Of a DNA stretch of 53,926 nt, positions 1 through 53,926 are shown piece by piece. The notes below the pieces were generated by a model. It was not told where the DNA came from. It did no database searches and worked only from the letters and a program-made list of their open reading frames with translations. Both the position numbers and the translations under genes were made by a program. This stretch comes from an uncultured Oscillibacter sp. GTDB lineage: Bacteria > Bacillota > Clostridia > Oscillospirales > Oscillospiraceae. Numbering within the stretch: position 1 is the stretch's first letter; each line of letters opens with the position of its first letter. The stretch covers positions 1 through 53,926 of the forward strand of contig CANDBG010000012.1 of assembly GCA_947382875.1 (NCBI GenBank). The letters run 5' to 3'.

Positions 1-219
1 TTGCACCGGCCGGTCCAGCGGGACCAGCCGCGCCCATTGCACCCGTCGGACCGACCGGACCAGCCGCACCCGTCGCGCCGGTTGCACCGGCCGGTCCAGC
101 GGGACCAGCCGCGCCCATTGCACCCGTCGGACCGACTGGACCAGCCGCACCCGTCGCTCCGGTTGCACCGGTCGGTCCAGCGGGACCAACTGCGCCCGTT
201 GCGCCGGTCGCGCCGGTGC
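1..219 (-). repeat. 81-bp tandem repeats encoding nine Gly-X-Y triplets each
   Basis: Positions 1-81 and 82-162 are nearly identical 81-base units (27 residues, nine triplets), and 163-219 is a diverged partial third unit. The repeats lie wholly inside the collagen-like reading frame and keep its phase, so they are an expandable coding repeat, not CRISPR or an intergenic element. Confidence 0.85.
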
Positions 220-535
220 AGCCACAGCACGGACAGCCGCAGCCCGTGCAGCCACAAAGCGCCGTCTCCATCTTTTCCATCAGCAGCCGTTGATTCTGTG
301 AAGACATTTCCAACAGCTCCCGTACGCTTTCGTTTGCCGCTATGATCTCCCCGGCGGTTGCCCCGGAGAGGCTTTGACCGGGCAGAGTTCCCAGAATATG
401 CTGTAAGCCTTCGCCGCCGGCGTTGAGAATGTGGCTGAGACTTAGTTCCTCCAAAGCGATGGAGGCAAGAATCTGATTGACAACCCCTTCCCGCTCCATC
501 GGAGGGGTGTCCAAGGGAAAGCTGGGCATTGACAT
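1..535 (-). CDS. Collagen-like (Gly-X-Y) surface/exosporium-type protein, 3' end outside window
   Basis: Read on the minus strand from an ATG at 535, with AAAGGAG about 13 bases upstream; the frame stays open to the window edge, so the C-terminus is missing. The first ~75 residues are a leader containing [20 protein letters not shown], a pattern typical of the N-termini of clostridial collagen-like proteins. A cysteine-rich stretch follows ([15 protein letters not shown]), then uninterrupted Gly-X-Y triplets rich in GAT, GPA, GPV and GPT. In this family the triplets form a collagen-like triple helix, often on spore exosporium or cell surface (BclA-like). The leader, Cys cluster and triplets are seen directly; spore-surface location is inference. 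The gene is convergent in direction to nothing nearby and diverges from the plus-strand gene at 800. Confidence 0.85.
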
Positions 536-708
536 GAAATTGCAAAACTCCTTTCCGCGGCCTCCCGCCGCGCAGGATACCGCGCAAAAAGCATATATCG
601 AAACGGCTTCCGGACAAACCGGAAGAGGCATTCCCCGGCAGACGGGCGGAAATCCCGTCTGGTGCAGTCTATGCAGTTCCCGTACCGTTTGTGCCGTACC
701 CAAAAACA

Positions 709-750
709 GGACCGCTTTCCAGCGTAATTGCATAAGCTGGAAGGCGGTCC
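709..750 (-). terminator. Strong hairpin, probable minus-strand terminator
   Basis: GGACCGCTTTCCAGC (709-723) pairs with GCTGGAAGGCGGTCC (736-750) with one mismatch across a 12-base loop. Read on the minus strand the stem is followed by TGTTTTTG; on the plus strand it is followed by AAAAAAG. It could also structure the leader of the plus-strand gene at 800. No other gene is visible in 536-799. Confidence 0.5.
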
Positions 751-799
751 AAAAAAGCGGCCTGAAACGGTCGGCGGTGAAGAAAGAAGGAATGTTAAG

Positions 800-1582
800 A
801 TGTACAGCGCACAAAACGGAACGGAAACCGGTCTGCTGCTGGTCACGGCTTCCATGGCGGCGGAGGCGCTGGCCCTCAGCCGATTGGCCTGTGCCGAGGG
901 GGAAGCCCTGCGCCGGTCCGACGCGCCGGAGCTGCAGCAAAGCGGCGGAAAACTCCTGGCAGCCGTCACGCAGGCGCAGCGAGAGCTGAACCGCCATCTG
1001 GAAACGGCTTTGACGGCCTGCGGCTGTGATCCGTACGAAAGGGGCGAACTCCGCCTCACCAGCCGTTATAAAGAATTCTGGTGGGATGGTTCCCAGGCTT
1101 TGCCGTGGAGGCGTACCGCTCAAAAGGGGGCGGGCATCTGGATGGATGCCCCGGAAAGTATCCGTATTTTTCCAGGCAGAACCGGCTGTCTGTCGGTCTC
1201 CATGACCGCGTTTGCCGCCGGTCCGCCGGCAACAGTCTTTCTGCGGCTCGCGGGACCTTGCCAGACAAGCGATATCCCGCTGTTTACGCTGCGTACGCAT
1301 GAGCTGCACAGGTTCCGTCAGAGCGTCCGGCTTCACACACGGACACAGACTTCGGTTTCTCTTGGCGTACGCGGCGCGTTGGGCATCTGCGTGGTCAGGG
1401 CGTCTCTGACCGGAACATTTTCGCCTCTGCCGCCTGACTGCGCAGGAAATCCTCCAGCTGATGCAAGGGCATCGGAGGTTCCGCAAGTGGCCGGGCGGCA
1501 ATCGACAGAAGCAGAATCAGGTTATCATCGCCCGCGATGCGGTTTGAGTGAAGAGTGCCGCAGCAGCGGCAACGGTGAATAA
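800..1582 (+). CDS. Unrecognised protein beside the collagen-like gene
   Basis: The ATG at 800 is preceded by a purine-rich AGAAAGAAGGA tract. The product is about 260 residues. Its first 70 residues form a helical, Ala/Leu/Glu-rich stretch ([20 protein letters not shown]) that loosely recalls the leader of the divergent collagen-like protein, followed by [10 protein letters not shown] and a beta-rich segment up to about residue 215. I do not recognise a family. The last ~60 residues are antisense to the RNHCP gene (1395-1784), are low complexity, and probably reflect a lost stop or frameshift near 1440. Codon choice up to that point looks coding (GC-rich third positions). A surface or spore-coat partner of the collagen-like protein is only a guess from position. 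Confidence 0.5.
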
Positions 1583-1784
1583 TGGCCCATTCGCCGTCCC
1601 GCCGCACCCAGACGCTGATCGGGTCCATAAGACCCCGGCAGGTCGACGCGCGGTCGCCGGGCGCCGCGTCGGCATGAACGCTGGCGAGGCAATGGGGACA
1701 GTGATTGCGCTGACGGGTGCCGTACAGCGGAGGCGGGACGGGTTTGCCGCAGGCCTGACAGGTAAAAAGCGTTTGCGGTTGCAT
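1395..1784 (-). CDS. RNHCP domain-containing protein
   Basis: 129 residues from an ATG at 1784 with TTTGGAGG about 8 bases upstream. It carries the family-defining RNHCP motif within [16 protein letters not shown] near residue 27, an N-terminal CQACG pair, and the later conserved segments [27 protein letters not shown] and NRIAGDDN. The cysteine pairs and histidines suggest zinc binding; the molecular role of RNHCP proteins is not established. The C-terminal part overlaps, on the opposite strand, the tail of the plus-strand frame at 800-1582; this gene is the better supported of the two. Confidence 0.9.
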
Positions 1785-1820
1785 GATGTAAAACCTCCAA
1801 AAGATGTTGTTCTCTCATCT

Positions 1821-1857
1821 TGGGAGGTCTGATAATATTGATTTGTGCAGACCTCCC
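1821..1857 (-). promoter_or_regulatory. Inverted repeat upstream of the RNHCP gene
   Basis: GGGAGGTCT (1822-1830) and AGACCTCCC (1849-1857) form a perfect 9-bp inverted repeat with an 18-base AT-rich loop, 37 bases upstream of the RNHCP start. It could be a leader hairpin or an operator. A short frame with its own ribosome site lies just upstream (1862-1894). Confidence 0.4.
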
Positions 1858-1861
1858 GGCC

Positions 1862-1894
1862 TTACACATCCGCCGAACGAGAATTGTGTTTCAT
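1862..1894 (-). CDS. Possible 10-residue leader peptide (MKHNSRSADV)
   Basis: AAGGAG sits five bases before an ATG at 1894, giving a ten-residue frame that stops at 1862. It lies between the DegV stop (1935) and the hairpin 1821-1857 preceding the RNHCP gene, an arrangement seen in attenuators. It may equally be a chance frame or the remnant of a lost gene. Confidence 0.25.
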   Translation of the reverse strand: MKHNSRSADV

Positions 1895-1934
1895 AAAATC
1901 TCCTTGTTTTATAGTAAATCGTTTTGTGGTTCTG

Positions 1935-2774
1935 TTACTTGCGCAAAAGAATGATTCCCAGTGTGTTGGGACCGCAATGGGAGAAAATGGTACAGCCCGC
2001 TTTCGTCTCAATGATCTCCTGAAAACGTCCGTCCTCCTGCAAAATTTCCCGAGCAATCCCGGCAAGTTCGTCCCCCTCGCAGGTGTCCACCAGACAGACG
2101 CGGCTGGTATCCAGATCCGTACGATTCCGCAGGCGTTCCCGGACGTAATCCGCAACGACCTTCGCAATCGCCCCGCGATACTTCTTCGTCACCGACATTT
2201 TTCCGCCGATGACCTCCACACAGGGGTGGAGCTTCAGCAGGTTTGCGCCCAGGGCCGTGACGGCGGAACAGCGTCCGCCCTTTTTCATGTAATCCAGACG
2301 GTCCAGAACGAAGCTCGTCTCCACGCGGGAAACCATGGCGTCCAGAAGGTCCAGAATTTCATGGACCGACTTCCCGGCCTCGGCGGCTTCCGCGGCGGCC
2401 AGCACCAACAGGCCATGGCCAATGGTGAGATTTTCCGAATTCACCACGTATACCTCCGGCACTTCCCCCGCGGCGAGCCTGGCGTTTTGGCAGCAGCAGG
2501 AAAAGGATGAACCAATATTGACGTGAATAATGGCGTCGTATTTCTCCGCCAGACGGCGGAAAATATCCTCGTAATCCGCTGTGTTGACCGCGTTGGTGGT
2601 TGTGACTTCCCCGCCTGCGTCCACGTGGGCGGCGATGTCGCCGGTGCGGATGTCCACGCCGTCATGGTACAGCTTTCCCGCCTTGACAACGCCCAGCGGA
2701 AAAACGGTAATGTTATGCTGCTCCAGCAGCCGGGCCGGCAGATCACAGGTGCTGTCGGTGGTAATTTTAATCAT
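1935..2774 (-). CDS. DegV family fatty-acid-binding protein
   Basis: 279 residues from the ATG at 2774 (MIKITTDSTCDLPARLL), chosen because GGAAGGAG lies eight bases upstream; a longer frame to 2912 has no such site. The N-terminal TDSTCDLP, the SSFSCCCQNA segment around residue 88 and the GGRCS motif before residue 170 are characteristic of DegV/FakB proteins, which bind a fatty acid and, as FakB, present it to the kinase FakA for phospholipid synthesis. No FakA is in the window, so use as a FakB is inferred from family only. A second DegV lies at 23366-24205. The gene follows the ABC importer operon by about 150 bases and may be read from its own promoter. Confidence 0.92.
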   Translation of the reverse strand: MIKITTDSTCDLPARLLEQHNITVFPLGVVKAGKLYHDGVDIRTGDIAAHVDAGGEVTTTNAVNTADYEDIFRRLAEKYDAIIHVNIGSSFSCCCQNARLAAGEVPEVYVVNSENLTIGHGLLVLAAAEAAEAGKSVHEILDLLDAMVSRVETSFVLDRLDYMKKGGRCSAVTALGANLLKLHPCVEVIGGKMSVTKKYRGAIAKVVADYVRERLRNRTDLDTSRVCLVDTCEGDELAGIAREILQEDGRFQEIIETKAGCTIFSHCGPNTLGIILLRK

Positions 2775-2924
2775 GAATGCTTCTCCTTCCAATTCACACG
2801 CCCCGCGAAAACTGCCGGGCGGAATGATCGGAAGTATTGTATCATACATCCAACGGAAACGCCAGAGCGGAACCGTCAAAATTCCGCGAAAAAGTTCGGG
2901 AATTTTGACCACGTACTCCGAAAT

Positions 2925-3476
2925 TTACAACCGGATTACCGGGAAGCCTTGTGTGTCGGCGGGGGCGTGGGTTGCCAGCAGAACCGGTTTTTCCTCCGCC
3001 GCCTCCCGGACACACGCCAGACAACGGGCGTGGGATTCTTCGTCCAGACCGGCGAAGGGTTCGTCCAGCGCCAGGGCGTCAGAGGGAACGAGCAGGGCGC
3101 GGGCAAGGGATAGACGCCGTTTCATGCCGCCGGAGTACGCCCGGACGGGCCGCTCGTCGGACAGGTCCAGTCCCAGACGGGCCAGCAGCGCCGCCGCGCC
3201 GGACATGTCCGGACCAAGAACAAACTGCAGATTATTTGCGGCGTTCAGGTGCTCCAGGAGACGCGTCTCCTGGAACGCCGCCCCCCAGCGGGGGACCGTT
3301 TTTACTGTGCCGCTGTCCGGTCGGACAAGCCCAAGAAAGATATGCAGAAGCGTGGACTTGCCTCCGCCGGACGCTGCCATGAGACAGGTGACGCCCCGTC
3401 CGGCGGTGAAGGTGACGTTTTGCAAAACCGGCGTTCCGTTGTACGCCTTGCAGACGTTTACCGCTTGCAGTTCCAT
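2925..3476 (-). CDS. ABC transporter ATP-binding protein (NitT/TauT type)
   Basis: 183 residues, shorter than the usual ~240 for this class. Walker A is AASGGGKST (residues ~34-42, the first Gly replaced by Ala), the signature is YSGGMKRR, Walker B is ALALDEPFAGLD, and the H-loop is ATHAPAD. It lacks the long C-terminal extension of SsuB/TauB. The start at 3476 overlaps the permease stop by 19 bases, so the two are translationally coupled. It would energise the permease encoded at 3458-4252. The substrate is not deducible from the ATPase. Confidence 0.92.
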   Translation of the reverse strand: MELQAVNVCKAYNGTPVLQNVTFTAGRGVTCLMAASGGGKSTLLHIFLGLVRPDSGTVKTVPRWGAAFQETRLLEHLNAANNLQFVLGPDMSGAAALLARLGLDLSDERPVRAYSGGMKRRLSLARALLVPSDALALDEPFAGLDEESHARCLACVREAAEEKPVLLATHAPADTQGFPVIRL

Positions 3477-4252
3477 TCGTCAGCCGCCTTTCCCGCCAGA
3501 CGGTCCGCCGCCAGCAGACACAGCTTTTCCAGCGCAACCGAGAGCGTTACAATGGCCGCCGTCCAGGCAAAGAGGTCCGGCGTGCGAAGGTAGATTTTGG
3601 CGTTATACAGCCGCTCCCCGATGCTGCCGTTCGGAAGGCCGATGACTTCCGCCGCAGCTCCGGCCTTCCAGCAGAGGCCGAGCGCCAGCGACATTGCCGT
3701 GCGGAAATACGGGTAGACCTGGGGAACCCCGATGCCCCACAGCCGCCGCCGGAGCGGTACGTGAAATACGTCGGCCATTTCCAAAAGCTGCCGGTCCATT
3801 TGACGGATACCCTCCAAAACGTTGAGGTACACCGGCGGAAATACCATCAGGGCGGAGATGAAAAATGAAAGGGCGTCCGAATCCAGCCAGACCAGGGCCA
3901 GGATGATAAACGAGGCCACAGGGACCGTCTTGACCGCCAGCACCGCCGGGGCGAGAAATTCCCGTACCCGACGGTTTGCCGCCGCCAGCGACGCCAGAAG
4001 TACGCCAAGAATGCAGGAGAGCAGAAAGCCTCCGAAAATCCGGGCGGTGGAGTGTAGGATGGTACGCCAGAAGTCCAGCGCAGGCAGAAGCTCACAAAGC
4101 CGCAGAGCCGCGCTCACCGGCGGCGCCAGAAGCAGTGAGCCATGCGGGTAAACCGCTGTCAGAAGCATACTGACGCCTTGCCACAGGACAAGCCACACCC
4201 CCACCGCCCAGGGACGCAGGCTGTCTTTTTTACGCGCCGTAGTAGAAGTCAT
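3458..4252 (-). CDS. ABC transporter permease (NitT/TauT/SsuC type)
   Basis: 264 residues from an ATG at 4252 that lies inside the end of the binding-protein gene (stop 4230). About six membrane segments are visible, beginning with AVGVWLVLWQGVSMLL. The EAA-type loop for ATPase contact is around LLEMADVFHVPLRRRLWGIG (residues ~165-184). It belongs to the binding-protein-dependent permeases of the sulfonate, nitrate, taurine or pyrimidine-precursor importers. Upstream is the solute-binding lipoprotein, downstream the ATPase, all overlapping or nearly so. A longer frame extending to 4396 was rejected because it would run antisense-free into the previous coding sequence without a ribosome site. 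Confidence 0.92.
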   Translation of the reverse strand: MTSTTARKKDSLRPWAVGVWLVLWQGVSMLLTAVYPHGSLLLAPPVSAALRLCELLPALDFWRTILHSTARIFGGFLLSCILGVLLASLAAANRRVREFLAPAVLAVKTVPVASFIILALVWLDSDALSFFISALMVFPPVYLNVLEGIRQMDRQLLEMADVFHVPLRRRLWGIGVPQVYPYFRTAMSLALGLCWKAGAAAEVIGLPNGSIGERLYNAKIYLRTPDLFAWTAAIVTLSVALEKLCLLAADRLAGKAADEWNCKR

Positions 4253-5237
4253 GTCCGGGCAGTGCGCCGCCGACAGACTGCGGAAGCGCTTCAAAAAGCG
4301 TTTGCAGGTAGCCGGAAAGCTGAGATTCCATTTCTTCGCCGGAAATGCAGACGATGTTGCAATAAGGCAGCGCCTTTTCCGCAACCGCCGCCTCAATAAT
4401 GCCCAGTTCTCCGATGCGGAATGCGGCGTCCGCCGGGTTGGCGTTCACCCAGGCCACCGAGTCCGCGTAGTCGTTCAGGAGGATTTCCACCGCCTCCGGA
4501 TGTTCCTCCGCAAAGCTCTTGCGGATGGCCGCAACACCCGTAATCATGGCGGAACCGTTATCCAGGCTCTGCCATTCTTCCGTGAGGTCCAGAGCAACCC
4601 GCAGGGTATCCTGTTTCGTTTGGGCGACGGTGACAAAGGGCTGGGGCAGCAGCGCCGCAGAAGCCGTACCCGCCGCCAGAGCCGCCACGCACTCCGCGTG
4701 TTCGCTTTTCCAGTCGATGGTTACATCGGTATCCGGATCCAGACCGTTCTGCTGAAGCAGGTAGCGCAGGCCAAACTCCGGCGTGGACCCTTTGCCGGCG
4801 GCGACGATGGTTTTTCCGGCCAGGTCGGCCATGGAGTGAATGGCATCTCCGTTTTCGACGATATAAAGAACGCCCAGGGTGTTCACCGCCAGACAGAGAA
4901 CTTCGCCCTCCGTCTGGTTGTACAGCACAGACGCCAGATTTGCCGGGACGCAGACAACATCCAGGTCGCCTTTTATAAACGCCGGAGTCAGCTCGTCGGC
5001 GGAACCGGCCAAGGTGAGTTCATAGGCTTCCATTCCGTCCAGATTGACCATTCCCATTGCCGTGGGGCCTTTCAGCGCGCCAATGCGGACGGTCACAGAT
5101 TCCGGAACCGGTTCTTCCGCCGGGGGTGTTTCCGGCTCCTGTACGTCAGCCGGTTCCTCCGGAGACGCTGGCGTCTGGCCGCAGGCGGCCAAGGACAAAA
5201 TCAGCAGCAGTGCAAGTAAATGTTTCCAGAATTTCAC
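4230..5237 (-). CDS. ABC transporter substrate-binding lipoprotein (NMT1/NrtA-like)
   Basis: 335 residues if started at the GTG at 5237 (VKFWKHLLALLL), which has ACGAGG ten bases upstream; TTG at 5243 or 5261 are alternatives. The N-terminus is a lipoprotein signal ending LSLAAC, followed by a Pro/Glu-rich spacer. The body has the ABC_NMT1 pattern: VRIGALKGPTAMGMV near residue 55, GDLDVVCVPANLA, and AGKTIVAAGKGSTPE. This class carries nitrate, sulfonates, thiamine precursors or other small molecules; the ligand cannot be named here. It is the second gene of an operon that begins with a TM1266-type regulator (26 bases upstream). Confidence 0.9.
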   Translation of the reverse strand: MKFWKHLLALLLILSLAACGQTPASPEEPADVQEPETPPAEEPVPESVTVRIGALKGPTAMGMVNLDGMEAYELTLAGSADELTPAFIKGDLDVVCVPANLASVLYNQTEGEVLCLAVNTLGVLYIVENGDAIHSMADLAGKTIVAAGKGSTPEFGLRYLLQQNGLDPDTDVTIDWKSEHAECVAALAAGTASAALLPQPFVTVAQTKQDTLRVALDLTEEWQSLDNGSAMITGVAAIRKSFAEEHPEAVEILLNDYADSVAWVNANPADAAFRIGELGIIEAAVAEKALPYCNIVCISGEEMESQLSGYLQTLFEALPQSVGGALPGHDFYYGA

Positions 5238-5263
5238 AATCAATGAACCTCGTTTCTCCAAAG

Positions 5264-5521
5264 TTATTTCGTATCTTCCTGGGGTGCGTAGACGGTTTTG
5301 GCCGTAATCCCTTCCAGGCGGCCGATTTTGCCCGAAAGGGCGGAAATACGGTTTGCCGGAGCTTGCAGGGCAACGCTGATGATACGGAACCCCTGCTCCC
5401 GGCAGGGAATGCCCATACGGCCCAGCACACAGTCTTCGTACTCGTGCAGCAATTCATTCAGCGCCGCAATTGACGCCGCTTCCCGCACGATAATTGCCAA
5501 AACAGCAATTCGGGTTTCCAT
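5264..5521 (-). CDS. TM1266-family putative iron-only hydrogenase system regulator
   Basis: 85 residues from an ATG at 5521 with an ideal AAAGGAGG. It matches the small ferredoxin-fold TM1266 family: METRIAVLAIIV start, LNELLHEYEDCVLGRMGIP, IISVALQAPANRISALSGKIG and the closing TAKTVY. Such proteins resemble NikR C-terminal/ACT-like domains and are usually found near [FeFe]-hydrogenase maturation genes, which are absent here. Instead it leads an operon with an ABC importer, suggesting the importer serves hydrogenase or metal-cofactor metabolism. That link is inference from position. Confidence 0.9.
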   Translation of the reverse strand: METRIAVLAIIVREAASIAALNELLHEYEDCVLGRMGIPCREQGFRIISVALQAPANRISALSGKIGRLEGITAKTVYAPQEDTK

Positions 5522-5552
5522 ACTTGGGTACCTCCTTTCCTGAAAAATACAA

Positions 5553-5618
5553 TCAAAACAACCCCTGCCATCCGGCAGAGGCTGCAGCCGTGAACCGCAC
5601 AGGAATTTCCATGCGCAT
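5553..5618 (-). CDS. Possible 21-residue upstream ORF
   Basis: AGAGAGGAGG precedes an ATG at 5618 by about three to nine bases (two in-frame ATGs), giving MRMEIPVRFTAAASAGWQGLF and a TGA at 5553, 32 bases before the TM1266-type gene. Good ribosome site and position suggest a leader peptide for the operon; the sequence has no recognised family, so it may be chance. Confidence 0.3.
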   Translation of the reverse strand: MRMEIPVRFTAAASAGWQGLF

Positions 5619-5730
5619 TTGCCTCCTCTCTTCCGGCGTGGAACAAAGCCTTGCCGTCAGTGCAGCGGACGTTTTTCTGTGAGAATCCGCGGACCGGTCA
5701 GACATTCTTTCCGGCGGCGGTTTGTGTTTG

Positions 5731-6069
5731 TCAGACTTCTTTGATTACGGTCAAAAGCATTTTGAAGGGCGTAATCGCGTGGAGGGCGCAGGGAACGCCC
5801 GCAGGCAGAACAATGGCATGACCAGCCGTCACCCAATGGACCGTGCCGTCAATGGTGACTTCAGCTTCGCCGTCGAGGACGTGCGCCATGGCGTCTCCGG
5901 GCGCAGCGCGGGCGCTGAGGCCCTCCCCGGCGTCAAAGGCGAGGAGCGTCAGGCTGGCGTCGGGACGCCGCGTCAGGGACTTGCAGACCACTTTGCCCGT
6001 TTCATATTCCACTTCCTCCGTCAGACTGAGTACCCTGCCATGAGGAATATTTTGAATCAAGTCTTCCAT
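5731..6069 (-). CDS. Cupin domain-containing protein
   Basis: 112 residues from an ATG at 6069 with AAAGGAG upstream. A single conserved beta-barrel cupin is indicated by RPDASLTLLAFDAGEGLS, the turn HVLDGEAEVTIDG (residues ~64-76) and LPAGVPCALHA (residues ~88-98). Only one clear metal-site histidine of motif 1 is kept, with His again in motif 2, so metal binding is uncertain. Small single-domain cupins of this size are usually binding or unknown-function proteins. It is followed on the same strand by nothing for 200 bases and preceded 22 bases upstream by the membrane protein gene, with which it is probably co-transcribed from the promoter at 6600-6628. Confidence 0.88.
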   Translation of the reverse strand: MEDLIQNIPHGRVLSLTEEVEYETGKVVCKSLTRRPDASLTLLAFDAGEGLSARAAPGDAMAHVLDGEAEVTIDGTVHWVTAGHAIVLPAGVPCALHAITPFKMLLTVIKEV

Positions 6070-6091
6070 ATGAATCTCCTTTGGAGACGTT

Positions 6092-6535
6092 TTATTTCTT
6101 GCGGGATTTCCAAAAGCTGTAAACAACTCCGGCAACCGACAGGAACAGCATACACAGCCAAAAGATGCCTTTGCGGTTTGACGAATGCAGAAAAAACACA
6201 AACGTCAGGCCGCCCGACGCAAGCGCAAAAAACAAAAGAAGCAGTACCTCAAGCCGGCGGGCTTGTGTTTGACTTCGGGCGAAGCAGCCAATCAGGAAGG
6301 TCCCGAAAAAGCTGACGGTCAGCACGCCGGTCAGGGAGATTTGGTTTAATATTTGCAATGTGTAGCTTTGCAATTCATAGACATTGAGAATTCCGGCGTC
6401 GCGCACCTGGTTATAGTCTTGAATGATTATCCATAAATACAAAAGCTGCAAAAGGCCCGCAGCGAAAACGAACCATTTGTGCCTTGGACGCTTCCAGTAG
6501 ACGAAATCCGCACGCTTTTCCTCTGAATGACGCAT
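6092..6535 (-). CDS. Small membrane protein, four predicted helices, unknown
   Basis: 147 residues from the ATG at 6535 (MRHSEEKRADFVYW), preceded by AGGAG; a longer frame to 6703 crosses the divergent promoters and was rejected. Hydrophobic segments are WFVFAAGLLQLLYLWIII, LTGVLTVSFFGTFLIGCF, VLLLLFFALASGGLTFVFF and IFWLCMLFLSVAGVVYSF, ending in a basic RKK tail. No family recognised. It probably forms an operon with the downstream cupin gene. Confidence 0.75.
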   Translation of the reverse strand: MRHSEEKRADFVYWKRPRHKWFVFAAGLLQLLYLWIIIQDYNQVRDAGILNVYELQSYTLQILNQISLTGVLTVSFFGTFLIGCFARSQTQARRLEVLLLLFFALASGGLTFVFFLHSSNRKGIFWLCMLFLSVAGVVYSFWKSRKK

Positions 6536-6599
6536 CGTTTTTCTCCTGTTCACTCCGCAGATAAAAGCCCCTTCGCATTTTTCAAAAAGAATACTCTTT

Positions 6600-6628
6600 A
6601 TTATAGCAGGAGTTTTTGGAAAGAACAA
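6600..6628 (-). promoter_or_regulatory. Sigma-A type promoter for 6535 (minus)
   Basis: On the minus strand TTGTTC (6623-6628) and TATAAT (6600-6605) are separated by 17 bases, 65 bases upstream of the membrane protein start. It is back to back with the plus-strand promoter at 6639-6667. Confidence 0.6.
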
Positions 6629-6638
6629 GAAAAAAAGA

Positions 6639-6667
6639 TTGATTCTTTTTTCACAACAGACTATAAT
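6639..6667 (+). promoter_or_regulatory. Sigma-A type promoter for DUF1576 gene
   Basis: TTGATT (6639-6644) and TATAAT (6662-6667) with a 17-base spacer, 37 bases before the TTG start at 6705. The two divergent -35 regions are only ten bases apart, so they may compete or share control. Confidence 0.7.
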
Positions 6668-6704
6668 AAAATAAACAAATCGTATCGGCGGGAGATGATG
6701 CAAT

Positions 6705-8102
6705 TTGCATAATCGTTACGAAAAAATTTTTCCGGCAACCATCAGTTTTTCCTTCGGCCTGATTTTCCTGGGCTTCTGCCTGGAAAAACCGATAGACATC
6801 ATGTGGGGCCTCTACCACATTGTCTCCATGCAGGACCTCCTGATTACCGACTACGTTTCCATCGGCGGCCCGGGCGCCGCGCTGATCAACGCCGGCATCG
6901 TCACCATCATCTCCATCTGCATCATCAAAATCTCCGGCGACCCCTTCAACGGTTTTACCATCGTGGAAATGGGCCTGATGGCCGGATTCTCGCTCTTTGG
7001 CAAAAATTTCATCAACATCTGGCCGATTATTCTGGGTACCTGGCTCTATGCCCACTACCGCAAGGAACCGTTTTCAAAGCACGCTTCCGTAGCCCTGCTG
7101 TCGACCTCCCTGGCCCCGCTGGTAAGCTATATGTCGCTGGGCAGCATTCATGCCAGTATTTGGATGGGAACGGCAACCGGCGTTTGCATTGGCTTCATTC
7201 TGCCCTCGCTTTCGTCCTACACCTACAAAATTCAAAACGGCATGAACCTGTATAACATGGGGTTTGCCTGCGGACTGTTCGCCATGATGATCGTACCGGT
7301 TTTAAGCGCCTTTGGCGACAGCCCGGACTCCGTTCTCTACTGGGCGACGGGCTACAACCTCCGTTTTTCGTTCGTGCTGACGCTGCTCTGCATGATTTTA
7401 ATAGTGTTGGGTCTGTTTGGCACAGGACAGCCGGTCTGGGCCGTCTGGGCGGGCTATCGGCGTCTGCTGTCCACCACGGGCCGCGCTCCCAGTGATTACC
7501 TGCGGATGTTCGGCGCGGGACCGGTGCTGATCAACATGGGCGTTAACGGACTGATCGGTATGGGCTATGTTCTGATCATAGGCGGCGACCTGAATGGTCC
7601 GACGCTGGGCGGTATTTTTACCATCATGGGCTTTTCGGCCTTCGGCAAGCATGTTTTTAATATTTCGCCGGTAATGCTGGGCGTGTTCGTCGGCGCTTAC
7701 GGAATGCATCATACGCCGGATTATCCGTCCCTTCAGCTGGCGGGCCTGTTCGGCACGTGCCTTGCGCCGATTGCGGGCTATTTCGGATGGCCCTTCGGCA
7801 TTCTGGCGGGGTTCATTCACTCCTGTCTGGTGCTGCAAACCGGCGGGCCGGTGGCGGGTCTCAACCTGTACAACAACGGTTTTTCCGGCGGCCTGATTGC
7901 GATTGTGCTATACCCCACAATTATGGCAATCTGGCGCAAGGGACGCCTTACGCTGCAAGATAAGGACTATTACGATCTGTTTGAGGAGAGCGATCCGATT
8001 GACACCTCGTCGTGGCGCACAAGCAAGAGTACAGCCATGCGGGAAAAAAAGAAAGCGGAGGAGGAAGCGGAACAAGATTCCAGTTCCACGCCGGAGAATT
8101 AA
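6705..8102 (+). CDS. DUF1576 domain-containing multi-pass membrane protein
   Basis: 465 residues from a TTG at 6705 with GGGAGA nine bases upstream; the nearby ATGs at 6696 and 6699 run into a stop. It has roughly ten to twelve hydrophobic segments and a clear internal duplication: GDPFNGFTIVEMGLMAGFSLFGKNFINIWPIILG in the first half parallels GDLNGPTLGGIFTIMGFSAFGKHVFNISPVMLG in the second, each a conserved half-repeat of the DUF1576 family (segments quoted in parts). The C-terminal ~45 residues are charged and cytoplasmic, rich in Lys and Glu. DUF1576 proteins are presumed transporters, but no substrate is established. It has its own promoter. Confidence 0.9.
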   Translation: MHNRYEKIFPATISFSFGLIFLGFCLEKPIDIMWGLYHIVSMQDLLITDYVSIGGPGAALINAGIVTIISICIIKISGDPFNGFTIVEMGLMAGFSLFGKNFINIWPIILGTWLYAHYRKEPFSKHASVALLSTSLAPLVSYMSLGSIHASIWMGTATGVCIGFILPSLSSYTYKIQNGMNLYNMGFACGLFAMMIVPVLSAFGDSPDSVLYWATGYNLRFSFVLTLLCMILIVLGLFGTGQPVWAVWAGYRRLLSTTGRAPSDYLRMFGAGPVLINMGVNGLIGMGYVLIIGGDLNGPTLGGIFTIMGFSAFGKHVFNISPVMLGVFVGAYGMHHTPDYPSLQLAGLFGTCLAPIAGYFGWPFGILAGFIHSCLVLQTGGPVAGLNLYNNGFSGGLIAIVLYPTIMAIWRKGRLTLQDKDYYDLFEESDPIDTSSWRTSKSTAMREKKKAEEEAEQDSSSTPEN

Positions 8103-8163
8103 TCGGCAATGTCTCTTACAAATTTCCATTCGTATCCGAGGCGAAATCTGTCAAAAAGTGGTC

Positions 8164-8192
8164 TCGACTGGAACCCCGGGCTGTGCTATACT
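8164..8192 (+). promoter_or_regulatory. Probable promoter for the phosphatase-like/SGNH gene
   Basis: TCGACT (8164-8169), 17-base spacer, TATACT (8187-8192), 43 bases before the ATG at 8236. The -35 matches the consensus only moderately. Confidence 0.5.
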
Positions 8193-8235
8193 GAAAAAAG
8201 ACACCGGGATACTGGGTTTAAGGAGAATTTTGGAA

Positions 8236-9294
8236 ATGACAAGTATACTTTTTGTCGGCGGCTTCAACACTTGCAGAAGTCCGGCGGCGGAGTTGATTTT
8301 GAAGGATTTGGCAGAAAAAACGGGTCTGGATACCCAGTTTCACATCGAATCCGCCGGAGTCAATGCGAAAGGCGAAGAAAGTATGCTGACCGAATCCACA
8401 CGCGGGATTCTGGATAAACTGGGGATCGATTATTCCGGGAAAACCGTCCGTCAGATGCACAAGGAGGACTATCACGCCTTTGAATTTCTGATTGCCATGG
8501 ACTGGGCCAGCTTCAGCCGGGCGCGTGCGATCTGCGGCGGCGACCCGGAAAACAAAATTCACTTTCTGCTCGATTTCACCGAACAGCCCGGAGAAGTTGA
8601 GAACCCGGAGTTTTCGGAAGATTACCTCAAAACCTGGATCGAGATTTCCACAGGCTGCGCGGGCTTGCTGGACTATCTCAAGCGAGCAGGGAAGAAGCCC
8701 GGCAAATCCCGCCGGATTTTGTGTTTCGGAGACTCCAACACCTACGGCTTTGACCCGCGCTCCCTGAGGGAAGAACCACGCTATGGAGAAAGTGTTCGTT
8801 GGACGGAGCTGCTGCGTCAAAAGGGCTGGCGGATACTCAACGAGGGACAGAACGGCCGCGCCATTCCGTACCGGAAAACGGAGATTGAAAACGCCTGCGC
8901 ACGGTTTCGGGAACACCATGCGGATGCCGCCGTCATCATGCTGGGGACAAACGATCTTCTGAAGGGCGGCGGCCTGACGGCGGAGGTCTGTGCAAAACGC
9001 ATGGAAACGTTTTTGAGCGATCTGCTGTCAGAAAGACCGCCCTTTGTGCTGCTGCTGACGGCTCCGCCGGCCATGCTTCCCGGCGCGTGGATCGACAGCG
9101 CCAGAATTCTGGACGAATCCCGCCGGCTGTCCGGGTGCTACCGGACCCTGGCGCAGAAAACCGGCATTGCGTTTGCCGACGCGGCCTCCTGGAACGTGGC
9201 GCTTACCTTTGACGGCGTACACTTTTCCAAGAGCGGGCACCGTACGTTTGCCGCGGAAATGCATAAGACGCTTTGCAGTGTTTTCACACAGTAA
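8236..9294 (+). CDS. Fusion: catalytically altered low-molecular-weight PTPase-like domain + SGNH/GDSL hydrolase
   Basis: 352 residues from the ATG at 8236 with AGGAG ten bases before. Residues 1-150 align with low-molecular-weight protein tyrosine phosphatases/arsenate reductases: ILFVGGFNTCRSPAAE replaces the usual V-C-x-G-N-x-C-R-S loop, and LIAMDWASFSRARAI and CAGLLDYLKRAG follow. The nucleophilic Cys is Gly8 and the general-acid Asp of the DP loop is Asn123 (ENPEF), so phosphatase chemistry should be lost while the phosphate-loop Arg and Ser remain. Residues 160-352 are an SGNH hydrolase with intact blocks: CFGDSNTYG (Ser167), NEGQNGRAI, MLGTNDLL and DGVHFSKSGH, implying an active esterase or deacylase. 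No signal peptide is present, so it acts in the cytoplasm. Substrate unknown; the N-domain may serve as a phosphate-binding or regulatory module (inference). Confidence 0.9.
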   Translation: MTSILFVGGFNTCRSPAAELILKDLAEKTGLDTQFHIESAGVNAKGEESMLTESTRGILDKLGIDYSGKTVRQMHKEDYHAFEFLIAMDWASFSRARAICGGDPENKIHFLLDFTEQPGEVENPEFSEDYLKTWIEISTGCAGLLDYLKRAGKKPGKSRRILCFGDSNTYGFDPRSLREEPRYGESVRWTELLRQKGWRILNEGQNGRAIPYRKTEIENACARFREHHADAAVIMLGTNDLLKGGGLTAEVCAKRMETFLSDLLSERPPFVLLLTAPPAMLPGAWIDSARILDESRRLSGCYRTLAQKTGIAFADAASWNVALTFDGVHFSKSGHRTFAAEMHKTLCSVFTQ

Positions 9295-9320
9295 ATTGTA
9301 AAATGATTGCCGCAAAAAGA

Positions 9321-9348
9321 AGCGCCGGAGAAATCCGGCGCTTTGCTT
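9321..9348. terminator. Rho-independent terminator, probably bidirectional
   Basis: Perfect 9-bp stem AGCGCCGGA / TCCGGCGCT around a GAAA loop (9321-9342), followed by TTGCTT on the plus strand and preceded by AAAAAG, which reads as a T tract on the minus strand. It separates the convergent genes ending at 9294 and 9354. Confidence 0.8.
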
Positions 9349-9353
9349 TGCGG

Positions 9354-10379
9354 TCAGGTTTTGGCGCGGCAGAGGAAGGTTACAATCTGTCCGCGGGTGC
9401 AGACTTCGTCAGGGGCAAAGGTGGCGGCGGTTTTGCCGCTGGTGATGCCTGCTTCTACGGCCCAGTTCACGGCAGGGGCATAGTTCGCATTTGCGGGAAC
9501 GTCCGTAAAGCTGACCTTGCTGCCGCTGGGGGAACCTGCGGCCTTCCAGATGTACGAAACCGCCATGGAGCGGGTGCAGGGGGCGTCAAGACGGCCTGCG
9601 TCAATGCCGATGCTCTTGGCCCACTCCGCTGCACTGGTTCCGGGCTGGCCTTCGGCACGCCAAAGGAAGGTTAAAATCTGCGAAACCGTGCAGGGGCTGC
9701 CGGGACCAAAGGTTGTGTTGGTCAGGCCCTTGGTAATGCCCTCCTTGACGGCCCAGTCAATGGCTTTCTTATACGGTGAATTCGCGGCCACGTCCGTAAA
9801 CTGACCGGAGGTGTTCGACGCCGCGCCCGCAGGAGGCGCAATGCGGATATACTTGGCATACGCGCCGCTCGGCGTGACGGGATAGCCGTCTTTGTTGATG
9901 GTCAGGGGCTGGCTGTCCGAAGCGGACGCGCCGCCGGTCATTACGAGACCATCTTTCAGGGTCAGGGGCACCCCGGCACAGATAAAGGGTGTAGGATGAT
10001 CGCTGGTTGTGCCGTTTATAATCAACTCGCCGCTGCCGCTGATGGATGCCGCGATTTTGATTGTGTCCGATCCCCAGGTATTGAGCTGCAGGACGCTTGC
10101 GATGTTTTTGCTGCCGGGCGAGAGGATGATGTCAAGACGCTCGGTCTCTATGTATTCGCAGTAAATTTCAGGACCATTGAAACCATTCAGGGTAATAGCG
10201 GACTGACCATCATAGCTCCAGCCTTTTCCGCTTTCGGCGTAGTCGGGTGACAGACTTTCAAAATCAATGCTGCCTTGGGTGTCGCTGATGGTAAAGGGCG
10301 TGAAATCTGCCAGCGCGGGAATGGAGAGGCTGATGCACAGGGCAAGAGCCAACGCGAGGAATAGGAGTTTCTGTTTCAT
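9354..10379 (-). CDS. Secreted protein with C-terminal SLH domains
   Basis: 341 residues from an ATG at 10379 with AAAGAGG upstream. A signal peptide (LLFLALALALCISLSIPALA) ends near residue 22. Residues ~24-180 are a beta-rich region of unknown family containing ISGSGELIINGTT, a pattern seen in autotransporter-like or cell-wall repeat proteins. Three SLH modules follow from about residue 190: FTDVAANSPYKKAIDWAV, SAAEWAKSIGIDAGRL and FTDVPANANYAPAVNWAV, each ending near a TFLWRAEG-like helix. SLH modules bind secondary cell-wall polymer, so the protein is probably anchored to the peptidoglycan. It is convergent with the SGNH fusion and shares its terminator. The function of the N-terminal region is unknown. 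Confidence 0.9.
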   Translation of the reverse strand: MKQKLLFLALALALCISLSIPALADFTPFTISDTQGSIDFESLSPDYAESGKGWSYDGQSAITLNGFNGPEIYCEYIETERLDIILSPGSKNIASVLQLNTWGSDTIKIAASISGSGELIINGTTSDHPTPFICAGVPLTLKDGLVMTGGASASDSQPLTINKDGYPVTPSGAYAKYIRIAPPAGAASNTSGQFTDVAANSPYKKAIDWAVKEGITKGLTNTTFGPGSPCTVSQILTFLWRAEGQPGTSAAEWAKSIGIDAGRLDAPCTRSMAVSYIWKAAGSPSGSKVSFTDVPANANYAPAVNWAVEAGITSGKTAATFAPDEVCTRGQIVTFLCRAKT

Positions 10380-10593
10380 GCGATTACCTCTTTTCGTAAA
10401 ATTTCCCGCAAAGCGGGGGTGAAGGGTGTGTGGCAAATCCCTTCATTATAGAAAGTTCCAAAAGAGGCCCGTTTGGTTTTATCATTTTGCAAGATTTTCA
10501 GAAAAAAAGAAATTTTGTCCATTTCAACAAAAACGAAAATTGGTATTGTACAAATCGCTGCGAGTTTGAACGCTTGAGAGGGGAATTGCGGCC

Positions 10594-10622
10594 AAAAAAG
10601 GGCGGACACACCGGCCCGCCCC
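10594..10622 (-). terminator. Hairpin of the GGGCGG repeat type acting as terminator
   Basis: GGGCGG (10600-10605) pairs with CCGCCC (10616-10621); on the minus strand the stem is followed directly by TTTTTT. It follows the stop of the gene at 10630 and so ends the operon reading from 17756. Related hairpins occur at 20857-20879 and 24287-24308. Confidence 0.7.
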
Positions 10623-10629
10623 TATGGAG

Positions 10630-11055
10630 TTACACAATCAATGCCGCGTATCCCTTTTTCTCGCCGGCCCCTTTTTCCACGTATTGCCGGAACCCTTCGA
10701 TATAAAAGGGGATGCTGTCTTCCTTACCCTTCGTGAGCCGTCCCCGGACCTTCTCCCAGGCTTTGATCGAAATGCGATAATCCGGGAGACCTGCCGTCAA
10801 AAGGGGTTGCTGTTCCTCCTCAATCCAGAAGTATTCCCCGCCGTAGTTCCGCCGGGCGACTTCAAACACATAGCTGCCAATCATGGACGAGGCGTCCAGC
10901 AGGGCCGCTTCGTTCAGCCCGTAGCCGGACAGCTCGTCCAGAAGACGGTCCACCGCTTCCAGGCTTTCGACGCTGAAATCAAAATCCCCGCACTCCGTAA
11001 AATTTTCCGAAAAGTTCTTTGCCGTCAGAAGAATATCCGACATCAGTTTTTCCAT
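10630..11055 (-). CDS. Hypothetical protein, last gene of the GTPase operon
   Basis: 141 residues, start ATG at 11055 with GGAGC/AAGGA purine tract upstream; a second Met at residue 5 is possible. The sequence is alpha/beta and acidic (FSVESLEAVDRLLDELSGYG, SSMIGSYVFEVARRNYGG, WIEEEQQPLL). The arrangement of an 'xLGxYxGEVixxxyGGxW'-like motif recalls small DUF-type proteins of Firmicutes, but I cannot name the family with confidence. No signal peptide or membrane helix. It starts six bases after the LspA-like gene ends and is followed by a terminator. Confidence 0.75.
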   Translation of the reverse strand: MEKLMSDILLTAKNFSENFTECGDFDFSVESLEAVDRLLDELSGYGLNEAALLDASSMIGSYVFEVARRNYGGEYFWIEEEQQPLLTAGLPDYRISIKAWEKVRGRLTKGKEDSIPFYIEGFRQYVEKGAGEKKGYAALIV

Positions 11056-11061
11056 GCTTCC

Positions 11062-11484
11062 TTACCGCTCCTTTCGCCGCCGTCCCGCTGCGAGGCCGGC
11101 GCCTCCCAGCAGAATGGCGAAATCCGCCAGATTGTATACGTACCAGTCCCAGGGCTCCGGCAAACGCGGGAACTGCACATAATCACATACCGCGCCATGA
11201 CGGACCCGTTCCCACAGGTTGCTTGCGCCGCCGCCCAGCACGAGTCCCGCGCCCAGGGGGTGACGCCGCCGGGCTGTCCAGACGGCCCCCAGCGCCGCCG
11301 CAGACGCGCCCTCAATGAGCTTTGCCGGAAGCGGCAGACCGAAGGCTGCTCCACGATTGCGCAGGTCCGTCAGGCGGACGCGCCCGCCGCAGAAGTCCGC
11401 TTCCCGACGGCTGGTACGGTCCAGATACCACCGCAGGGCCGTGCAGGACCCGAACACCGCGGCGGCGGTGACAAGTGTTTTCAT
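11062..11484 (-). CDS. Signal peptidase II (LspA)-like protein
   Basis: 140 residues; the ATG at 11484 overlaps the stop of the GTPase gene (ATGA), indicating coupling. The LspA pattern is present: NRGAAFG near residue 43, GGGASNLWERVRHGAVCDY near residue 83, and YNLADFAILLGG near residue 117, which keep the two catalytic aspartates (CDY and NLAD). The usual IDR is WER. It is a short and diverged member with about four membrane helices and a basic C-terminus. LspA cleaves prolipoprotein signal peptides at the membrane. It may be a second, specialised copy, since typical housekeeping lspA sits beside rluD rather than here. Confidence 0.85.
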   Translation of the reverse strand: MKTLVTAAAVFGSCTALRWYLDRTSRREADFCGGRVRLTDLRNRGAAFGLPLPAKLIEGASAAALGAVWTARRRHPLGAGLVLGGGASNLWERVRHGAVCDYVQFPRLPEPWDWYVYNLADFAILLGGAGLAAGRRRKER

Positions 11485-14126
11485 GGATGTTTCTCCTTTT
11501 CCCGGGCCGCCTTTTCCATCGCCGCCCGAAGCGCGCCGTGACTGCGGCGGTTGTTGGCCTGCAGAGCCGCGGCAATTTGCCCCTGAACCTGTTCCACTTC
11601 GTCCCGAAACCCCGCCGCCGATACCCGTAAGGCGCCATGGCCTAAGATAATGAGCTGTTCCGGGCCGTCGGACGTGGCCACCTTGACCCGGTGCTTCCGG
11701 CCGATTTCGTAGGTGGCGCGTTCGATGTAAGCGTCGGCGGTTTCGGCCTCTTTCGTGTAAACGACATGAATGTTATGGCAGGTCTCTACGGAACCCTTGC
11801 CCCCCTGAACCTTGTACGCGTCAAAGACGACAATGACCTCGCATTTGCGGCAGCCCTGGTAGTTGCAGAGAATGTCGCAGAGGGCCTTACGGGCGGCGTC
11901 GAGGTTGTCCCTGGCAATGGCTTTCAGCTCGTCCCAGGCGAAAATAATGTTGTAGCCGTCCACCAGAAGGTACTCCGGACCGGCAGGCGTTTCCGGAATT
12001 CTGCGGGACGCGGAGGCCTCCGCCGCCGGACGGCGCGGCGCTTTCGGCGGAAGAAAATCACGCCTCCGGACGGGGCCGTAGGTTCGTTCAAAAATGGCCT
12101 GCAGTTCCTTATCCTGTTCGATGGTTCCCGCGTAGGTCTCCGAACGACGGAAAACCGGGGGTTCGTCGGGAAGCGGTTCCGGTTCGTTCCAGCGTAAGCC
12201 GCTGTCCACGTGGGCGTGGCGCGGGACCTCGTTCCATTTTACCGTGTGCCCCGCGCCGTGGGAACAGAACACGGAATCCGCCGGGTTTTCCACGTCCCGT
12301 TCGGGGTCGTAGCCGCTGGCCGCAATGACGCTCTCTGCGTCCGGACAGGGACGGCAGCCCGCCGGGCGGCAGAGCAGGCGGCCCTGTCCGCGGGTATACA
12401 TGGCGACTTCCCGGGCATAGTCCCGCATGGCCGAAACGGGGGCTGTGCCGGTGAGTACGGCTTCTTCGCCCAGGGTTTCGGGAGGTTCCGTTTCGCCGTT
12501 CATGCGCTGGATGTCGCCCAGCGCGCGGCCGAGCTGATTGGCAGGAAGTTCCAGACGAAAGGCATACCAGGGTTCCAGCAGAACGCTCTCCGCCGACATC
12601 AAGCCTTGACGGACAGCACGGTACGTCGCCTGACGGAAGTCGCCGCCCTCGGTATGTTTTTCGTGGGCGCGGCCTGCGGTAAGGGTGATTTTCAGGTCCG
12701 TGACCGGCGAGCCGGTCAGGACGCCCGGATGTGGCTTTTCCAGCAAGTGCGCCAGAATCAGACGCTGCCAATGGCCGTCAAGCTGGTCCTCCGGACAGAT
12801 GGTTCCGATTTGCAGACCGCTTCCCCGCGGACCGGGTTCCAGAAGCAAGTGTACTTCCGCATAATGCCGCAGCGGCTCAAAGTGTCCCACACCCTCCACA
12901 GGTTTCGCAATGGTTTCCCGGTAAACGATACGCCCCGCGCCGAAGGAGACTTCCAGGCCGAAGCGTTCCCGCAGACGGCGCTGTAAAATTTCAATCTGCA
13001 CCTCGCCCATGAGCTGGACGCGGATGGATTGTCCATTCCAGACGACGTGCAGCTGCGGATCTTCCTCCTCCAGCTGCCGGAGCTGCTGAAGGGCCGTGTG
13101 AGGGTCCGCGTCGGTCTCCACCTGATACGCCAAAACCGGTTCCAAAACGGGCGTTGTCCAAGCGGTTTCAAAACCCAGGCCCTGGCCTGGCACGGTGTGC
13201 GTCAGGCCCGTCACCGCGCAGACGGTCCCAGCGGGAGCCTCGTCCGCCGGACGGAATTTCGCGCCGGAGTAAATCCGAATCTGGTCGGCCTTTTCCTCCC
13301 AGACGTCCTCCTCCGGCGTGTCCGGACGCCGGTTTGTCAGCGGGGTTTTTACCCGCAGCATGCCGCCGGTGACTTTCAGATAGGTTAACCGGTTTCCCCG
13401 TTCATCCCGCGCGACCTTGAAAATTCTGGCCCCGAATTCCGACGGATAATCCGGGACCGGCGAAAAACGTTCCAGACCGTCCAACAGGGCGTCCACGCCG
13501 TCAAGCCGGAGGGCGGAGCCAAAAAAACAGGGAAATAATTTTCGCTTCGCCGCCAGCCCGGACAGCTCGCCGTCGGAGAGGGACCCGTTTTCCAGATAAT
13601 GTTCCAGGGCGTCCTCGTCGCAGACCGCCGCTTCCTCTGCAATTTCCTCCGGCGGCGCGCCGAAGTCGATGCATCCGCCGTTTAACCGTTCTTTCAGCTC
13701 GGAGAGCAGCGCGGCGCGGCGATCCTGCGCGAGGTCCATCTTATTCACAAACAAAAATACCGGTACGCCGTACTGCTCCAGCAATCGCCAGAGCGTCCGG
13801 GTGTGGGCCTGCACGCCGTCGCTGCCGCTGACGACCAATATGGCGCAGTCCAAAACCCGCAAGGTCCGTTCAGCCTCGGCGGAAAAATCCACGTGTCCCG
13901 GCGTGTCCAGCAGGGTGACTTCCAAATCGCCCCAGGAGAATTCGGCTTGCTTGGAAAAAATTGTAATGCCCCGTTCCCGTTCGATGGCGTCGGTGTCGAG
14001 GAAGGCGTCGCGGTGGTCAACGCGGCCCAGCCGCCGGATGGCCCCGCTGTGATACAGCAGGGCCTCCGACAGCGTGGTTTTTCCCGCGTCGACATGGGCC
14101 AGGACGCCGATTACCAGTTTTTTCAT
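11481..14126 (-). CDS. TetM/EF-G-like ribosomal GTPase fused to a C-terminal NYN (YacP/Rae1-like) nuclease domain
   Basis: 881 residues from the ATG at 14126 (MKKLVIGVLAHVDAGKTT) preceded by AGAGGGG; an in-frame ATG at 14150 is less well placed. Residues 1-~650 follow TetM/EF-G order: G1 AHVDAGKTT, G2 around RERGITI, G3 DTPGHVDF, G4 VNKMD, then domains II-V with LMGEVQIEILQRRL. A Cys/His-containing segment (CRPCPDAE, FCSHGAGH) and a linker follow. Residues ~717-881 form a NYN domain like YacP: LLVDGYNIIFAWDEL, VVFDAYK, EAETADAYIE and VATSDGPEQ keep the acidic residues expected to bind metal. YacP of Bacillus (Rae1) cuts mRNA in the ribosomal A site, and TetM-like GTPases bind the same place, so a GTPase-delivered ribosome-associated nuclease is a reasonable inference. 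Tetracycline protection is possible but not shown. Confidence 0.93.
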   Translation of the reverse strand: MKKLVIGVLAHVDAGKTTLSEALLYHSGAIRRLGRVDHRDAFLDTDAIERERGITIFSKQAEFSWGDLEVTLLDTPGHVDFSAEAERTLRVLDCAILVVSGSDGVQAHTRTLWRLLEQYGVPVFLFVNKMDLAQDRRAALLSELKERLNGGCIDFGAPPEEIAEEAAVCDEDALEHYLENGSLSDGELSGLAAKRKLFPCFFGSALRLDGVDALLDGLERFSPVPDYPSEFGARIFKVARDERGNRLTYLKVTGGMLRVKTPLTNRRPDTPEEDVWEEKADQIRIYSGAKFRPADEAPAGTVCAVTGLTHTVPGQGLGFETAWTTPVLEPVLAYQVETDADPHTALQQLRQLEEEDPQLHVVWNGQSIRVQLMGEVQIEILQRRLRERFGLEVSFGAGRIVYRETIAKPVEGVGHFEPLRHYAEVHLLLEPGPRGSGLQIGTICPEDQLDGHWQRLILAHLLEKPHPGVLTGSPVTDLKITLTAGRAHEKHTEGGDFRQATYRAVRQGLMSAESVLLEPWYAFRLELPANQLGRALGDIQRMNGETEPPETLGEEAVLTGTAPVSAMRDYAREVAMYTRGQGRLLCRPAGCRPCPDAESVIAASGYDPERDVENPADSVFCSHGAGHTVKWNEVPRHAHVDSGLRWNEPEPLPDEPPVFRRSETYAGTIEQDKELQAIFERTYGPVRRRDFLPPKAPRRPAAEASASRRIPETPAGPEYLLVDGYNIIFAWDELKAIARDNLDAARKALCDILCNYQGCRKCEVIVVFDAYKVQGGKGSVETCHNIHVVYTKEAETADAYIERATYEIGRKHRVKVATSDGPEQLIILGHGALRVSAAGFRDEVEQVQGQIAAALQANNRRSHGALRAAMEKAAREKEKHP

Positions 14127-14154
14127 ACGCGCCCCACCCCTCTTTTGCACACGC

Positions 14155-15024
14155 TCACAAGCCCCGCCAGGATTCCGGGCGCAGACGGCTCAAGTCGTGT
14201 TCGGCCCGGTCGATCTCCGCCAGCATGGCGGCCTTGTCTGCATTCAGAGTGCCCCTGAGAACCAGATAGTTGCTGGCATGGTTCATACGGAACACACTGC
14301 CGGGACTGTCCAGACGCTCCATCATTCGACGGGTTTCCTCCAAGACCTGGGGCTGTGTCAAAAGCTGAAATTCTCCCGTTTGTACCCAATCGTAAAGGGG
14401 CGTTTCCGGTTCCACCATCAGGGTCAGCATCCCGATATACTCCGGGTTCATGGCGTTGAAGGCGTCTGCGGTGTCCAGGGCGTGACGTTTCAGCAGTTCC
14501 GGTCCGCCCAGGCCCGTGATGGCCGTGACGGAAAGGGCAATTCCGCAGCTTCGGACCTTCTTTCCCATTTCGACAATTTCCGCGGCGGTATGGCCCTTCC
14601 GCATTCTGGTCAGAACCGCGTCGCAGCCGGATTCCAGGCCCATGTAAACCATGATTAAACCCTTTTCGCGCAGAGTCCGAAGCTCCTCCTCCGACCGAAT
14701 CCGGATGCTGGACGGAGATGCATAGCAAGTCACCTGACGGCACTCAGGGAAAAGGTCTCGAATGGAATCGAGGATGGCGTACAGTTCGGCGGCTTTGCGA
14801 ACCAGAGCGTCGCCGTCGGCGAGAAAGACTTTTTCCACATGACGGTACACGCCGCGGGCGATTTGGAAGTCTTCCAGAACTTCCTCCAGGGGCCGCAGAG
14901 CAAACCGTTTTTCCTTGTACATACTGCAAAACGCGCAGGTGTTATGACTGCATCCGTACGTGACCTGCACAATGAGGCTCCGCGCCTCGGAGGGCGGACG
15001 GTATACGCTTCCGTAATATCTCAT
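14155..15024 (-). CDS. Radical SAM protein
   Basis: 289 residues. The start ATG at 15024 overlaps the aminotransferase stop (ATGA), so translation is coupled; the longer frame from 15060 lies within that gene. The iron-sulfur site is the CSHNTCAFC motif near residue 30, with spacing typical of the 'GCSHNxCxFC' radical SAM subfamily, followed by FLADGDALV and VYMGLESG as SAM and beta-barrel motifs. The C-terminus (~80 residues) carries FRMNHASNYLVLRGTLNADK, a signature of this uncharacterised subfamily. It reductively cleaves SAM to start radical chemistry; the substrate is unknown. It is placed 28 bases before the GTPase-nuclease gene, so a tRNA, ribosome or amino-acid modification is conceivable, but this is inference. 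Confidence 0.9.
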   Translation of the reverse strand: MRYYGSVYRPPSEARSLIVQVTYGCSHNTCAFCSMYKEKRFALRPLEEVLEDFQIARGVYRHVEKVFLADGDALVRKAAELYAILDSIRDLFPECRQVTCYASPSSIRIRSEEELRTLREKGLIMVYMGLESGCDAVLTRMRKGHTAAEIVEMGKKVRSCGIALSVTAITGLGGPELLKRHALDTADAFNAMNPEYIGMLTLMVEPETPLYDWVQTGEFQLLTQPQVLEETRRMMERLDSPGSVFRMNHASNYLVLRGTLNADKAAMLAEIDRAEHDLSRLRPESWRGL

Positions 15025-16295
15025 ACACCCAGTTTTTCCAGCGCGGACATCTTTAAACACAGGCAGAAAATGGAAATTGCCTGTTTCAGCTCCTCCACCG
15101 GCGGCAGCGACGGCGCCAGACGAATATTGCTGTCCTGGGGGTCTTTGCCATAGGGGAAGGTTGCGCCCGCGCCGGTCATGGTCACGCCCGCCTCACGGCA
15201 AAGCTCCCAGGTGCGCCGCGCGGTGCCCGGCATGGCGTTGAACGAGACAAAATAACCGCCCTTGGGCCGCTTCCAGGAGGCAATGTTCAGCGGTGCGATT
15301 TCCCGGTCCAGCGCGTCCAGCACCGTGCGGAACTTGGGCCCCATAATCGCGGCGTGTTTTTTCATCAGTTCCAGGGTGTGCGCCTTGTTCTGGAGGTACA
15401 ATACGTGCCGCTGCTGATTCACCTTGTCAAAGCTGATGACCTGGGGCGTCAGCAGGTTCGACATATGCGCCATGTTGGCCTCGGAGCAGGCAAAGCAGGA
15501 CACGCCCGCGCCGGGAAGCGTCACCTTGGAGGTGGAGGCGAACTCAAATACCATGTCGGGGTGTCCGGCCTCCGCGCAAAGGGAAAGAATGTCCGGGAAC
15601 GGCACATAGTCGCCCTCAAATTCGTGGATGCAGTACGCGTTGTCCCACATGATGGTGAAATCCGGCGCGGCGGCGTTCAGGTTTGCAAAACGGCGGATGG
15701 TGTCTTCGGAATAGATCACGCCGTCGGGGTTGGAGTACTTGGGCACGCACCAGATGCCCTTTACCGTCGGGTCTTTCGCGTGCTTCTCCACCATGTCCAT
15801 ATCCGGACCGGTTTCGGTCATAGGAATGGTAATCAGCTCAAAGCCAAAGAACTCGGTAATTTTGAAATGCCGGTCGTAGCCGGGGGCGGGACAGAGCCAC
15901 CTGACCGTTTCTTCCAGACGCCAGGGGCGGGGGCTGTGAAGGAGACCATGGGTATAAGCCTTGGAAATGGTGTCAAACATGAGCTGAAGGCTGGCGTTGC
16001 CGCCGACAAAAACCTGTTCCGGCTGACAGTCCAGGATTTCCGCAAACAGCCGCTTAGCGGCGGGCAGACCGGACATTTCGCCGTAATTCCGCACGTCGAT
16101 TCCGTCGGACACATAGTCCTCGGGTTTCTGCATCAGGCTGAAAATGTCGCTGACCAAATCCAGCTGCGCCTTGCCAGGCTTGCCGCGGGCCATGTTCAGT
16201 GAAAGACCGCGGTCCTTCCAACCCTGGAATTCCTTTTGCAGCGCGGCGTATTCGGCGCGGCGTTCCTCCTGGGACATTTGGGCATACGTTTTCAT
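15021..16295 (-). CDS. PLP-dependent aminotransferase, type Ic aspartate aminotransferase family
   Basis: 424 residues from the ATG at 16295, nine bases after AAAGGA; ATG at 16301 is also in frame but only three bases away. Matches the PF12897 aminotransferase family: LSLNMARGKPGKAQLDLV, DVRNYGEMSGLPAAKRLFAE, VGGNASLQLMFD, PKYSNPDGVIYS, MWDNAYCIHEF, and the PLP lysine in FASTSKVTLPGAG (residue ~250). Characterised members transfer the amino group between aspartate and 2-oxoglutarate. It acts in the cytoplasm. It follows the lipoprotein gene by 20 bases and overlaps the radical SAM gene, so it belongs to the same transcription unit. Confidence 0.93.
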   Translation of the reverse strand: MKTYAQMSQEERRAEYAALQKEFQGWKDRGLSLNMARGKPGKAQLDLVSDIFSLMQKPEDYVSDGIDVRNYGEMSGLPAAKRLFAEILDCQPEQVFVGGNASLQLMFDTISKAYTHGLLHSPRPWRLEETVRWLCPAPGYDRHFKITEFFGFELITIPMTETGPDMDMVEKHAKDPTVKGIWCVPKYSNPDGVIYSEDTIRRFANLNAAAPDFTIMWDNAYCIHEFEGDYVPFPDILSLCAEAGHPDMVFEFASTSKVTLPGAGVSCFACSEANMAHMSNLLTPQVISFDKVNQQRHVLYLQNKAHTLELMKKHAAIMGPKFRTVLDALDREIAPLNIASWKRPKGGYFVSFNAMPGTARRTWELCREAGVTMTGAGATFPYGKDPQDSNIRLAPSLPPVEELKQAISIFCLCLKMSALEKLGV

Positions 16296-16315
16296 TGTCA
16301 TACATCCTTTCCGTT

Positions 16316-17137
16316 TTATTCGCTCTGATCAATTTCCTCCGCCGGTTCCGGCGATGGTTCCTCTGATGAAATCTCCGGCGTTTCCACCTGAACCTCCGGT
16401 GCGCCGGACTCTGCGGAGGTTTCCCCGTCTGCCGGTACGCCCTCCTCCGCAGGCGCGGGGCCGCTCTCGGGGAGCATACGCGCGGCCAGGGCTTCCAGCT
16501 CCTCGCCGCCAAGGATAAACTCGATGAGGCCGGCCTGTTCCTCGGAGGGATAGTAAAACACAGCCCAGGGAAGGGTTTCCGTCAGTTCGCGCTCTTCCCG
16601 GAGCTGGGTCATGGCGGCGGCAACCTGTTCCGTTCCCTCCTCGTCCCAGTAGCCCAGACGCACGGCCAATTCTTCCCGGCCCTCTTCCAGCGCGGCGTCC
16701 AGAAGGCTGTACAGCGCCGCAGGGCTGGTGGCGTTCACCACGGACTGAATTTGTTCCAGCGTCCGGCGGTAGCTGATCTGGACGGAGGCTTCGTAAAACC
16801 CCCGCTGACTCTGCCGGGATGACGTAATGTATTCCACCGCGTAGGACCCCAAAGGCGTTTCCTGTTTGATTTCCGCGGCGGCGGCTTCCAGCGTGTCCGC
16901 GACGGCGAGTTCGCTTTCGAAATTATAGAGCCGCAGCGTGGCCGTTTCCGTATGCTGTCCGATGAGAAAGAGCAGGTCGTTGACGATATCCTGATGACTT
17001 TCCGCCCGGAGGGTTCCGGCGGCTTCGCTCTCCCAGAACTTGCTGCTGTGCGGCTCGGCGGTGCTGTACGTTCTTTCCAGCAGCGGCGCACAGCCCGTAA
17101 GAATCAGCAGCGACAAAAACAGGCATAAAATACGCAA
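16316..17137 (-). CDS. Lipoprotein, unknown function
   Basis: 273 residues from a TTG at 17137 with AAGGAGG ten bases upstream; no ATG fits the signal peptide. The lipobox is LLILTGC near residue 15. The mature part is helical, with repeated Glu/Ala stretches (LEAAAAEIKQETPLG, AALEEGREELAVRLGYWDEE) and a segment around YEASVQISYRRT. The last ~55 residues are a Pro/Glu/Ser-rich acidic tail. I recognise no family. It lies 25 bases after the LUD gene and 20 before the aminotransferase and is probably co-transcribed with them. Confidence 0.85.
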   Translation of the reverse strand: MRILCLFLSLLILTGCAPLLERTYSTAEPHSSKFWESEAAGTLRAESHQDIVNDLLFLIGQHTETATLRLYNFESELAVADTLEAAAAEIKQETPLGSYAVEYITSSRQSQRGFYEASVQISYRRTLEQIQSVVNATSPAALYSLLDAALEEGREELAVRLGYWDEEGTEQVAAAMTQLREERELTETLPWAVFYYPSEEQAGLIEFILGGEELEALAARMLPESGPAPAEEGVPADGETSAESGAPEVQVETPEISSEEPSPEPAEEIDQSE

Positions 17138-17162
17138 AATTGGGGGGCCTCCTTCCGGGCGT

Positions 17163-17756
17163 TTACAGCCCCAGATCCTCGTCGACCAGCAGAACCTCCA
17201 CATCCGTCCCGTTCATGGGCTCCCAGAGCACCACCAGGCCCCGGCAGATGCGTTCCGGACTGCGGCAGTCAAAGCAGCGGTCGGCATTTACGGCGCAGGG
17301 GGTGTTTTTTCCCAGACGCCGAGCATTTTTCGGCGCAGCGATGTTCCGCGCCCGCCAGAGAGCTTCGTCGTAAGTTGGCGCAAGCTTGTTGCGTCCGATG
17401 ACAAAATAGATCTTTTTATGACCGTACAGCGTCGCGGCGACGCGGTTTCCGGTACCGTCAATGTTGATGAGTTCGCCGGTTTCCGCCAGAGCGTTGGCGG
17501 ACGTGAGGTAGATTTCGCTGGACATGGCCTGCTGGCATGCGCCGCCGGCGGACTGCTTCCAGTGCCAGGAAATGGTATTGTGCGCACCTAGGGAGTCGTA
17601 CAGCCCCAAGGCGTCCAGAGTCATGGAACCTCCAAAGCCGACGGTTTTTCCGTCGATGACTTCGTTAAGGTACGCCGCCGCCTCCTCGCCGGAGGCAAAT
17701 ACGTGAACTGTAAATTTCTGCGCTTCCAGGTTCTGTTTGACCGTTGTAAAATCCAT
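17163..17756 (-). CDS. LUD domain (LutC/DUF162-like) protein
   Basis: 197 residues, ATG at 17756 with AAAGGAGG upstream. Features of LUD domains: GKTVGFGGSMTLDALGLYD near residue 36, SANALAETGELINIDGTGNR near residue 85, HKKIYFVIGRNKLAP, and the C-terminal cysteine run DRCFDCRSPERICRGL. LUD proteins resemble lactate-utilisation proteins LutB/LutC, but stand-alone copies in Firmicutes have no proven role. No LutA/LutB is nearby. It probably heads the minus-strand operon that ends near 10600. Confidence 0.92.
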   Translation of the reverse strand: MDFTTVKQNLEAQKFTVHVFASGEEAAAYLNEVIDGKTVGFGGSMTLDALGLYDSLGAHNTISWHWKQSAGGACQQAMSSEIYLTSANALAETGELINIDGTGNRVAATLYGHKKIYFVIGRNKLAPTYDEALWRARNIAAPKNARRLGKNTPCAVNADRCFDCRSPERICRGLVVLWEPMNGTDVEVLLVDEDLGL

Positions 17757-17830
17757 ATTTTCAAAACCTCCTTTGTGTTTTCCCGTAATAAAATGTATGA
17801 GCAGTCAAAGTTAAGGATGAAAGGGGATAT

Positions 17831-18076
17831 TCATATTTGCTTGATTTTGTGCGCCGTGATAATGGTATAGCTGTGGGCGTTGACGGTAATTTTGCAGTCA
17901 TCTGCCAGAATATACCAGTTTTTCCCGCGCCGTTCGATTCTGGCATCTTTCTTCAGAATTTGGTCTCTGCACCAGGAAACAATGCTATCGGCTTCAAGCT
18001 GCAGATTTCTTTTTATGCGCTCAACGCCAAGTTTTGTCGTGTGAAGTTTCTCGAGATTTTCGTTTGGTTCCATCAT
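17831..18076 (-). CDS. DUF3781 domain protein
   Basis: 81 residues, starting at one of two adjacent ATGs (18076 or 18073) after GGGAGG. The conserved DUF3781 pattern is visible: KLHTTKLGVERIKRNL, VSWCRDQIL, IERRGKNWYILADDCKITVN and SYTIITAHK. Function unknown. The start lies 27 bases after the topoisomerase A-like gene, so it is probably read with it. Frames extending further upstream overlap that gene and were rejected. Confidence 0.88.
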   Translation of the reverse strand: MMEPNENLEKLHTTKLGVERIKRNLQLEADSIVSWCRDQILKKDARIERRGKNWYILADDCKITVNAHSYTIITAHKIKQI

Positions 18077-18102
18077 TTGCCTCCCTGACGCTTTCATGCT
18101 CC

Positions 18103-20349
18103 TTACGATTCTTCCAGCGTAATTTGTGATTCCGCCGTGTCCTCCTGGCGCAGCAGCGCGCCTGCTCCGGGCACTGATCGGGCACGGTAACGGCTCTGAT
18201 TTTTGATGGGTGTTTTCGCCAGCGGCGCGGCATTGTCCAGCGAGTATTTCGGCTTCATCGTCAGCACTGCCGCGCCCTGCGTGGTACGGGTTGTTTTCGG
18301 CGTCAGGAGGGAGCTGTGGAAAATCAGGCAGCGGGGTTCGGTGGAATAGACGGCCAATTCCTGTTCTTCGTCCACCCGGCACACGGCCCTGAGCGGCGAT
18401 TTGTCCGAATACGCGCCGGTAAGTTTCCGGCGGTTGGAGGCCGTCTGATAGGCTTTGATGTCCACCCGTGCCGCCTTGCCGTTCTCAAAGAAGAAGATCA
18501 GCCCGCCGGAGTAATCGCCTGGCAGAACCATATAGACCACATTTTCGCCGGGGTCCATACCCAGCTTGGCTGGGAGGTAATCGCCCAAGAGGCTGGCTTT
18601 GGAGTCGTCGAAGTCGCTGACGCGGGTTTTGTACACCTGACATTTGTCCGTAAAGAACATGACCTCCGCCGCGCTGGTGGTCTCGAAGGTCTGCCGGAGA
18701 CCGTCGCCCTCCTTGTACTTCTGCATGTTGCTCATGCGCAGGCTTTGGGGGGTAATTTTTTTGAAGTAGCCCTCCCGCGAGAGAAACACGTGAACCGGAA
18801 ATTGTTCCGGCGGTTCTTCCTCATAGGGGGCCGGAAGCTCGTGGGCATAGACAATGGTCGTCCGGCGGGGTTCGCCGTACTTTTTCGACGCCTGGTTCAG
18901 CTCGTCCAGAATGATTTTCCGCACCCGGCGGGGGTTTTGCAGAATATCATCCAGATCGTCGATTTCGTTTTGCAGTGCGTCGGTTTCCTGTAAACGCTTG
19001 AGAATGTATTCCTTGTTGATATTCCGCAGCTTGATTTCGGCCACGTACTCCGCCTGGATTTGATCAATTCCAAAGCCGATCATCAGGTTCGGCACGACGT
19101 CGGCGTCGGCGTCGGTTTCGCGGATAATCCGGATGGCTTTGTCAATGTCCAGCAAGATCCGTTTCAGGCCCTTGAGCAGATGGAGCTTGTCTTTCCGCTT
19201 GCCCAGGACGAAGTACACCCGCCGTTTGACGGACTCCGTACGCCAGGCGGTCCATTCCTCAATGATCTGCCGTACGCCAAGAACCTTGGGCATCCCTTCA
19301 ATCAATACGTTGAAGTTGCAGGAAAAAGTATCTTCCAGGGGCGTCTGACGGAACAGCTTCGTCATTACCTTATCCGGGTCCGCGCCGCGTTTGAGGTCGA
19401 TGGCGAGCTTCAGGCCGGAGAGGTCCGTTTCATCGCGCATATCGGCAATTTCCCGCGCCTTGCCGGATTTGATCAATTCCGCCACCTTGTCCAGAATGGC
19501 CTCGATGGAGGTGGAATAGGGAATTTCATAAATTTCGATCAGGTTTTCCGTCTTGACGTACCGCCACTTTGCCCGTACCCGGACGCTGCCCCGGCCGGAA
19601 TTGTAAATTTCCCGGAGGGCGTCAGGGTTGCAGATCAGCTCGCCGCCGGTAGGGAAATCCGGACCGAGCAAGGTTTCCTGCAAATCGCAGTTCGGGTTCT
19701 TGAGGAAGGCCGCCGTTGCCGCACAGACTTCTTTCAAATTAAAGCCGCAGAACTGCGACGCCATTCCGACGGCAATGCCGCTGTTGGCGGAAACGAGAAT
19801 ATTTGGGAACGTGGTGGGCAGAAGGACCGGTTCTTTCATTGTGTTGTCGTAGTTGTCAACAAAATCCACCGTATCGCTGTCAATGTCGCGGAAAAGTTCG
19901 CTGCAGATCGGCGTGAGTCTGGCCTCCGTGTACCGCGGCGCGGCGCAGGCCATATCACGGGAATAGTGCTTGCCGAAGTTGCCTTTTGAGTCGACAAAGG
20001 GCGTAAGAAGCGCGCCATAGCCCCGGGAAAGGCGGACCATGGTATCATAAATGGCGGCGTCGCCGTGGGGGTTGAGGCGCATGGTCTGTCCGACGATGTT
20101 GGCGGATTTGGTACGCGTTCCGGTGAGGAGTCCCATTTTATACATGGTGTACAGGAGCTTCCGGTGGGAGGGCTTGAAGCCGTCAATTTCCGGGATGGCC
20201 CGGGAAACAATCACCGACATTGCATAGGGCATATAATTGGTTTCGAGGGTGTCCGTAATGTTCTGTTCCACCACCGCCGCGTGGAGTCCCAGGACATTCG
20301 GGTTCTTGGCCTTGGGCTTTCCGCCCTCAGACGTTTTCTTTTTTGGCAT
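18103..20349 (-). CDS. Type IIA DNA topoisomerase subunit A (ParC/topoisomerase IV-like)
   Basis: 748 residues from an ATG at 20349, somewhat shorter than GyrA (~820+). The winged-helix core carries the catalytic tyrosine in CAAPRYTEARL (Tyr140). The quinolone-region motif is NPHGDAAIYDTMVR (residues ~93-106), with Ala98 where GyrA/ParC usually has Ser or Thr. The C-terminal domain is a partial beta-pinwheel (KITPQSLRMSN, TDKCQVYKTRV, FFFENGKAARV) without a clear GyrA-box, which fits ParC or a paralogue. With the subunit at 20934-22925 it forms an enzyme that relaxes or decatenates DNA in an ATP-dependent way. It follows the XRE gene by 23 bases. It is probably an additional copy beside gyrase, which is not in the window. 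Confidence 0.93.
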   Translation of the reverse strand: MPKKKTSEGGKPKAKNPNVLGLHAAVVEQNITDTLETNYMPYAMSVIVSRAIPEIDGFKPSHRKLLYTMYKMGLLTGTRTKSANIVGQTMRLNPHGDAAIYDTMVRLSRGYGALLTPFVDSKGNFGKHYSRDMACAAPRYTEARLTPICSELFRDIDSDTVDFVDNYDNTMKEPVLLPTTFPNILVSANSGIAVGMASQFCGFNLKEVCAATAAFLKNPNCDLQETLLGPDFPTGGELICNPDALREIYNSGRGSVRVRAKWRYVKTENLIEIYEIPYSTSIEAILDKVAELIKSGKAREIADMRDETDLSGLKLAIDLKRGADPDKVMTKLFRQTPLEDTFSCNFNVLIEGMPKVLGVRQIIEEWTAWRTESVKRRVYFVLGKRKDKLHLLKGLKRILLDIDKAIRIIRETDADADVVPNLMIGFGIDQIQAEYVAEIKLRNINKEYILKRLQETDALQNEIDDLDDILQNPRRVRKIILDELNQASKKYGEPRRTTIVYAHELPAPYEEEPPEQFPVHVFLSREGYFKKITPQSLRMSNMQKYKEGDGLRQTFETTSAAEVMFFTDKCQVYKTRVSDFDDSKASLLGDYLPAKLGMDPGENVVYMVLPGDYSGGLIFFFENGKAARVDIKAYQTASNRRKLTGAYSDKSPLRAVCRVDEEQELAVYSTEPRCLIFHSSLLTPKTTRTTQGAAVLTMKPKYSLDNAAPLAKTPIKNQSRYRARSVPGAGALLRQEDTAESQITLEES

Positions 20350-20372
20350 GGTTACGATTCCTCTGACATCAT

Positions 20373-20603
20373 TTAATCAAGATTGTTCTTGCGAGAGTAA
20401 GGGTTAGGGTTATCTGTCCGTTTCAGCAGATAATCCACGCTTGTATGGAAATATTCCGCCAGACGAACCAGAACTTCATCGGTCCATGGCTGTTGTTCGG
20501 TTTCCAGGTAACTGTATTTTCGCTGGGTTATGCCGATGGCTTCGGCAAGGGTCCTTTGCGACAAATCGTGATCTTCCCTCAAATCTCGTATTCTTGTTTC
20601 CAT
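20373..20603 (-). CDS. XRE family helix-turn-helix regulator
   Basis: 76 residues from the ATG at 20603 (METRIRDLREDHDLS), with CGGGGTG about nine bases upstream; a longer frame to 20636 runs through the operator. The HTH is residues ~14-35 (SQRTLAEAIGITQRKYSYLE), followed by VLVRLAEYFHTSVDYLLKR, the common C-terminal helix of SinR/Cro-type proteins. It lies between the topoisomerase B-like and A-like genes on the same strand and immediately beside a near-perfect palindrome (20632-20669), its likely autoregulatory operator. Confidence 0.9.
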   Translation of the reverse strand: METRIRDLREDHDLSQRTLAEAIGITQRKYSYLETEQQPWTDEVLVRLAEYFHTSVDYLLKRTDNPNPYSRKNNLD

Positions 20604-20631
20604 AGTAATCACCCCGGAACAGAATACATTA

Positions 20632-20669
20632 GACAAAATTTATCTATTGTGTTTTAGATAGATTTTGAC
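20632..20669. promoter_or_regulatory. Palindromic operator, probable XRE binding site
   Basis: GACAAAATTTATCTA (20632-20646) and TAGATAGATTTTGAC (20655-20669) are inverted repeats with 13 of 15 matches and an eight-base centre. It covers the -35 and spacer of a plus-strand promoter (20647-20675) and lies 28 bases upstream of the XRE start, so a bound dimer or tetramer could repress both directions. Confidence 0.65.
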
Positions 20670-20675
20670 TAAAAT
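20647..20675 (+). promoter_or_regulatory. Divergent promoter within the palindrome
   Basis: TTGTGT (20647-20652), 17-base spacer, TAAAAT (20670-20675), reading away from the XRE gene towards the small frame at 20701. Confidence 0.55.
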
Positions 20676-20700
20676 AGATGGAGATAAGAGGTAATTGGCC

Positions 20701-21033
20701 ATGGAGAAGCAAAAAGCAGGGCACAAACGTCTTTATATAACCATTTCAAGGGAAGAGCAACAGGCCGCACCATTTTTAGTGCGTTCGCTGGCGAATCCAA
20801 GAGAATCGAAAAAAGACGGAGAGACCGCAGCAGAAGCGGTTCTGTCATCCATGCAGGGGCGGACCTATGTGGCCCGCCCTGCCTCATGTCTTCCACCGCA
20901 CTTTCATGAAAAAGGTTCTGATGAAATATTCTATCATGAAATATCTGCCATTTCCAGATATTTGTACCCATTTTCGGCAATGTGGTCCTTGCGGCCCTGG
21001 AGGTTGTCGCCCAGAAGAAGGTCAAACACCTGA
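20701..21033 (+). CDS. Doubtful small gene divergent from the XRE regulator
   Basis: ATG at 20701 with AAGAGG nine bases upstream and the promoter 20647-20675. The first ~20 residues (MEKQKAGHKRLYITISREEQ) look like the start of a small ribbon-helix-helix or similar DNA-binding protein. From about residue 50 the frame passes through an intergenic GGGCGG hairpin repeat and then runs antisense to the topoisomerase B gene (from 20934), so the C-terminal half is unlikely to be functional. It could be a gene truncated by repeat insertion. Good expression signals, poor protein. Confidence 0.3.
   Translation: MEKQKAGHKRLYITISREEQQAAPFLVRSLANPRESKKDGETAAEAVLSSMQGRTYVARPASCLPPHFHEKGSDEIFYHEISAISRYLYPFSAMWSLRPWRLSPRRRSNT
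20857..20879. repeat. GGGCGG...CCGCCC hairpin repeat, copy 2
   Basis: GGGCGG (20857-20862) and CCGCCC (20874-20879) around ACCTATGTGGC. Similar to the hairpins at 10600-10621 and 24287-24308, each intergenic and with GGGCGGAC followed by a CA- or CT-rich loop. A short dispersed palindromic repeat. Confidence 0.5.
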
Positions 21034-22925
21034 GCCGTCCGCTCCACGTCCTCGGGCATTACCCGAATGAGCCGCCGGGTTTCCGGGTTCATGGTAGTGA
21101 GCCACATCATGTCCGGGTCGTTCTCGCCTAAACCCTTGGAGCGGTCGATTTTATACTTCTTTCCTTCCAGTTTTTTCACAATGTCATTTTTTTCCTTGTC
21201 GGAGTACGCAAACCAGGTTTTTTCCCCGCAGTTGATCTCAAACAGCGGCGTTTCCGCGATATAGACATACCCTTCCCGAATCAGCGTCGGCGTCAGGCGG
21301 TAAAGCATGGTCAGAACCAGCGTCCGAATCTGGAAGCCGTCAACATCGCCGTCGGTGCAGATGACCACCTTGTTCCACCGCAGGTTCGACAGCTCAAAGG
21401 ACGCCATATCCTTGACATGTTTGTTCTGCACCTCCACGCCGCAGCCAAGCACCCGCATCAAATCCATAATAATATCGCTCTTGAAAATCTTGCCGTAATC
21501 CGCCTTGAGACAATTCAGGATTTTCCCCCGGATCGGCATAATCCCCTGGTACTCGGAGTCCCGGGCGAGCTTGACGCTGCCCAGTGCGGAGTCACCCTCG
21601 ACGATGTAGATTTCCCGGCGGGCGATTTCCTTTGTCCGGCAGTCGACGAACTTCTGCACCCGGTTCGAAATATCAATGCTTCCGGAGAGCTTTTTCTTGA
21701 TGTTCAAGCGGGCTTCTTCAGCCTTTTCCCGACTGCGTTTGTTCAGCAGGACCTGTCCGGCAATTTTTTCGGCGTCGAAGTGATTCTCAATGAAATAGAT
21801 TTCCAGGTTTGAACGGAGGAATTCCGTCATAGCCTCCTGGACATATTTATTTGTAATGGCCTTTTTAGTCTGGTTTTCGTAGGAGGTCTGGGTGGAAAAG
21901 TTATTTGTCACCAGAACCAGGCAGTCCTCCACGTCAGCCCAGGTGACTTTGCTTTCGTTTTTCTGGTACTTGCCCTGCTGACGCAAATACCCGTCAATGG
22001 CGGACACAAACGCCGACTTGGAAGCCTTTTCCGGACTTCCGCCGTGTTCGAGCCAGCTGGAATTGTGGTAGTGCTCCACGACGTTTACTTTATTGGAAAA
22101 GCAAAATGCTGCTGACAGCTTTACTTTGTATTCCGGCTTGTCCGCACGGTCACGGCCCTTTTTCTCGGCCTGCCACTCCACCGGCGGCGTCAGCGTGTTT
22201 TCTCCCGCCAGCTCAGCCACATAGTCAGCGATTCCGTTCTCATAACAGAACTGGGTTTCTTCAAACTGTCCCGGTTCCGTCTCGCTGCGGAAGTGGAACG
22301 TAATGCCTGCATTCACCACGGCCTGCCGCTTCATGACGCCTGCGAAATATTCCGCCGGAATGGCAATGTCCGTAAAAACGTCCAGATCCGGGAGCCAATG
22401 GGTCCGGGTGCCGGTTTTCTTTGCCTGGCTTTTCGGCAGAGGCGTTTTTTGCAGTTCCCCCACGATCTCCCCACGCTCAAAGCGAAGACGGTATTCAAAC
22501 CCGTCGCGCCAGACGGTGACATCCATATAGCGGGAGGCGTACTGAGTGGCGCAGGAGCCGAGGCCGTTCAAACCCAGGGAATATTCGTAGTTGTCGCCGG
22601 AGACGTTATCATATTTGCCGCCGGCGTACAGCTCACAGAAAACGAGTTCCCAGTTGTAGCGCTGTTCTTTTTCGTTCCAGTCCACGGGACAGCCCCGGCC
22701 CGCGTCCTCCACCTCAACGCTGTGGTCTGCAAAGCGCGTGACGGTAATGGACGTGCCATGACCTTCCCGGGCTTCGTCGATGGAATTGGAGAGAATTTCA
22801 AAGACGGCGTGTTCGCAGCCGTCGAGGCCGTCGGAGCCAAAGATGACGCCGGGCCGTTTGCGGACCCGGTCCGCGCCCTTTAACGCGGAAATGCTGTCGT
22901 TGCCATAATCCTGTTTTTTTGCCAT
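20934..22925 (-). CDS. Type IIA DNA topoisomerase subunit B (ParE/topoisomerase IV-like)
   Basis: 663 residues from the ATG at 22925 (MAKKQDYGNDSISAL), GGAGG five bases upstream. The GHKL ATPase has VFEILSNSIDEAREG (Glu43, Asn47, Asp50) and SLGLNGLGSCATQ; the TOPRIM domain has IYIVEGDSALGSVK and VVICTDGDVDGFQIRTL, where most GyrB/ParE proteins read TDADVDG; KIDRSKGLGENDPD precedes the C-terminal part. ATP binding drives strand passage together with the A subunit at 18103-20349. The gene ends 330 bases before the XRE gene. It has its own promoter at 22992-23020. The unusual TDGDVDG and diverged insert after residue 230 set it apart from housekeeping GyrB. Confidence 0.93.
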   Translation of the reverse strand: MAKKQDYGNDSISALKGADRVRKRPGVIFGSDGLDGCEHAVFEILSNSIDEAREGHGTSITVTRFADHSVEVEDAGRGCPVDWNEKEQRYNWELVFCELYAGGKYDNVSGDNYEYSLGLNGLGSCATQYASRYMDVTVWRDGFEYRLRFERGEIVGELQKTPLPKSQAKKTGTRTHWLPDLDVFTDIAIPAEYFAGVMKRQAVVNAGITFHFRSETEPGQFEETQFCYENGIADYVAELAGENTLTPPVEWQAEKKGRDRADKPEYKVKLSAAFCFSNKVNVVEHYHNSSWLEHGGSPEKASKSAFVSAIDGYLRQQGKYQKNESKVTWADVEDCLVLVTNNFSTQTSYENQTKKAITNKYVQEAMTEFLRSNLEIYFIENHFDAEKIAGQVLLNKRSREKAEEARLNIKKKLSGSIDISNRVQKFVDCRTKEIARREIYIVEGDSALGSVKLARDSEYQGIMPIRGKILNCLKADYGKIFKSDIIMDLMRVLGCGVEVQNKHVKDMASFELSNLRWNKVVICTDGDVDGFQIRTLVLTMLYRLTPTLIREGYVYIAETPLFEINCGEKTWFAYSDKEKNDIVKKLEGKKYKIDRSKGLGENDPDMMWLTTMNPETRRLIRVMPEDVERTAQVFDLLLGDNLQGRKDHIAENGYKYLEMADIS

Positions 22926-22991
22926 AGTTCCTCCGAAACCGGCAGGTCCTGCGTCCAGGCTCCGCCGGTCAAATTCTTGTATGATTTGGAC

Positions 22992-23020
22992 ATTATAACA
23001 CAATCCGCGCACAGGTTCAA
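22992..23020 (-). promoter_or_regulatory. Sigma-A promoter for topoisomerase B-like gene
   Basis: On the minus strand TTGAAC (23015-23020), 17-base spacer, TATAAT (22992-22997), about 67 bases upstream of the start at 22925. Confidence 0.75.
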
Positions 23021-23146
23021 GTATTCCAGCGCGAAAGCTCATTTCCCTTCCTTTCCCGCCGGGACCCGCGCTTTTTCGAAAAAAGTTCTTGCGTAAAATT
23101 TCCCATAATTCGAGCGTCACCCGAAATTTTCCTTCCGGCAGCAGGG

Positions 23147-23176
23147 TTTTTCACATTTTCCACAAAGTTTTCCACA
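23147..23176 (+). promoter_or_regulatory. Three DnaA-box-like 9-mers
   Basis: TTTTTCACA (23147-23155), TTTTCCACA (23156-23164) and TTTTCCACA (23168-23176) in the same orientation. Each fits TTWTNCACA, a relaxed form of the DnaA box. They sit between a topoisomerase gene and degV. No dnaA, dnaN or AT-rich unwinding element is next to them, so an origin is not supported; a DnaA-regulated site is possible. Confidence 0.35.
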
Positions 23177-23292
23177 CCGTTATGTCAACTGTGGAACCCC
23201 GGAAAAAATACCGCCTTTTCCAATTCCATTCCGCCCCCTGACGCCGCCCCCGAAACCGCACGGATAGATTTTCCTTTTTTTCTTCAGAAACA

Positions 23293-23349
23293 TTGACAAA
23301 CTCTGAGAAGTGCGTTATGATAATAGAAAATGTGATATCGCATATCACA
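23293..23349 (+). promoter_or_regulatory. Strong promoter with downstream palindromic operator, for degV
   Basis: TTGACA (23293-23298), 17-base spacer, TATGAT (23316-23321). From 23331 to 23349 lies the perfect palindrome TGTGATAT-CGC-ATATCACA, at about +4 to +22 relative to a start near 23328, where a bound repressor would block transcription. Its TGTGA...TCACA arms recall CRP/FNR-type sites but the spacing (nine) differs. Confidence 0.7.
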
Positions 23350-23365
23350 TCACAAGGAGTATTAT

Positions 23366-24205
23366 ATGGTTTGGAATATTGTCAGTGACAGCAGCTGTGA
23401 TCTGTGCATGAGCGATTTCCCGAAAAGTGACGTTCATTTTGAAACAGTACCTCTGCGGCTGCTGGTGGGCGAACGGGAATTCATTGATAACGACGACCTG
23501 GAAACGCCGGAGCTTCTGGCGGCGATGGCGGCGGAAAAGACGGCGTCCTCGACGGCCTGTCCGTCTCCGGCGGCGTTCGCCAGAGCCTTTGAAAAGGGCG
23601 AGAAAACCGTCTGCTTTACGATTTCCGCAAACCTTTCCGGCACGTATAACGCCGCGGTTATGGCGCGGGATATGGTGCTGGAAGAGCATCCGGAAAAGCA
23701 AATCTGCGTCATTGACTCCAAAGCCACCGCGGGGGCCATGGTTCTTCTGATCCGCCGGGCTAGGGAGCTGATGGAAGCCAACGGCGATTTTGAGGAAATC
23801 TGTGCACACCTGCGGCTGTACCAGGCCGCGCTGCGGACGTGCTTCACGCTGGAAAATTTCGACAACCTGATTAAAAATGGCCGGATGCGTCCCCTGGTGG
23901 GTACGCTGCTGCATTCGCTGGGCATTCATGTTGTGGCGGAGGCTACGCCTCAAGGAACCATCCACGTGACGGGCAAAGCCCGCGGCGAGGTGAAAACCTA
24001 TCAGGTCATTACCGCGCTTATGAAGGAAAGCAAAGATTGTGCAGGCGCAGAGGTTGTGATTTGTCATTGTGAGAACATCAGCGGCGCGCTGAAGCTCAAG
24101 GACCAAATTTTGAAGGATTTGCCGGTGAAAAGTGTGGAAATACTCCCCTGCCGCGGTCTTACGACCTTCTACGCGATGGAAAAAGGCTTGATTATCGGAT
24201 ATTGA
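23366..24205 (+). CDS. DegV family fatty-acid-binding protein (second copy)
   Basis: 279 residues, ATG at 23366 with AAGGAG eight bases upstream. The SDSSCDLC start (residues ~6-13), TACPSPAAFARAF around residue 58, TISANLSGTYNAAVMA near residue 88 and FDNLIKNGRMRPL near residue 168 are standard DegV features. The protein differs clearly from the first copy at 1935-2774. Family members bind a fatty acid in the cytoplasm; FakB forms hand acyl-phosphate synthesis substrate to FakA. Its own strong promoter and operator suggest regulation independent of neighbours. Confidence 0.92.
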   Translation: MVWNIVSDSSCDLCMSDFPKSDVHFETVPLRLLVGEREFIDNDDLETPELLAAMAAEKTASSTACPSPAAFARAFEKGEKTVCFTISANLSGTYNAAVMARDMVLEEHPEKQICVIDSKATAGAMVLLIRRARELMEANGDFEEICAHLRLYQAALRTCFTLENFDNLIKNGRMRPLVGTLLHSLGIHVVAEATPQGTIHVTGKARGEVKTYQVITALMKESKDCAGAEVVICHCENISGALKLKDQILKDLPVKSVEILPCRGLTTFYAMEKGLIIGY

Positions 24206-24223
24206 CCCCCCAGACGCTCTCAA

Positions 24224-24258
24224 GGGAACGGACCGGATATGGCCCGTTCTCTCTTTTT
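24224..24258 (+). terminator. Rho-independent terminator after degV
   Basis: GGGAACGG (24224-24231) can pair with CCGTTCTC (24244-24251), with ACC/GGC extending the stem, followed by TCTTTTTCT. Confidence 0.7.
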
Positions 24259-24286
24259 CTTCCGGGCGTGGGCATTCGCGTGGGAT

Positions 24287-24308
24287 GGGCGGACACACAG
24301 GCACGCCC
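24287..24308. repeat. GGGCGG hairpin repeat, copy 3
   Basis: GGGCGGACACACAGG at 24287 followed by CGCCC at 24304-24308; the same core GGGCGGACACAC occurs at 10600. Intergenic, between a terminator and the promoter of the DnaD gene. Confidence 0.5.
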
Positions 24309-24320
24309 TTACGGTCCCTC

Positions 24321-24350
24321 TTGACGGGGGACCTTGGGTTCGTGTAAAAT
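24321..24350 (+). promoter_or_regulatory. Promoter for the dnaD-dnaI pair
   Basis: TTGACG (24321-24326), 18-base spacer, TAAAAT (24345-24350), 39 bases before the ATG at 24389. Confidence 0.6.
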
Positions 24351-24388
24351 GAGGTCAAAGAACAGAGATTAAAAAAGAGGAATGCTTT

Positions 24389-25324
24389 ATGGCAAATATT
24401 CTGGCAAGTGTTGGAGATGGGAGCGTCACGTTGACGGCGGAGGCGGTCAAGCGGCTCCTGGAACGGGGCCAGGGCGACGCCGCCCTCCTTTACCTCGCTC
24501 TGCTGCGCCACCATGGCGACGTACCGCCCCGGTCGCTGGCAAAGGAGCTGCGCTGGGACCGGGTGCGTCTGGAAACCGCGGAAAACGTTTTGCGGGAAAT
24601 CGGCTTGATTATCCCGCAGGCCGCAGACCTCGAGCCCGCTGATGAAAAGCCGTCCTATCAACGGGAGGATATCGCGGAAAAATTGGAGGAAAGCGAAGAA
24701 TTTCGCGGCCTGACGACGGAAGTTGAACGCCGCCTGGGTAAAAAATTGACGACGCATGACGTGGGCATTTTATTGGGCTTGTACGACTACCTGGGCCTGC
24801 CTGCGGACGTGATTTATCTTCTCGTCTGCCACTGTGCCGAACGAATCGCCAAGCGTTGCGGCGAGGGCCGTCGTCCAACGCTGCGCCAGATTGAACGCGA
24901 GGGCTATTATTGGGCGCGGCATGGCGTGGATAATCAGGCCGCCGCCGCGGAGTACCTCCGCAAATACGGCGAACGTCAGGGCGCAATTCCAAAGTATATG
25001 CGGGTTTTGCAGCTGGGCGATCGTCCCCCTGCCGCCGCGGAGGAAAAATATTTGCTTGCCTGGCTGGAGATGGGCTTTCCGCCTGAAGCCGTTGCGATTG
25101 CTTATGATAAGACCATCCTGAAATGTCATGAGCTGAAATGGGCCTATTGCAACGGCATCCTGAAACGCTGGCACGCCGCGGATGTGCATACCGTCGATGA
25201 GATCGAAGAAAAAGACCGTCCCGCAAAAAAGCCGGAGAAAAGAACCCCCGTCAAAGATTCAAAGGATGGCGCCGATGTCGCCTGGATGCGTAAGTATATA
25301 AAACAACGAGATAAGGAGAATTAA
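24389..25324 (+). CDS. DnaD domain primosome protein
   Basis: 311 residues, ATG at 24389 preceded by AGAGGAA. The N-terminal ~90 residues form a winged-helix-like region (LLYLALLRHHGDVPPRSLAKEL), followed by two DnaD/DnaB-type domains: LGKKLTTHDVGILLGLYDYLGL with DVIYLLVCHC (residues ~113-155), and YLLAWLEMGFPPEAVAIAYDKT with MKWAYCNGILKRWH-like ending (residues ~225-270; the sequence reads LKWAYCNGILKRW). DnaD-family proteins remodel origin DNA and help load the replicative helicase. The gene is four bases ahead of a DnaI-like loader, the expected partner, reinforcing the call. Confidence 0.92.
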   Translation: MANILASVGDGSVTLTAEAVKRLLERGQGDAALLYLALLRHHGDVPPRSLAKELRWDRVRLETAENVLREIGLIIPQAADLEPADEKPSYQREDIAEKLEESEEFRGLTTEVERRLGKKLTTHDVGILLGLYDYLGLPADVIYLLVCHCAERIAKRCGEGRRPTLRQIEREGYYWARHGVDNQAAAAEYLRKYGERQGAIPKYMRVLQLGDRPPAAAEEKYLLAWLEMGFPPEAVAIAYDKTILKCHELKWAYCNGILKRWHAADVHTVDEIEEKDRPAKKPEKRTPVKDSKDGADVAWMRKYIKQRDKEN

Positions 25325-25327
25325 GCC

Positions 25328-26323
25328 ATGGGCTATGATGGTAAAATCCTGCGTCGGGCTTTGCAGCGTTACGATGAGGAACGTCAGGAACGGGAAACGC
25401 GCCTTCAGGAACGACGGCAGAGTATTTTTCGCCGTCAGCCCCGCCTTGAGGAGATCGAAACGGAATTGCGTGCAACCATCAGCCGTCTGGTTGCCGACGC
25501 CCTGCGTCATGGTACGGACCCTCGCGCGGCAATTGCTGCGCTTCGGGAGGAAAATCTCGGTTTGCAGGCCGAAAAACAAAGCATTCTGGAACATATGGGC
25601 CTCCCGCTGGATTGCCTTGAGGAAAAACCCGCGTGTCCGCTTTGCAATGATACCGGGTATCGGAACGGCGGAATGTGCCGCTGCCTCAAGCGCTGTTATG
25701 CACGGGAACAGCAAAAGGAGCTTTCCCGTATGCTCGACCTTGGAACCCAGAGCTTCGAAACCTTTTCCCTCGAATGGTATTCCTCAGAAGATAATCTGAA
25801 TCTGGGCATTTCCGCGCGGGAAAATATGCAGTGGATTTACCGTACCTGCCGCCGCTTCGCGGAGAATTTTTCGCCGGGCTGCGGAAGCCTCCTGCTTACC
25901 GGCGACCCGGGACTTGGTAAAACGTTTCTGTCTGCGGCCATTGCAAGGGAGGTCAGCAGCGAGGGCTGGTCTGTGGTTTACGATACCGCCGGACACGTCT
26001 TTGACCGCTTTGAGTCCAGAAAGTTCGGCCGGGAGGACGGCGATTTGATTGAATCCGATATCGGCCGTGTGCTGAATTGTGACCTTCTGATTCTTGATGA
26101 CCTCGGTACCGAAATGACTACTTCTTATGTCCAAAGCGCTTTGTATGGTATCGTGAATGGCCGCTTGCTGGAGCATCAGGCAACGATCCTTAGTACGAAC
26201 CTCAAATTGGAGGAATTGTCCCGCCGTTATTCGCCGCAGATCGCTTCTCGTATCGAAGGCGAATATCAAATTTTGCCCTTCTTTGGTGAGGATATCCGTA
26301 AGCTGAAAAAAGAACGGGAATAA
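25328..26323 (+). CDS. DnaI/DnaC-type helicase loader ATPase
   Basis: 331 residues. An N-terminal helical part (to ~95) leads to a zinc-ribbon-like cysteine group CPLCNDTGY...CRC (Cys103, 106, 117, 119), as in DnaI. The AAA+ core has Walker A TGDPGLGKTF (residues ~191-200), Walker B LLILDDLGTE and sensor-1 ILSTNL. Ribosome site AAGGAG lies before the ATG at 25328. It loads the replicative helicase DnaB/DnaC on DNA at the origin or restart sites with DnaD. Co-transcribed with the upstream dnaD-like gene. Confidence 0.93.
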   Translation: MGYDGKILRRALQRYDEERQERETRLQERRQSIFRRQPRLEEIETELRATISRLVADALRHGTDPRAAIAALREENLGLQAEKQSILEHMGLPLDCLEEKPACPLCNDTGYRNGGMCRCLKRCYAREQQKELSRMLDLGTQSFETFSLEWYSSEDNLNLGISARENMQWIYRTCRRFAENFSPGCGSLLLTGDPGLGKTFLSAAIAREVSSEGWSVVYDTAGHVFDRFESRKFGREDGDLIESDIGRVLNCDLLILDDLGTEMTTSYVQSALYGIVNGRLLEHQATILSTNLKLEELSRRYSPQIASRIEGEYQILPFFGEDIRKLKKERE

Positions 26324-26392
26324 AACGGTTATCCGATCATTTTTCTGTGTGTTTTTCAGGCTGTTTTTTGCGGCGTCAAAAAACGGTGCAGA

Positions 26393-26431
26393 TGCCGGAA
26401 AGTCCCACGTGTGCAGAATGCTTTTCCGGCA
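26393..26431. other. Hairpin in the gap before the lipoprotein gene
   Basis: TGCCGGAAAG (26393-26402) pairs with CTTTTCCGGCA (26421-26431) across an 18-base loop. It is not followed by a T tract, so termination is unclear. The rest of 26324-26485 holds no gene. Confidence 0.35.
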
Positions 26432-26485
26432 ACAATACGTTTTGGGTATCGCAAACCACAGCTTGAACAAAGGAGGAGCAGCTTT

Positions 26486-26902
26486 ATGAAACACGCATGG
26501 ACCGTTCTGGCGGCGTCGCTGCTGCTGGTCTTTGCTTTGGCCGCCTGCGGCGGCGGTGACTCCAATACTGGAACCGATCAGAATAATGACATGAATCAAG
26601 ATATGAATGGTTCAGAAAATGACGCTGTGAATGATGGACAGCCTGGCGTAAACGGCAGTCATGATCCGGCAGGTCCCCCAAATGATACCGGTCGTGACGA
26701 TTCCTTGATCGATGATGCCAAGGATGCTTTGGATGATGCCGGTGATGCCCTTATGGGCGGAAATCCGACAAAACAACGTCATACTGGATCGCTGATTCGG
26801 GGCGCGTCTTTTGAGCAGATGATGCGGAATGGCCGCGTCCATGACCGCGATGGGTTTCTGAACGATTTTGAAAATAGCGTTACCCCAGGCGTCATGTTCT
26901 AA
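26486..26902 (+). CDS. Small lipoprotein, unknown function
   Basis: 138 residues from the ATG at 26486 (MKHAWTVLAASLLL), AAAGGAGGAG upstream. The lipobox is ALAAC at residues ~19-23. A long Asn/Asp/Gly-rich low-complexity linker follows, then DDAKDALDDAGDALMGG and a C-terminal globular piece SFEQMMRNGRVHDRDGFLNDFE. The arrangement recalls sporulation lipoproteins of the YhcN/YlaJ type but the family motif is not clear. It is exported and anchored outside the membrane. Confidence 0.8.
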   Translation: MKHAWTVLAASLLLVFALAACGGGDSNTGTDQNNDMNQDMNGSENDAVNDGQPGVNGSHDPAGPPNDTGRDDSLIDDAKDALDDAGDALMGGNPTKQRHTGSLIRGASFEQMMRNGRVHDRDGFLNDFENSVTPGVMF

Positions 26903-26933
26903 GAGATTAAACACAAAAGAATCTGCAAATTGT

Positions 26934-26973
26934 CAGGCTGTCGAAAAAGCAGAGTCGCTTTTTCAACAGCCTG
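26934..26973 (+). terminator. Long hairpin terminator
   Basis: CAGGCTGTCGAAAAAGC (26934-26950) pairs with GCTTTTTCAACAGCCTG (26957-26973) with one interior mismatch, followed by ATTTCC. The rest of the gap to 27093 holds no gene. Confidence 0.65.
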
Positions 26974-27093
26974 ATTTCCTCATTATGATTATTTTGCACC
27001 CTGCGCACCGCAGAGGAGAATTTGCGTCCGATTGCAACCCCAAAAATTACAGTCGAAAAGGAAGGGCTGTCACACAGATCTGCTCCTGCACCC

Positions 27094-27121
27094 TTGACAT
27101 ATGGCAGAAACAGCGTATAAT
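27094..27121 (+). promoter_or_regulatory. Strong promoter for the NifX-like gene
   Basis: TTGACA (27094-27099), 16-base spacer, TATAAT (27116-27121), both perfect to consensus. Confidence 0.75.
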
Positions 27122-27166
27122 CAGAACAACAAAAACCTATTTTCCCGTATGAAAGGAGTTTTTACC

Positions 27167-27559
27167 ATGCGGATTGCAGTCACTTATGAGGATGGCCAGA
27201 TTTTTCAGCACTTCGGCCATACCCAGGAATTCAAGGTCTACGATGTGACCGACGGCAAAATTACCGCGTCGGAAATCGTCAGCACCAACGGCAGCGGGCA
27301 CGGCGCTTTGGCGGGCGTCCTGAACACGCTCCATGCGGACACGCTTATCTGTGGAGGCATTGGCGGCGGCGCACAGGCGGCCTTGGCGGCGGCGGGAATC
27401 CGTCTGTACGGCGGCGTTTCCGGCAGCGCTGACGCGGCGGTCGACGCATTCCTGTCCGGCACGCTGGATTATAACCCCGACATCCAGTGCAGTCACCACG
27501 GCGCGCACGAACACGGCGAATGCGGAAATCATGGCTGTGGTGAGCACTCCTGCGGCTGA
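27167..27559 (+). CDS. NifB/NifX-family (dinitrogenase iron-molybdenum cofactor biosynthesis) protein
   Basis: 130 residues, ATG at 27167 with AAAGGAG nine bases upstream. The NifX-like fold is indicated by MRIAVTYEDGQIFQHFGHTQEF, ICGGIGGGAQAALAAAGIRLY and DAAVDAFLSGTL. The C-terminus is a Cys/His-rich tail (CSHHGAHEHGECGNHGCGEH), typical of clostridial members and probably metal-binding. Related proteins carry or insert iron-sulfur or FeMo-type cofactors, but in non-diazotrophs they may serve hydrogenase or other metal clusters. No nif genes are in the window. Confidence 0.9.
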   Translation: MRIAVTYEDGQIFQHFGHTQEFKVYDVTDGKITASEIVSTNGSGHGALAGVLNTLHADTLICGGIGGGAQAALAAAGIRLYGGVSGSADAAVDAFLSGTLDYNPDIQCSHHGAHEHGECGNHGCGEHSCG

Positions 27560-27581
27560 TTTGCAGTTTCCCTGAAAAAAT

Positions 27582-27617
27582 GCGGCGGAAACCATTTGGG
27601 GTTCCCGCCGCGTTTTA
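27582..27617. terminator. Bidirectional terminator
   Basis: GCGGCGG (27582-27588) with CCGCCGC (27605-27611), extended inside by AACC/GGTT, followed by GTTTTAC on plus; on the minus strand the stem is followed by ATTTTTTC. It separates the convergent NifX and AGCS genes. Confidence 0.75.
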
Positions 27618-27630
27618 CTGTTTCTGCGCC

Positions 27631-29043
27631 TTATTGCAGATTGTTTTTGTCGCCAAAGAATTTTTTCGTCTCCATCGCTACCACACCGGAAAGCGCAAAC
27701 AAACCGATAAAGTTTGGAATTGCCATGAGACCGTTAAAGGTGTCCGCCACGTCCCAGACAAAGCTAAGCGGCGACACACAGCCTGCCACGACCACCACAA
27801 TAAATACGATCTGAAAAACACGGATCGCCTTGTGTCCAAAGAGGTACTGCACACAACGGGTTCCATACAGCGACCAGCCCAGGACCGTCGAAAATGCAAA
27901 CAGCATCAGGGAAACCGCGATAAACAGCGAGGCGAATTTTTCTCCGAACACCGTTGCCAGAGCCGCGGTAATCAGCTCACTGCCGGGCTTCACGCCGAAT
28001 TCAATGCTTACGCCGCTGGCAATAATGGTCATTGCGGTGAGGGTGCAGATTACGATCGTATCCATGAACACCTCAAAAATGCCGTACAGGCCCTGATTGA
28101 CCGGTCCTTTGGTTTCTGCGGCGGCGTGGGCGATGGCGGCGGAACCAAGGCCCGCCTCGTTGGAAAACGCGCTGCGCCGCAGACCCCAGATGATGGTCTG
28201 CTTCAGGACAATGCCGGTTGTGGCTCCGAACATGGCTTGCGGCGTAAAGGCGGTCGAGAAAATTTTGACAAAGGCGTCGGGAATGCTGCTGATGTGTACC
28301 GCAAGAACAATTACGGTAAAAAGGATGTAAAAAACGCTCATGAACGGAATCAGTTTTTCCGTCACTGCGCCAATGCGCTTGATGCCGCCGATCAGGATGA
28401 TTGCAACGAGCACGGCCAGTATAATTCCGATTGCCCACTTCATGGTCTGTTCCGACCCCTCAGAAACCGTCGTAAAGCTGCTGACGGCGTTAATCACAGA
28501 ATCGGTAATACTGTTGACTTGAGACATATTGCCGATTCCAAACGAAGCCAGCGCCGCAAAGACCGCAAACAGACACGCTAACCACTTCCAATTTTTCCCT
28601 AGGCCCTTGGAAATGTAGTACATCGGGCCGCCGACCCAATCGCCCTTGGCGTCGCGCTCCCGGAACTTGACCGCCAGTACGATTTCGGAATACTTGGTAA
28701 TCATGCCCACCAGCGCAGCGAGCCACAGCCAGAACACCGCGCCATAGCCGCCCAATGCAATCGCCTGGGATGTCCCCACGATGTTGCCGGTGCCCACCGT
28801 GGCGGACAGCGCCGTTGTCACGGCCTGTATCGGCGTCACGGCTCCTTCGCCGGCCTCCTGCTTCGTGAACATTTTGCCTACGGTATTCTTCATGGCGAAG
28901 CCGAACCGCGTGAACTGAATCCCGCCGTTGCGGATGGTGAGATACAGCCCGCCCAGGATGGCGCAGGGAAGGAAAGTATACATCCACGCAAAATCATTCA
29001 GCGGACCTTCCAGAAACGCCAGGATCTTTTGAATCATCTCCAT
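27631..29043 (-). CDS. Alanine/glycine:sodium symporter (AGCS family)
   Basis: 470 residues from the ATG at 29043, eight bases after GGAGGG; TTG at 29049 is an alternative. About eleven membrane helices. The family signatures are visible: LSATVGTGNIVGTSQAIALGG (seen in parts; the GTGNIVG loop is the cation site), GWVGGPMYYI-like DWVGGPMYYIS, SNEAGLGSAAIAHAAAET and LYGTRCVQYLFG. AGCS proteins import alanine, glycine or D-alanine with sodium or proton. It has a long 160-base leader behind the promoter at 29206-29235, which I could not match to a glycine riboswitch. Confidence 0.93.
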   Translation of the reverse strand: MEMIQKILAFLEGPLNDFAWMYTFLPCAILGGLYLTIRNGGIQFTRFGFAMKNTVGKMFTKQEAGEGAVTPIQAVTTALSATVGTGNIVGTSQAIALGGYGAVFWLWLAALVGMITKYSEIVLAVKFRERDAKGDWVGGPMYYISKGLGKNWKWLACLFAVFAALASFGIGNMSQVNSITDSVINAVSSFTTVSEGSEQTMKWAIGIILAVLVAIILIGGIKRIGAVTEKLIPFMSVFYILFTVIVLAVHISSIPDAFVKIFSTAFTPQAMFGATTGIVLKQTIIWGLRRSAFSNEAGLGSAAIAHAAAETKGPVNQGLYGIFEVFMDTIVICTLTAMTIIASGVSIEFGVKPGSELITAALATVFGEKFASLFIAVSLMLFAFSTVLGWSLYGTRCVQYLFGHKAIRVFQIVFIVVVVAGCVSPLSFVWDVADTFNGLMAIPNFIGLFALSGVVAMETKKFFGDKNNLQ

Positions 29044-29205
29044 TAACAAATCCCTCCATAGCGGTCACAGCAGCGGAATCAACTTCCGTCTTCCAAACGG
29101 CGAAACCATGAAACGCGGGAGGTCTCTGGTTCTTTTACCGAAAAGTTTCCGGAGGATTTTCCGCCGCTTCCGGAAATTTCCACTGCTGTTCCTGCATTTT
29201 CATGC

Positions 29206-29235
29206 ATCATATCATGGTTATACACACAATGTCAA
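29206..29235 (-). promoter_or_regulatory. Strong promoter for the AGCS symporter
   Basis: On the minus strand TTGACA (29230-29235), 18-base spacer, TATGAT (29206-29211), about 165 bases upstream of the start at 29043. Confidence 0.7.
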
Positions 29236-29381
29236 TGGTCGTATTACACAAAATGTCCTTGCGGCGAGGACGAATATTCTCTCCGCGCGGACAGTTGTGA
29301 GACTCTGCCGCAAACCGCAAAAAGCGTCAAAAATACCGCCGCTTTTGCCTCTATTTCACCGGATATTCTGGTAAAAGGGCC

Positions 29382-29411
29382 TTGAAATTTCCGGCAAATC
29401 TATGTTAAAAT
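29382..29411 (+). promoter_or_regulatory. Promoter for the wall hydrolase-bactofilin pair
   Basis: TTGAAA (29382-29387), 18-base spacer, TAAAAT (29406-29411). Confidence 0.55.
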
Positions 29412-29443
29412 AAGAGCAGAAACTTCGCAGTTGGAACCAATAC

Positions 29444-30340
29444 ATGGAGGAAGTTTTTCCCTCCGTCGAAGGGGCGCTGCCTGTGCCGGAATTGAGTAAA
29501 AAACAGATTTTGATTCTTGGAAGCCTTGTGACAGCCTGCCTGGCGCTGTCCGCCGCGCTTCTGGCTGTCCTGGTTTTCAGGGCGCCCGAGGAGGAAAAAA
29601 AACCGGAAAAAGAGGAACCGGTTCTTTATCAGGGAATGCCGCTGCTGGTTACACGCAATCAAGTGGAGCAAATGTCTTACACAGACAGCGTCATGGGTGA
29701 AATCACCTGGAAGATTTCCGATGAACAGTTAAACGATTTGAACTGGGTTCTTCTTGAATACGATATCTCCACGCCGGAGGAAATCAGCCAGTTTCTGGCA
29801 CAGGCTACCGTGGAGACCCGGGCGGGCCGCAGCCTAACCGAATCGGGCGACGAGGAATACTTCCGCCGCTGCGGCTATACCACCGGCACCCGGGGGGCGG
29901 GCTATCTGCACCTCACCTTTGACTATGGTCAGATGGCGTTTGCCACCTGGATGATGAAAAAATACGTCCCGGGGCTGGAGGAGATCGCCTATGTAAACCC
30001 GAAGGGCCACACCCGGGAGGAGGTCCAGAGCGCCTATTACCGCGCGATCCAGACCGCCGCTAACCTTGGCCTGGACGTTTCGAAATATTCCCGCATCGTG
30101 TACAACGGCCAGGACCCGGACGAGTCCGGCTATCTTACCGGAGCGGACTACATCGCGGAACGCTTCGCCTGGGAGAGCGCCGCGTACTATTGGCACGTCA
30201 CCGGCATCAGCGAAACCTTCTCCGATACGCCTGGCAGCGGCAACACCGACCTCGCATCCGCCCTGGTAGGGGGCGGGAACTGGCAGTCCCGCCGAGAGGC
30301 TTACGCCGCCTTTTATCCTGTTTTTTCCATTTTTCCGTAA
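29444..30340 (+). CDS. Membrane-anchored GH19/lysozyme-fold cell-wall hydrolase
   Basis: 298 residues. One transmembrane segment near residues 22-45 (ILILGSLVTACLALSAALLA) places the rest outside. Residues ~95-175 resemble chitinase class I/GH19-like muramidases: ISQFLAQATVETRAGRSLTE with a probable catalytic Glu, then RRCGYTTGTRGAGYLHLTFDYGQMAFATW, the 'GxGxxxLT..y' pattern (quoted in parts). The start ATG at 29444 has only a weak ribosome site; a GTG about 48 bases on is possible. It precedes a bactofilin gene by 20 bases; pairs of wall enzymes and bactofilins are known to shape cells, so a role in local peptidoglycan remodelling is a fair inference. Confidence 0.75.
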   Translation: MEEVFPSVEGALPVPELSKKQILILGSLVTACLALSAALLAVLVFRAPEEEKKPEKEEPVLYQGMPLLVTRNQVEQMSYTDSVMGEITWKISDEQLNDLNWVLLEYDISTPEEISQFLAQATVETRAGRSLTESGDEEYFRRCGYTTGTRGAGYLHLTFDYGQMAFATWMMKKYVPGLEEIAYVNPKGHTREEVQSAYYRAIQTAANLGLDVSKYSRIVYNGQDPDESGYLTGADYIAERFAWESAAYYWHVTGISETFSDTPGSGNTDLASALVGGGNWQSRREAYAAFYPVFSIFP

Positions 30341-30360
30341 TGAAAGGAGCAATATACAGC

Positions 30361-30849
30361 ATGGGTTTGTTTGGAGGAACACAAAAACCGGAACCGCTTG
30401 AAAAGGAACCGCAGGAGGAACGTCCGGCCCTGCCCAAGCCGCAGGTGTATACCGTCATTGCCCAGGATATGGCCCTGCAAGGCACTATCCGCGGCGACGG
30501 CTCGGTGCAGATCGAGGGCTTCGTCGAGGGCGAAATCACGCTGAACGGCGTGCTTACCGTCACGCCTACCGGCCGCATCAAGGGGCCCGTCAAGGCCAGG
30601 ACCGTCCGCATTGCCGGAACCGTTCTTGGCGACATTGAGGCGGAGGAACACCTGCGTCTCAGCTCCACAGGCGTCATCGAGGGCAATATCAAAACGCCCT
30701 CCCTGGTGGTGGAGGACGGCGGCTGTCTCAATGGCCGCGCAGCGATGACAAAGCCGAAAAAGCCGGACACGCCCCTCCCGGAAGGACCCCGGCTGTCCGA
30801 CCTGCAATTCGGGTCGAACTACAACCCGGAGGAGGGCGCGGAGGAATAA
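30361..30849 (+). CDS. Bactofilin (polymer-forming cytoskeletal protein)
   Basis: 162 residues, ATG at 30361 with AAAGGAG upstream. The DUF583/bactofilin beta-helix runs from about residue 30 to 130: VIAQDMALQGTIRGDGSVQI, EGFVEGEITLNGVLTVTPTG, GTVLGDIEAEEHLRLSSTG and EGNIKTPSLVVEDGG, with the regular short strands of the right-handed beta-helix. Flanking tails are charged and proline-rich, as usual. Bactofilins polymerise on the inner membrane face without nucleotide and recruit wall enzymes; the adjacent hydrolase fits this. Confidence 0.93.
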   Translation: MGLFGGTQKPEPLEKEPQEERPALPKPQVYTVIAQDMALQGTIRGDGSVQIEGFVEGEITLNGVLTVTPTGRIKGPVKARTVRIAGTVLGDIEAEEHLRLSSTGVIEGNIKTPSLVVEDGGCLNGRAAMTKPKKPDTPLPEGPRLSDLQFGSNYNPEEGAEE

Positions 30850-30865
30850 CGCCTTGAAACAAAGA

Positions 30866-30905
30866 AAAGCCGTCGCCCAAAAAGGACGACGGCTTTCGGT
30901 TTTTA
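30866..30905. terminator. Bidirectional terminator
   Basis: AAAGCCGTCG (30866-30875) and CGACGGCTTT (30887-30896) form a perfect 10-bp stem, followed by CGGTTTTT on plus and by TTCTTTGTTT on minus. It ends both the bactofilin operon and the convergent membrane protein gene. Confidence 0.85.
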
Positions 30906-31646
30906 CAGCATTTTCACCGTGTAATACACCGCCATGGCGAAAATCACCACGGCAAGGCACCACATCGCATAATAGGCAACCGTTGTATTCACCAGCGCGC
31001 ACAGAACGCCCAACGCCGATAAACCGCACGCCGCATAAATCAGCAGCGGGTCAGCGTCTGCAGACAGAACCGGCGTGAGCTTTTCCTTTTTCACAAGCCA
31101 TGCGACACCCGCCAGCAGAGCCACATAAACCACCGCGCCAATTATTACCAGGGTTCTTGTATTCACGTCGGGCAGTTTTCTCCGGCACGCCCACATGACG
31201 ACAAGAGAAAGACTCATCAGAGACAGGGAAACAGAACATTCCCGGTCATAAAAGCTCCAAAGCAGCGCCAGCACCATGACAACCGGCAGAATGACGCTCA
31301 AAAAGGCCGCGCCGGTTTCCACATAATGCCGCATGAGCAAGCCCGACAGCGCCAAAAACGCCCCCACGCCCATTGCACACCAGGGACCAGTCAGCTTCTT
31401 CCCCTGCTTTTTCCAGAGAAATACCCAGACCGCGCCCGCTGCCAGCAGGGCCGCGCCGGCCAACGCAAAATATTTCAGGTACTCGTCCCAGGCCAGAACT
31501 TGCTCGATGGTTCCGTTGACGTAGTAACGGCGGACCATAAAAAGGTAGGCTTCCGCCACACAGCCAATCAGGAAAAAGATCATTGCGCCGTTCAGCGATT
31601 CGCTCCGCTTTTCCGGAGTGGACTTCCCGTTCGGATTCTTTGCCAT
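30903..31646 (-). CDS. Multi-pass membrane protein, unknown
   Basis: 247 residues, ATG at 31646 with TTGGAGG upstream. A polar N-terminus (MAKNPNGKSTPEKRSESL) is followed by about eight hydrophobic segments, including AMIFFLIGCVAEAYLFMV, YFALAGAALLAAGAVWVFLW, LSVILPVVMVLALLW and YAMWCLAVVIFAMAVYYTV. No family recognised. It is a single-gene unit with its own promoter at 31743-31771. Confidence 0.85.
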   Translation of the reverse strand: MAKNPNGKSTPEKRSESLNGAMIFFLIGCVAEAYLFMVRRYYVNGTIEQVLAWDEYLKYFALAGAALLAAGAVWVFLWKKQGKKLTGPWCAMGVGAFLALSGLLMRHYVETGAAFLSVILPVVMVLALLWSFYDRECSVSLSLMSLSLVVMWACRRKLPDVNTRTLVIIGAVVYVALLAGVAWLVKKEKLTPVLSADADPLLIYAACGLSALGVLCALVNTTVAYYAMWCLAVVIFAMAVYYTVKML

Positions 31647-31742
31647 TCGATCATAACCTCCAAGGATTTTTTACACAGCCATCTTGTGTAAATCAAGCAA
31701 AATCATACGGCGATACACCGCTTACCGCCGACATACTTCGGT

Positions 31743-31771
31743 AGTATAGCAGACTTTTTCTCTATTTGCAA
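31743..31771 (-). promoter_or_regulatory. Promoter for the membrane protein (minus)
   Basis: On the minus strand TTGCAA (31766-31771), 17-base spacer, TATACT (31743-31748). Confidence 0.65.
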
Positions 31772-31821
31772 GGGCAACCTCTCCTGGTTTTTCATTTTTT
31801 CGCAGACCGTTGGATTTACAG

Positions 31822-31850
31822 TTGAGATACGCCCGCGCAAGTGGTATACT
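31822..31850 (+). promoter_or_regulatory. Promoter for apbE operon
   Basis: TTGAGA (31822-31827), 17-base spacer, TATACT (31845-31850), 46 bases before the apbE ATG. Confidence 0.7.
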
Positions 31851-31896
31851 ATATAAATTCAAACCGTGAAATCAGAGAAATGGATGGGACTTCCCG

Positions 31897-32976
31897 ATGT
31901 TAAAACGATTTTTTCCGCTGCTGCTGTGCGTTCTTCTCACCGCCTGCGCCGCCCCCGCGCCGGAACCGGCCCAGCAGCAGGTGATTGCCATGAGCATCGT
32001 TATGACCTTCACCGCCTACGGCGGGGAGGCGGAGGCTGCGGTGACGTCGGCGGCGGAGCAAATGTGCGCTCTGGAAGCTTCGTTTTCCCGCACGCTGCCG
32101 GACAGCGAAGTTTCCCGGCTCAATGTTCAGGGCCGCGGAACGGTCAGCCGCAATCTGGGGGAACTTTTGCAGGCCGCGGGTCATTACTGCGCCTCGACGG
32201 ACGGGGCCTTTGACTTTACAGTCGCTCCCGCAGCGTCGGCCTGGGGGTTTACGACGGATCATTTTCAGGTTCCGAATCCGGAGGAATTGGAAGCGCTTCT
32301 GCCCTTGGTGGACGGCGCTGCTGTCACGGTGGAGAACGCGGAGGAGGGCTATGACGTGGTTCTGGGCGACGGGCAGTCCGTCGACCTGGGCGGCATCGCC
32401 AAGGGCTACGCGGCGGACCTTGCCGCGGACATTTTCGCTGCGTCGGGGATTGAACGGGGGAAAGCGGAGCTGGGCGGAAATATTCTGGTTTGGGGAACTC
32501 GTCCGGACGGCGCGCCCTGGCGGGTAGGCGTCCAGGACCCGGCCCGGCCCGGTGAACCGAATGCGCTGGCGGGCGTCCTGGAGCTGGAAAACGCTTACGC
32601 CATCACCTCCGGCAGCTACCAGCGCTTTTTTGAAGCGGAAGGAAAAATCTACCATCATATTATTGATCCATCCACGGGGTACCCGGCGGACAGCGGACTC
32701 ACTTCCGTTACCATCGTTGCGAATACGCGGGAACGTCCGGAGCCCGACAGGCCGGGAAACGGAACCATGTGTGACGCCTATTCAACCGCGCTTTTCATCA
32801 TGGGCGAGGAAAAGGCCCTGGATTTCTGGCGGACGCACCAGCAAAGCGGATTGTACGAGGATGCCTTTGATCTGGTTCTGATCACGTCCGACGGCCGGGT
32901 TCTGGTAACGGCGGGCCTTGCGGACCGGTTTACACCGGATGAAACCAGCGGGTATGTTTATGAAACCGTTTCCTGA
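31897..32976 (+). CDS. apbE: FAD:protein FMN transferase (ApbE), lipoprotein
   Basis: 359 residues. The lipobox LLLCVLLTAC near residue 17 anchors it outside the membrane. ApbE motifs: MSIVMTFTAYGGEAEAA (the residue-32 region), DGAFDFTVAPAASAWGF, VDLGGIAKGYAADLAA, LGGNILVWG, and ITSGSYQRFFEAEGK with HHIIDPSTGYPAD (metal and flavin site). The enzyme transfers FMN from FAD to a Thr of target proteins, including RnfG/NqrC-like and extracellular electron-transfer flavoproteins. It is followed by NusG-domain-II and Gx transporter genes, a common clostridial set linked to membrane electron transfer; no flavin-accepting target is visible here. Confidence 0.94.
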   Translation: MLKRFFPLLLCVLLTACAAPAPEPAQQQVIAMSIVMTFTAYGGEAEAAVTSAAEQMCALEASFSRTLPDSEVSRLNVQGRGTVSRNLGELLQAAGHYCASTDGAFDFTVAPAASAWGFTTDHFQVPNPEELEALLPLVDGAAVTVENAEEGYDVVLGDGQSVDLGGIAKGYAADLAADIFAASGIERGKAELGGNILVWGTRPDGAPWRVGVQDPARPGEPNALAGVLELENAYAITSGSYQRFFEAEGKIYHHIIDPSTGYPADSGLTSVTIVANTRERPEPDRPGNGTMCDAYSTALFIMGEEKALDFWRTHQQSGLYEDAFDLVLITSDGRVLVTAGLADRFTPDETSGYVYETVS

Positions 32977-33358
32977 ACTGCGGCCCGCGCCATGGGATTT
33001 GGCAGTCGTTGCAGCGGTGCTGACGCTTGCCCTGTTCTGCGGCGTAATGGTCTGGGGCGGCGCCGCCACAGGACTCACAGCCATTGTCACCGCAGACGGC
33101 GAAGAAATCGACCGGTTTCCCCTGTCCGCCCCCGCCGGAGAACGGACGTATAGCGCCGGCGGCTACACTCTGACGGCGGACGTTTCCCCGGACGGCATCC
33201 AAATTACGGCCTCGGACTGCCCGACACAAGACTGTATTCGCACCGGAAGAATTTCCCGCAGCGGACAGAGCATTGTCTGTCTTCCGGCGCGGTTCATCCT
33301 GCGGCTGGAGGGGAAAACCGAAATAAATTCTTCCGGTGTGGATGCCGTAATCGGATAG
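32960..33358 (+). CDS. NusG domain II-containing membrane-anchored protein
   Basis: 132 residues from the ATG at 32960, which lies within the end of apbE; ATG at 32954 is an alternative. One membrane helix near the N-terminus (LAVVAAVLTLALFCGVMVWG) is followed by an extracellular beta domain with the NusG-II-like end: GIQITASDCPTQDCIRTGRI and GQSIVCLPARFILRL. The CxxxxC pair is conserved in this group. Stand-alone NusG-II proteins next to ApbE and Gx transporters are thought to belong to flavin-based electron transfer modules; their exact role is unproven. Confidence 0.9.
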   Translation: MKPFPELRPAPWDLAVVAAVLTLALFCGVMVWGGAATGLTAIVTADGEEIDRFPLSAPAGERTYSAGGYTLTADVSPDGIQITASDCPTQDCIRTGRISRSGQSIVCLPARFILRLEGKTEINSSGVDAVIG

Positions 33359-33368
33359 GAGGCCCGCC

Positions 33369-33884
33369 GTGAAACTGACTACAAAAGAACTGACCGTCTG
33401 CGCCCTGCTGACCGCAATGGCCCTGGGGCTGAGCTATCTGGAGAATCTTTTTCCCTTATCTCTGGCGGTTCCGGTTCCCGGCGTAAAGCTGGGGCTGGCA
33501 AACATTGTTGCCGTTTTTGCCCTCTATGCCCTGGGCGCGGGACAGGCCTTTCTGATTCTTTTTGCACGATGCCTGCTGGGTTCCGTATTTGCCGGAAACA
33601 TGAGCGCATTCATTTTTTCGCTGTTCGGCGGCGTGTCCGCGATGGCGGTCATGACGCTGCTTTCTCATCTGCGGGGGCTGTCGGTGTACGGCGTATCCGC
33701 AGGGGGCGCGGCGGCCCACAACTGCGGACAAATCGCCGCTGCCATGCTGACCCTGGGCAGTACAGCGCCTCTTTATTATTTGCCGGTCCTGCTGGGGGTA
33801 TCCCTCCTGACCGGTGGTTTAACCGGGCTGGTCTGCGCGTGTCTGTTCCGCGGACTCGCCTCCACAAACTTCATGAAAGGGTGA
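33369..33884 (+). CDS. Gx transporter family protein (heptaprenyl diphosphate synthase component I-like)
   Basis: 171 residues from a GTG at 33369 with TAGGAGG six bases upstream. Around five hydrophobic segments with the family motifs LLTAMALGLSYLENLFP, VPGVKLGLANIVAVFALY, ARCLLGSVFAGN, LFSLFGGVSAMAV-like FSLFGGVSAMAVMT and HNCGQIAAAM. It resembles ECF-type membrane subunits; the historical name 'heptaprenyl diphosphate synthase component I' is misleading. Next to ApbE it may move a flavin or quinone precursor (inference). Confidence 0.9.
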   Translation: MKLTTKELTVCALLTAMALGLSYLENLFPLSLAVPVPGVKLGLANIVAVFALYALGAGQAFLILFARCLLGSVFAGNMSAFIFSLFGGVSAMAVMTLLSHLRGLSVYGVSAGGAAAHNCGQIAAAMLTLGSTAPLYYLPVLLGVSLLTGGLTGLVCACLFRGLASTNFMKG

Positions 33885-33889
33885 CGGAT

Positions 33890-34972
33890 ATGGATAAAAA
33901 GGACCGGAAAGACGAAATTATCCTTCAGCAATTGGAAGTCATTCAGACCTTGACGGAACACAACCTCAAGCGCATGGGTACGGATTTCTGGGGCGCGCCG
34001 CTGAAATCCGACGCAAAAGCGCCGTCCGCCTCTGACGGACTTTCTTCCAGGACGTCGGCCGGCCAGTCGCCGGCGTCCGACGCCTCGGCGAAGGAAACCC
34101 CAAAAACCGAAGACGTCCCGCCGCCTGAAAAAATGGAGGACCTCCAGGCGGAGCTGGACAGCTACATCGGCCTGGAGGCGGTAAAGAAAGAAGTGAAGAA
34201 CCTCATCAATCTGGTGACGGTCTACCAGCTGCGGGAGAAAAACGGTCTGCCAAGCGGGGGGCTGTCGCTGCACATGGTATTCTCCGGCAACCCCGGCACT
34301 GGCAAAACCACCATCGCCCGTCTCATGGCGCGCATTTACCATTCTTTGGGAATCTTGTCCAAGGGACAGCTCGTAGAGGTGGACCGGAGCGGTCTTGTGG
34401 CGGGCTACGTGGGGCAAACCGCGCTGAAAACCGGTAAAGTGGTGGAAAAGGCGCTGGGGGGCGTGCTGTTTGTCGACGAAGCCTACGCCCTCAACGGCAA
34501 ATCGGACAACGATTTCGGACAGGAGGCCATTGACACGCTCCTGAAAGCCATGGAGGATCATCGGAGGGACCTGGTTGTTATCGTGGCGGGCTACGACGGG
34601 TTAATGGATACCTTTATTCATTCCAATCCGGGTCTGGAGTCCCGTTTCAACCGCTTCCTGCACTTCGAAGACTACACGCCTGCACAGCTTTTGGAGATTT
34701 TCAAAATGCAGTGCCAAAAGGGCTGCTATGAGCTGACCGACGACGCCGCAAAACGGGTACAGGAAATTTTGGAGGACGAGAGCGAAAACCAGATTTCCTT
34801 TGGCAACGCGCGGGGCGTACGGAACGTTTTCGAAAAAATCCTGGTGGCCCAGGCAAACCGGATTGCCGGTATGGAAAAGGTCACAAAAGAGGATTTGATG
34901 CGTCTGACGCCGGAGGATTTAAGCGCCTGGGACCCAGTACCGTCCGAGCCGGCCGCCGAGACGGGAGAGTAA
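33890..34972 (+). CDS. AAA family ATPase, CbbX/SpoVK type
   Basis: 360 residues from the ATG at 33890, eight bases after AAAGGGTG; GTG at 33881 also possible. The N-terminal ~80 residues are polar and low-complexity. The AAA core starts with LDSYIGLEAVKKEVKNLINLV; Walker A is SGNPGTGKTT (around residue 133), Walker B is GGVLFVDEAYAL, and the arginine finger is in NPGLESRFNRF. Relatives are the stage V sporulation protein SpoVK and rubisco activase CbbX, hexameric remodelling ATPases. It is probably the last gene of the apbE operon. Its 3' end overlaps the vanT 3' end by 54 bases on the opposite strand. Confidence 0.92.
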   Translation: MDKKDRKDEIILQQLEVIQTLTEHNLKRMGTDFWGAPLKSDAKAPSASDGLSSRTSAGQSPASDASAKETPKTEDVPPPEKMEDLQAELDSYIGLEAVKKEVKNLINLVTVYQLREKNGLPSGGLSLHMVFSGNPGTGKTTIARLMARIYHSLGILSKGQLVEVDRSGLVAGYVGQTALKTGKVVEKALGGVLFVDEAYALNGKSDNDFGQEAIDTLLKAMEDHRRDLVVIVAGYDGLMDTFIHSNPGLESRFNRFLHFEDYTPAQLLEIFKMQCQKGCYELTDDAAKRVQEILEDESENQISFGNARGVRNVFEKILVAQANRIAGMEKVTKEDLMRLTPEDLSAWDPVPSEPAAETGE

Positions 34973-36994
34973 TTCGTTCGTGATGGTTCCGCACTGCGCG
35001 GCCAGCGCTTCCGCCGTAATGACTTCCCCGCCGCAGCGGCCAAGCAGCGTTGCGGCGTCGCCGGGAGCGGCTTCTGCGTTTGTGATGTCGACCAGCAGTT
35101 GATCCATGCACATTCGCCCCACCATCGGGCAGCGGCGTCCGTGAAGCAGAACTTCCCCGCCCCGCTGCGGCAGGTCCCGCGGGAGACCGTCGGCGTAGCC
35201 AATGGAGACCACAGCCAGACGCGTTTCCCGTTCCGCCTGAAAAGCACGGCCATAGCCTGCTGTTTCGCCCGCCGCCAGGGTTTGAACATGGACCACCCGC
35301 GCCCGCAGTGAGAGTACCGGCTGAAGGTCCAATTTATGCAGAATTTCTCCACGGTCGCTCTGCACGCCGTAAAGAGCGATTCCAATTCGGGCGTATTGGC
35401 AGGGCTGTTCCGGCAGGTTCCAGAGTCCGTAGCTGGCCTGAATGTGGACGCGTCCGGGGTTCAGCCCGGACGAACGCATCCAGGTTATGGTATCGTAAAA
35501 GCGTTTAAGCTGCTGCGCGGTATAGGCCTTGCTGTCGGCGTCCAGGCAGTCGGAGACGGCAAGATGAGAGAATACGCCGTCGATTTTCAGGCCTCTCAGA
35601 CGGTACAGCGCAGCGATTGCGTCCTGGTCTCCGGCGGAAATTCCAAGGCGGTGCATGCCGGTATCCAGAGCAATGTGGACATGAACGGCCTGGTTTTGTG
35701 CGGCCAGGGCCTGACCGTGGGCGGCGTCCGCGACGGCCTGCGTCAAGCGCCAGCGGCGCAGCTGACAAGCGTCCTCCGGCGGGGTGTAGCCGAGGATGAG
35801 GATGGTTCCGCGAATTCCGGCTTTGCGCAGTGCAACGGCCTCTGACAGACACGCCGCCGCAAATGCCTGAACGCCCGCTTTCCGCAAGCGGCGGGCCGCA
35901 GGTATGGCGCCATGTCCGTAGGCGTCGGCTTTCACCACCGCCATCAGCTGACAGCCCTCCGGCAAGGCCGCTTGGAGGACTTCGGCGTTATGAGCCAGTG
36001 CATCGCCGTCCAATTCCCGCCAGGCCCGGGCTTTGGGGCGCAGAGGCGCAAAATGGGAGCAGATACCTTCCAGAAATGCCGCCATGCCCAATGCGGCGCA
36101 GAACTGAAACAGGCCGTTGCCGGCAACCAACACGCCTAACGTCCGGGCGGCGGCGCTCCGAGCGATTGCAATGCACCACGGATGCACAACAAACAGCAGG
36201 AGCGAAAACCGGCGGGCCGGTAAATTTTGACCTTGGTTTTTCCCCAGAAGCAGAGAGAATAAAAACATCGTACACAGCGGCAAAAACAGGTACATACTGT
36301 CGTGACGCTGTACACCCAGGCCCCGCAGCCAGAAGCCCTCTGCGCTCATAGCTGCGAATGAAATAAGGAAGCCCGTCCGGGAAACCCGGCGGGACCACCG
36401 GTATCCTGCCGCGCCAATCAGGAAGAACAACGGTGCAAAAAACAAACCGTTTCGGGTGTACGATGCAATTTGAAAGAAGGCCGTATAGAACCGTTCCAGG
36501 GCGGGGATTTGGACGGTTAAGCCGTAGTAGCTGTCACCGCCCAAGCCGGCCAAATAAAGAACGCCTGCAATACACAGAGCCGGAATGCGTCCCAGGCGGC
36601 TCAGCTGCCACGCCAGAAACGCTCCCAGAATTACCGCCGGGAAATACCAGAGGTGGTAGAAGGTTCCGTCCACCGTCAGACGCCGCAAAAAATCCGTGGG
36701 ACCGCTGAAATGTCCGGCCAGAAGGTTCAGGGGCAGGTAGAGCAAAACACAAGCGCCGTAGAGCAGCGCGCTTTTTTTGAGGAAGCGTCCAATGGAACGC
36801 CATTCATTTTTTGCCAGAAAATACCCGCTGACCGTGAAGAAAAAGGGCACCGCCAGACGCGCCAGGATACGGGTAAGGAAGAAGTCGCCGAGGGAGGTCC
36901 ACGCCGCCAGGGGGGACGTATGGATTGCTGCCACCAGCACCGCCGCCCAAACGCGGAAGTTGTCGAGAAGGGGCGTTTTTTTACGTTCCGTCAT
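34919..36994 (-). CDS. vanT: VanT-type membrane serine/alanine racemase
   Basis: 691 residues; the ATG at 36994 overlaps the vanXY stop (ATGA). Residues ~8-315 are an acyltransferase-3-like membrane domain of about ten helices. Residues ~325-691 are an alanine racemase fold: AVVKADAYGHGAIPAARRL with the PLP lysine Lys355, HIALDTGMHRLG, HIQASYGLWN, ARIGIALYG, AGYGRAFQAE with the second catalytic Tyr, and CMDQLLVDIT. VanT converts L-Ser to D-Ser at the membrane to supply D-Ala-D-Ser synthesis by the vanG product. Third gene of the structural operon. Confidence 0.93.
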   Translation of the reverse strand: MTERKKTPLLDNFRVWAAVLVAAIHTSPLAAWTSLGDFFLTRILARLAVPFFFTVSGYFLAKNEWRSIGRFLKKSALLYGACVLLYLPLNLLAGHFSGPTDFLRRLTVDGTFYHLWYFPAVILGAFLAWQLSRLGRIPALCIAGVLYLAGLGGDSYYGLTVQIPALERFYTAFFQIASYTRNGLFFAPLFFLIGAAGYRWSRRVSRTGFLISFAAMSAEGFWLRGLGVQRHDSMYLFLPLCTMFLFSLLLGKNQGQNLPARRFSLLLFVVHPWCIAIARSAAARTLGVLVAGNGLFQFCAALGMAAFLEGICSHFAPLRPKARAWRELDGDALAHNAEVLQAALPEGCQLMAVVKADAYGHGAIPAARRLRKAGVQAFAAACLSEAVALRKAGIRGTILILGYTPPEDACQLRRWRLTQAVADAAHGQALAAQNQAVHVHIALDTGMHRLGISAGDQDAIAALYRLRGLKIDGVFSHLAVSDCLDADSKAYTAQQLKRFYDTITWMRSSGLNPGRVHIQASYGLWNLPEQPCQYARIGIALYGVQSDRGEILHKLDLQPVLSLRARVVHVQTLAAGETAGYGRAFQAERETRLAVVSIGYADGLPRDLPQRGGEVLLHGRRCPMVGRMCMDQLLVDITNAEAAPGDAATLLGRCGGEVITAEALAAQCGTITNELLSRLGGRLGRYWVPGA

Positions 36995-37722
36995 GCCAGC
37001 TTCCCCCAGGCGGTGACGATAAATCCCTCCACGTTGTCGCCGGAGACCTGACAGCAGCCGTCAGGGAGTTCGATGATGGTTTCCGTGCCTGCGCAGGGGA
37101 CGTAAAAGACCTGCGGGCCGTCCGGCAGACGACGCGGTTTCTGCCGTAAAAACGCCGTATATTCTTCCAGGCAAAGACCATTTTCTTCCATAAGCTGCGC
37201 ATGAGGCGCGCCGACGTAACGGAAGTGCCACGGCTCATGGGCGATGCCGGTAACAGCTTCTTTTCCGAGGCCATAGCGTTCAATGAAGCCGTAACGGGCC
37301 GCCAGACGGCGAAACGTACCACACACGCCGTCATAGGGAAACGCGGGCCGAATGAAGTCAATCACGGGCGCAGCTTTGCCCAGGTCAATTGCGAGACCGG
37401 TCTGATGCTCGCTGCACCCAGGCAGGGCAACGTATTGACGCGTAAAGGCTTCGCCCTCGCCGGCAAGGGTTTCATCCCAGATTCGTTGTTGTTCCGCACG
37501 GCTACGCCAGCCGGACACCGGAACGATTTCGCGTCCTCCTCCGGCGGCCTGGATACAGGCGGTCAGGAGCCGCGCCATCTGACGTTCCACGAGGATGTGG
37601 GGGTAATTTTCGTCGACGGGTCCCAGCCGCCCGGCGGAGGCGCTTTGCAGGGGGTGGTTTTGGTTTACCAGCACCAGGGGACCATCCCGCACCTGGGATT
37701 CTTTGCAGACAATGGTTTTCAT
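36991..37722 (-). CDS. vanXY: VanXY-type D,D-dipeptidase/D,D-carboxypeptidase
   Basis: 243 residues; start ATG at 37722 overlaps the vanG stop. VanY-family catalytic residues are visible: SGWRSRAEQQRIW (substrate Arg73), SEHQTGLAIDLG (His106, Asp113 zinc ligands) and HEPWHFRYVG (Glu163 base, His166 ligand). No signal peptide, as for cytoplasmic VanXY enzymes that hydrolyse D-Ala-D-Ala and remove terminal D-Ala from UDP-pentapeptide. It thereby clears vancomycin-binding precursors. An extra ~40-residue C-terminal region follows the catalytic domain. Confidence 0.93.
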   Translation of the reverse strand: MKTIVCKESQVRDGPLVLVNQNHPLQSASAGRLGPVDENYPHILVERQMARLLTACIQAAGGGREIVPVSGWRSRAEQQRIWDETLAGEGEAFTRQYVALPGCSEHQTGLAIDLGKAAPVIDFIRPAFPYDGVCGTFRRLAARYGFIERYGLGKEAVTGIAHEPWHFRYVGAPHAQLMEENGLCLEEYTAFLRQKPRRLPDGPQVFYVPCAGTETIIELPDGCCQVSGDNVEGFIVTAWGKLA

Positions 37723-38762
37723 CCATCCACCCCCAGTTCGATCATGCGGGTAATCAGCGTTTGAAAGTCCATGCCAACGGCCTGCATCATACCAGGATAC
37801 CGGCTGTGGGAGGTCAGGCCGGGAATGGTGTTGACTTCGTTAAAAACCAGTTCCCCCGCGGGTGTCAGAAAGAAGTCGACGCGAGCGAAGCCGCGGCAAT
37901 CCAAGGCACGGTAAATGGCCTTGGCGGTTTCTTGAATCTCCGCGCTTTTTTCATCAGAAATACGGGCCGGGCAATGGATTTCCGCCGTTTTGAGGGTGTA
38001 TTTTTCTTCGAAGTCGAAGATATCGCCGGACAGCGCGATTTCGTCTGCCACGCCGGTTTGCAGAACGTCGTTGCCCAGCACGGCGCAGCCGACTTCAAAA
38101 CCGGGAATGGCTTCTTCCAGGATGATAGAATCATCCTGGACAAAGGCAGAAGAGACGGCCTTTTTTAATTCTGCGGAAGAAGAAATTCGGGTAATGCCGA
38201 GGGAAGAACCACCCCTTACCGGTTTCACGAAAAGGGGGAAGCCAAGCCGCGCAGCGGCGTCAAAGAAGGCGGAGTCTGAGGCATTACGCGGAAATACGGC
38301 GCTTTTGGGAACCCGCACGCCGGTGCGGGCCGCGGCGAGGGCATGCGCACGATCCTTGTCCATACAGAGGGCACTTGCCAGCGTACCGCAGCCAATGAGG
38401 GGAATTCCGGCCATTTCGAGAAGTCCTTGCAGCGTACCATCCTCACCGTTTTTCCCGTGCAGAACAGGAAACGCGGCATCGAAGCTCAAGCGGCGCAAGC
38501 CGTTTTCCAGCAGCAGCGTCGGCGCGCCTCGGTCCAGGGACAGCGTGCAGGGCGCACAGCCTTCCATTGCCTCGCGCCAATGAGCGCCTTGCAGGGCTTC
38601 ACGGTCTGCGGCGCAGAGACGCCAGCGGCCTTCTTTGCTGATGCTTACCGCCAAGGGAGCAAACCGTTCCGGGTCCATATTCAGCAGCACCGCATGGGCG
38701 GATTCCAAGGACACATCATGTTCACTGGAACACCCGCCAAACAATACCAGAATTTTTTTCAT
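37719..38762 (-). CDS. vanG: D-alanine--D-serine ligase, VanG/VanC type
   Basis: 347 residues from the ATG at 38762 (GTG 38765 just upstream may be used; AAGGAG lies 9-12 bases before). ATP-grasp ligase of the D-Ala-D-Ala ligase family: LFGGCSSEHDVSLES at the N-terminus, LHGKNGEDGTLQG, KPVRGGSSLGI, and NEVNTIPGLTSHSRYP. The specificity loop reads EKYTLKTAEI (residues 253-262), the form found in D-Ala-D-Ser ligases (VanC/E/G), not the D-Lac (VanA/B) or housekeeping Ddl form. It produces D-Ala-D-Ser for peptidoglycan precursors with lower vancomycin affinity. Whether it is VanG or VanC subtype cannot be settled by eye. Confidence 0.92.
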   Translation of the reverse strand: MKKILVLFGGCSSEHDVSLESAHAVLLNMDPERFAPLAVSISKEGRWRLCAADREALQGAHWREAMEGCAPCTLSLDRGAPTLLLENGLRRLSFDAAFPVLHGKNGEDGTLQGLLEMAGIPLIGCGTLASALCMDKDRAHALAAARTGVRVPKSAVFPRNASDSAFFDAAARLGFPLFVKPVRGGSSLGITRISSSAELKKAVSSAFVQDDSIILEEAIPGFEVGCAVLGNDVLQTGVADEIALSGDIFDFEEKYTLKTAEIHCPARISDEKSAEIQETAKAIYRALDCRGFARVDFFLTPAGELVFNEVNTIPGLTSHSRYPGMMQAVGMDFQTLITRMIELGVDG

Positions 38763-38805
38763 CACAACATACAACTCCTTACATTTCATTGCTTACAGCA
38801 ATGGT

Positions 38806-39052
38806 AGTCGCGCCTCGCGGCGCGGGCGCAAGACAGCCATTGGAAATGGCTGGTCCTTTTTGAACCCCCCATTTCTCTTTTCTCTCCGAGAGAAAAGAGA
38901 AACGGGCCGTTCACGGTCCAAAGAGAAAAGAGCGTTGGGAAGACTGGCGGAAACTTTTGACTTGGCGGAAGGGCAGCAAAAAGTCCAAATCGACTTGCCG
39001 GTGCGTCTGACTCCGCTGCCGCTGCTGCGGTGCGCGAAACAGCGCGGTACAA
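38806..39052 (+). repeat. Dispersed hairpin-rich intergenic repeat, copy A
   Basis: Shares long blocks with 47500-47720 (plus orientation) and 47920-48160 (inverted): GCCTCGCGGCGCGGGCG, AGCCATT.GAAATGGCTGGTCC, ACCCCCCATTT, GGGCCGTTCACGGTCC, AAAGAGCGTT, GACTGG.GGAAA and CCGCTGCCGCTGCTGCGGTG. It contains a 14-bp perfect hairpin (TTTCTCTTTTCTCT with AGAGAAAAGAGAAA). Located between vanG and the vanRS terminator, so it lies in the vanG leader. No coding function is supported. Confidence 0.75.
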
Positions 39053-39114
39053 TTTGAAGCGCGAAAAGGTGCGGTGAATCTGGTGGGCGAAATGGCGGGT
39101 TTCGATATCAAACG

Positions 39115-39160
39115 AAAAATGCATCCCCGTTTCGCCGTAATTGTAACGAAACGGGGATGC
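39115..39160 (-). terminator. Terminator of vanRS
   Basis: GCATCCCCGTTTCG (39121-39134) and CGAAACGGGGATGC (39147-39160) form a 14-bp stem; on the minus strand it is followed by ATTTTTCG. It separates vanRS transcription from vanG, which therefore needs its own start; I could not find a convincing promoter between 38763 and 39115. Confidence 0.85.
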
Positions 39161-39222
39161 GTTATCCTGAATGTTTTCTTATAAACATCTTAAAAATTTC
39201 TGTTGAAATTCTTGCGAATTTC

Positions 39223-40323
39223 TTACGACACCTCTTTCGGCAGAGTCACGACAAAAACGATCTTTTCATTTTCGCTCCATGCATAAATCGTCCCGCCATG
39301 CAGCTCAACAATTTCCTTCGCAATCGCCAACCCTAACCCCGCGCCGCCTGTACGGCTGGCGCGGGAACTGTCCAGACGAAAAAACTGATCAAAAATACGC
39401 GCTAATTTCTCCTTGGAAATGGTCCGTCCGGCATTTGTGAACGTCAGCGTAATGTCTCCGGCGTCTTCGTGTCCGGAGACATGAACGACCGTATCTTCAA
39501 AACTATAATGACAAGCATTTCTCAACAAATTATCAAAAACCCTGGCCAACTGATCCGGGTCGCCCACAAAGGACAGCTTTTGCGGAAGATGCAGCTCACA
39601 TTTAAGCCCTCGTTCTGCGAGCATCGGCTGAAACTCACTGCAAACCTGTTCCAACATTCTTGTTAGGTCTGTCGGTTGTTTTTCCAGCTCCAGATGAGTC
39701 AGGCTGAACCTTGTAATATCAAAAAATTCGTTTACCAAATCCTCTAGCCGTTCGGCCTTATCCAACGCAACCCCGGTATAACGTTCCTGCAGCTCCTTCG
39801 ACAGCTGCGGCTCATCCCGCAGAAGCGTCAAATAACCAATCACGCTTGTCAACGGCGTTTTCAAATCATGAGCCAGGTAGACAATCAAATCATTTTTCCG
39901 TTGTTCCGCGTCTCTGGCGGCGCGGGCATTCTGGAGCGCCCTTTCCCGTGCGGCATTCAAATGCTCCTGCGCCTCGGACAGTTCCGCCGGAAGCCGAATT
40001 GCCTCCGCATTCGACTGCGCGAGACATTCCGCCGCGTCAACCATCTGATCAAGATATTTCAGCGGCAAACGAAAGAAATACACCGTACACGCTGCCCAGC
40101 CGGACAACGTACATAAAACAATCAAAAGCAGAATATAATCCCGGCACCAGGAAACAAACAAGTCCAGCATAGGAATTCTGCGCCAAAAATCAAACATCCC
40201 CAAAAGCAGAAGGGCGATCCCCGCCAGAAAAAGGACCGCGCCCACAGTTGCCAGCAAACTCAATCCATAGCGAAGCAAAAGCCTTCGGGAGAGGGTACCT
40301 GTATAAGCGATTTTTCTACTCAA
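39223..40323 (-). CDS. vanS: VanS-type sensor histidine kinase
   Basis: 366 residues from a TTG at 40323 that overlaps the vanR stop; the longer frame to 40392 lies inside vanR. Two N-terminal helices (LSLLATVGAVLFLAGIALLL and YILLLIVLCTLSGWAACTVY) enclose a short external loop, followed by a HAMP-like linker. H-box YLAHDLKTPLTSVIGYL (phosphorylated His), N-box DNLLRNACHYS, G-box GAGLGLAIAKEIVELHGG. It senses a cell-wall or glycopeptide signal and phosphorylates VanR. The assignment to VanS rests on pairing with VanR and the vanG operon downstream. Confidence 0.9.
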   Translation of the reverse strand: MSRKIAYTGTLSRRLLLRYGLSLLATVGAVLFLAGIALLLLGMFDFWRRIPMLDLFVSWCRDYILLLIVLCTLSGWAACTVYFFRLPLKYLDQMVDAAECLAQSNAEAIRLPAELSEAQEHLNAARERALQNARAARDAEQRKNDLIVYLAHDLKTPLTSVIGYLTLLRDEPQLSKELQERYTGVALDKAERLEDLVNEFFDITRFSLTHLELEKQPTDLTRMLEQVCSEFQPMLAERGLKCELHLPQKLSFVGDPDQLARVFDNLLRNACHYSFEDTVVHVSGHEDAGDITLTFTNAGRTISKEKLARIFDQFFRLDSSRASRTGGAGLGLAIAKEIVELHGGTIYAWSENEKIVFVVTLPKEVS

Positions 40324-41005
40324 TGGTATAGCCAACTCCCCACACAGTTTTGATAAACTTCGGCTTCCGGCTGGGCTCATGCATTTTCTCACGCAGGCGG
40401 GCGATATGGCTCATGACGGTATTATTGCTGTCAATACTGGCTTCACCCCAGACCTGCTCAAACAGCTCCTCGCTGGACACCACATTTCCGCGCCGCGAGC
40501 AAAGGTACCACAAAATGGAAAATTCAAGAGGCGTCAGAGACAATTCCTCTCCGAACAAAATGCATTTATGATTACTCTTGGAAATTTGGAGTCCGCGGAA
40601 ATCGAATTCGGTAGTTTCACCGGTATCTTTTGTATTGTAGCGCAAATAACGCCGGAGCTGGGTTTTGACCCGCGCCACCAGTTCCAGAGGATTAAAGGGT
40701 TTTGTAATATAATCATCCGCGCCAAGGGTGAGGCCCATAATTTTATCCAGGTCCTCCACCCGCGCCGTGAGCATAAGAATCGGGAAAAGGTAGTCCTCAC
40801 GGATTTTTTGGCAGAGCGTAAAGCCGTCCATATCCGGAAGCATCACATCCAATACCGCCAAATCCAGCGCCGTCCGCCGGACGCACCCCAACGCTCCCGC
40901 CGCGTCGTTATACTTATAGACGGTAAAGCCCTCGTTTTTCAAATACAATTCCACCAAATCAGCAATTGCGGTTTCATCGTCTACGACCAGGATATTTGCG
41001 TTCAT
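40316..41005 (-). CDS. vanR: VanR-type OmpR/PhoB family response regulator
   Basis: 229 residues, ATG at 41005 with GAGGTCGG upstream. Receiver domain with DDE near residues 9-11, phospho-acceptor LAVLDVMLPDMDG (Asp~54) and the K of YITKPFNP; C-terminal winged helix with LTPLEFSILWYLCSRRGNVVS and SHIARLREKM (quoted in parts). It activates the vanG operon when phosphorylated by VanS. The pairing order R-S upstream of vanG-vanXY-vanT matches VanG-type clusters. Confidence 0.93.
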   Translation of the reverse strand: MNANILVVDDETAIADLVELYLKNEGFTVYKYNDAAGALGCVRRTALDLAVLDVMLPDMDGFTLCQKIREDYLFPILMLTARVEDLDKIMGLTLGADDYITKPFNPLELVARVKTQLRRYLRYNTKDTGETTEFDFRGLQISKSNHKCILFGEELSLTPLEFSILWYLCSRRGNVVSSEELFEQVWGEASIDSNNTVMSHIARLREKMHEPSRKPKFIKTVWGVGYTIE

Positions 41006-41035
41006 TTCCGACCTCTTTTCTGGTTTCTCTCCGTC

Positions 41036-41044
41036 ATTGTAGCA
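41036..41044 (-). promoter_or_regulatory. Extended -10 promoter for vanRS
   Basis: On the minus strand TGCTACAAT ends at 41036, an extended -10 (TGn-TACAAT), 31 bases from the vanR start. No good -35 is present. Confidence 0.4.
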
Positions 41045-41100
41045 CAGCGGCCAGAAAAAGGAAAGACAAAAAATCCTGCTGGCGTAATCATAATATGTAG

Positions 41101-41129
41101 GTGACAGACAAAGGGAATTGCGGTATAAT
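41101..41129 (+). promoter_or_regulatory. Promoter for the 41161 membrane protein gene
   Basis: GTGACA (41101-41106), 17-base spacer, TATAAT (41124-41129), 31 bases before the ATG at 41161. Confidence 0.7.
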
Positions 41130-41160
41130 GGAAGCAGCAGTTTTTCAGGAGGTTTGATCT

Positions 41161-41700
41161 ATGAGGGCCGCGAAACGGTTTCTGGCGGGGATGTATCTGC
41201 ATTTATTATTCAGCATTGCTGCGCCCGTCGGAATTTTATACATCGGCTGGAATGTGGGCTGGACGGTCTTAAACGTTGCCCTGCTGGTGGTTTACATAAT
41301 CGTTGTCATTCTGGTACAGATTCTCGGCTGGCTCAGCGCTGCGGCAGCGGTCCGGGCGGCTGGGGAGCAGGACTGGAAATCCCTGCAAAACGGCTGGCGG
41401 ACGCTGAAAATTCAATCGATTCCCTTTCACATTCTGAATTTTATATGGAGTTTTTTCGTCTGGTTCTGCCTGGCAGGCGCCTCACGGGGGGTCATGCTTG
41501 TATTTGTACCAATTCCAATTGCCGTCACATGGATGATGGTGCTCCAAAGCGGCATTTATGGAATACTGTTGATCCGTGCTCTGCGGCGGCAGGGCGAACA
41601 GGTTTCCAGACTGCACACACTGTTCCAGATTCTTCCGCTTCTGGATGTGCTCAGCACCTGGATTATGCTCCGGCGCATTCGCATCAGCTCCGCTGCCTGA
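41161..41700 (+). CDS. Membrane protein, five predicted helices, unknown
   Basis: 179 residues, ATG at 41161 with AGGAGG upstream. Helices include LHLLFSIAAPVGILYIGW, VLNVALLVVYIIVVILVQIL, FIWSFFVWFCLAGASR and MLVFVPIPIAVTWMMVLQS. The pattern resembles small Firmicute membrane proteins of the DUF6652 sort, a tentative match. It lies 31 bases before the peptidase gene and is probably co-transcribed. Confidence 0.85.
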   Translation: MRAAKRFLAGMYLHLLFSIAAPVGILYIGWNVGWTVLNVALLVVYIIVVILVQILGWLSAAAAVRAAGEQDWKSLQNGWRTLKIQSIPFHILNFIWSFFVWFCLAGASRGVMLVFVPIPIAVTWMMVLQSGIYGILLIRALRRQGEQVSRLHTLFQILPLLDVLSTWIMLRRIRISSAA

Positions 41701-41731
41701 AGAAGTAAGACATCCATGCAGGAGGTAATTT

Positions 41732-43612
41732 ATGCAAAGGTTTATTCGTTTCATCTGTCCGATGTTGTTGGTCTGCGCGCTCTTGACGGCTCCAGTTTCC
41801 GCCGGATACTATCCGGAAAAGGAGCATCAGCCGGTTGATTTTTCCGAGATGGAATTTACCGGCTTTGACGAGACCAACCTCAAAGACGCATTTTCTCAAA
41901 TGAAAGCCTTGGACAGCTCCGGCGCACTGGAAAAGAAAGACAATCAAACCCGTGAGGAGGTTCAGACGCTTTACGCAGAGATCATGAAGGAACTGGACAT
42001 TCTGTCCACACAAAGTTCCCTGGCGGAAATTCAATACGACGCCAACGGCGCAAATCAGGAGATGGCGGAGGCGTCGGCCACGATTGCCGTGCAGGGGGCG
42101 CGGCTCTTTGACGAAACCGTACAAGTCCTGCGTCTGTTGATTGACACCCCCTATCAGGACATCCTGGAAGACGACGCGGGAAAAGACAATGTTTCCAGTA
42201 TGCGAAACTACGAGCCGCTGACGGACAAACAGGCGGACCTTTTGGACCAGGAGCAGCGGCTTGTACAGGAATACGATCAAATTATGTCGCAGCCGGCGGA
42301 AGTCGTCTATGAAGGGGAAGTCTGGACCAGTGAGACACTCGAAACCGCTGATGTGGAGGAGGAGGTCTATTATGAAATCATGGACCTTCTGGACCGGTCC
42401 CGTTATCAGGCGGCGGGAGAAATTTACCTGAAACTGGTAAAAATTCGGACAGAAACTGCCAAAGAAGCCGGTTATGAAAATTACGCGGAATATGCCTATG
42501 AAACCACCTACAACCGGGATTATTCGATTGAAGACATACAATCCGTGCGGGAGGCTGTCAAGACGTATATGATTCCGATTTCCGAAAAGCCTCTGGACGG
42601 CCTCACCGGCCGGGATATCCGGAAACTGGAAATACAGAGCCGGTCCGGCAGCGCGGAAATTCTGAACGCCATGGAACCGTTTCTGCGTCAGACCGATCCG
42701 GAGCTGGCGGAAACCTTCACGTTTATGTCAGACTATCATCTGTACGATATTGATTACACGGAAACCAAACTCCCCACCGGATATACCGTCGGGCTTCCGG
42801 CCTATGGTACAGCATTTATTTTCAACAGTCCATACGGCGATTACCAGGATTACAGCGACATGGTGCATGAATTCGGTCACTTCTGCGAGACCTTTCACTG
42901 CACACAAAGGGACATTTGGGCAAATTTCAACATTGACGTCGGCGAAATTCACTCCCAGGCCCTGGAACTCTTTTTCACCTCTTATGCAGATGATGTGTTT
43001 GGCTCCTCCGGGAAAACCTACCGCAGTATCATTTTAAGCAATATTCTGAACTCCGTACTGGAGGGCTGTCTGTACGACGAATTCCAGGCCGCCGTATACC
43101 AGGACCCGGATCTCACTCTGGACGAACTTAACCAGCTGTTTCGTGAAATTTCCGAACAGTACGGCTACGAATACGGTCCAAACGAGTCAAGCGGTTTCTG
43201 GGTTGAAATTTCCCACACCTTCCAAAGCCCCATGTATTACATCAGCTACGCCACTTCGGCGCTGTCGGCGCTGGATTTGTGGCTCTGGTATCTGGCGGAC
43301 GAACCGGCGGCGGTTGAGACGTACATGGAACTGTCAGCACTGTCGCTTTCCCTTCCCTACCGGGAGGCGGTGGAGGAAGCGGGACTTCGGGATATTTTCC
43401 AGTCCGAGACCATCCCTGCCCTGGCGGAAGAACTGATGGCTTACCTGGACGGCAAGCCTGTTCAGCGGAAGGACGCCGGAAAGCTGGAATCCCTATGGCT
43501 TCTTGCGCCCGCAGCTGGACTGGCGGCAGCGTTTGCACTGCCCTACACAGCCATACGCCGCCGCCGCGCACGCGTTCTGGCGGAGGAATCCGGGGAACCC
43601 TGGGAGCTGTAA
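41732..43612 (+). CDS. Secreted M3-like zinc metallopeptidase with C-terminal membrane anchor
   Basis: 626 residues, ATG at 41732 with AGGAGG upstream. A signal peptide (LLVCALLTAPVSA) ends near residue 24. The catalytic zinc motif is MVHEFGHFCETFH (HEFGH at residue ~379), with the downstream Glu ligand in DVGEIHSQALELFF, as in oligoendopeptidase F/M3 proteins. Unusually for that cytoplasmic family, the protein is exported and ends with a hydrophobic helix (LLAPAAGLAAAFALPYTAI) followed by a basic RRRRAR stop-transfer signal, so the catalytic domain would face outside. It would degrade peptides at the cell surface. It shares an operon with the upstream membrane protein. Confidence 0.9.
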   Translation: MQRFIRFICPMLLVCALLTAPVSAGYYPEKEHQPVDFSEMEFTGFDETNLKDAFSQMKALDSSGALEKKDNQTREEVQTLYAEIMKELDILSTQSSLAEIQYDANGANQEMAEASATIAVQGARLFDETVQVLRLLIDTPYQDILEDDAGKDNVSSMRNYEPLTDKQADLLDQEQRLVQEYDQIMSQPAEVVYEGEVWTSETLETADVEEEVYYEIMDLLDRSRYQAAGEIYLKLVKIRTETAKEAGYENYAEYAYETTYNRDYSIEDIQSVREAVKTYMIPISEKPLDGLTGRDIRKLEIQSRSGSAEILNAMEPFLRQTDPELAETFTFMSDYHLYDIDYTETKLPTGYTVGLPAYGTAFIFNSPYGDYQDYSDMVHEFGHFCETFHCTQRDIWANFNIDVGEIHSQALELFFTSYADDVFGSSGKTYRSIILSNILNSVLEGCLYDEFQAAVYQDPDLTLDELNQLFREISEQYGYEYGPNESSGFWVEISHTFQSPMYYISYATSALSALDLWLWYLADEPAAVETYMELSALSLSLPYREAVEEAGLRDIFQSETIPALAEELMAYLDGKPVQRKDAGKLESLWLLAPAAGLAAAFALPYTAIRRRRARVLAEESGEPWEL

Positions 43613-43673
43613 ACCTCTTTTTTGGCAGCTCTTGAAGAAATTTTCGCCGCTGTATCGTTTTTCCTTTGAGGAC

Positions 43674-43702
43674 TTGACAGGGAAAGACGTTGGGTGTATC
43701 AT
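43674..43702 (+). promoter_or_regulatory. Strong promoter for the S41/SLH gene
   Basis: TTGACA (43674-43679), 17-base spacer, TATCAT (43697-43702), 38 bases before the ATG at 43740. Confidence 0.75.
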
Positions 43703-43739
43703 TGTATTATGCATCTAGTGAAATGGAGGAGTGCGGATC

Positions 43740-45476
43740 ATGCGTTATTTTCGAACTCTGGCCCGACGGGCGGCGGGCCTTTTTCTGACGGTTCTGCTGG
43801 TGGTTCCGGCCCTTGCGGCGGAGGCTCCCGATACCATAGAAGGCCGTCAGAAAGACCTGAATTTCCTGTACCATGAGGTCCTGGAAACGCGTCACCCGGA
43901 CCTGTTTGCAAATCATACGGAAGCGGAATTCTTACAGCTCAAGGCGGAAATTGAGGAGCGTCTGGAAACCGTCAGCGAGGAGGAATTCCTTTTGGACCTC
44001 CAGCGCCTGACCGCTCTGGCTGGGGATTCCCACACAACGCTTTCCGTCGGGAGCGCGGCGGCGGACTTCCGCGGTTATCCCTTCGCTGTGGTTCGCCGGG
44101 GGACCTCCTGGTACCTCTCCGCCATTTCGCCGGAGAGGGAAGCCTTGCTGGGCCAGGAAGTGACGTCCATTGCCGGAAAACCGGTGGAGGAGGCAGTCAC
44201 GGCTTTCGGAACTCTGTTTTCCTCGGACAACCCGGTTCATCTGCGGCGGCAGTTCCGGCAGTCCTGCAACGTAGCCGACATTTACGAGTATCTGGGCCTC
44301 GTCGAGGCCGGCAAGCCTTTGGAGATCACTTTCTCAAACGGAAAAACGCTGTCCCTGGACGCGGTGGGGCGGGAAGAGATGAACAAAATGGAGATTGCTT
44401 TACTTTCCAGCCGCATTACTGGTACGCCGGAAACGGATGCCATGGATGCCTATTATTTTGCAAAGCCTCTGACCGATTCTACCTATTACATTCAATACAA
44501 CATCTGCAAGGAGGCGGACGACCTGTCCATGGAGGACTTTGCCGCGAAGGTCTCCGAAGAGCTGGACGCCGGGGATTACAGCCGGATTCTGCTGGATCTG
44601 CGGAACAATGGCGGCGGTTCGGACGGCGTGATCTGGCCGCTGTTTGAGGTTATCCGAAGCCGTCAGCTCCTGGCGGGCGACGACGTGGAACTCGTGGGTT
44701 TGATCGGCGAAAGTACGTTTTCCTCCGCGTTGATCAACGCTGTGGAAATTCAGGAGCTGGGCGGTGTTCTGGCAGGCGAGGCCGCCGGCGGCAGTGTCAG
44801 CCATTTCGGTTCGGTGAACGTTTTTGCTTTGCCAAATTCCGGCGTGCGTGGACAGATTTCCTCCAAATACATTGACCTCAACACCCTGCTGGACGCAGGC
44901 GCGGGCCGCGGCGTTGTGACCCTGGAGCCAGACGTGGAGGTTGCGCAGACGCTGGAGGATACCCTTGCCGGAAAAGATACCTGTGTTGAGTGGCTGCTGG
45001 CCCACCCGGAAACGTTAACGGCAAAAGAGTATCCCAATGCGCCCCTCACCCGAGGACGCTTTATCGGTCAGCTTTACGAGGCGCTGGGTTCGCCGGATGT
45101 GACGGTTACGGACATGCCGTTTGCCGACAGCCTGGGCGGAATGGAATGGTATTCGTCCGCCTTGGCTTGGGCAAAGGAGAACGGAATCGCTCTAGGAAAT
45201 GCAGAGGGCTGTTTCTCTGCCGCCCGGTATCTGACCTGGCGGGAAGCCGCCGTGTTTTTGACCAGAGCCGCAAAGCATTTGGAGATTTCGGCTTCTGACC
45301 CGTCGTCAGACCGTCATGGCCCGCTGCCCGCCGCGCTGGCGAACGGCTGGAATCAGGCGGCGGTCACACAGGCGTGGGATTTGGGATTTCTGCCCGCAGA
45401 AGCGGATTTCACCCAGGGCATTACCCGTGCGCAGGGTGAGGCGATGGTCTCGGTCCTGGCCGCGCTGGCAGCGTAA
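43740..45476 (+). CDS. Secreted S41-like protease with C-terminal SLH-like repeats
   Basis: 578 residues from the ATG at 43740, nine bases after GGAGGA. Signal peptide LFLTVLLVVPALAA. Residues ~30-420 resemble S41/tail-specific proteases: DLNFLYHEVLETRHPDLF, LAGDSHTTLSVG, RILLDLRNNGGGSDGVIWPL and IGESTFSSALINAVEI with the probable catalytic Ser near residue 327. No clear PDZ domain is seen. Residues ~425-578 hold SLH-like segments (LTRGRFIGQLYEALG, FADSLGGMEWYSSALAWA, ENGIALGNAEGCFSAARYLT), suggesting anchorage to the wall. Together with the M3-like peptidase it suggests extracellular peptide use. Single-gene unit with promoter and terminator. Confidence 0.9.
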   Translation: MRYFRTLARRAAGLFLTVLLVVPALAAEAPDTIEGRQKDLNFLYHEVLETRHPDLFANHTEAEFLQLKAEIEERLETVSEEEFLLDLQRLTALAGDSHTTLSVGSAAADFRGYPFAVVRRGTSWYLSAISPEREALLGQEVTSIAGKPVEEAVTAFGTLFSSDNPVHLRRQFRQSCNVADIYEYLGLVEAGKPLEITFSNGKTLSLDAVGREEMNKMEIALLSSRITGTPETDAMDAYYFAKPLTDSTYYIQYNICKEADDLSMEDFAAKVSEELDAGDYSRILLDLRNNGGGSDGVIWPLFEVIRSRQLLAGDDVELVGLIGESTFSSALINAVEIQELGGVLAGEAAGGSVSHFGSVNVFALPNSGVRGQISSKYIDLNTLLDAGAGRGVVTLEPDVEVAQTLEDTLAGKDTCVEWLLAHPETLTAKEYPNAPLTRGRFIGQLYEALGSPDVTVTDMPFADSLGGMEWYSSALAWAKENGIALGNAEGCFSAARYLTWREAAVFLTRAAKHLEISASDPSSDRHGPLPAALANGWNQAAVTQAWDLGFLPAEADFTQGITRAQGEAMVSVLAALAA

Positions 45477-45486
45477 ATACAAAAGC

Positions 45487-45514
45487 AAGGCGGGACAAAT
45501 GTCCCGCCTTTTTT
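45487..45514. terminator. Bidirectional terminator
   Basis: AAGGCGGGACA (45487-45497) and TGTCCCGCCTT (45500-45510) form an 11-bp stem with a two-base loop (closing to four), followed by TTTTC. It separates the convergent S41 and P-type ATPase genes. Confidence 0.85.
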
Positions 45515-45519
45515 CTGTT

Positions 45520-47442
45520 TTACAATCGGAATTCCTCCACATGAAGGCACCGCATCGCGTTTAGGATTGCCAGAAATGCGACGCCTACGTCAGCAAACAC
45601 CGCCGCCCACATGGTCGCCGCGCCAAACGCGCCCAGTACCAGTACGACACCCTTCACGCCTAAAGCAAACCAAATGTTTTGCTTTACAATGCGCAGGGTT
45701 TTCCGAGAGATTTGCATGGCTGTCGCAATTTTTGACGGCTTGTCGTCCATCAGCACAATGTCTGCCGCCTCGATTGCGGCGTCGGAACCTAACGCGCCCA
45801 TAGCTATGCCGATATCCGCACGGCTTAGCACGGGAGCGTCGTTGATGCCGTCACCGACAAAAGCGAGGGCTGTATCAGGGCGCTTTTCTGTCAGCAGTTT
45901 TTCGACCTGCTCCACCTTGTCCGCCGGAAGCAGTTCCGCATGGTATTCGTCCAGACCAAGCGCGGCCGCCACGGCTTTTGCAGTGGCTTGCGTGTCGCCA
46001 GTCAGCATAACCGTTTTCTTTACGCCCGCCGCTTTTAACGACGCAACCACCGCTTTTGCGTCCTCTTTTGGGAGGTCGGAAATCAGGATATGTCCCGCAT
46101 ATGCGCCGTCTGCGGTTACATGCACAATTGTTCCCGGAAGCTCGCATTTTTTCCAGTTTACGGCTTCCTGTTTCATGAGCCGTTCATTTCCGGCGCAGAC
46201 ACGTTTCCCGTCCACCCGTGCGCAGACGCCGTGTCCCGCAATTTCTTCCACGTCCGTCACGCGGGACGAATCGGGTGTTTTGCCGTAAGCGGCCCGCAGG
46301 GAAACGGAAATCGGATGATCCGACCAATGCTCTGCCAGAGCGGCGTATTCCAGAAGACTTGCTTCCGTAAAGGACCCTGACGGGTGCAGCGCCGTTACGC
46401 TGAAACTGCCTTGCGTAAGCGTTCCGGTTTTGTCAAAAACTACGGTCTCTGTTTTTGCCAGAGCTTCCAGATAATTGCTCCCTTTTACCAAAATCCCGCA
46501 CTTGGACGCGCCGCCAATTCCTCCGAAGAAACTTAGCGGAACCGATATTACCAGGGCGCAAGGGCAGGAGATGACCAGGAAAATCAAAGCGCGATGCAGC
46601 CAGTCGGTCCAGGCAGTCGCGGCGAGGAATGCGGGCAAAGAGGAGGCTGGCAATACCGTTAGGGCAATGGTTGGAAGGAGGAACAGCGCCAACGCTGCCA
46701 ATACGACGCAAGGTGTGTAATAGCGTGCAAAGCGTGTAATAAAGTTTTCGCTGGCGGCTTTTTTCTCGCCTGCGTTTTCCACCAAATCCAAAATTTTGGA
46801 GACTGTGGATTCCTCGCAGATGCGCGTGACTTTTACCCGCAGGAGACCGGACTGGTTCACGCAGCCGCTGATTACGGAATCACCAGGTCCTACGTCCCGC
46901 GGGACGGACTCGCCGGTTAAGGCGGCCGTGTCCAAAGCGGAAAAACCTTCCAGAACAACACCGTCCAGGGGGACGCGCTCACCGGGCTTTACGACGACGA
47001 TGGCATCGATTTCCACGTCTTCCGGGTCGACTTCTTCCAGGGAACCGTCTTCCCGTTCCAGGTTTGCGGTATCAGGGCGGATATCCATCAGGGCGGCGAT
47101 GGACTGCCGTGATTTCCCGACGGCGTAGTCCTGGAAGAGTTCGCCGGTTTGGTAGAAGAGCATCACGAAGACAGCTTCTGCATATTCGGCGGTAGCGAAC
47201 GCGCCGACGGTTGCTAAAGCCATAAGGAAGTTTTCGTCAAAGACCTGTCCGTTTGTGATGTTTCGTACGGCTCGAAATATGACATCCCAGCCAATGATTC
47301 CATAGGGGAGGAGGTAGAGGAGCCATTGCATGGCAGGCCCGCTTTTTTCTTCTGTCAGGAAGAACTTTATAATACACAGTAAAATTGCTGACAACAGTAT
47401 TCTTATCAGCATTTTTCTCTGTTTCTTCGACAAATTCTTCAT
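45520..47442 (-). CDS. Heavy-metal P1B-type ATPase (ZntA/CadA-like) without N-terminal HMA domain
   Basis: 640 residues from the ATG at 47442 with AAAGGAG upstream. Eight membrane helices; the metal-channel motif is SCPCALVIS, phosphorylation site FDKTGTLTQG, SDHPISVS (HP locus), actuator TGES (LTGESVPR), and hinge GDGINDAP. The CPC motif and C-terminal helix MRCLHVEEF fit Zn/Cd/Pb exporters. The usual HMA domain is not in this gene but is encoded separately at 48176-48394, together with an ArsR regulator. It pumps divalent soft metals out of the cell. Upstream lie 730 bases of repeats without genes. Confidence 0.93.
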   Translation of the reverse strand: MKNLSKKQRKMLIRILLSAILLCIIKFFLTEEKSGPAMQWLLYLLPYGIIGWDVIFRAVRNITNGQVFDENFLMALATVGAFATAEYAEAVFVMLFYQTGELFQDYAVGKSRQSIAALMDIRPDTANLEREDGSLEEVDPEDVEIDAIVVVKPGERVPLDGVVLEGFSALDTAALTGESVPRDVGPGDSVISGCVNQSGLLRVKVTRICEESTVSKILDLVENAGEKKAASENFITRFARYYTPCVVLAALALFLLPTIALTVLPASSLPAFLAATAWTDWLHRALIFLVISCPCALVISVPLSFFGGIGGASKCGILVKGSNYLEALAKTETVVFDKTGTLTQGSFSVTALHPSGSFTEASLLEYAALAEHWSDHPISVSLRAAYGKTPDSSRVTDVEEIAGHGVCARVDGKRVCAGNERLMKQEAVNWKKCELPGTIVHVTADGAYAGHILISDLPKEDAKAVVASLKAAGVKKTVMLTGDTQATAKAVAAALGLDEYHAELLPADKVEQVEKLLTEKRPDTALAFVGDGINDAPVLSRADIGIAMGALGSDAAIEAADIVLMDDKPSKIATAMQISRKTLRIVKQNIWFALGVKGVVLVLGAFGAATMWAAVFADVGVAFLAILNAMRCLHVEEFRL

Positions 47443-47499
47443 CGAAATATCTCCTTTATTTTCAACCTGCGGAGGGCGCGGCTTACGCCGCGGGGTGAT

Positions 47500-47815
47500 G
47501 GCTTGCCGCTCATCGGCGGCTGGGCAGTTCCACCCCCCATTTTCTCTTTTTCTTGGCGAAGAAAAAGAGAAAACGGGCCGTGGACGGTCCAAAAGAGAAA
47601 AAGACGCTGGTAAGACTGGTGGAAATCTGTTGGATTGTGCCCCTGTCGACTGGAAGTTCATCACCGACTTGACTCTGCCACAGATACCGCTGCCGCTCTG
47701 CGGTGGTCGAAAGGGCTTGTTTTTGAGACTGGTGGAAATTTGGCTGATTCTGCCTCTGCTGCGAAAAGTGCATCACTGATTTGACTCAGCCGCAGATGCC
47801 GCTGCCGCTCTGCCG
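47500..47815 (+). repeat. Dispersed hairpin-rich repeat, copy B, with a tandem half-unit
   Basis: Blocks shared with copy A: ACCCCCCATTTTCTC, hairpin TCTTTTTCTT / AAGAAAAAGA, CGGGCCGTGGACGGTCC, GACTGGTGGAAAT, CCGCTGCCGCT. Within it, about 113 bases starting GACTGGTGGAAAT at ~47617 are repeated from ~47731 (both ending GCCGCTCTGC.GGTGGT.GAAAG), with roughly three-quarters identity. Lies directly upstream of the P-type ATPase; 47443-48175 has no gene. Confidence 0.65.
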
Positions 47816-47899
47816 GTGGTTGAAAGAGCTGGCTGCAAAAAAGTTGGCTGCAAAAGTTCTGTTTTTTCCACAATGGATGTGGAAAGCGACAGGCCGCCA

Positions 47900-48166
47900 T
47901 AAATAGCCCCGAAAGGCTGATCCCTTTCGCGCACCGCAGCAGCGGCAGCGGAAATAGACGCAGAGACAAGTCGACATAGACTTCTCGTTTGACTTCCTCC
48001 AAGCCGTAGTTTTCCACCAGTCCTGATAAAAACGCTCTTTTCTTTTGGACCGTGAACGGCCCGTTTTCTTTTCTCTCGCCAGAGAAAAGAAAATGGGGGG
48101 TTCGAATTGGACCAGCCATTTCAAATGGCTGACCATCGCCCGCGCCGCGAGGCGCGCCCCCAATGC
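47900..48166 (-). repeat. Dispersed hairpin-rich repeat, copy C (inverted)
   Basis: On the minus strand it reads in the same order as copy A: GCGCCTCGCGGCGCGGGCG, AGCCATTTGAAATGGCTGG, GAACCCCCCATTTTC, GGGCCGTTCACGGTCC, AAAAGAGCGTTT, GACTGGTGGAAA, CTTGGAGGAAG, CCGCTGCCGCTGCTGCGGTG, GCGCGAAA. It is the closest match to copy A. Frames across it give look-alike peptides that are not genes. Confidence 0.75.
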
Positions 48167-48175
48167 CGGGCGGCA

Positions 48176-48394
48176 TTATATGTTGATTACGCAGTCGGGT
48201 TCGATTTTTTTGCAGGTGGCGACGACTTCTTGCATGATGGTATCAAAACGAGCGTCGTCGGCGTCAATGGTCAGCTTCTGCCCCATAAAACTTACCGTGG
48301 CATCCCGTACGCCATCAATTTTCTTGATCGCTGCCTCCATCTTTGCCGCACAATTCGCACAGTCTAAATCCGTAAGTTTATACCGCTTTTTCAT
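48176..48394 (-). CDS. HMA-domain heavy-metal-binding protein
   Basis: 72 residues from the ATG at 48394, eight bases after AGGAGG (ATG 48400 is too close to it). A single ferredoxin-like HMA domain: YKLTDLDCANCAAKMEAA with the metal-binding CANC pair (residues ~11-14), KIDGVRDATVSFMGQKLTI. It corresponds to the N-terminal metal-sensing domain missing from the P-type ATPase at 45520-47442 and probably passes metal to it. It starts 20 bases after the ArsR gene and is co-transcribed. Confidence 0.92.
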   Translation of the reverse strand: MKKRYKLTDLDCANCAAKMEAAIKKIDGVRDATVSFMGQKLTIDADDARFDTIMQEVVATCKKIEPDCVINI

Positions 48395-48414
48395 TTTCAT
48401 TACCTCCTGAAATT

Positions 48415-48777
48415 TCATTCGCAAACGTGCGCTAAACCTTGATTGATCATCGTCTTTACATGGTCGTCCGCCAGGGAATAAAATACCGTCTTTCCATCCC
48501 GCCGCGACTTCACTAAACGCGCATTCTTTAACGCCCGAAGCTGATGCGAAATGGCCGATTGCGTCATCCCTAACAACAACGCAATGTCACAAACACACAT
48601 CTCGGACTCGAACAACACATACAAAATCCGTATGCGTGTCGAATCGCCAAAAATCCGAAACAGCTCTGTCAAATCATAAAGCGTATCCTCGTTCGGCATC
48701 TCTTTGCGTACCCGTTCCACAACATCCTCATGGGCATGTATGAAATCACAGCACTCCACAGTATAACGGTCCTGCAT
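48415..48777 (-). CDS. ArsR/SmtB family metal-responsive repressor (CadC-like)
   Basis: 120 residues, ATG at 48777 with AAAGGAGG. Winged helix with MTQSAISHQLRALKNARLV. Metal sites: the alpha3-type CVCD motif in ESEMCVCDIALLL with an N-terminal CC pair (VECCDF), as in CadC Cd/Pb sensors, and the alpha5-type zinc site DDHVKTMINQGLAHVCE. Apo-protein binds the operator at 48803-48816 and represses; metal binding releases it. Heads the arsR-hma-ATPase operon. Confidence 0.93.
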   Translation of the reverse strand: MQDRYTVECCDFIHAHEDVVERVRKEMPNEDTLYDLTELFRIFGDSTRIRILYVLFESEMCVCDIALLLGMTQSAISHQLRALKNARLVKSRRDGKTVFYSLADDHVKTMINQGLAHVCE

Positions 48778-48802
48778 AAGCACCTCCTTTTTGCTGTTCA
48801 AT

Positions 48803-48851
48803 TGAGCAATTGTTCATACGTTCATTATATACGCTTTTCTATGTTTGTCAA
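48803..48851 (-). promoter_or_regulatory. Promoter and ArsR operator
   Basis: On the minus strand TTGACA (48846-48851), 16-base spacer, TATAAT (48824-48829). The 14-base palindrome TGAGCAATTGTTCA (48803-48816), one mismatch from perfect, lies just after the start site and matches the TGAACA-NN-TGTTCA type bound by CadC/CzrA proteins. Confidence 0.8.
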
Positions 48852-48884
48852 GACCTTTTTGCAGAAACCCCTATTTATCGCTCA

Positions 48885-49349
48885 TTAAAGCCGGTTTTCT
48901 CCTGGAGCGTATTTCTTTATAAGTACCTTTTCGCCAGGAAGCGCCCGGAAAATTTCCTGCAGGGCTCTCTTCCCAAACTCTTGAACGCGGTCTCCTGGCG
49001 AGAGCTGATACGGATATTCTTTCCAAACCGTAACGTACAAATTCCAGACAATTCCTTCTTCCGGAAACTTTACGCGTCCATTGGTTTCTTGATTGGGATA
49101 CAACTGTAAAAACAAATTACTGGGACGATGATTATAAATATAGATATGGTCGTATTCCGGCGGCTCTGCATCCGGAGTGGAACGCCCGAAGGGTCCAGTA
49201 CTTTTTCTCAATTTTCGCTTTCTGGGGATGCGGGAATCGTTGATTTCTTCAGCAATCTTACTAAGAGCCTTTTCAAAAATCTTTACGAGTTCTTTTTCCG
49301 GTAAATCGCCTGTTTTTAATCCGTACTCAAACATACCATATTCAAACAT
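48885..49349 (-). CDS. Hypothetical protein with duplicated start
   Basis: 154 residues, ATG at 49349 with AGGAGG upstream. The first ten residues are a duplication (MFEYG MFEYG), giving two possible starts 15 bases apart. Middle region contains SRIPRKRKLRKSTGPFG and YDHIYIYNHRPSNLFLQLYPN; the end reads VLIKKYAPGENRL. No membrane helix or signal; family not recognised. It stands alone between the arsR promoter and the tRNA gene. Confidence 0.75.
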   Translation of the reverse strand: MFEYGMFEYGLKTGDLPEKELVKIFEKALSKIAEEINDSRIPRKRKLRKSTGPFGRSTPDAEPPEYDHIYIYNHRPSNLFLQLYPNQETNGRVKFPEEGIVWNLYVTVWKEYPYQLSPGDRVQEFGKRALQEIFRALPGEKVLIKKYAPGENRL

Positions 49350-49499
49350 ACTTGCAGCCTCCTGATTTCAATTTGTGATGATGTCATTTTAGTACGTCAT
49401 ATTTGCTTTGTCTATAATTTTCATGTTAAACAAATTTCCTTGCGCATGAAGACGTTGAGTCGCTTTCGGATATTTTTTCATAAAATGCAAAATTAACTC

Positions 49500-49528
49500 T
49501 TGCAATTTGAGACCGGGTGTGTTATAGT
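49500..49528 (+). promoter_or_regulatory. Promoter for tRNA-Pro
   Basis: TTGCAA (49500-49505), 17-base spacer, TATAGT (49523-49528), 32 bases before the tRNA. Confidence 0.7.
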
Positions 49529-49559
49529 AAAAAAGCTATCTGAGGGAATGATAAAAGAT

Positions 49560-49635
<76 letters not shown>

Positions 49636-49643
49636 GTGAGAAA

Positions 49644-49674
49644 GTCTGTAACCGCAATGGTTACAGGCTTTTTT
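49644..49674 (+). terminator. Terminator after tRNA-Pro
   Basis: CTGTAACC (49646-49653) and GGTTACAG (49659-49666), extended by flanking A/T and G/C pairs, followed by TTTTTT. Confidence 0.85.
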
Positions 49675-49721
49675 CTCACCTGTTTTCCAGGCGGTTTCCC
49701 TTATTTTTTCCCTTATTCGAT

Positions 49722-50927
49722 TTAACCACCGGAAACGCCCTGGATAAACTTTTCCATCCGTTCCGCACTGGCTCGCTTCATTTCCTCGGTGACGTGTCCA
49801 TAAACGTCCAGCGTAAATGCGGCGGTATGGTGTCCGAGGTTGCTTTGCACCGTCTTAATATCGTCCCCGGCCCGGAGCGAGGCCACGGCATAGCTATGGC
49901 GGAGGTCATGCAGACGTGCACCCGGCAGACCAATGGAGGCCGCCAGACGCTTGAAATTGTGGTAAACTGTATTCGGAGAAAGGCGGTGTCCCACATCGTC
50001 CGTAAATACAAAGCCCTCGTCCTGCCAGAGCGGACCAGCCTTTAACCGTGCTTCCGTCTGCTGGACCTTATGCCGTTTCAAAGCGTCCACCACAAAGGCG
50101 GCGGCGGTAATCATGCGGCCTTTACTGTTTTTCGTAGGTACGAGGCGAAAGTCGCCAGACTGTCCCGGAACCTGTTGAAGCTGTTTGTTGACGAGAATCG
50201 TCCCACGGTCCAAGTCAACACAGTCCCAAGTCAGACCGCAAACTTCACCACGACGCAAGCCAGTGAACAGCGTTACCAGATAAACCACTTCAAAGCGGTG
50301 TCCCTGGATAGCTTTCATAAAGGCCCGAATCGCTTCATCATCCAGCGGCTTGATTTCTTTCCGCTCCACCTTGGGCAGTTCACAAGCGGCGGTAGGATTT
50401 GTGTGCAGATAGCCTATCGCAATCGCCTGTTGCAAAGCCTTATGGAGAATCCCATGGACACATTTAATGGTCTTTGGGGACAGTCCAAGCTTATTCCCAT
50501 GAGCTGTTCCAAGGTCATTGTAAAACTTCTGAACCGTGTGGGTTTTCAGCTTGTCGAGCCTTACACTTCCCAGAGCTGGCTTGAGATGGTTATTGACGTG
50601 CTGGGTATAATTCAGGACTGTGTATGGCTTTACGCCTTTTAAGTAGGTTTCCAGCCAAATGTCAAGCCATTCTCCCACGGTCATCTTAGAGGGCTCCTGA
50701 TAGGTTCCATTGTCCACGTCCAGGGACATTTGCTTTAGCTTCTGGGCGACTTCCTTTTGGGTTTTTCCGGTAATGGACTTTTGAAGCTGTCTCCCTGTGC
50801 CGGGGTCATACCCCACGGTACAGCGGGCCTCCCAGTAGGTATATTCTCTTCCGTTTTTTGTGACAGTTTTCTTGCGAATTGTACCGTTGCCGTTTGCGGC
50901 GCGGCTCATGGTTTTCTTGCGTGGCAT
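49722..50927 (-). CDS. int: Tyrosine-type site-specific integrase
   Basis: 401 residues, ATG at 50927 nine bases after AAGGAGG. N-terminal AP2-like arm-binding part (NGREYTYWEARCTVGYDPGTG), SAM-like core-binding domain (MTVGEWLDIWLETYLKGVKP), and catalytic domain with LFTGLRRGEVCGLTW (Arg), HDLRHSYAV (His-x-x-Arg), LGHHTAAFTLDVYGHV (His and nucleophilic Tyr). This is the Tn916/phage integrase type. It would recombine the tRNA-Pro end with the element's att site. Its 3' end lies only 86 bases from the tRNA. Confidence 0.95.
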   Translation of the reverse strand: MPRKKTMSRAANGNGTIRKKTVTKNGREYTYWEARCTVGYDPGTGRQLQKSITGKTQKEVAQKLKQMSLDVDNGTYQEPSKMTVGEWLDIWLETYLKGVKPYTVLNYTQHVNNHLKPALGSVRLDKLKTHTVQKFYNDLGTAHGNKLGLSPKTIKCVHGILHKALQQAIAIGYLHTNPTAACELPKVERKEIKPLDDEAIRAFMKAIQGHRFEVVYLVTLFTGLRRGEVCGLTWDCVDLDRGTILVNKQLQQVPGQSGDFRLVPTKNSKGRMITAAAFVVDALKRHKVQQTEARLKAGPLWQDEGFVFTDDVGHRLSPNTVYHNFKRLAASIGLPGARLHDLRHSYAVASLRAGDDIKTVQSNLGHHTAAFTLDVYGHVTEEMKRASAERMEKFIQGVSGG

Positions 50928-50950
50928 TGATTAAAACCTCCTTCAAAATG

Positions 50951-50993
50951 CCACGCGGGGAATCCTGCATTTGTAATTATATCCCCCGCGTGG
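50951..50993. other. Hairpin between excisionase and integrase genes
   Basis: CCACGCGGGG (50951-50960) and CCCCGCGTGG (50984-50993), a perfect 10-bp inverted repeat with a 23-base AT-rich loop, immediately upstream of the integrase ribosome site. Possible terminator-like brake, recombinase arm site or operator. Confidence 0.5.
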
Positions 50994-51010
50994 AGTATCG
51001 TCAAGTGCTG

Positions 51011-51208
51011 TCAAGCAGCCTTTTTCAGCGTTTTGAGGTAGTCCAGAAAGGATTGCTTTTCAATTCGGATTTGACCAGCCACACGCAGCACGCACAGCGA
51101 TCTTGTGCGGGCCACGTTGTAGGCTTTGTTCCGGCTGATTTGCAGGACGTCCGCTAAATCTGATACAGTCATCAATGCGGGAAGCTCGTCAAACGATTTG
51201 TAGCTCAC
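51011..51208 (-). CDS. xis: Excisionase / helix-turn-helix DNA-binding protein
   Basis: 65 residues; start ATG at 51208 overlaps the stop of the translocase gene. Winged-helix (MerR/excisionase-like) motif LMTVSDLADVLQISRNKAYNVA followed by RVAGQIRIEKQSFLDYL (each quoted in part of the whole). Such proteins direct integrase toward excision. Its position just before int supports this; a purely regulatory role is possible. Confidence 0.9.
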   Translation of the reverse strand: MSYKSFDELPALMTVSDLADVLQISRNKAYNVARTRSLCVLRVAGQIRIEKQSFLDYLKTLKKAA

Positions 51209-52197
51209 GAAAGACCGCCTCCCTTTTTTGAAAGTGCATTTTCAAAGGCATACCCTTGGAACATAGTTCCATCGTTCAGGTTACAGAGGAAACGGCCCGG
51301 AATGTCCTTGGGCAGAGCGGCGGCATCCCCGTTATCCAGAATGATTTGGGAAAGTACCAAGTCCGCCCTTCCACAAATCCGAATATCAAGATTGTTCTTG
51401 ATTTGCCCGGGCAGGACGTTCGCATCGGGTCGCTGAGTCGCCAGCACCAAATGGATTCCAAAGGCTCGGCCAAGGCGGGCAATGGTGGACAGCTTTCCCA
51501 CAATGGCAGTCACCAGCTCCTTGATGGGCTTGTCCAGGCCCGCCGTGTCGGTCAGCTCGCCTATCTCATCACAGGCAATCATAATACGCGGCATCGCTTC
51601 TTCTGGATAGCGGCGGTTGTACTCATCCAGGGAGGCGCAGGGCTGGGCGCGGTCCTGTAAGGTACTCTTTCGGGATTCCAGGATTCCGGTCAGGTAGGAG
51701 AGCATCGTCAACGCGCTTTCCCGGCTGTCGGCATAATCGCACATTTTTTCCTGCCAGGAACGAGGGAAGTCGATACCGCCTTTCAAGTCCATCAGATAGA
51801 CCTTGTAATTTTTTGCCAATGCCTGGGCAATGATGGATTTGACGAGGCAGGTCTTACCGCTTCCCGTACTGCCTCCAATGAGCATATGCGGTGTAAGGGC
51901 AAGGTCTACGGTCAGAGGGCCGTCCAGTGTTTGGCCCAAGGCAATCCTGGAATTGCCTCTCGGCAGTTTAGGGAGTTCCGCCCTTGTTGGCAGCTTGGTA
52001 TTGCCGGGGGCGGTACGGAGTTGAATATACCGCTTGTCCGGTCCTTCCTCAATACGGGTGATACGGCGGTTGATGGCGGCTTCCAGCTTGTCCTTACGGT
52101 CGGAAAACTCCGTCAGGGGGATTCCGCCGGAGATGAGCAGGAGGGTGCTGTCCTTGTCGGAGACCACCACAGGCGGTTCCCCCGCCTTGTTTGTCAA
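51205..52197 (-). CDS. FtsK/SpoIIIE-domain DNA translocase (TcpA-like coupling protein)
   Basis: 330 residues if started at the TTG at 52197, which overlaps the preceding stop (52194); the longer frame to 52305 runs antisense-free through the upstream gene in another frame and was rejected. Motor with Walker A IGGSTGSGKTCLVKS and Walker B RIMIACDEIGELTD, plus LARLGRAFGIHLVLATQRPD, typical of FtsK-family motors. In integrative elements such proteins couple the DNA to the transfer machinery. It lacks an N-terminal membrane part, which the next gene upstream may provide. Confidence 0.9.
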   Translation of the reverse strand: MTNKAGEPPVVVSDKDSTLLLISGGIPLTEFSDRKDKLEAAINRRITRIEEGPDKRYIQLRTAPGNTKLPTRAELPKLPRGNSRIALGQTLDGPLTVDLALTPHMLIGGSTGSGKTCLVKSIIAQALAKNYKVYLMDLKGGIDFPRSWQEKMCDYADSRESALTMLSYLTGILESRKSTLQDRAQPCASLDEYNRRYPEEAMPRIMIACDEIGELTDTAGLDKPIKELVTAIVGKLSTIARLGRAFGIHLVLATQRPDANVLPGQIKNNLDIRICGRADLVLSQIILDNGDAAALPKDIPGRFLCNLNDGTMFQGYAFENALSKKGGGLS

Positions 52198-52526
52198 TCC
52201 GGCCCGTACATATCGTGGGACAGCTCTCTTGCATGGCGTGGCGTTGCGCTGAACATTACCAACAGGAAATACAGGACCAAGGCCAGAGGCGGGACACAAA
52301 TCCAAATAAGCGGCGCGGTGAGACTTGCCGCCAGAGGCCCCAGGCCCAGGAATACGGGGTAGTTCCCCAGGAACAGAACGAGCAGGGTGGCGTATAAGGC
52401 GCTTGCCGCGATACGGGAGGGGTGTTCCCTCATGGCGGAAAACCCCGCCCGGAGGCGTACTTTTGCGGCCCGGAGCTGACTTTCAAGAGCCAGCTCGCCG
52501 GGGTTATTGGTGTAATTATTTTTCAT
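52194..52526 (-). CDS. Small membrane protein of the element
   Basis: 110 residues, ATG at 52526 with AAGGAGG upstream. Two hydrophobic segments (ASALYATLLVLFLGNYPVFLG and APLIWICVPPLALVLYFLLVM, both near 20 residues) follow a basic N-terminus. It is directly coupled to the FtsK-like gene (stop/start overlap TTGA) and resembles the membrane-spanning N-terminal part of TcpA/FtsK proteins, so the two may form one split coupling protein (inference). Confidence 0.85.
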   Translation of the reverse strand: MKNNYTNNPGELALESQLRAAKVRLRAGFSAMREHPSRIAASALYATLLVLFLGNYPVFLGLGPLAASLTAPLIWICVPPLALVLYFLLVMFSATPRHARELSHDMYGPD

Positions 52527-52680
52527 CTTTGGAACCTCCTTTAGAATGTTTTAGGTTGTAGTAGGGGTCTATGCACCGCATACTGGATGGAAGAATGTCC
52601 TCAAACTCAAGCGGCGGATAGGGGTTGTCCTCTTCCGAGAACGGCATATAGTCCATCTGGCAGCTAAAATCTTCGTTCAT
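52516..52680 (-). CDS. Small acidic protein of the element
   Basis: 54 residues, ATG at 52680 with AAAGGAGG eight bases upstream. Sequence MNEDFSCQMDYMPFSEEDNP then PLEFEDILPSSMRCIDPYYN; acidic with no recognised family. Overlaps the next gene's start by 11 bases, so it belongs to the same operon. Small proteins of this type are common beside Rep in such elements. Confidence 0.75.
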   Translation of the reverse strand: MNEDFSCQMDYMPFSEEDNPYPPLEFEDILPSSMRCIDPYYNLKHSKGGSKDEK

Positions 52681-52693
52681 AAAATAACCTCCT

Positions 52694-53610
52694 TTAGAAC
52701 GGTAATTCTTCGTCATCTTCGGTATCGTCGGTTTCTTCAAAGCCCGGAATTTCAAGCTGGGTCTTGTTGTCCGCTTCCGGCTGCGGATTGCTGGCTGTTT
52801 CTGGCCGTGGATTGCTGTCTGCTTCCGGTTGCGGGTTGCAGTCCGCCTCAATCTCGCGGAGGATATTCATACTGCTGACGCTTGTATGAGGATCCATAGT
52901 CACACCGCGCACATAGGACTTTACCGGGTTTGCTGTGGTGTCCTTGGCCTCAAACTTGTGGATTTCGAGATTATATTTTTCGGTTTTAATGGTATCTTTT
53001 GTGACCAGCCAGATTTCATTGAGGCGGCGGTAGAGTTGTTCCGCGCTGTCACTGTCGGAAAGTCTGTAATTCTTTACAAAACACCAGGGATGCTCCACCG
53101 TTGTAATGAAAATGTACTCGCATTGCAGGACCTTATCATGGTATCTGGAATGGACGGGCGTGCTGTAATGCGGGTCCAGGACCTTCAAGAGCTCTTCATA
53201 GGAAAAGGTATTGGAGCGCAGGTCGTCCAAAATGACGGCGGATTCTCCGCGATACTTGGAAAGCGGGTCTTTCCCGGTGGCGGACATATAGACCGTCAGC
53301 CCCAGCTTTTCCGCATAGAGGCGGCAGAGGGTGGTTTTTCCCGTCCCGGTGTCTCCATAGGCCCATATGACGGTGCAGGACCTTTTCCCATCGGTGGCCT
53401 TTGCCCTGGCTTGTTCGGCGTACTCCCAGGCGCGGGCGATTTGGTTCCCGTGCCTGGCATAAGTAACAGGGTCGATGTACGCGTCATAGTTCCATGGAGT
53501 GATGGTGCCGTCCGCGCACTGTTCCAGGATTTTGGTAAAGGACGCTTTTTGCGTTTCTGCCGCAAAGAAAGTGTCATCGCCAGTGATAAAATGACAGAAA
53601 ACGCCGAGGA
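52694..53610 (-). pseudogene. Rep protein fragment, SF3-type helicase domain (CRESS-like), N-terminus missing
   Basis: About 300 residues are readable. Superfamily 3-like helicase: Walker A WAYGDTGTGKTTLC, Walker B ESAVILDDLRS, sensor YIFITTVEHPWC, as in bacterial and viral CRESS-DNA Rep proteins. Before it lies ILEQCADGTITPWNYDAYID, typical of the region linking the HUH nuclease to the helicase. The HUH endonuclease domain is absent: the frame passes at ~53610 into a transposase-type sequence and there is no ATG, GTG or TTG in a credible position. The C-terminal tail has four copies of a short ASNPQPEAD-like repeat. Probably inactive unless the N-terminal part is elsewhere. Confidence 0.75.
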
Positions 53611-53694
53611 AAAAATGTAGTTTAGTGGCGGAGGAGGAGAAAAAAAGATAGACTCCCAATAGGACGGAAAAGCGTTCGGAAAGGGAGTTTGGAA

Positions 53695-53877
53695 ATGAAA
53701 GGAGCAATATGGATGGACATCCGAAGCGACAGGCAGAAAGGGATGAGCTATGTGGAGCTGGGTCGGAAGTACCACGAGGTTTTGGACCATATCTTCTCGG
53801 AAGAGGCCAAATCCAAGCGGAAACGGGCATATGAAAAACAAATTCACTGGATAGCTCTTAGCGGCTTTGCTGCTTAG
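53695..53877 (+). pseudogene. IS21-like transposase fragment
   Basis: ATG at 53695 after GGGAG; 60 residues. The start MKGAIWMDIRSDRQKGMSYV is like the N-terminal region of clostridial IS21-family IstA transposases, which continue with the GRKYH...DPRTAKKY recognition helix. Here GRKYH is followed by EVLDHIFSEEAKSKRKRAYE, of unclear origin, possibly IstB-like, and the frame stops. This looks like an internally deleted IS remnant inserted in the rep gene. Confidence 0.5.
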
Positions 53878-53882
53878 AGCTA
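53852..53882. terminator. Hairpin at the end of the IS fragment
   Basis: TAGCTCTTAGCGGC (53852-53865) and GCTGCTTAGAGCTA (53869-53882) pair with two mismatches; no T tract follows. A second short hairpin CCCCC-TTG-CGGGG lies downstream. Either a terminator or part of the element's end. Confidence 0.4.
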
Positions 53883-53926
53883 TCGCGTCCCCCTTGCGGG
53901 GAGATGTCCGGCTTCCCCATCAAGAA

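Follow-up and report, generated by a model that had tools for sequence, protein, structure and literature searches.

The window, that is, the whole stretch of 53,926 nucleotides analysed here, carries on its minus strand a gene (11481..14126, with the ATG start at 14126 and the stop at 11481-11483) for an 881-residue protein that joins an EF-G-type GTPase to a Rae1-type nuclease domain. The coordinates that an earlier note had given for it were correct, as this region held one intact frame with no internal stop, and all the motifs quoted in that note were present in it. The long open frame was found in the 94 fusion proteins examined, the one of the window included.

A Pfam search (GTP_EFTU, EF-G domains and NYN_YacP) upheld the domains proposed before. 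The GTPase (G) domain comprises residues 5-221 (13464..14114, on the minus strand as are all the following features; GTP_EFTU, E 2.6e-52). EF-G domain II follows at residues 231-310 (13197..13436); its EF-G_D2 match of 25.3 bits was slightly below the 27-bit cut-off, and the call was also backed by the full-length model of the fusion, which matched EF-G structures. Next come domains III (residues 333-396, 12939..13130, EFG_III), IV (398-512, 12591..12935, EFG_IV) and V (515-596, 12339..12584, EFG_C), domain IV bearing the subfamily loops GHFEPLRHYAE (414-424) and HTEGGDFR (491-498). A C-terminal extension of the type common to unfused Bacilli-type GTPases (SVFCSHGAGHTVKWNEV and surroundings; residues 597-640, 12207..12338) leads into a largely disordered linker (641-719, 11970..12206) holding a conserved helix that was seen in the model (669-683, ELQAIFERTY and the preceding residues, 12078..12122), and the NYN_YacP nuclease domain lies behind it (720-877, 11496..11969, E 3.2e-50). 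With its G motifs and EF-G domains II-V, the protein is, as judged from its sequence, a translational GTPase of the EF2 family.

The neighbours of the fusion were those named in the earlier note, according to Pfam: upstream, a radical SAM protein (14155..15060, PF04055) and an aspartate aminotransferase-like protein (15021..16301, PF12897, E 6e-151), and downstream a signal peptidase II (LspA)-like protein of the Peptidase_A8 family (11062..11484, PF01252), whose start overlaps the stop of the fusion. All of them share the strand of the fusion, their frames either overlapping or being separated by 28 bp, and none of the three was conserved beside the fusion. Six neighbours (the radical SAM, aminotransferase and LspA-like proteins, two unknown proteins and a LUD protein) were searched against 76 other fusion loci from the best 80 of at least 591 relatives, where at least 1 kb of flank was available upstream in 65 and downstream in 69. 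No neighbour was found within 8 kb of the fusion, and the two matches obtained were both farther away than that. Clustering of the neighbours within 6 kb of 77 loci likewise gave no conserved operon partner among the 22 clusters listed, the largest of which (17 loci) was a mixture of proteins of varied position and length. The operon, which had been put forward as a functional clue, is therefore not supported as such, since in those 76 loci none of the six was seen within 8 kb.

The nuclease half is a Rae1-type domain

The region from about residue 717 had been proposed to be homologous to NYN nucleases, and this was borne out by a Pfam match that reached 170.8 bits (cut-off 24.6) and is far above chance level. 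The only PDB matches at E <= 0.01 for the C-terminal 165 residues were those to B. subtilis YacP/Rae1 (5mq8 and 5mq9, E 9e-25). The structure predicted for the domain (pLDDT 93.3) had the Rae1 fold, superposing on 5mq9_A with 1.7 A over 137 columns, and its top three Foldseek matches in the PDB were all Rae1 (E 7e-11 to 1.8e-10, the next one being 0.011). In B. subtilis, Rae1 stands on its own (its PDB chain has 181 residues) and is encoded in an rlmB-rae1 locus, whereas here the nuclease follows a GTPase within a protein of 881 residues encoded at another locus.

For the study of conservation, 77 fusions (the one of the window and 76 others, from the best 80 of at least 591 relatives) were aligned, leaving out L085, L087, L107 and L110, which had no single long motif-bearing frame. 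The residues D723, N726, D769, D798, E802 and D820, which we take to be the active site of the NYN domain, were invariant in all 77, so that the acidic residues singled out in the earlier note are indeed conserved. The fused NYN domains were also aligned with 20 free-standing Rae1 proteins. In the resulting tree one fused row (L098) was placed weakly within the free-standing Rae1 proteins, and two of the latter (L122 and L123) fell among the fused rows, but a single grouping of the fused rows could not be rejected (AU p 0.44), so that the tree neither shows nor rejects one origin. Separate origins for the fused domains were considered and not adopted.

PIN/NYN folds are active on many RNAs, and the domain might on this account cut rRNA or tRNA, in maturation or in the decay of faulty ribosomes, with the GTPase as a targeting device. 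We regard this as rather improbable, because the fusion is found where Rae1 has vanished (see below) and the nearest characterised homologue is Rae1 itself, which the parts of two later reports consulted (PMC6613710 and PMC12320835) present as an endonuclease acting on mRNA in the A site.

The GTPase half stands apart from TetM

In the 77 aligned fusions (best 80 of at least 591 relatives), the G-domain residues K16 and D131 were present in 77/77, H78 in 76/77 and N128 in 71/77 (T in the other 6), and both the residues of the domain-IV loops and C621 of the C-terminal extension were conserved in 77/77. The top Foldseek matches to the full model were EF-G and EF-G2, which share the overall fold and, unlike the fusion, have no NYN domain. 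Besides the fusion, several lower-scoring matches were counted in the same genomes.

A GTPase tree was built with 29 of the 94 fused proteins and with unfused Bacilli-type GTPases, for which 24 loci were collected and 18 kept (L150 had no motif-bearing frame and L151-L155 belonged to another clade). The 29 fused rows formed one clade (SH-aLRT 96), which joined the 18 unfused Bacilli-type proteins (SH-aLRT 99), apart from the TetM-type rows.

TetM/TetO-type proteins have the same EF-G-type domains as the fusion, with 32-33% identity to four of them (L024, L025, L028 and L029), but they differ from it in their domain-IV loops, in the type of their C-terminal extension, in their clade and in the lack of the added RNase. 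An architecture of this kind, in which a YacP-like NYN RNase is attached to a translational GTPase of EF-G/Tet type, was already published by Atkinson 2015 (PMC4342817, seen in part), who in the part consulted reported it in ten clostridial species, filed this Tet-NYN of Clostridiales under Tet and offered a resistance role for it without experiment. The fusion could accordingly be a ribosomal protection protein against tetracycline or another drug, in which the RNase was gained as an extra resistance step. Its GTPase is of the EF-G/Tet type, its best NCBIfam model was tet_protect (NF012153), and some public plasmid records label its relatives as members of the TetM/TetW/TetO/TetS family. The score was only 390.4 bits against a cut-off of 775, however, which two TetM-type controls passed (L024, 876.4; L028, 819.2), and all of the two fusions and one unfused relative that were scanned were below the cut-off of the tetracycline family. 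Moreover, the domain-IV loop, which reads YYSPVSTPADF in the four TetM-type proteins, is RAHEKHTEGGDF in the fusion, so that RAHxKHTEGGDF takes the place of the TetM loop, the one that dislodges tetracycline according to the account of the loops in the part of PMC4342817 consulted. On the family cut-off, the loop and the tree position we reject the reading as a TetM-type resistance protein, and we find a resistance role in the wider sense very improbable; by its sequence, tetracycline resistance of the fusion is not supported. The caution of the earlier note against assuming it was well placed, and of its description as TetM/EF-G-like the EF-G-type GTPase stands while the TetM label was too narrow, as these GTPases form a clade apart and have domain-IV loops of their own. 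It should be borne in mind that some fusions, as well as unfused relatives on Ligilactobacillus megaplasmids, carry tetracycline-resistance labels in public records.

The fusion and free-standing Rae1 across genomes

Genomes were sampled in a phylum draw (n=299) and a class draw (n=245). The fusion was present in 18 of the 299 genomes of the phylum draw, all 18 having exactly one NYN_YacP match, inside the fusion; an NYN_YacP match was also found in 137 of the 281 fusion-free genomes (136 above the cut-off). This exclusivity had a Fisher p of 2e-5 with kinship ignored, which inflates such statistics. In the class draw, 161 of the 245 genomes had an NYN_YacP match, and among the matches listed (149 of the 161 genomes) the frame was >=780 in 79, <=220 in 64 and between these lengths in 6. 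No genome of either draw (299 and 245) was found to have both the fusion and a free-standing Rae1. Of the apparent exceptions, G615, G680 and G721 had a second match that was below the cut-off and covered positions 3-49 of 166, G612 had two fusions, and G223 had two free-standing Rae1 copies. Since 144 of the 299 phylum-draw genomes had no NYN_YacP match at all, Rae1 being missing in many genomes that are also fusion-free, its loss alone proves little.

The usual cysS-mrnC-(thyX)-rlmB-rae1-sigH locus was kept, without rae1, in 15 of the 18 fusion genomes. No rae1 remnants were found in these 15 loci (best E 3.2), and G615, G680 and G721 likewise had none in their gaps (best E 0.16). In the genome of the window and in another member of its family (G069) rlmB lies outside the usual locus, and therefore such a scar is not visible there. 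Within a single genus, one species had an intact rae1 and no fusion, a second had the fusion together with a decayed rae1 still in place, and in three further species the fusion was present and rae1 was gone. The fused form was widespread in Clostridia and stood in for Rae1 in several families, and the replacement of free-standing Rae1 by the fusion in many clostridia is well supported. This replacement also lends indirect support to the role as a ribosome-directed RNase of the A site that the earlier note had suggested.

A ribosome-directed RNase could in principle also stop translation by cutting mRNA on ribosomes, as a stress or phage-defence factor. This seems scarcely probable for a protein that replaces Rae1 one for one, occurs as one copy in nearly all fusion genomes and has no conserved neighbours (77 loci, from the best 80 of at least 591 relatives); the fusion gave no match to the PADLOC families at E <= 0.001, and its reading as a defence system was set aside.

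A proposed tethered nuclease with gated access to the A site

We consider it somewhat probable that the fusion is the Rae1 of these clostridia, and that its tether to a translational GTPase would allow its entry into the A site to be regulated. The GTPase would dock at the factor site of ribosomes with an accessible A site (paused, stalled or drug-bound), its domain IV reaching the decoding centre, and would withdraw upon GTP hydrolysis; the tethered NYN domain may then enter the vacated A site and cut the mRNA in the manner of free B. subtilis Rae1. The truncated complex could next be rescued by tmRNA, which is present in the genome of the window. As the NYN domain and domain IV presumably cannot occupy the same codon simultaneously, the GTPase and the nuclease would take turns or work on adjacent ribosomes.

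The coupling of the GTPase to the cleavage of mRNA is our inference. The fusion might instead only keep Rae1 near ribosomes and co-expressed, the GTPase doing a separate ribosomal job and the NYN domain cutting mRNA in the A site like free Rae1. The two halves are able to occur separately, because the nuclease-free Bacilli-type GTPases were accompanied by a free-standing Rae1 in 18/18 genomes checked, and the linker is long, with a length ranging from 63 to 147 residues (median 80) in the 77 aligned fusions from the best 80 of at least 591 relatives. The AlphaFold model (pTM 0.71) had a disordered linker, with pLDDT < 50 at residues 655-667 and 688-709, and did not fix the position of the NYN domain relative to the GTPase. 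Nevertheless, we believe such an uncoupled arrangement to be unlikely, given the widespread replacement of Rae1 described above and the conserved helix in an otherwise variable linker (E674 in 73/77, I678 in 75/77 and, directly after the helix, G684 in 66/77 of the same aligned fusions), a hint that the linker does more than hold the halves together.

Carrying gated entry further, we tentatively propose a single-polypeptide nuclease of the A site driven by GTP, whose EF-G-like half may recognise a blocked or empty A site, clear it and leave on GTP hydrolysis, after which the tethered Rae1 would cut the mRNA and commit the complex to rescue. Passive Rae1 may have been displaced repeatedly because entry became active and gated.

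With respect to the account of Atkinson 2015, the GTPase clades here apart from the TetM type and the fusion stands in for free-standing Rae1. What is new is the apparent mutual exclusion of free-standing Rae1 and fusion in the two draws (299 and 245 genomes), the emptied rae1 locus in 15 of 18 fusion genomes, the transition within one genus and the separation of the GTPase from TetM. If the proposal is true, the fusion would serve in ribosome rescue or mRNA decay and bring along a GTPase motor of its own, a combination for which we found no experimental account in the literature searched. The replacement pattern makes GTP-controlled cutting of mRNA on the ribosome a testable idea and, with and without the fusion in the same genus, offers a natural genetic experiment on the access of Rae1 to the A site.

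Domain composition and conservation of the fusion protein

The fusion gene lies on the minus strand (14126 to 11481) and encodes 881 residues with no internal stops. Pfam matches to GTP_EFTU (residues 5-221), EF-G_D2 (231-310, slightly under the cut-off), EFG_III (333-396), EFG_IV (398-512), EFG_C (515-596) and NYN_YacP (720-877, E 3.2e-50) confirmed the GTPase-NYN fusion that the earlier note had proposed at 11481-14126. When the C-terminal 165 residues were compared with the PDB, only the B. subtilis YacP/Rae1 entries (5mq8 and 5mq9) were found at E <=0.01 (E 9e-25). The full-length AlphaFold model (mean pLDDT 89.9, pTM 0.71) had EF-G and its relatives as top PDB matches among the best 50 and fell below pLDDT 50 at residues 655-667 and 688-709. 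The NYN domain modelled alone reached a pLDDT of 93.3; in a structural comparison with the PDB the top three places all went to Rae1 (E 7e-11 to 1.8e-10; next match 0.011), in agreement with the Rae1-type nuclease originally proposed.

For an alignment with the window protein we used 76 fusion proteins whose genome records carry names, taken from the best 80 loci of at least 591 relatives after omission of four loci without a single long frame. The acidic residues of the NYN domain had been expected to be conserved, and the set D723, N726, D769, D798, E802 and D820 was present in 77/77 proteins. K16 and D131 of the GTPase were likewise found in 77/77, H78 in 76/77 and N128 in 71/77, with T in the remaining six. 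Both domain-IV loops (H415, E417, P418, L419, H421, Y422 and E424; H491, T492, G494, G495, D496, F497 and R498) were invariant to the same degree as the acidic set, each residue in 77/77. In a separate set of 18 fusion proteins, in all of which the acidic set was intact, three rows deviated in these loops; locus L019 of this set lacked G494 and G495. Two proteins of one family (L014 and L015, genomes G096 and G283) deviated in both loops and kept the acidic NYN residues; judging from these sequences, the GTPase part of the two may be taking on a different function.

The linker between residues 640 and 720 was variable in sequence and length (63-147 residues, median 80, in the 77 proteins), with the exception of a helix at residues 669-683 (window 12078-12122), reading about DKELxxIFERTYG. 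E674 was found in 73/77, I678 in 75/77 and G684, just past the helix, in 66/77. Either the ribosome or the GTPase of the same protein could be the docking site of this helix.

By NCBI lineage, 79 of the 80 best loci (of at least 591 relatives) belonged to Clostridia, foremost Lachnospiraceae (28) and Oscillospiraceae (25), and the remaining one stood under Chloroflexota with the record title Thermoflexaceae bacterium. One 61%-complete genome (G612) carried two different fusion genes (L193 and L199), either paralogues or a mixed assembly. The fusion was also found with secA and spore-coat genes on Monoglobus pectinilyticus 'plasmid 12' (L204, NZ_OY725736.1, 517,814 bp), a record that looks like a chromosome fragment.

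The gene was tightly packed with those for a radical SAM protein, an aminotransferase and an LspA-like protein, as the operon described in the earlier note implied, but clustering of the neighbours of 77 fusion loci gave no conserved partner gene, and in the 76 remaining loci none of six window neighbours lay <8 kb from the fusion, so that the operon, as judged from gene order, gives little information on function. Elsewhere in the window, a DNA_topoisoIV subunit A match (18103-20349, minus) pairs as a type II topoisomerase with 20934-23120 (minus), which by reading resembles the B subunit. A DUF1576 protein (6705-8102, plus; E 3e-98) shared its cluster with a protein encoded near the fusion at a single further locus (2/77 loci).

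Relationship of the GTPase half to TetM

The top NCBIfam model for the window fusion was tet_protect, at 390 bits against a cut-off of 775; a second fusion (421.2) and an unfused Bacilli-type relative (411.5) also fell below it, and TetM-type controls from the same survey scored 876 and 819. Domain IV of the TetM-type rows reads YYSPVSTPADF, and that of the fusion RAHxKHTEGGDF or near it in most of the ten rows displayed. Precisely these loops dislodge tetracycline, according to Atkinson 2015. In a tree of 61 GTPases built by a quick method, the 29 fused ones formed one clade (SH-aLRT 96), which joined 18 unfused proteins (SH-aLRT 99) with the TetM-type rows outside. This topology fits a scenario in which the fused GTPase arose once, out of a GTPase other than TetM. 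Low score, different loops and tree position together led us to reject a TetM identity, and the shortfall in score and the missing TetM loop bear out the earlier caution against assuming tetracycline resistance.

The six of these 18 unfused proteins that were displayed had the same loops and C-terminal extension as the fusion and ended ahead of the linker. We infer a Bacilli origin for the 18 unfused GTPases, because the records of plasmid-borne relatives include Ligilactobacillus and Paenibacillus. Free-standing Rae1 was also present in 18/18 genomes with the unfused GTPase. One unfused relative is found on Ligilactobacillus salivarius plasmids; in UCC118 (L205, megaplasmid pMP118, 4986-6920) it shares about 49% identity over residues 1-647 and adjoins the rpsN (S14) gene. 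Its label in the records, TetM/TetW/TetO/TetS tetracycline-resistance protein, is probably a mis-annotation.

Free-standing rae1 in genomes with and without the fusion

A survey of the spread of the fusion, as the earlier note had suggested, found it in 18/299 genomes of a phylum draw, including one (G294) that was matched up to residue 690 only in the fusion search and whose frame includes the NYN domain. NYN_YacP matches were obtained in 155/299 genomes (154 above cut-off): exactly one, within the fusion, in each of the 18, and in 137/281 of the others. In a partly overlapping class draw 161/245 genomes matched, four of them twice (G612 with its two fusions; G615, G680 and G721 with a fusion and a sub-cut-off partial match). 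No genome in the two draws (299 and 245) was found to have both a fusion and a free-standing Rae1. Both types occurred in different genomes of five families (f58 in the phylum draw; f4, f182, f183 and f187 across the two draws), which suggests that the swap from Rae1 to fusion occurred more than once. However, 144/299 phylum-draw genomes had no NYN_YacP match, so rae1 is also lost without the fusion, which counts against too simple a reading of the pattern. The partial matches in G721, G680 and G615 (L201, L202 and L203) are extra frames of ~165 residues with an NYN-like start, covering profile positions 3-49.

With gene names assigned by reading of the sequences, ORF clustering of 20 free-standing rae1 loci placed cysS, mrnC and sigH around rae1 in 19/20, rlmB in 17/20 and thyX in 13. 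In B. subtilis yacO (rlmB) and rae1 are co-transcribed neighbours, as stated in PMC6613710. We detected rlmB in 17/18 fusion genomes, and in 15/18 the order cysS-mrnC-(thyX)-rlmB-sigH was intact with rae1 absent between rlmB and sigH. The rlmB-sigH gap, by tblastn ends, was -5 to 345 bp in these fusion genomes versus 542-753 bp in four controls, and a low-stringency search found no rae1 remnant in the vacated loci (best E 3.2). The other three were uninformative: rlmB lay elsewhere in the window's genome and its family member G069, and G240 had no rlmB match.

The transition could be followed within genus g330. In genome G543 the locus reads rlmB-rae1-sigH, its 168-residue rae1 is intact, and a search at E 1e-40 found no fusion, whereas G512, G615, G680 and G721 have the fusion and no rae1 match at this locus at E 1e-4. 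The gaps of G615, G680 and G721 (164-246 bp) contained no rae1 remnant (best E 0.16). The 620 bp gap of G512 (L207, 2236-2855), in contrast, contains a decayed rae1: the stretch is 71% identical to that of G543 (blastn E 3e-80), and with these gaps as the sole database a true Rae1 protein matched it at E 4e-9. The remnant has 74.3% identity over 447/507 coding bases and 12 gaps (seven not multiples of three). Four of its 157 in-register codon positions are stops, and the forward frames stay open for at most 49 residues. The genes on either side, by comparison, show 81% and 85% identity and lack gaps that break the frame. Read from these sequences, it is the picture of a displaced, now redundant rae1.

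Proposed working of the fusion

Tet proteins with a YacP-like NYN domain were reported from ten clostridial species in Atkinson 2015, where they were proposed as a possible new resistance mechanism; the architecture is therefore already known. The literature searched gave no other account of the fusion; Leroy 2017 and Condon 2018 (the latter on Rae1 distribution), both outside that search, may mention it. In the same searches we met no report of the GTPase being separate from TetM, of a one-for-one exchange of Rae1 for the fusion, of the decayed rae1 or of the helix in the linker.

The window's genome has tmRNA. EF-G and TetM-type GTPases bind the A-site factor region of the ribosome, and the GTPase half would deliver the NYN domain to that region. 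Domain IV and the NYN domain presumably cannot occupy one codon together, so that the halves would act in sequence via the long tether, or on a neighbouring ribosome. We infer that nuclease action may be coupled to GTP hydrolysis. Because the fusion occurs where Rae1 is gone, its NYN domain most likely carries out the job of Rae1 in these bacteria.
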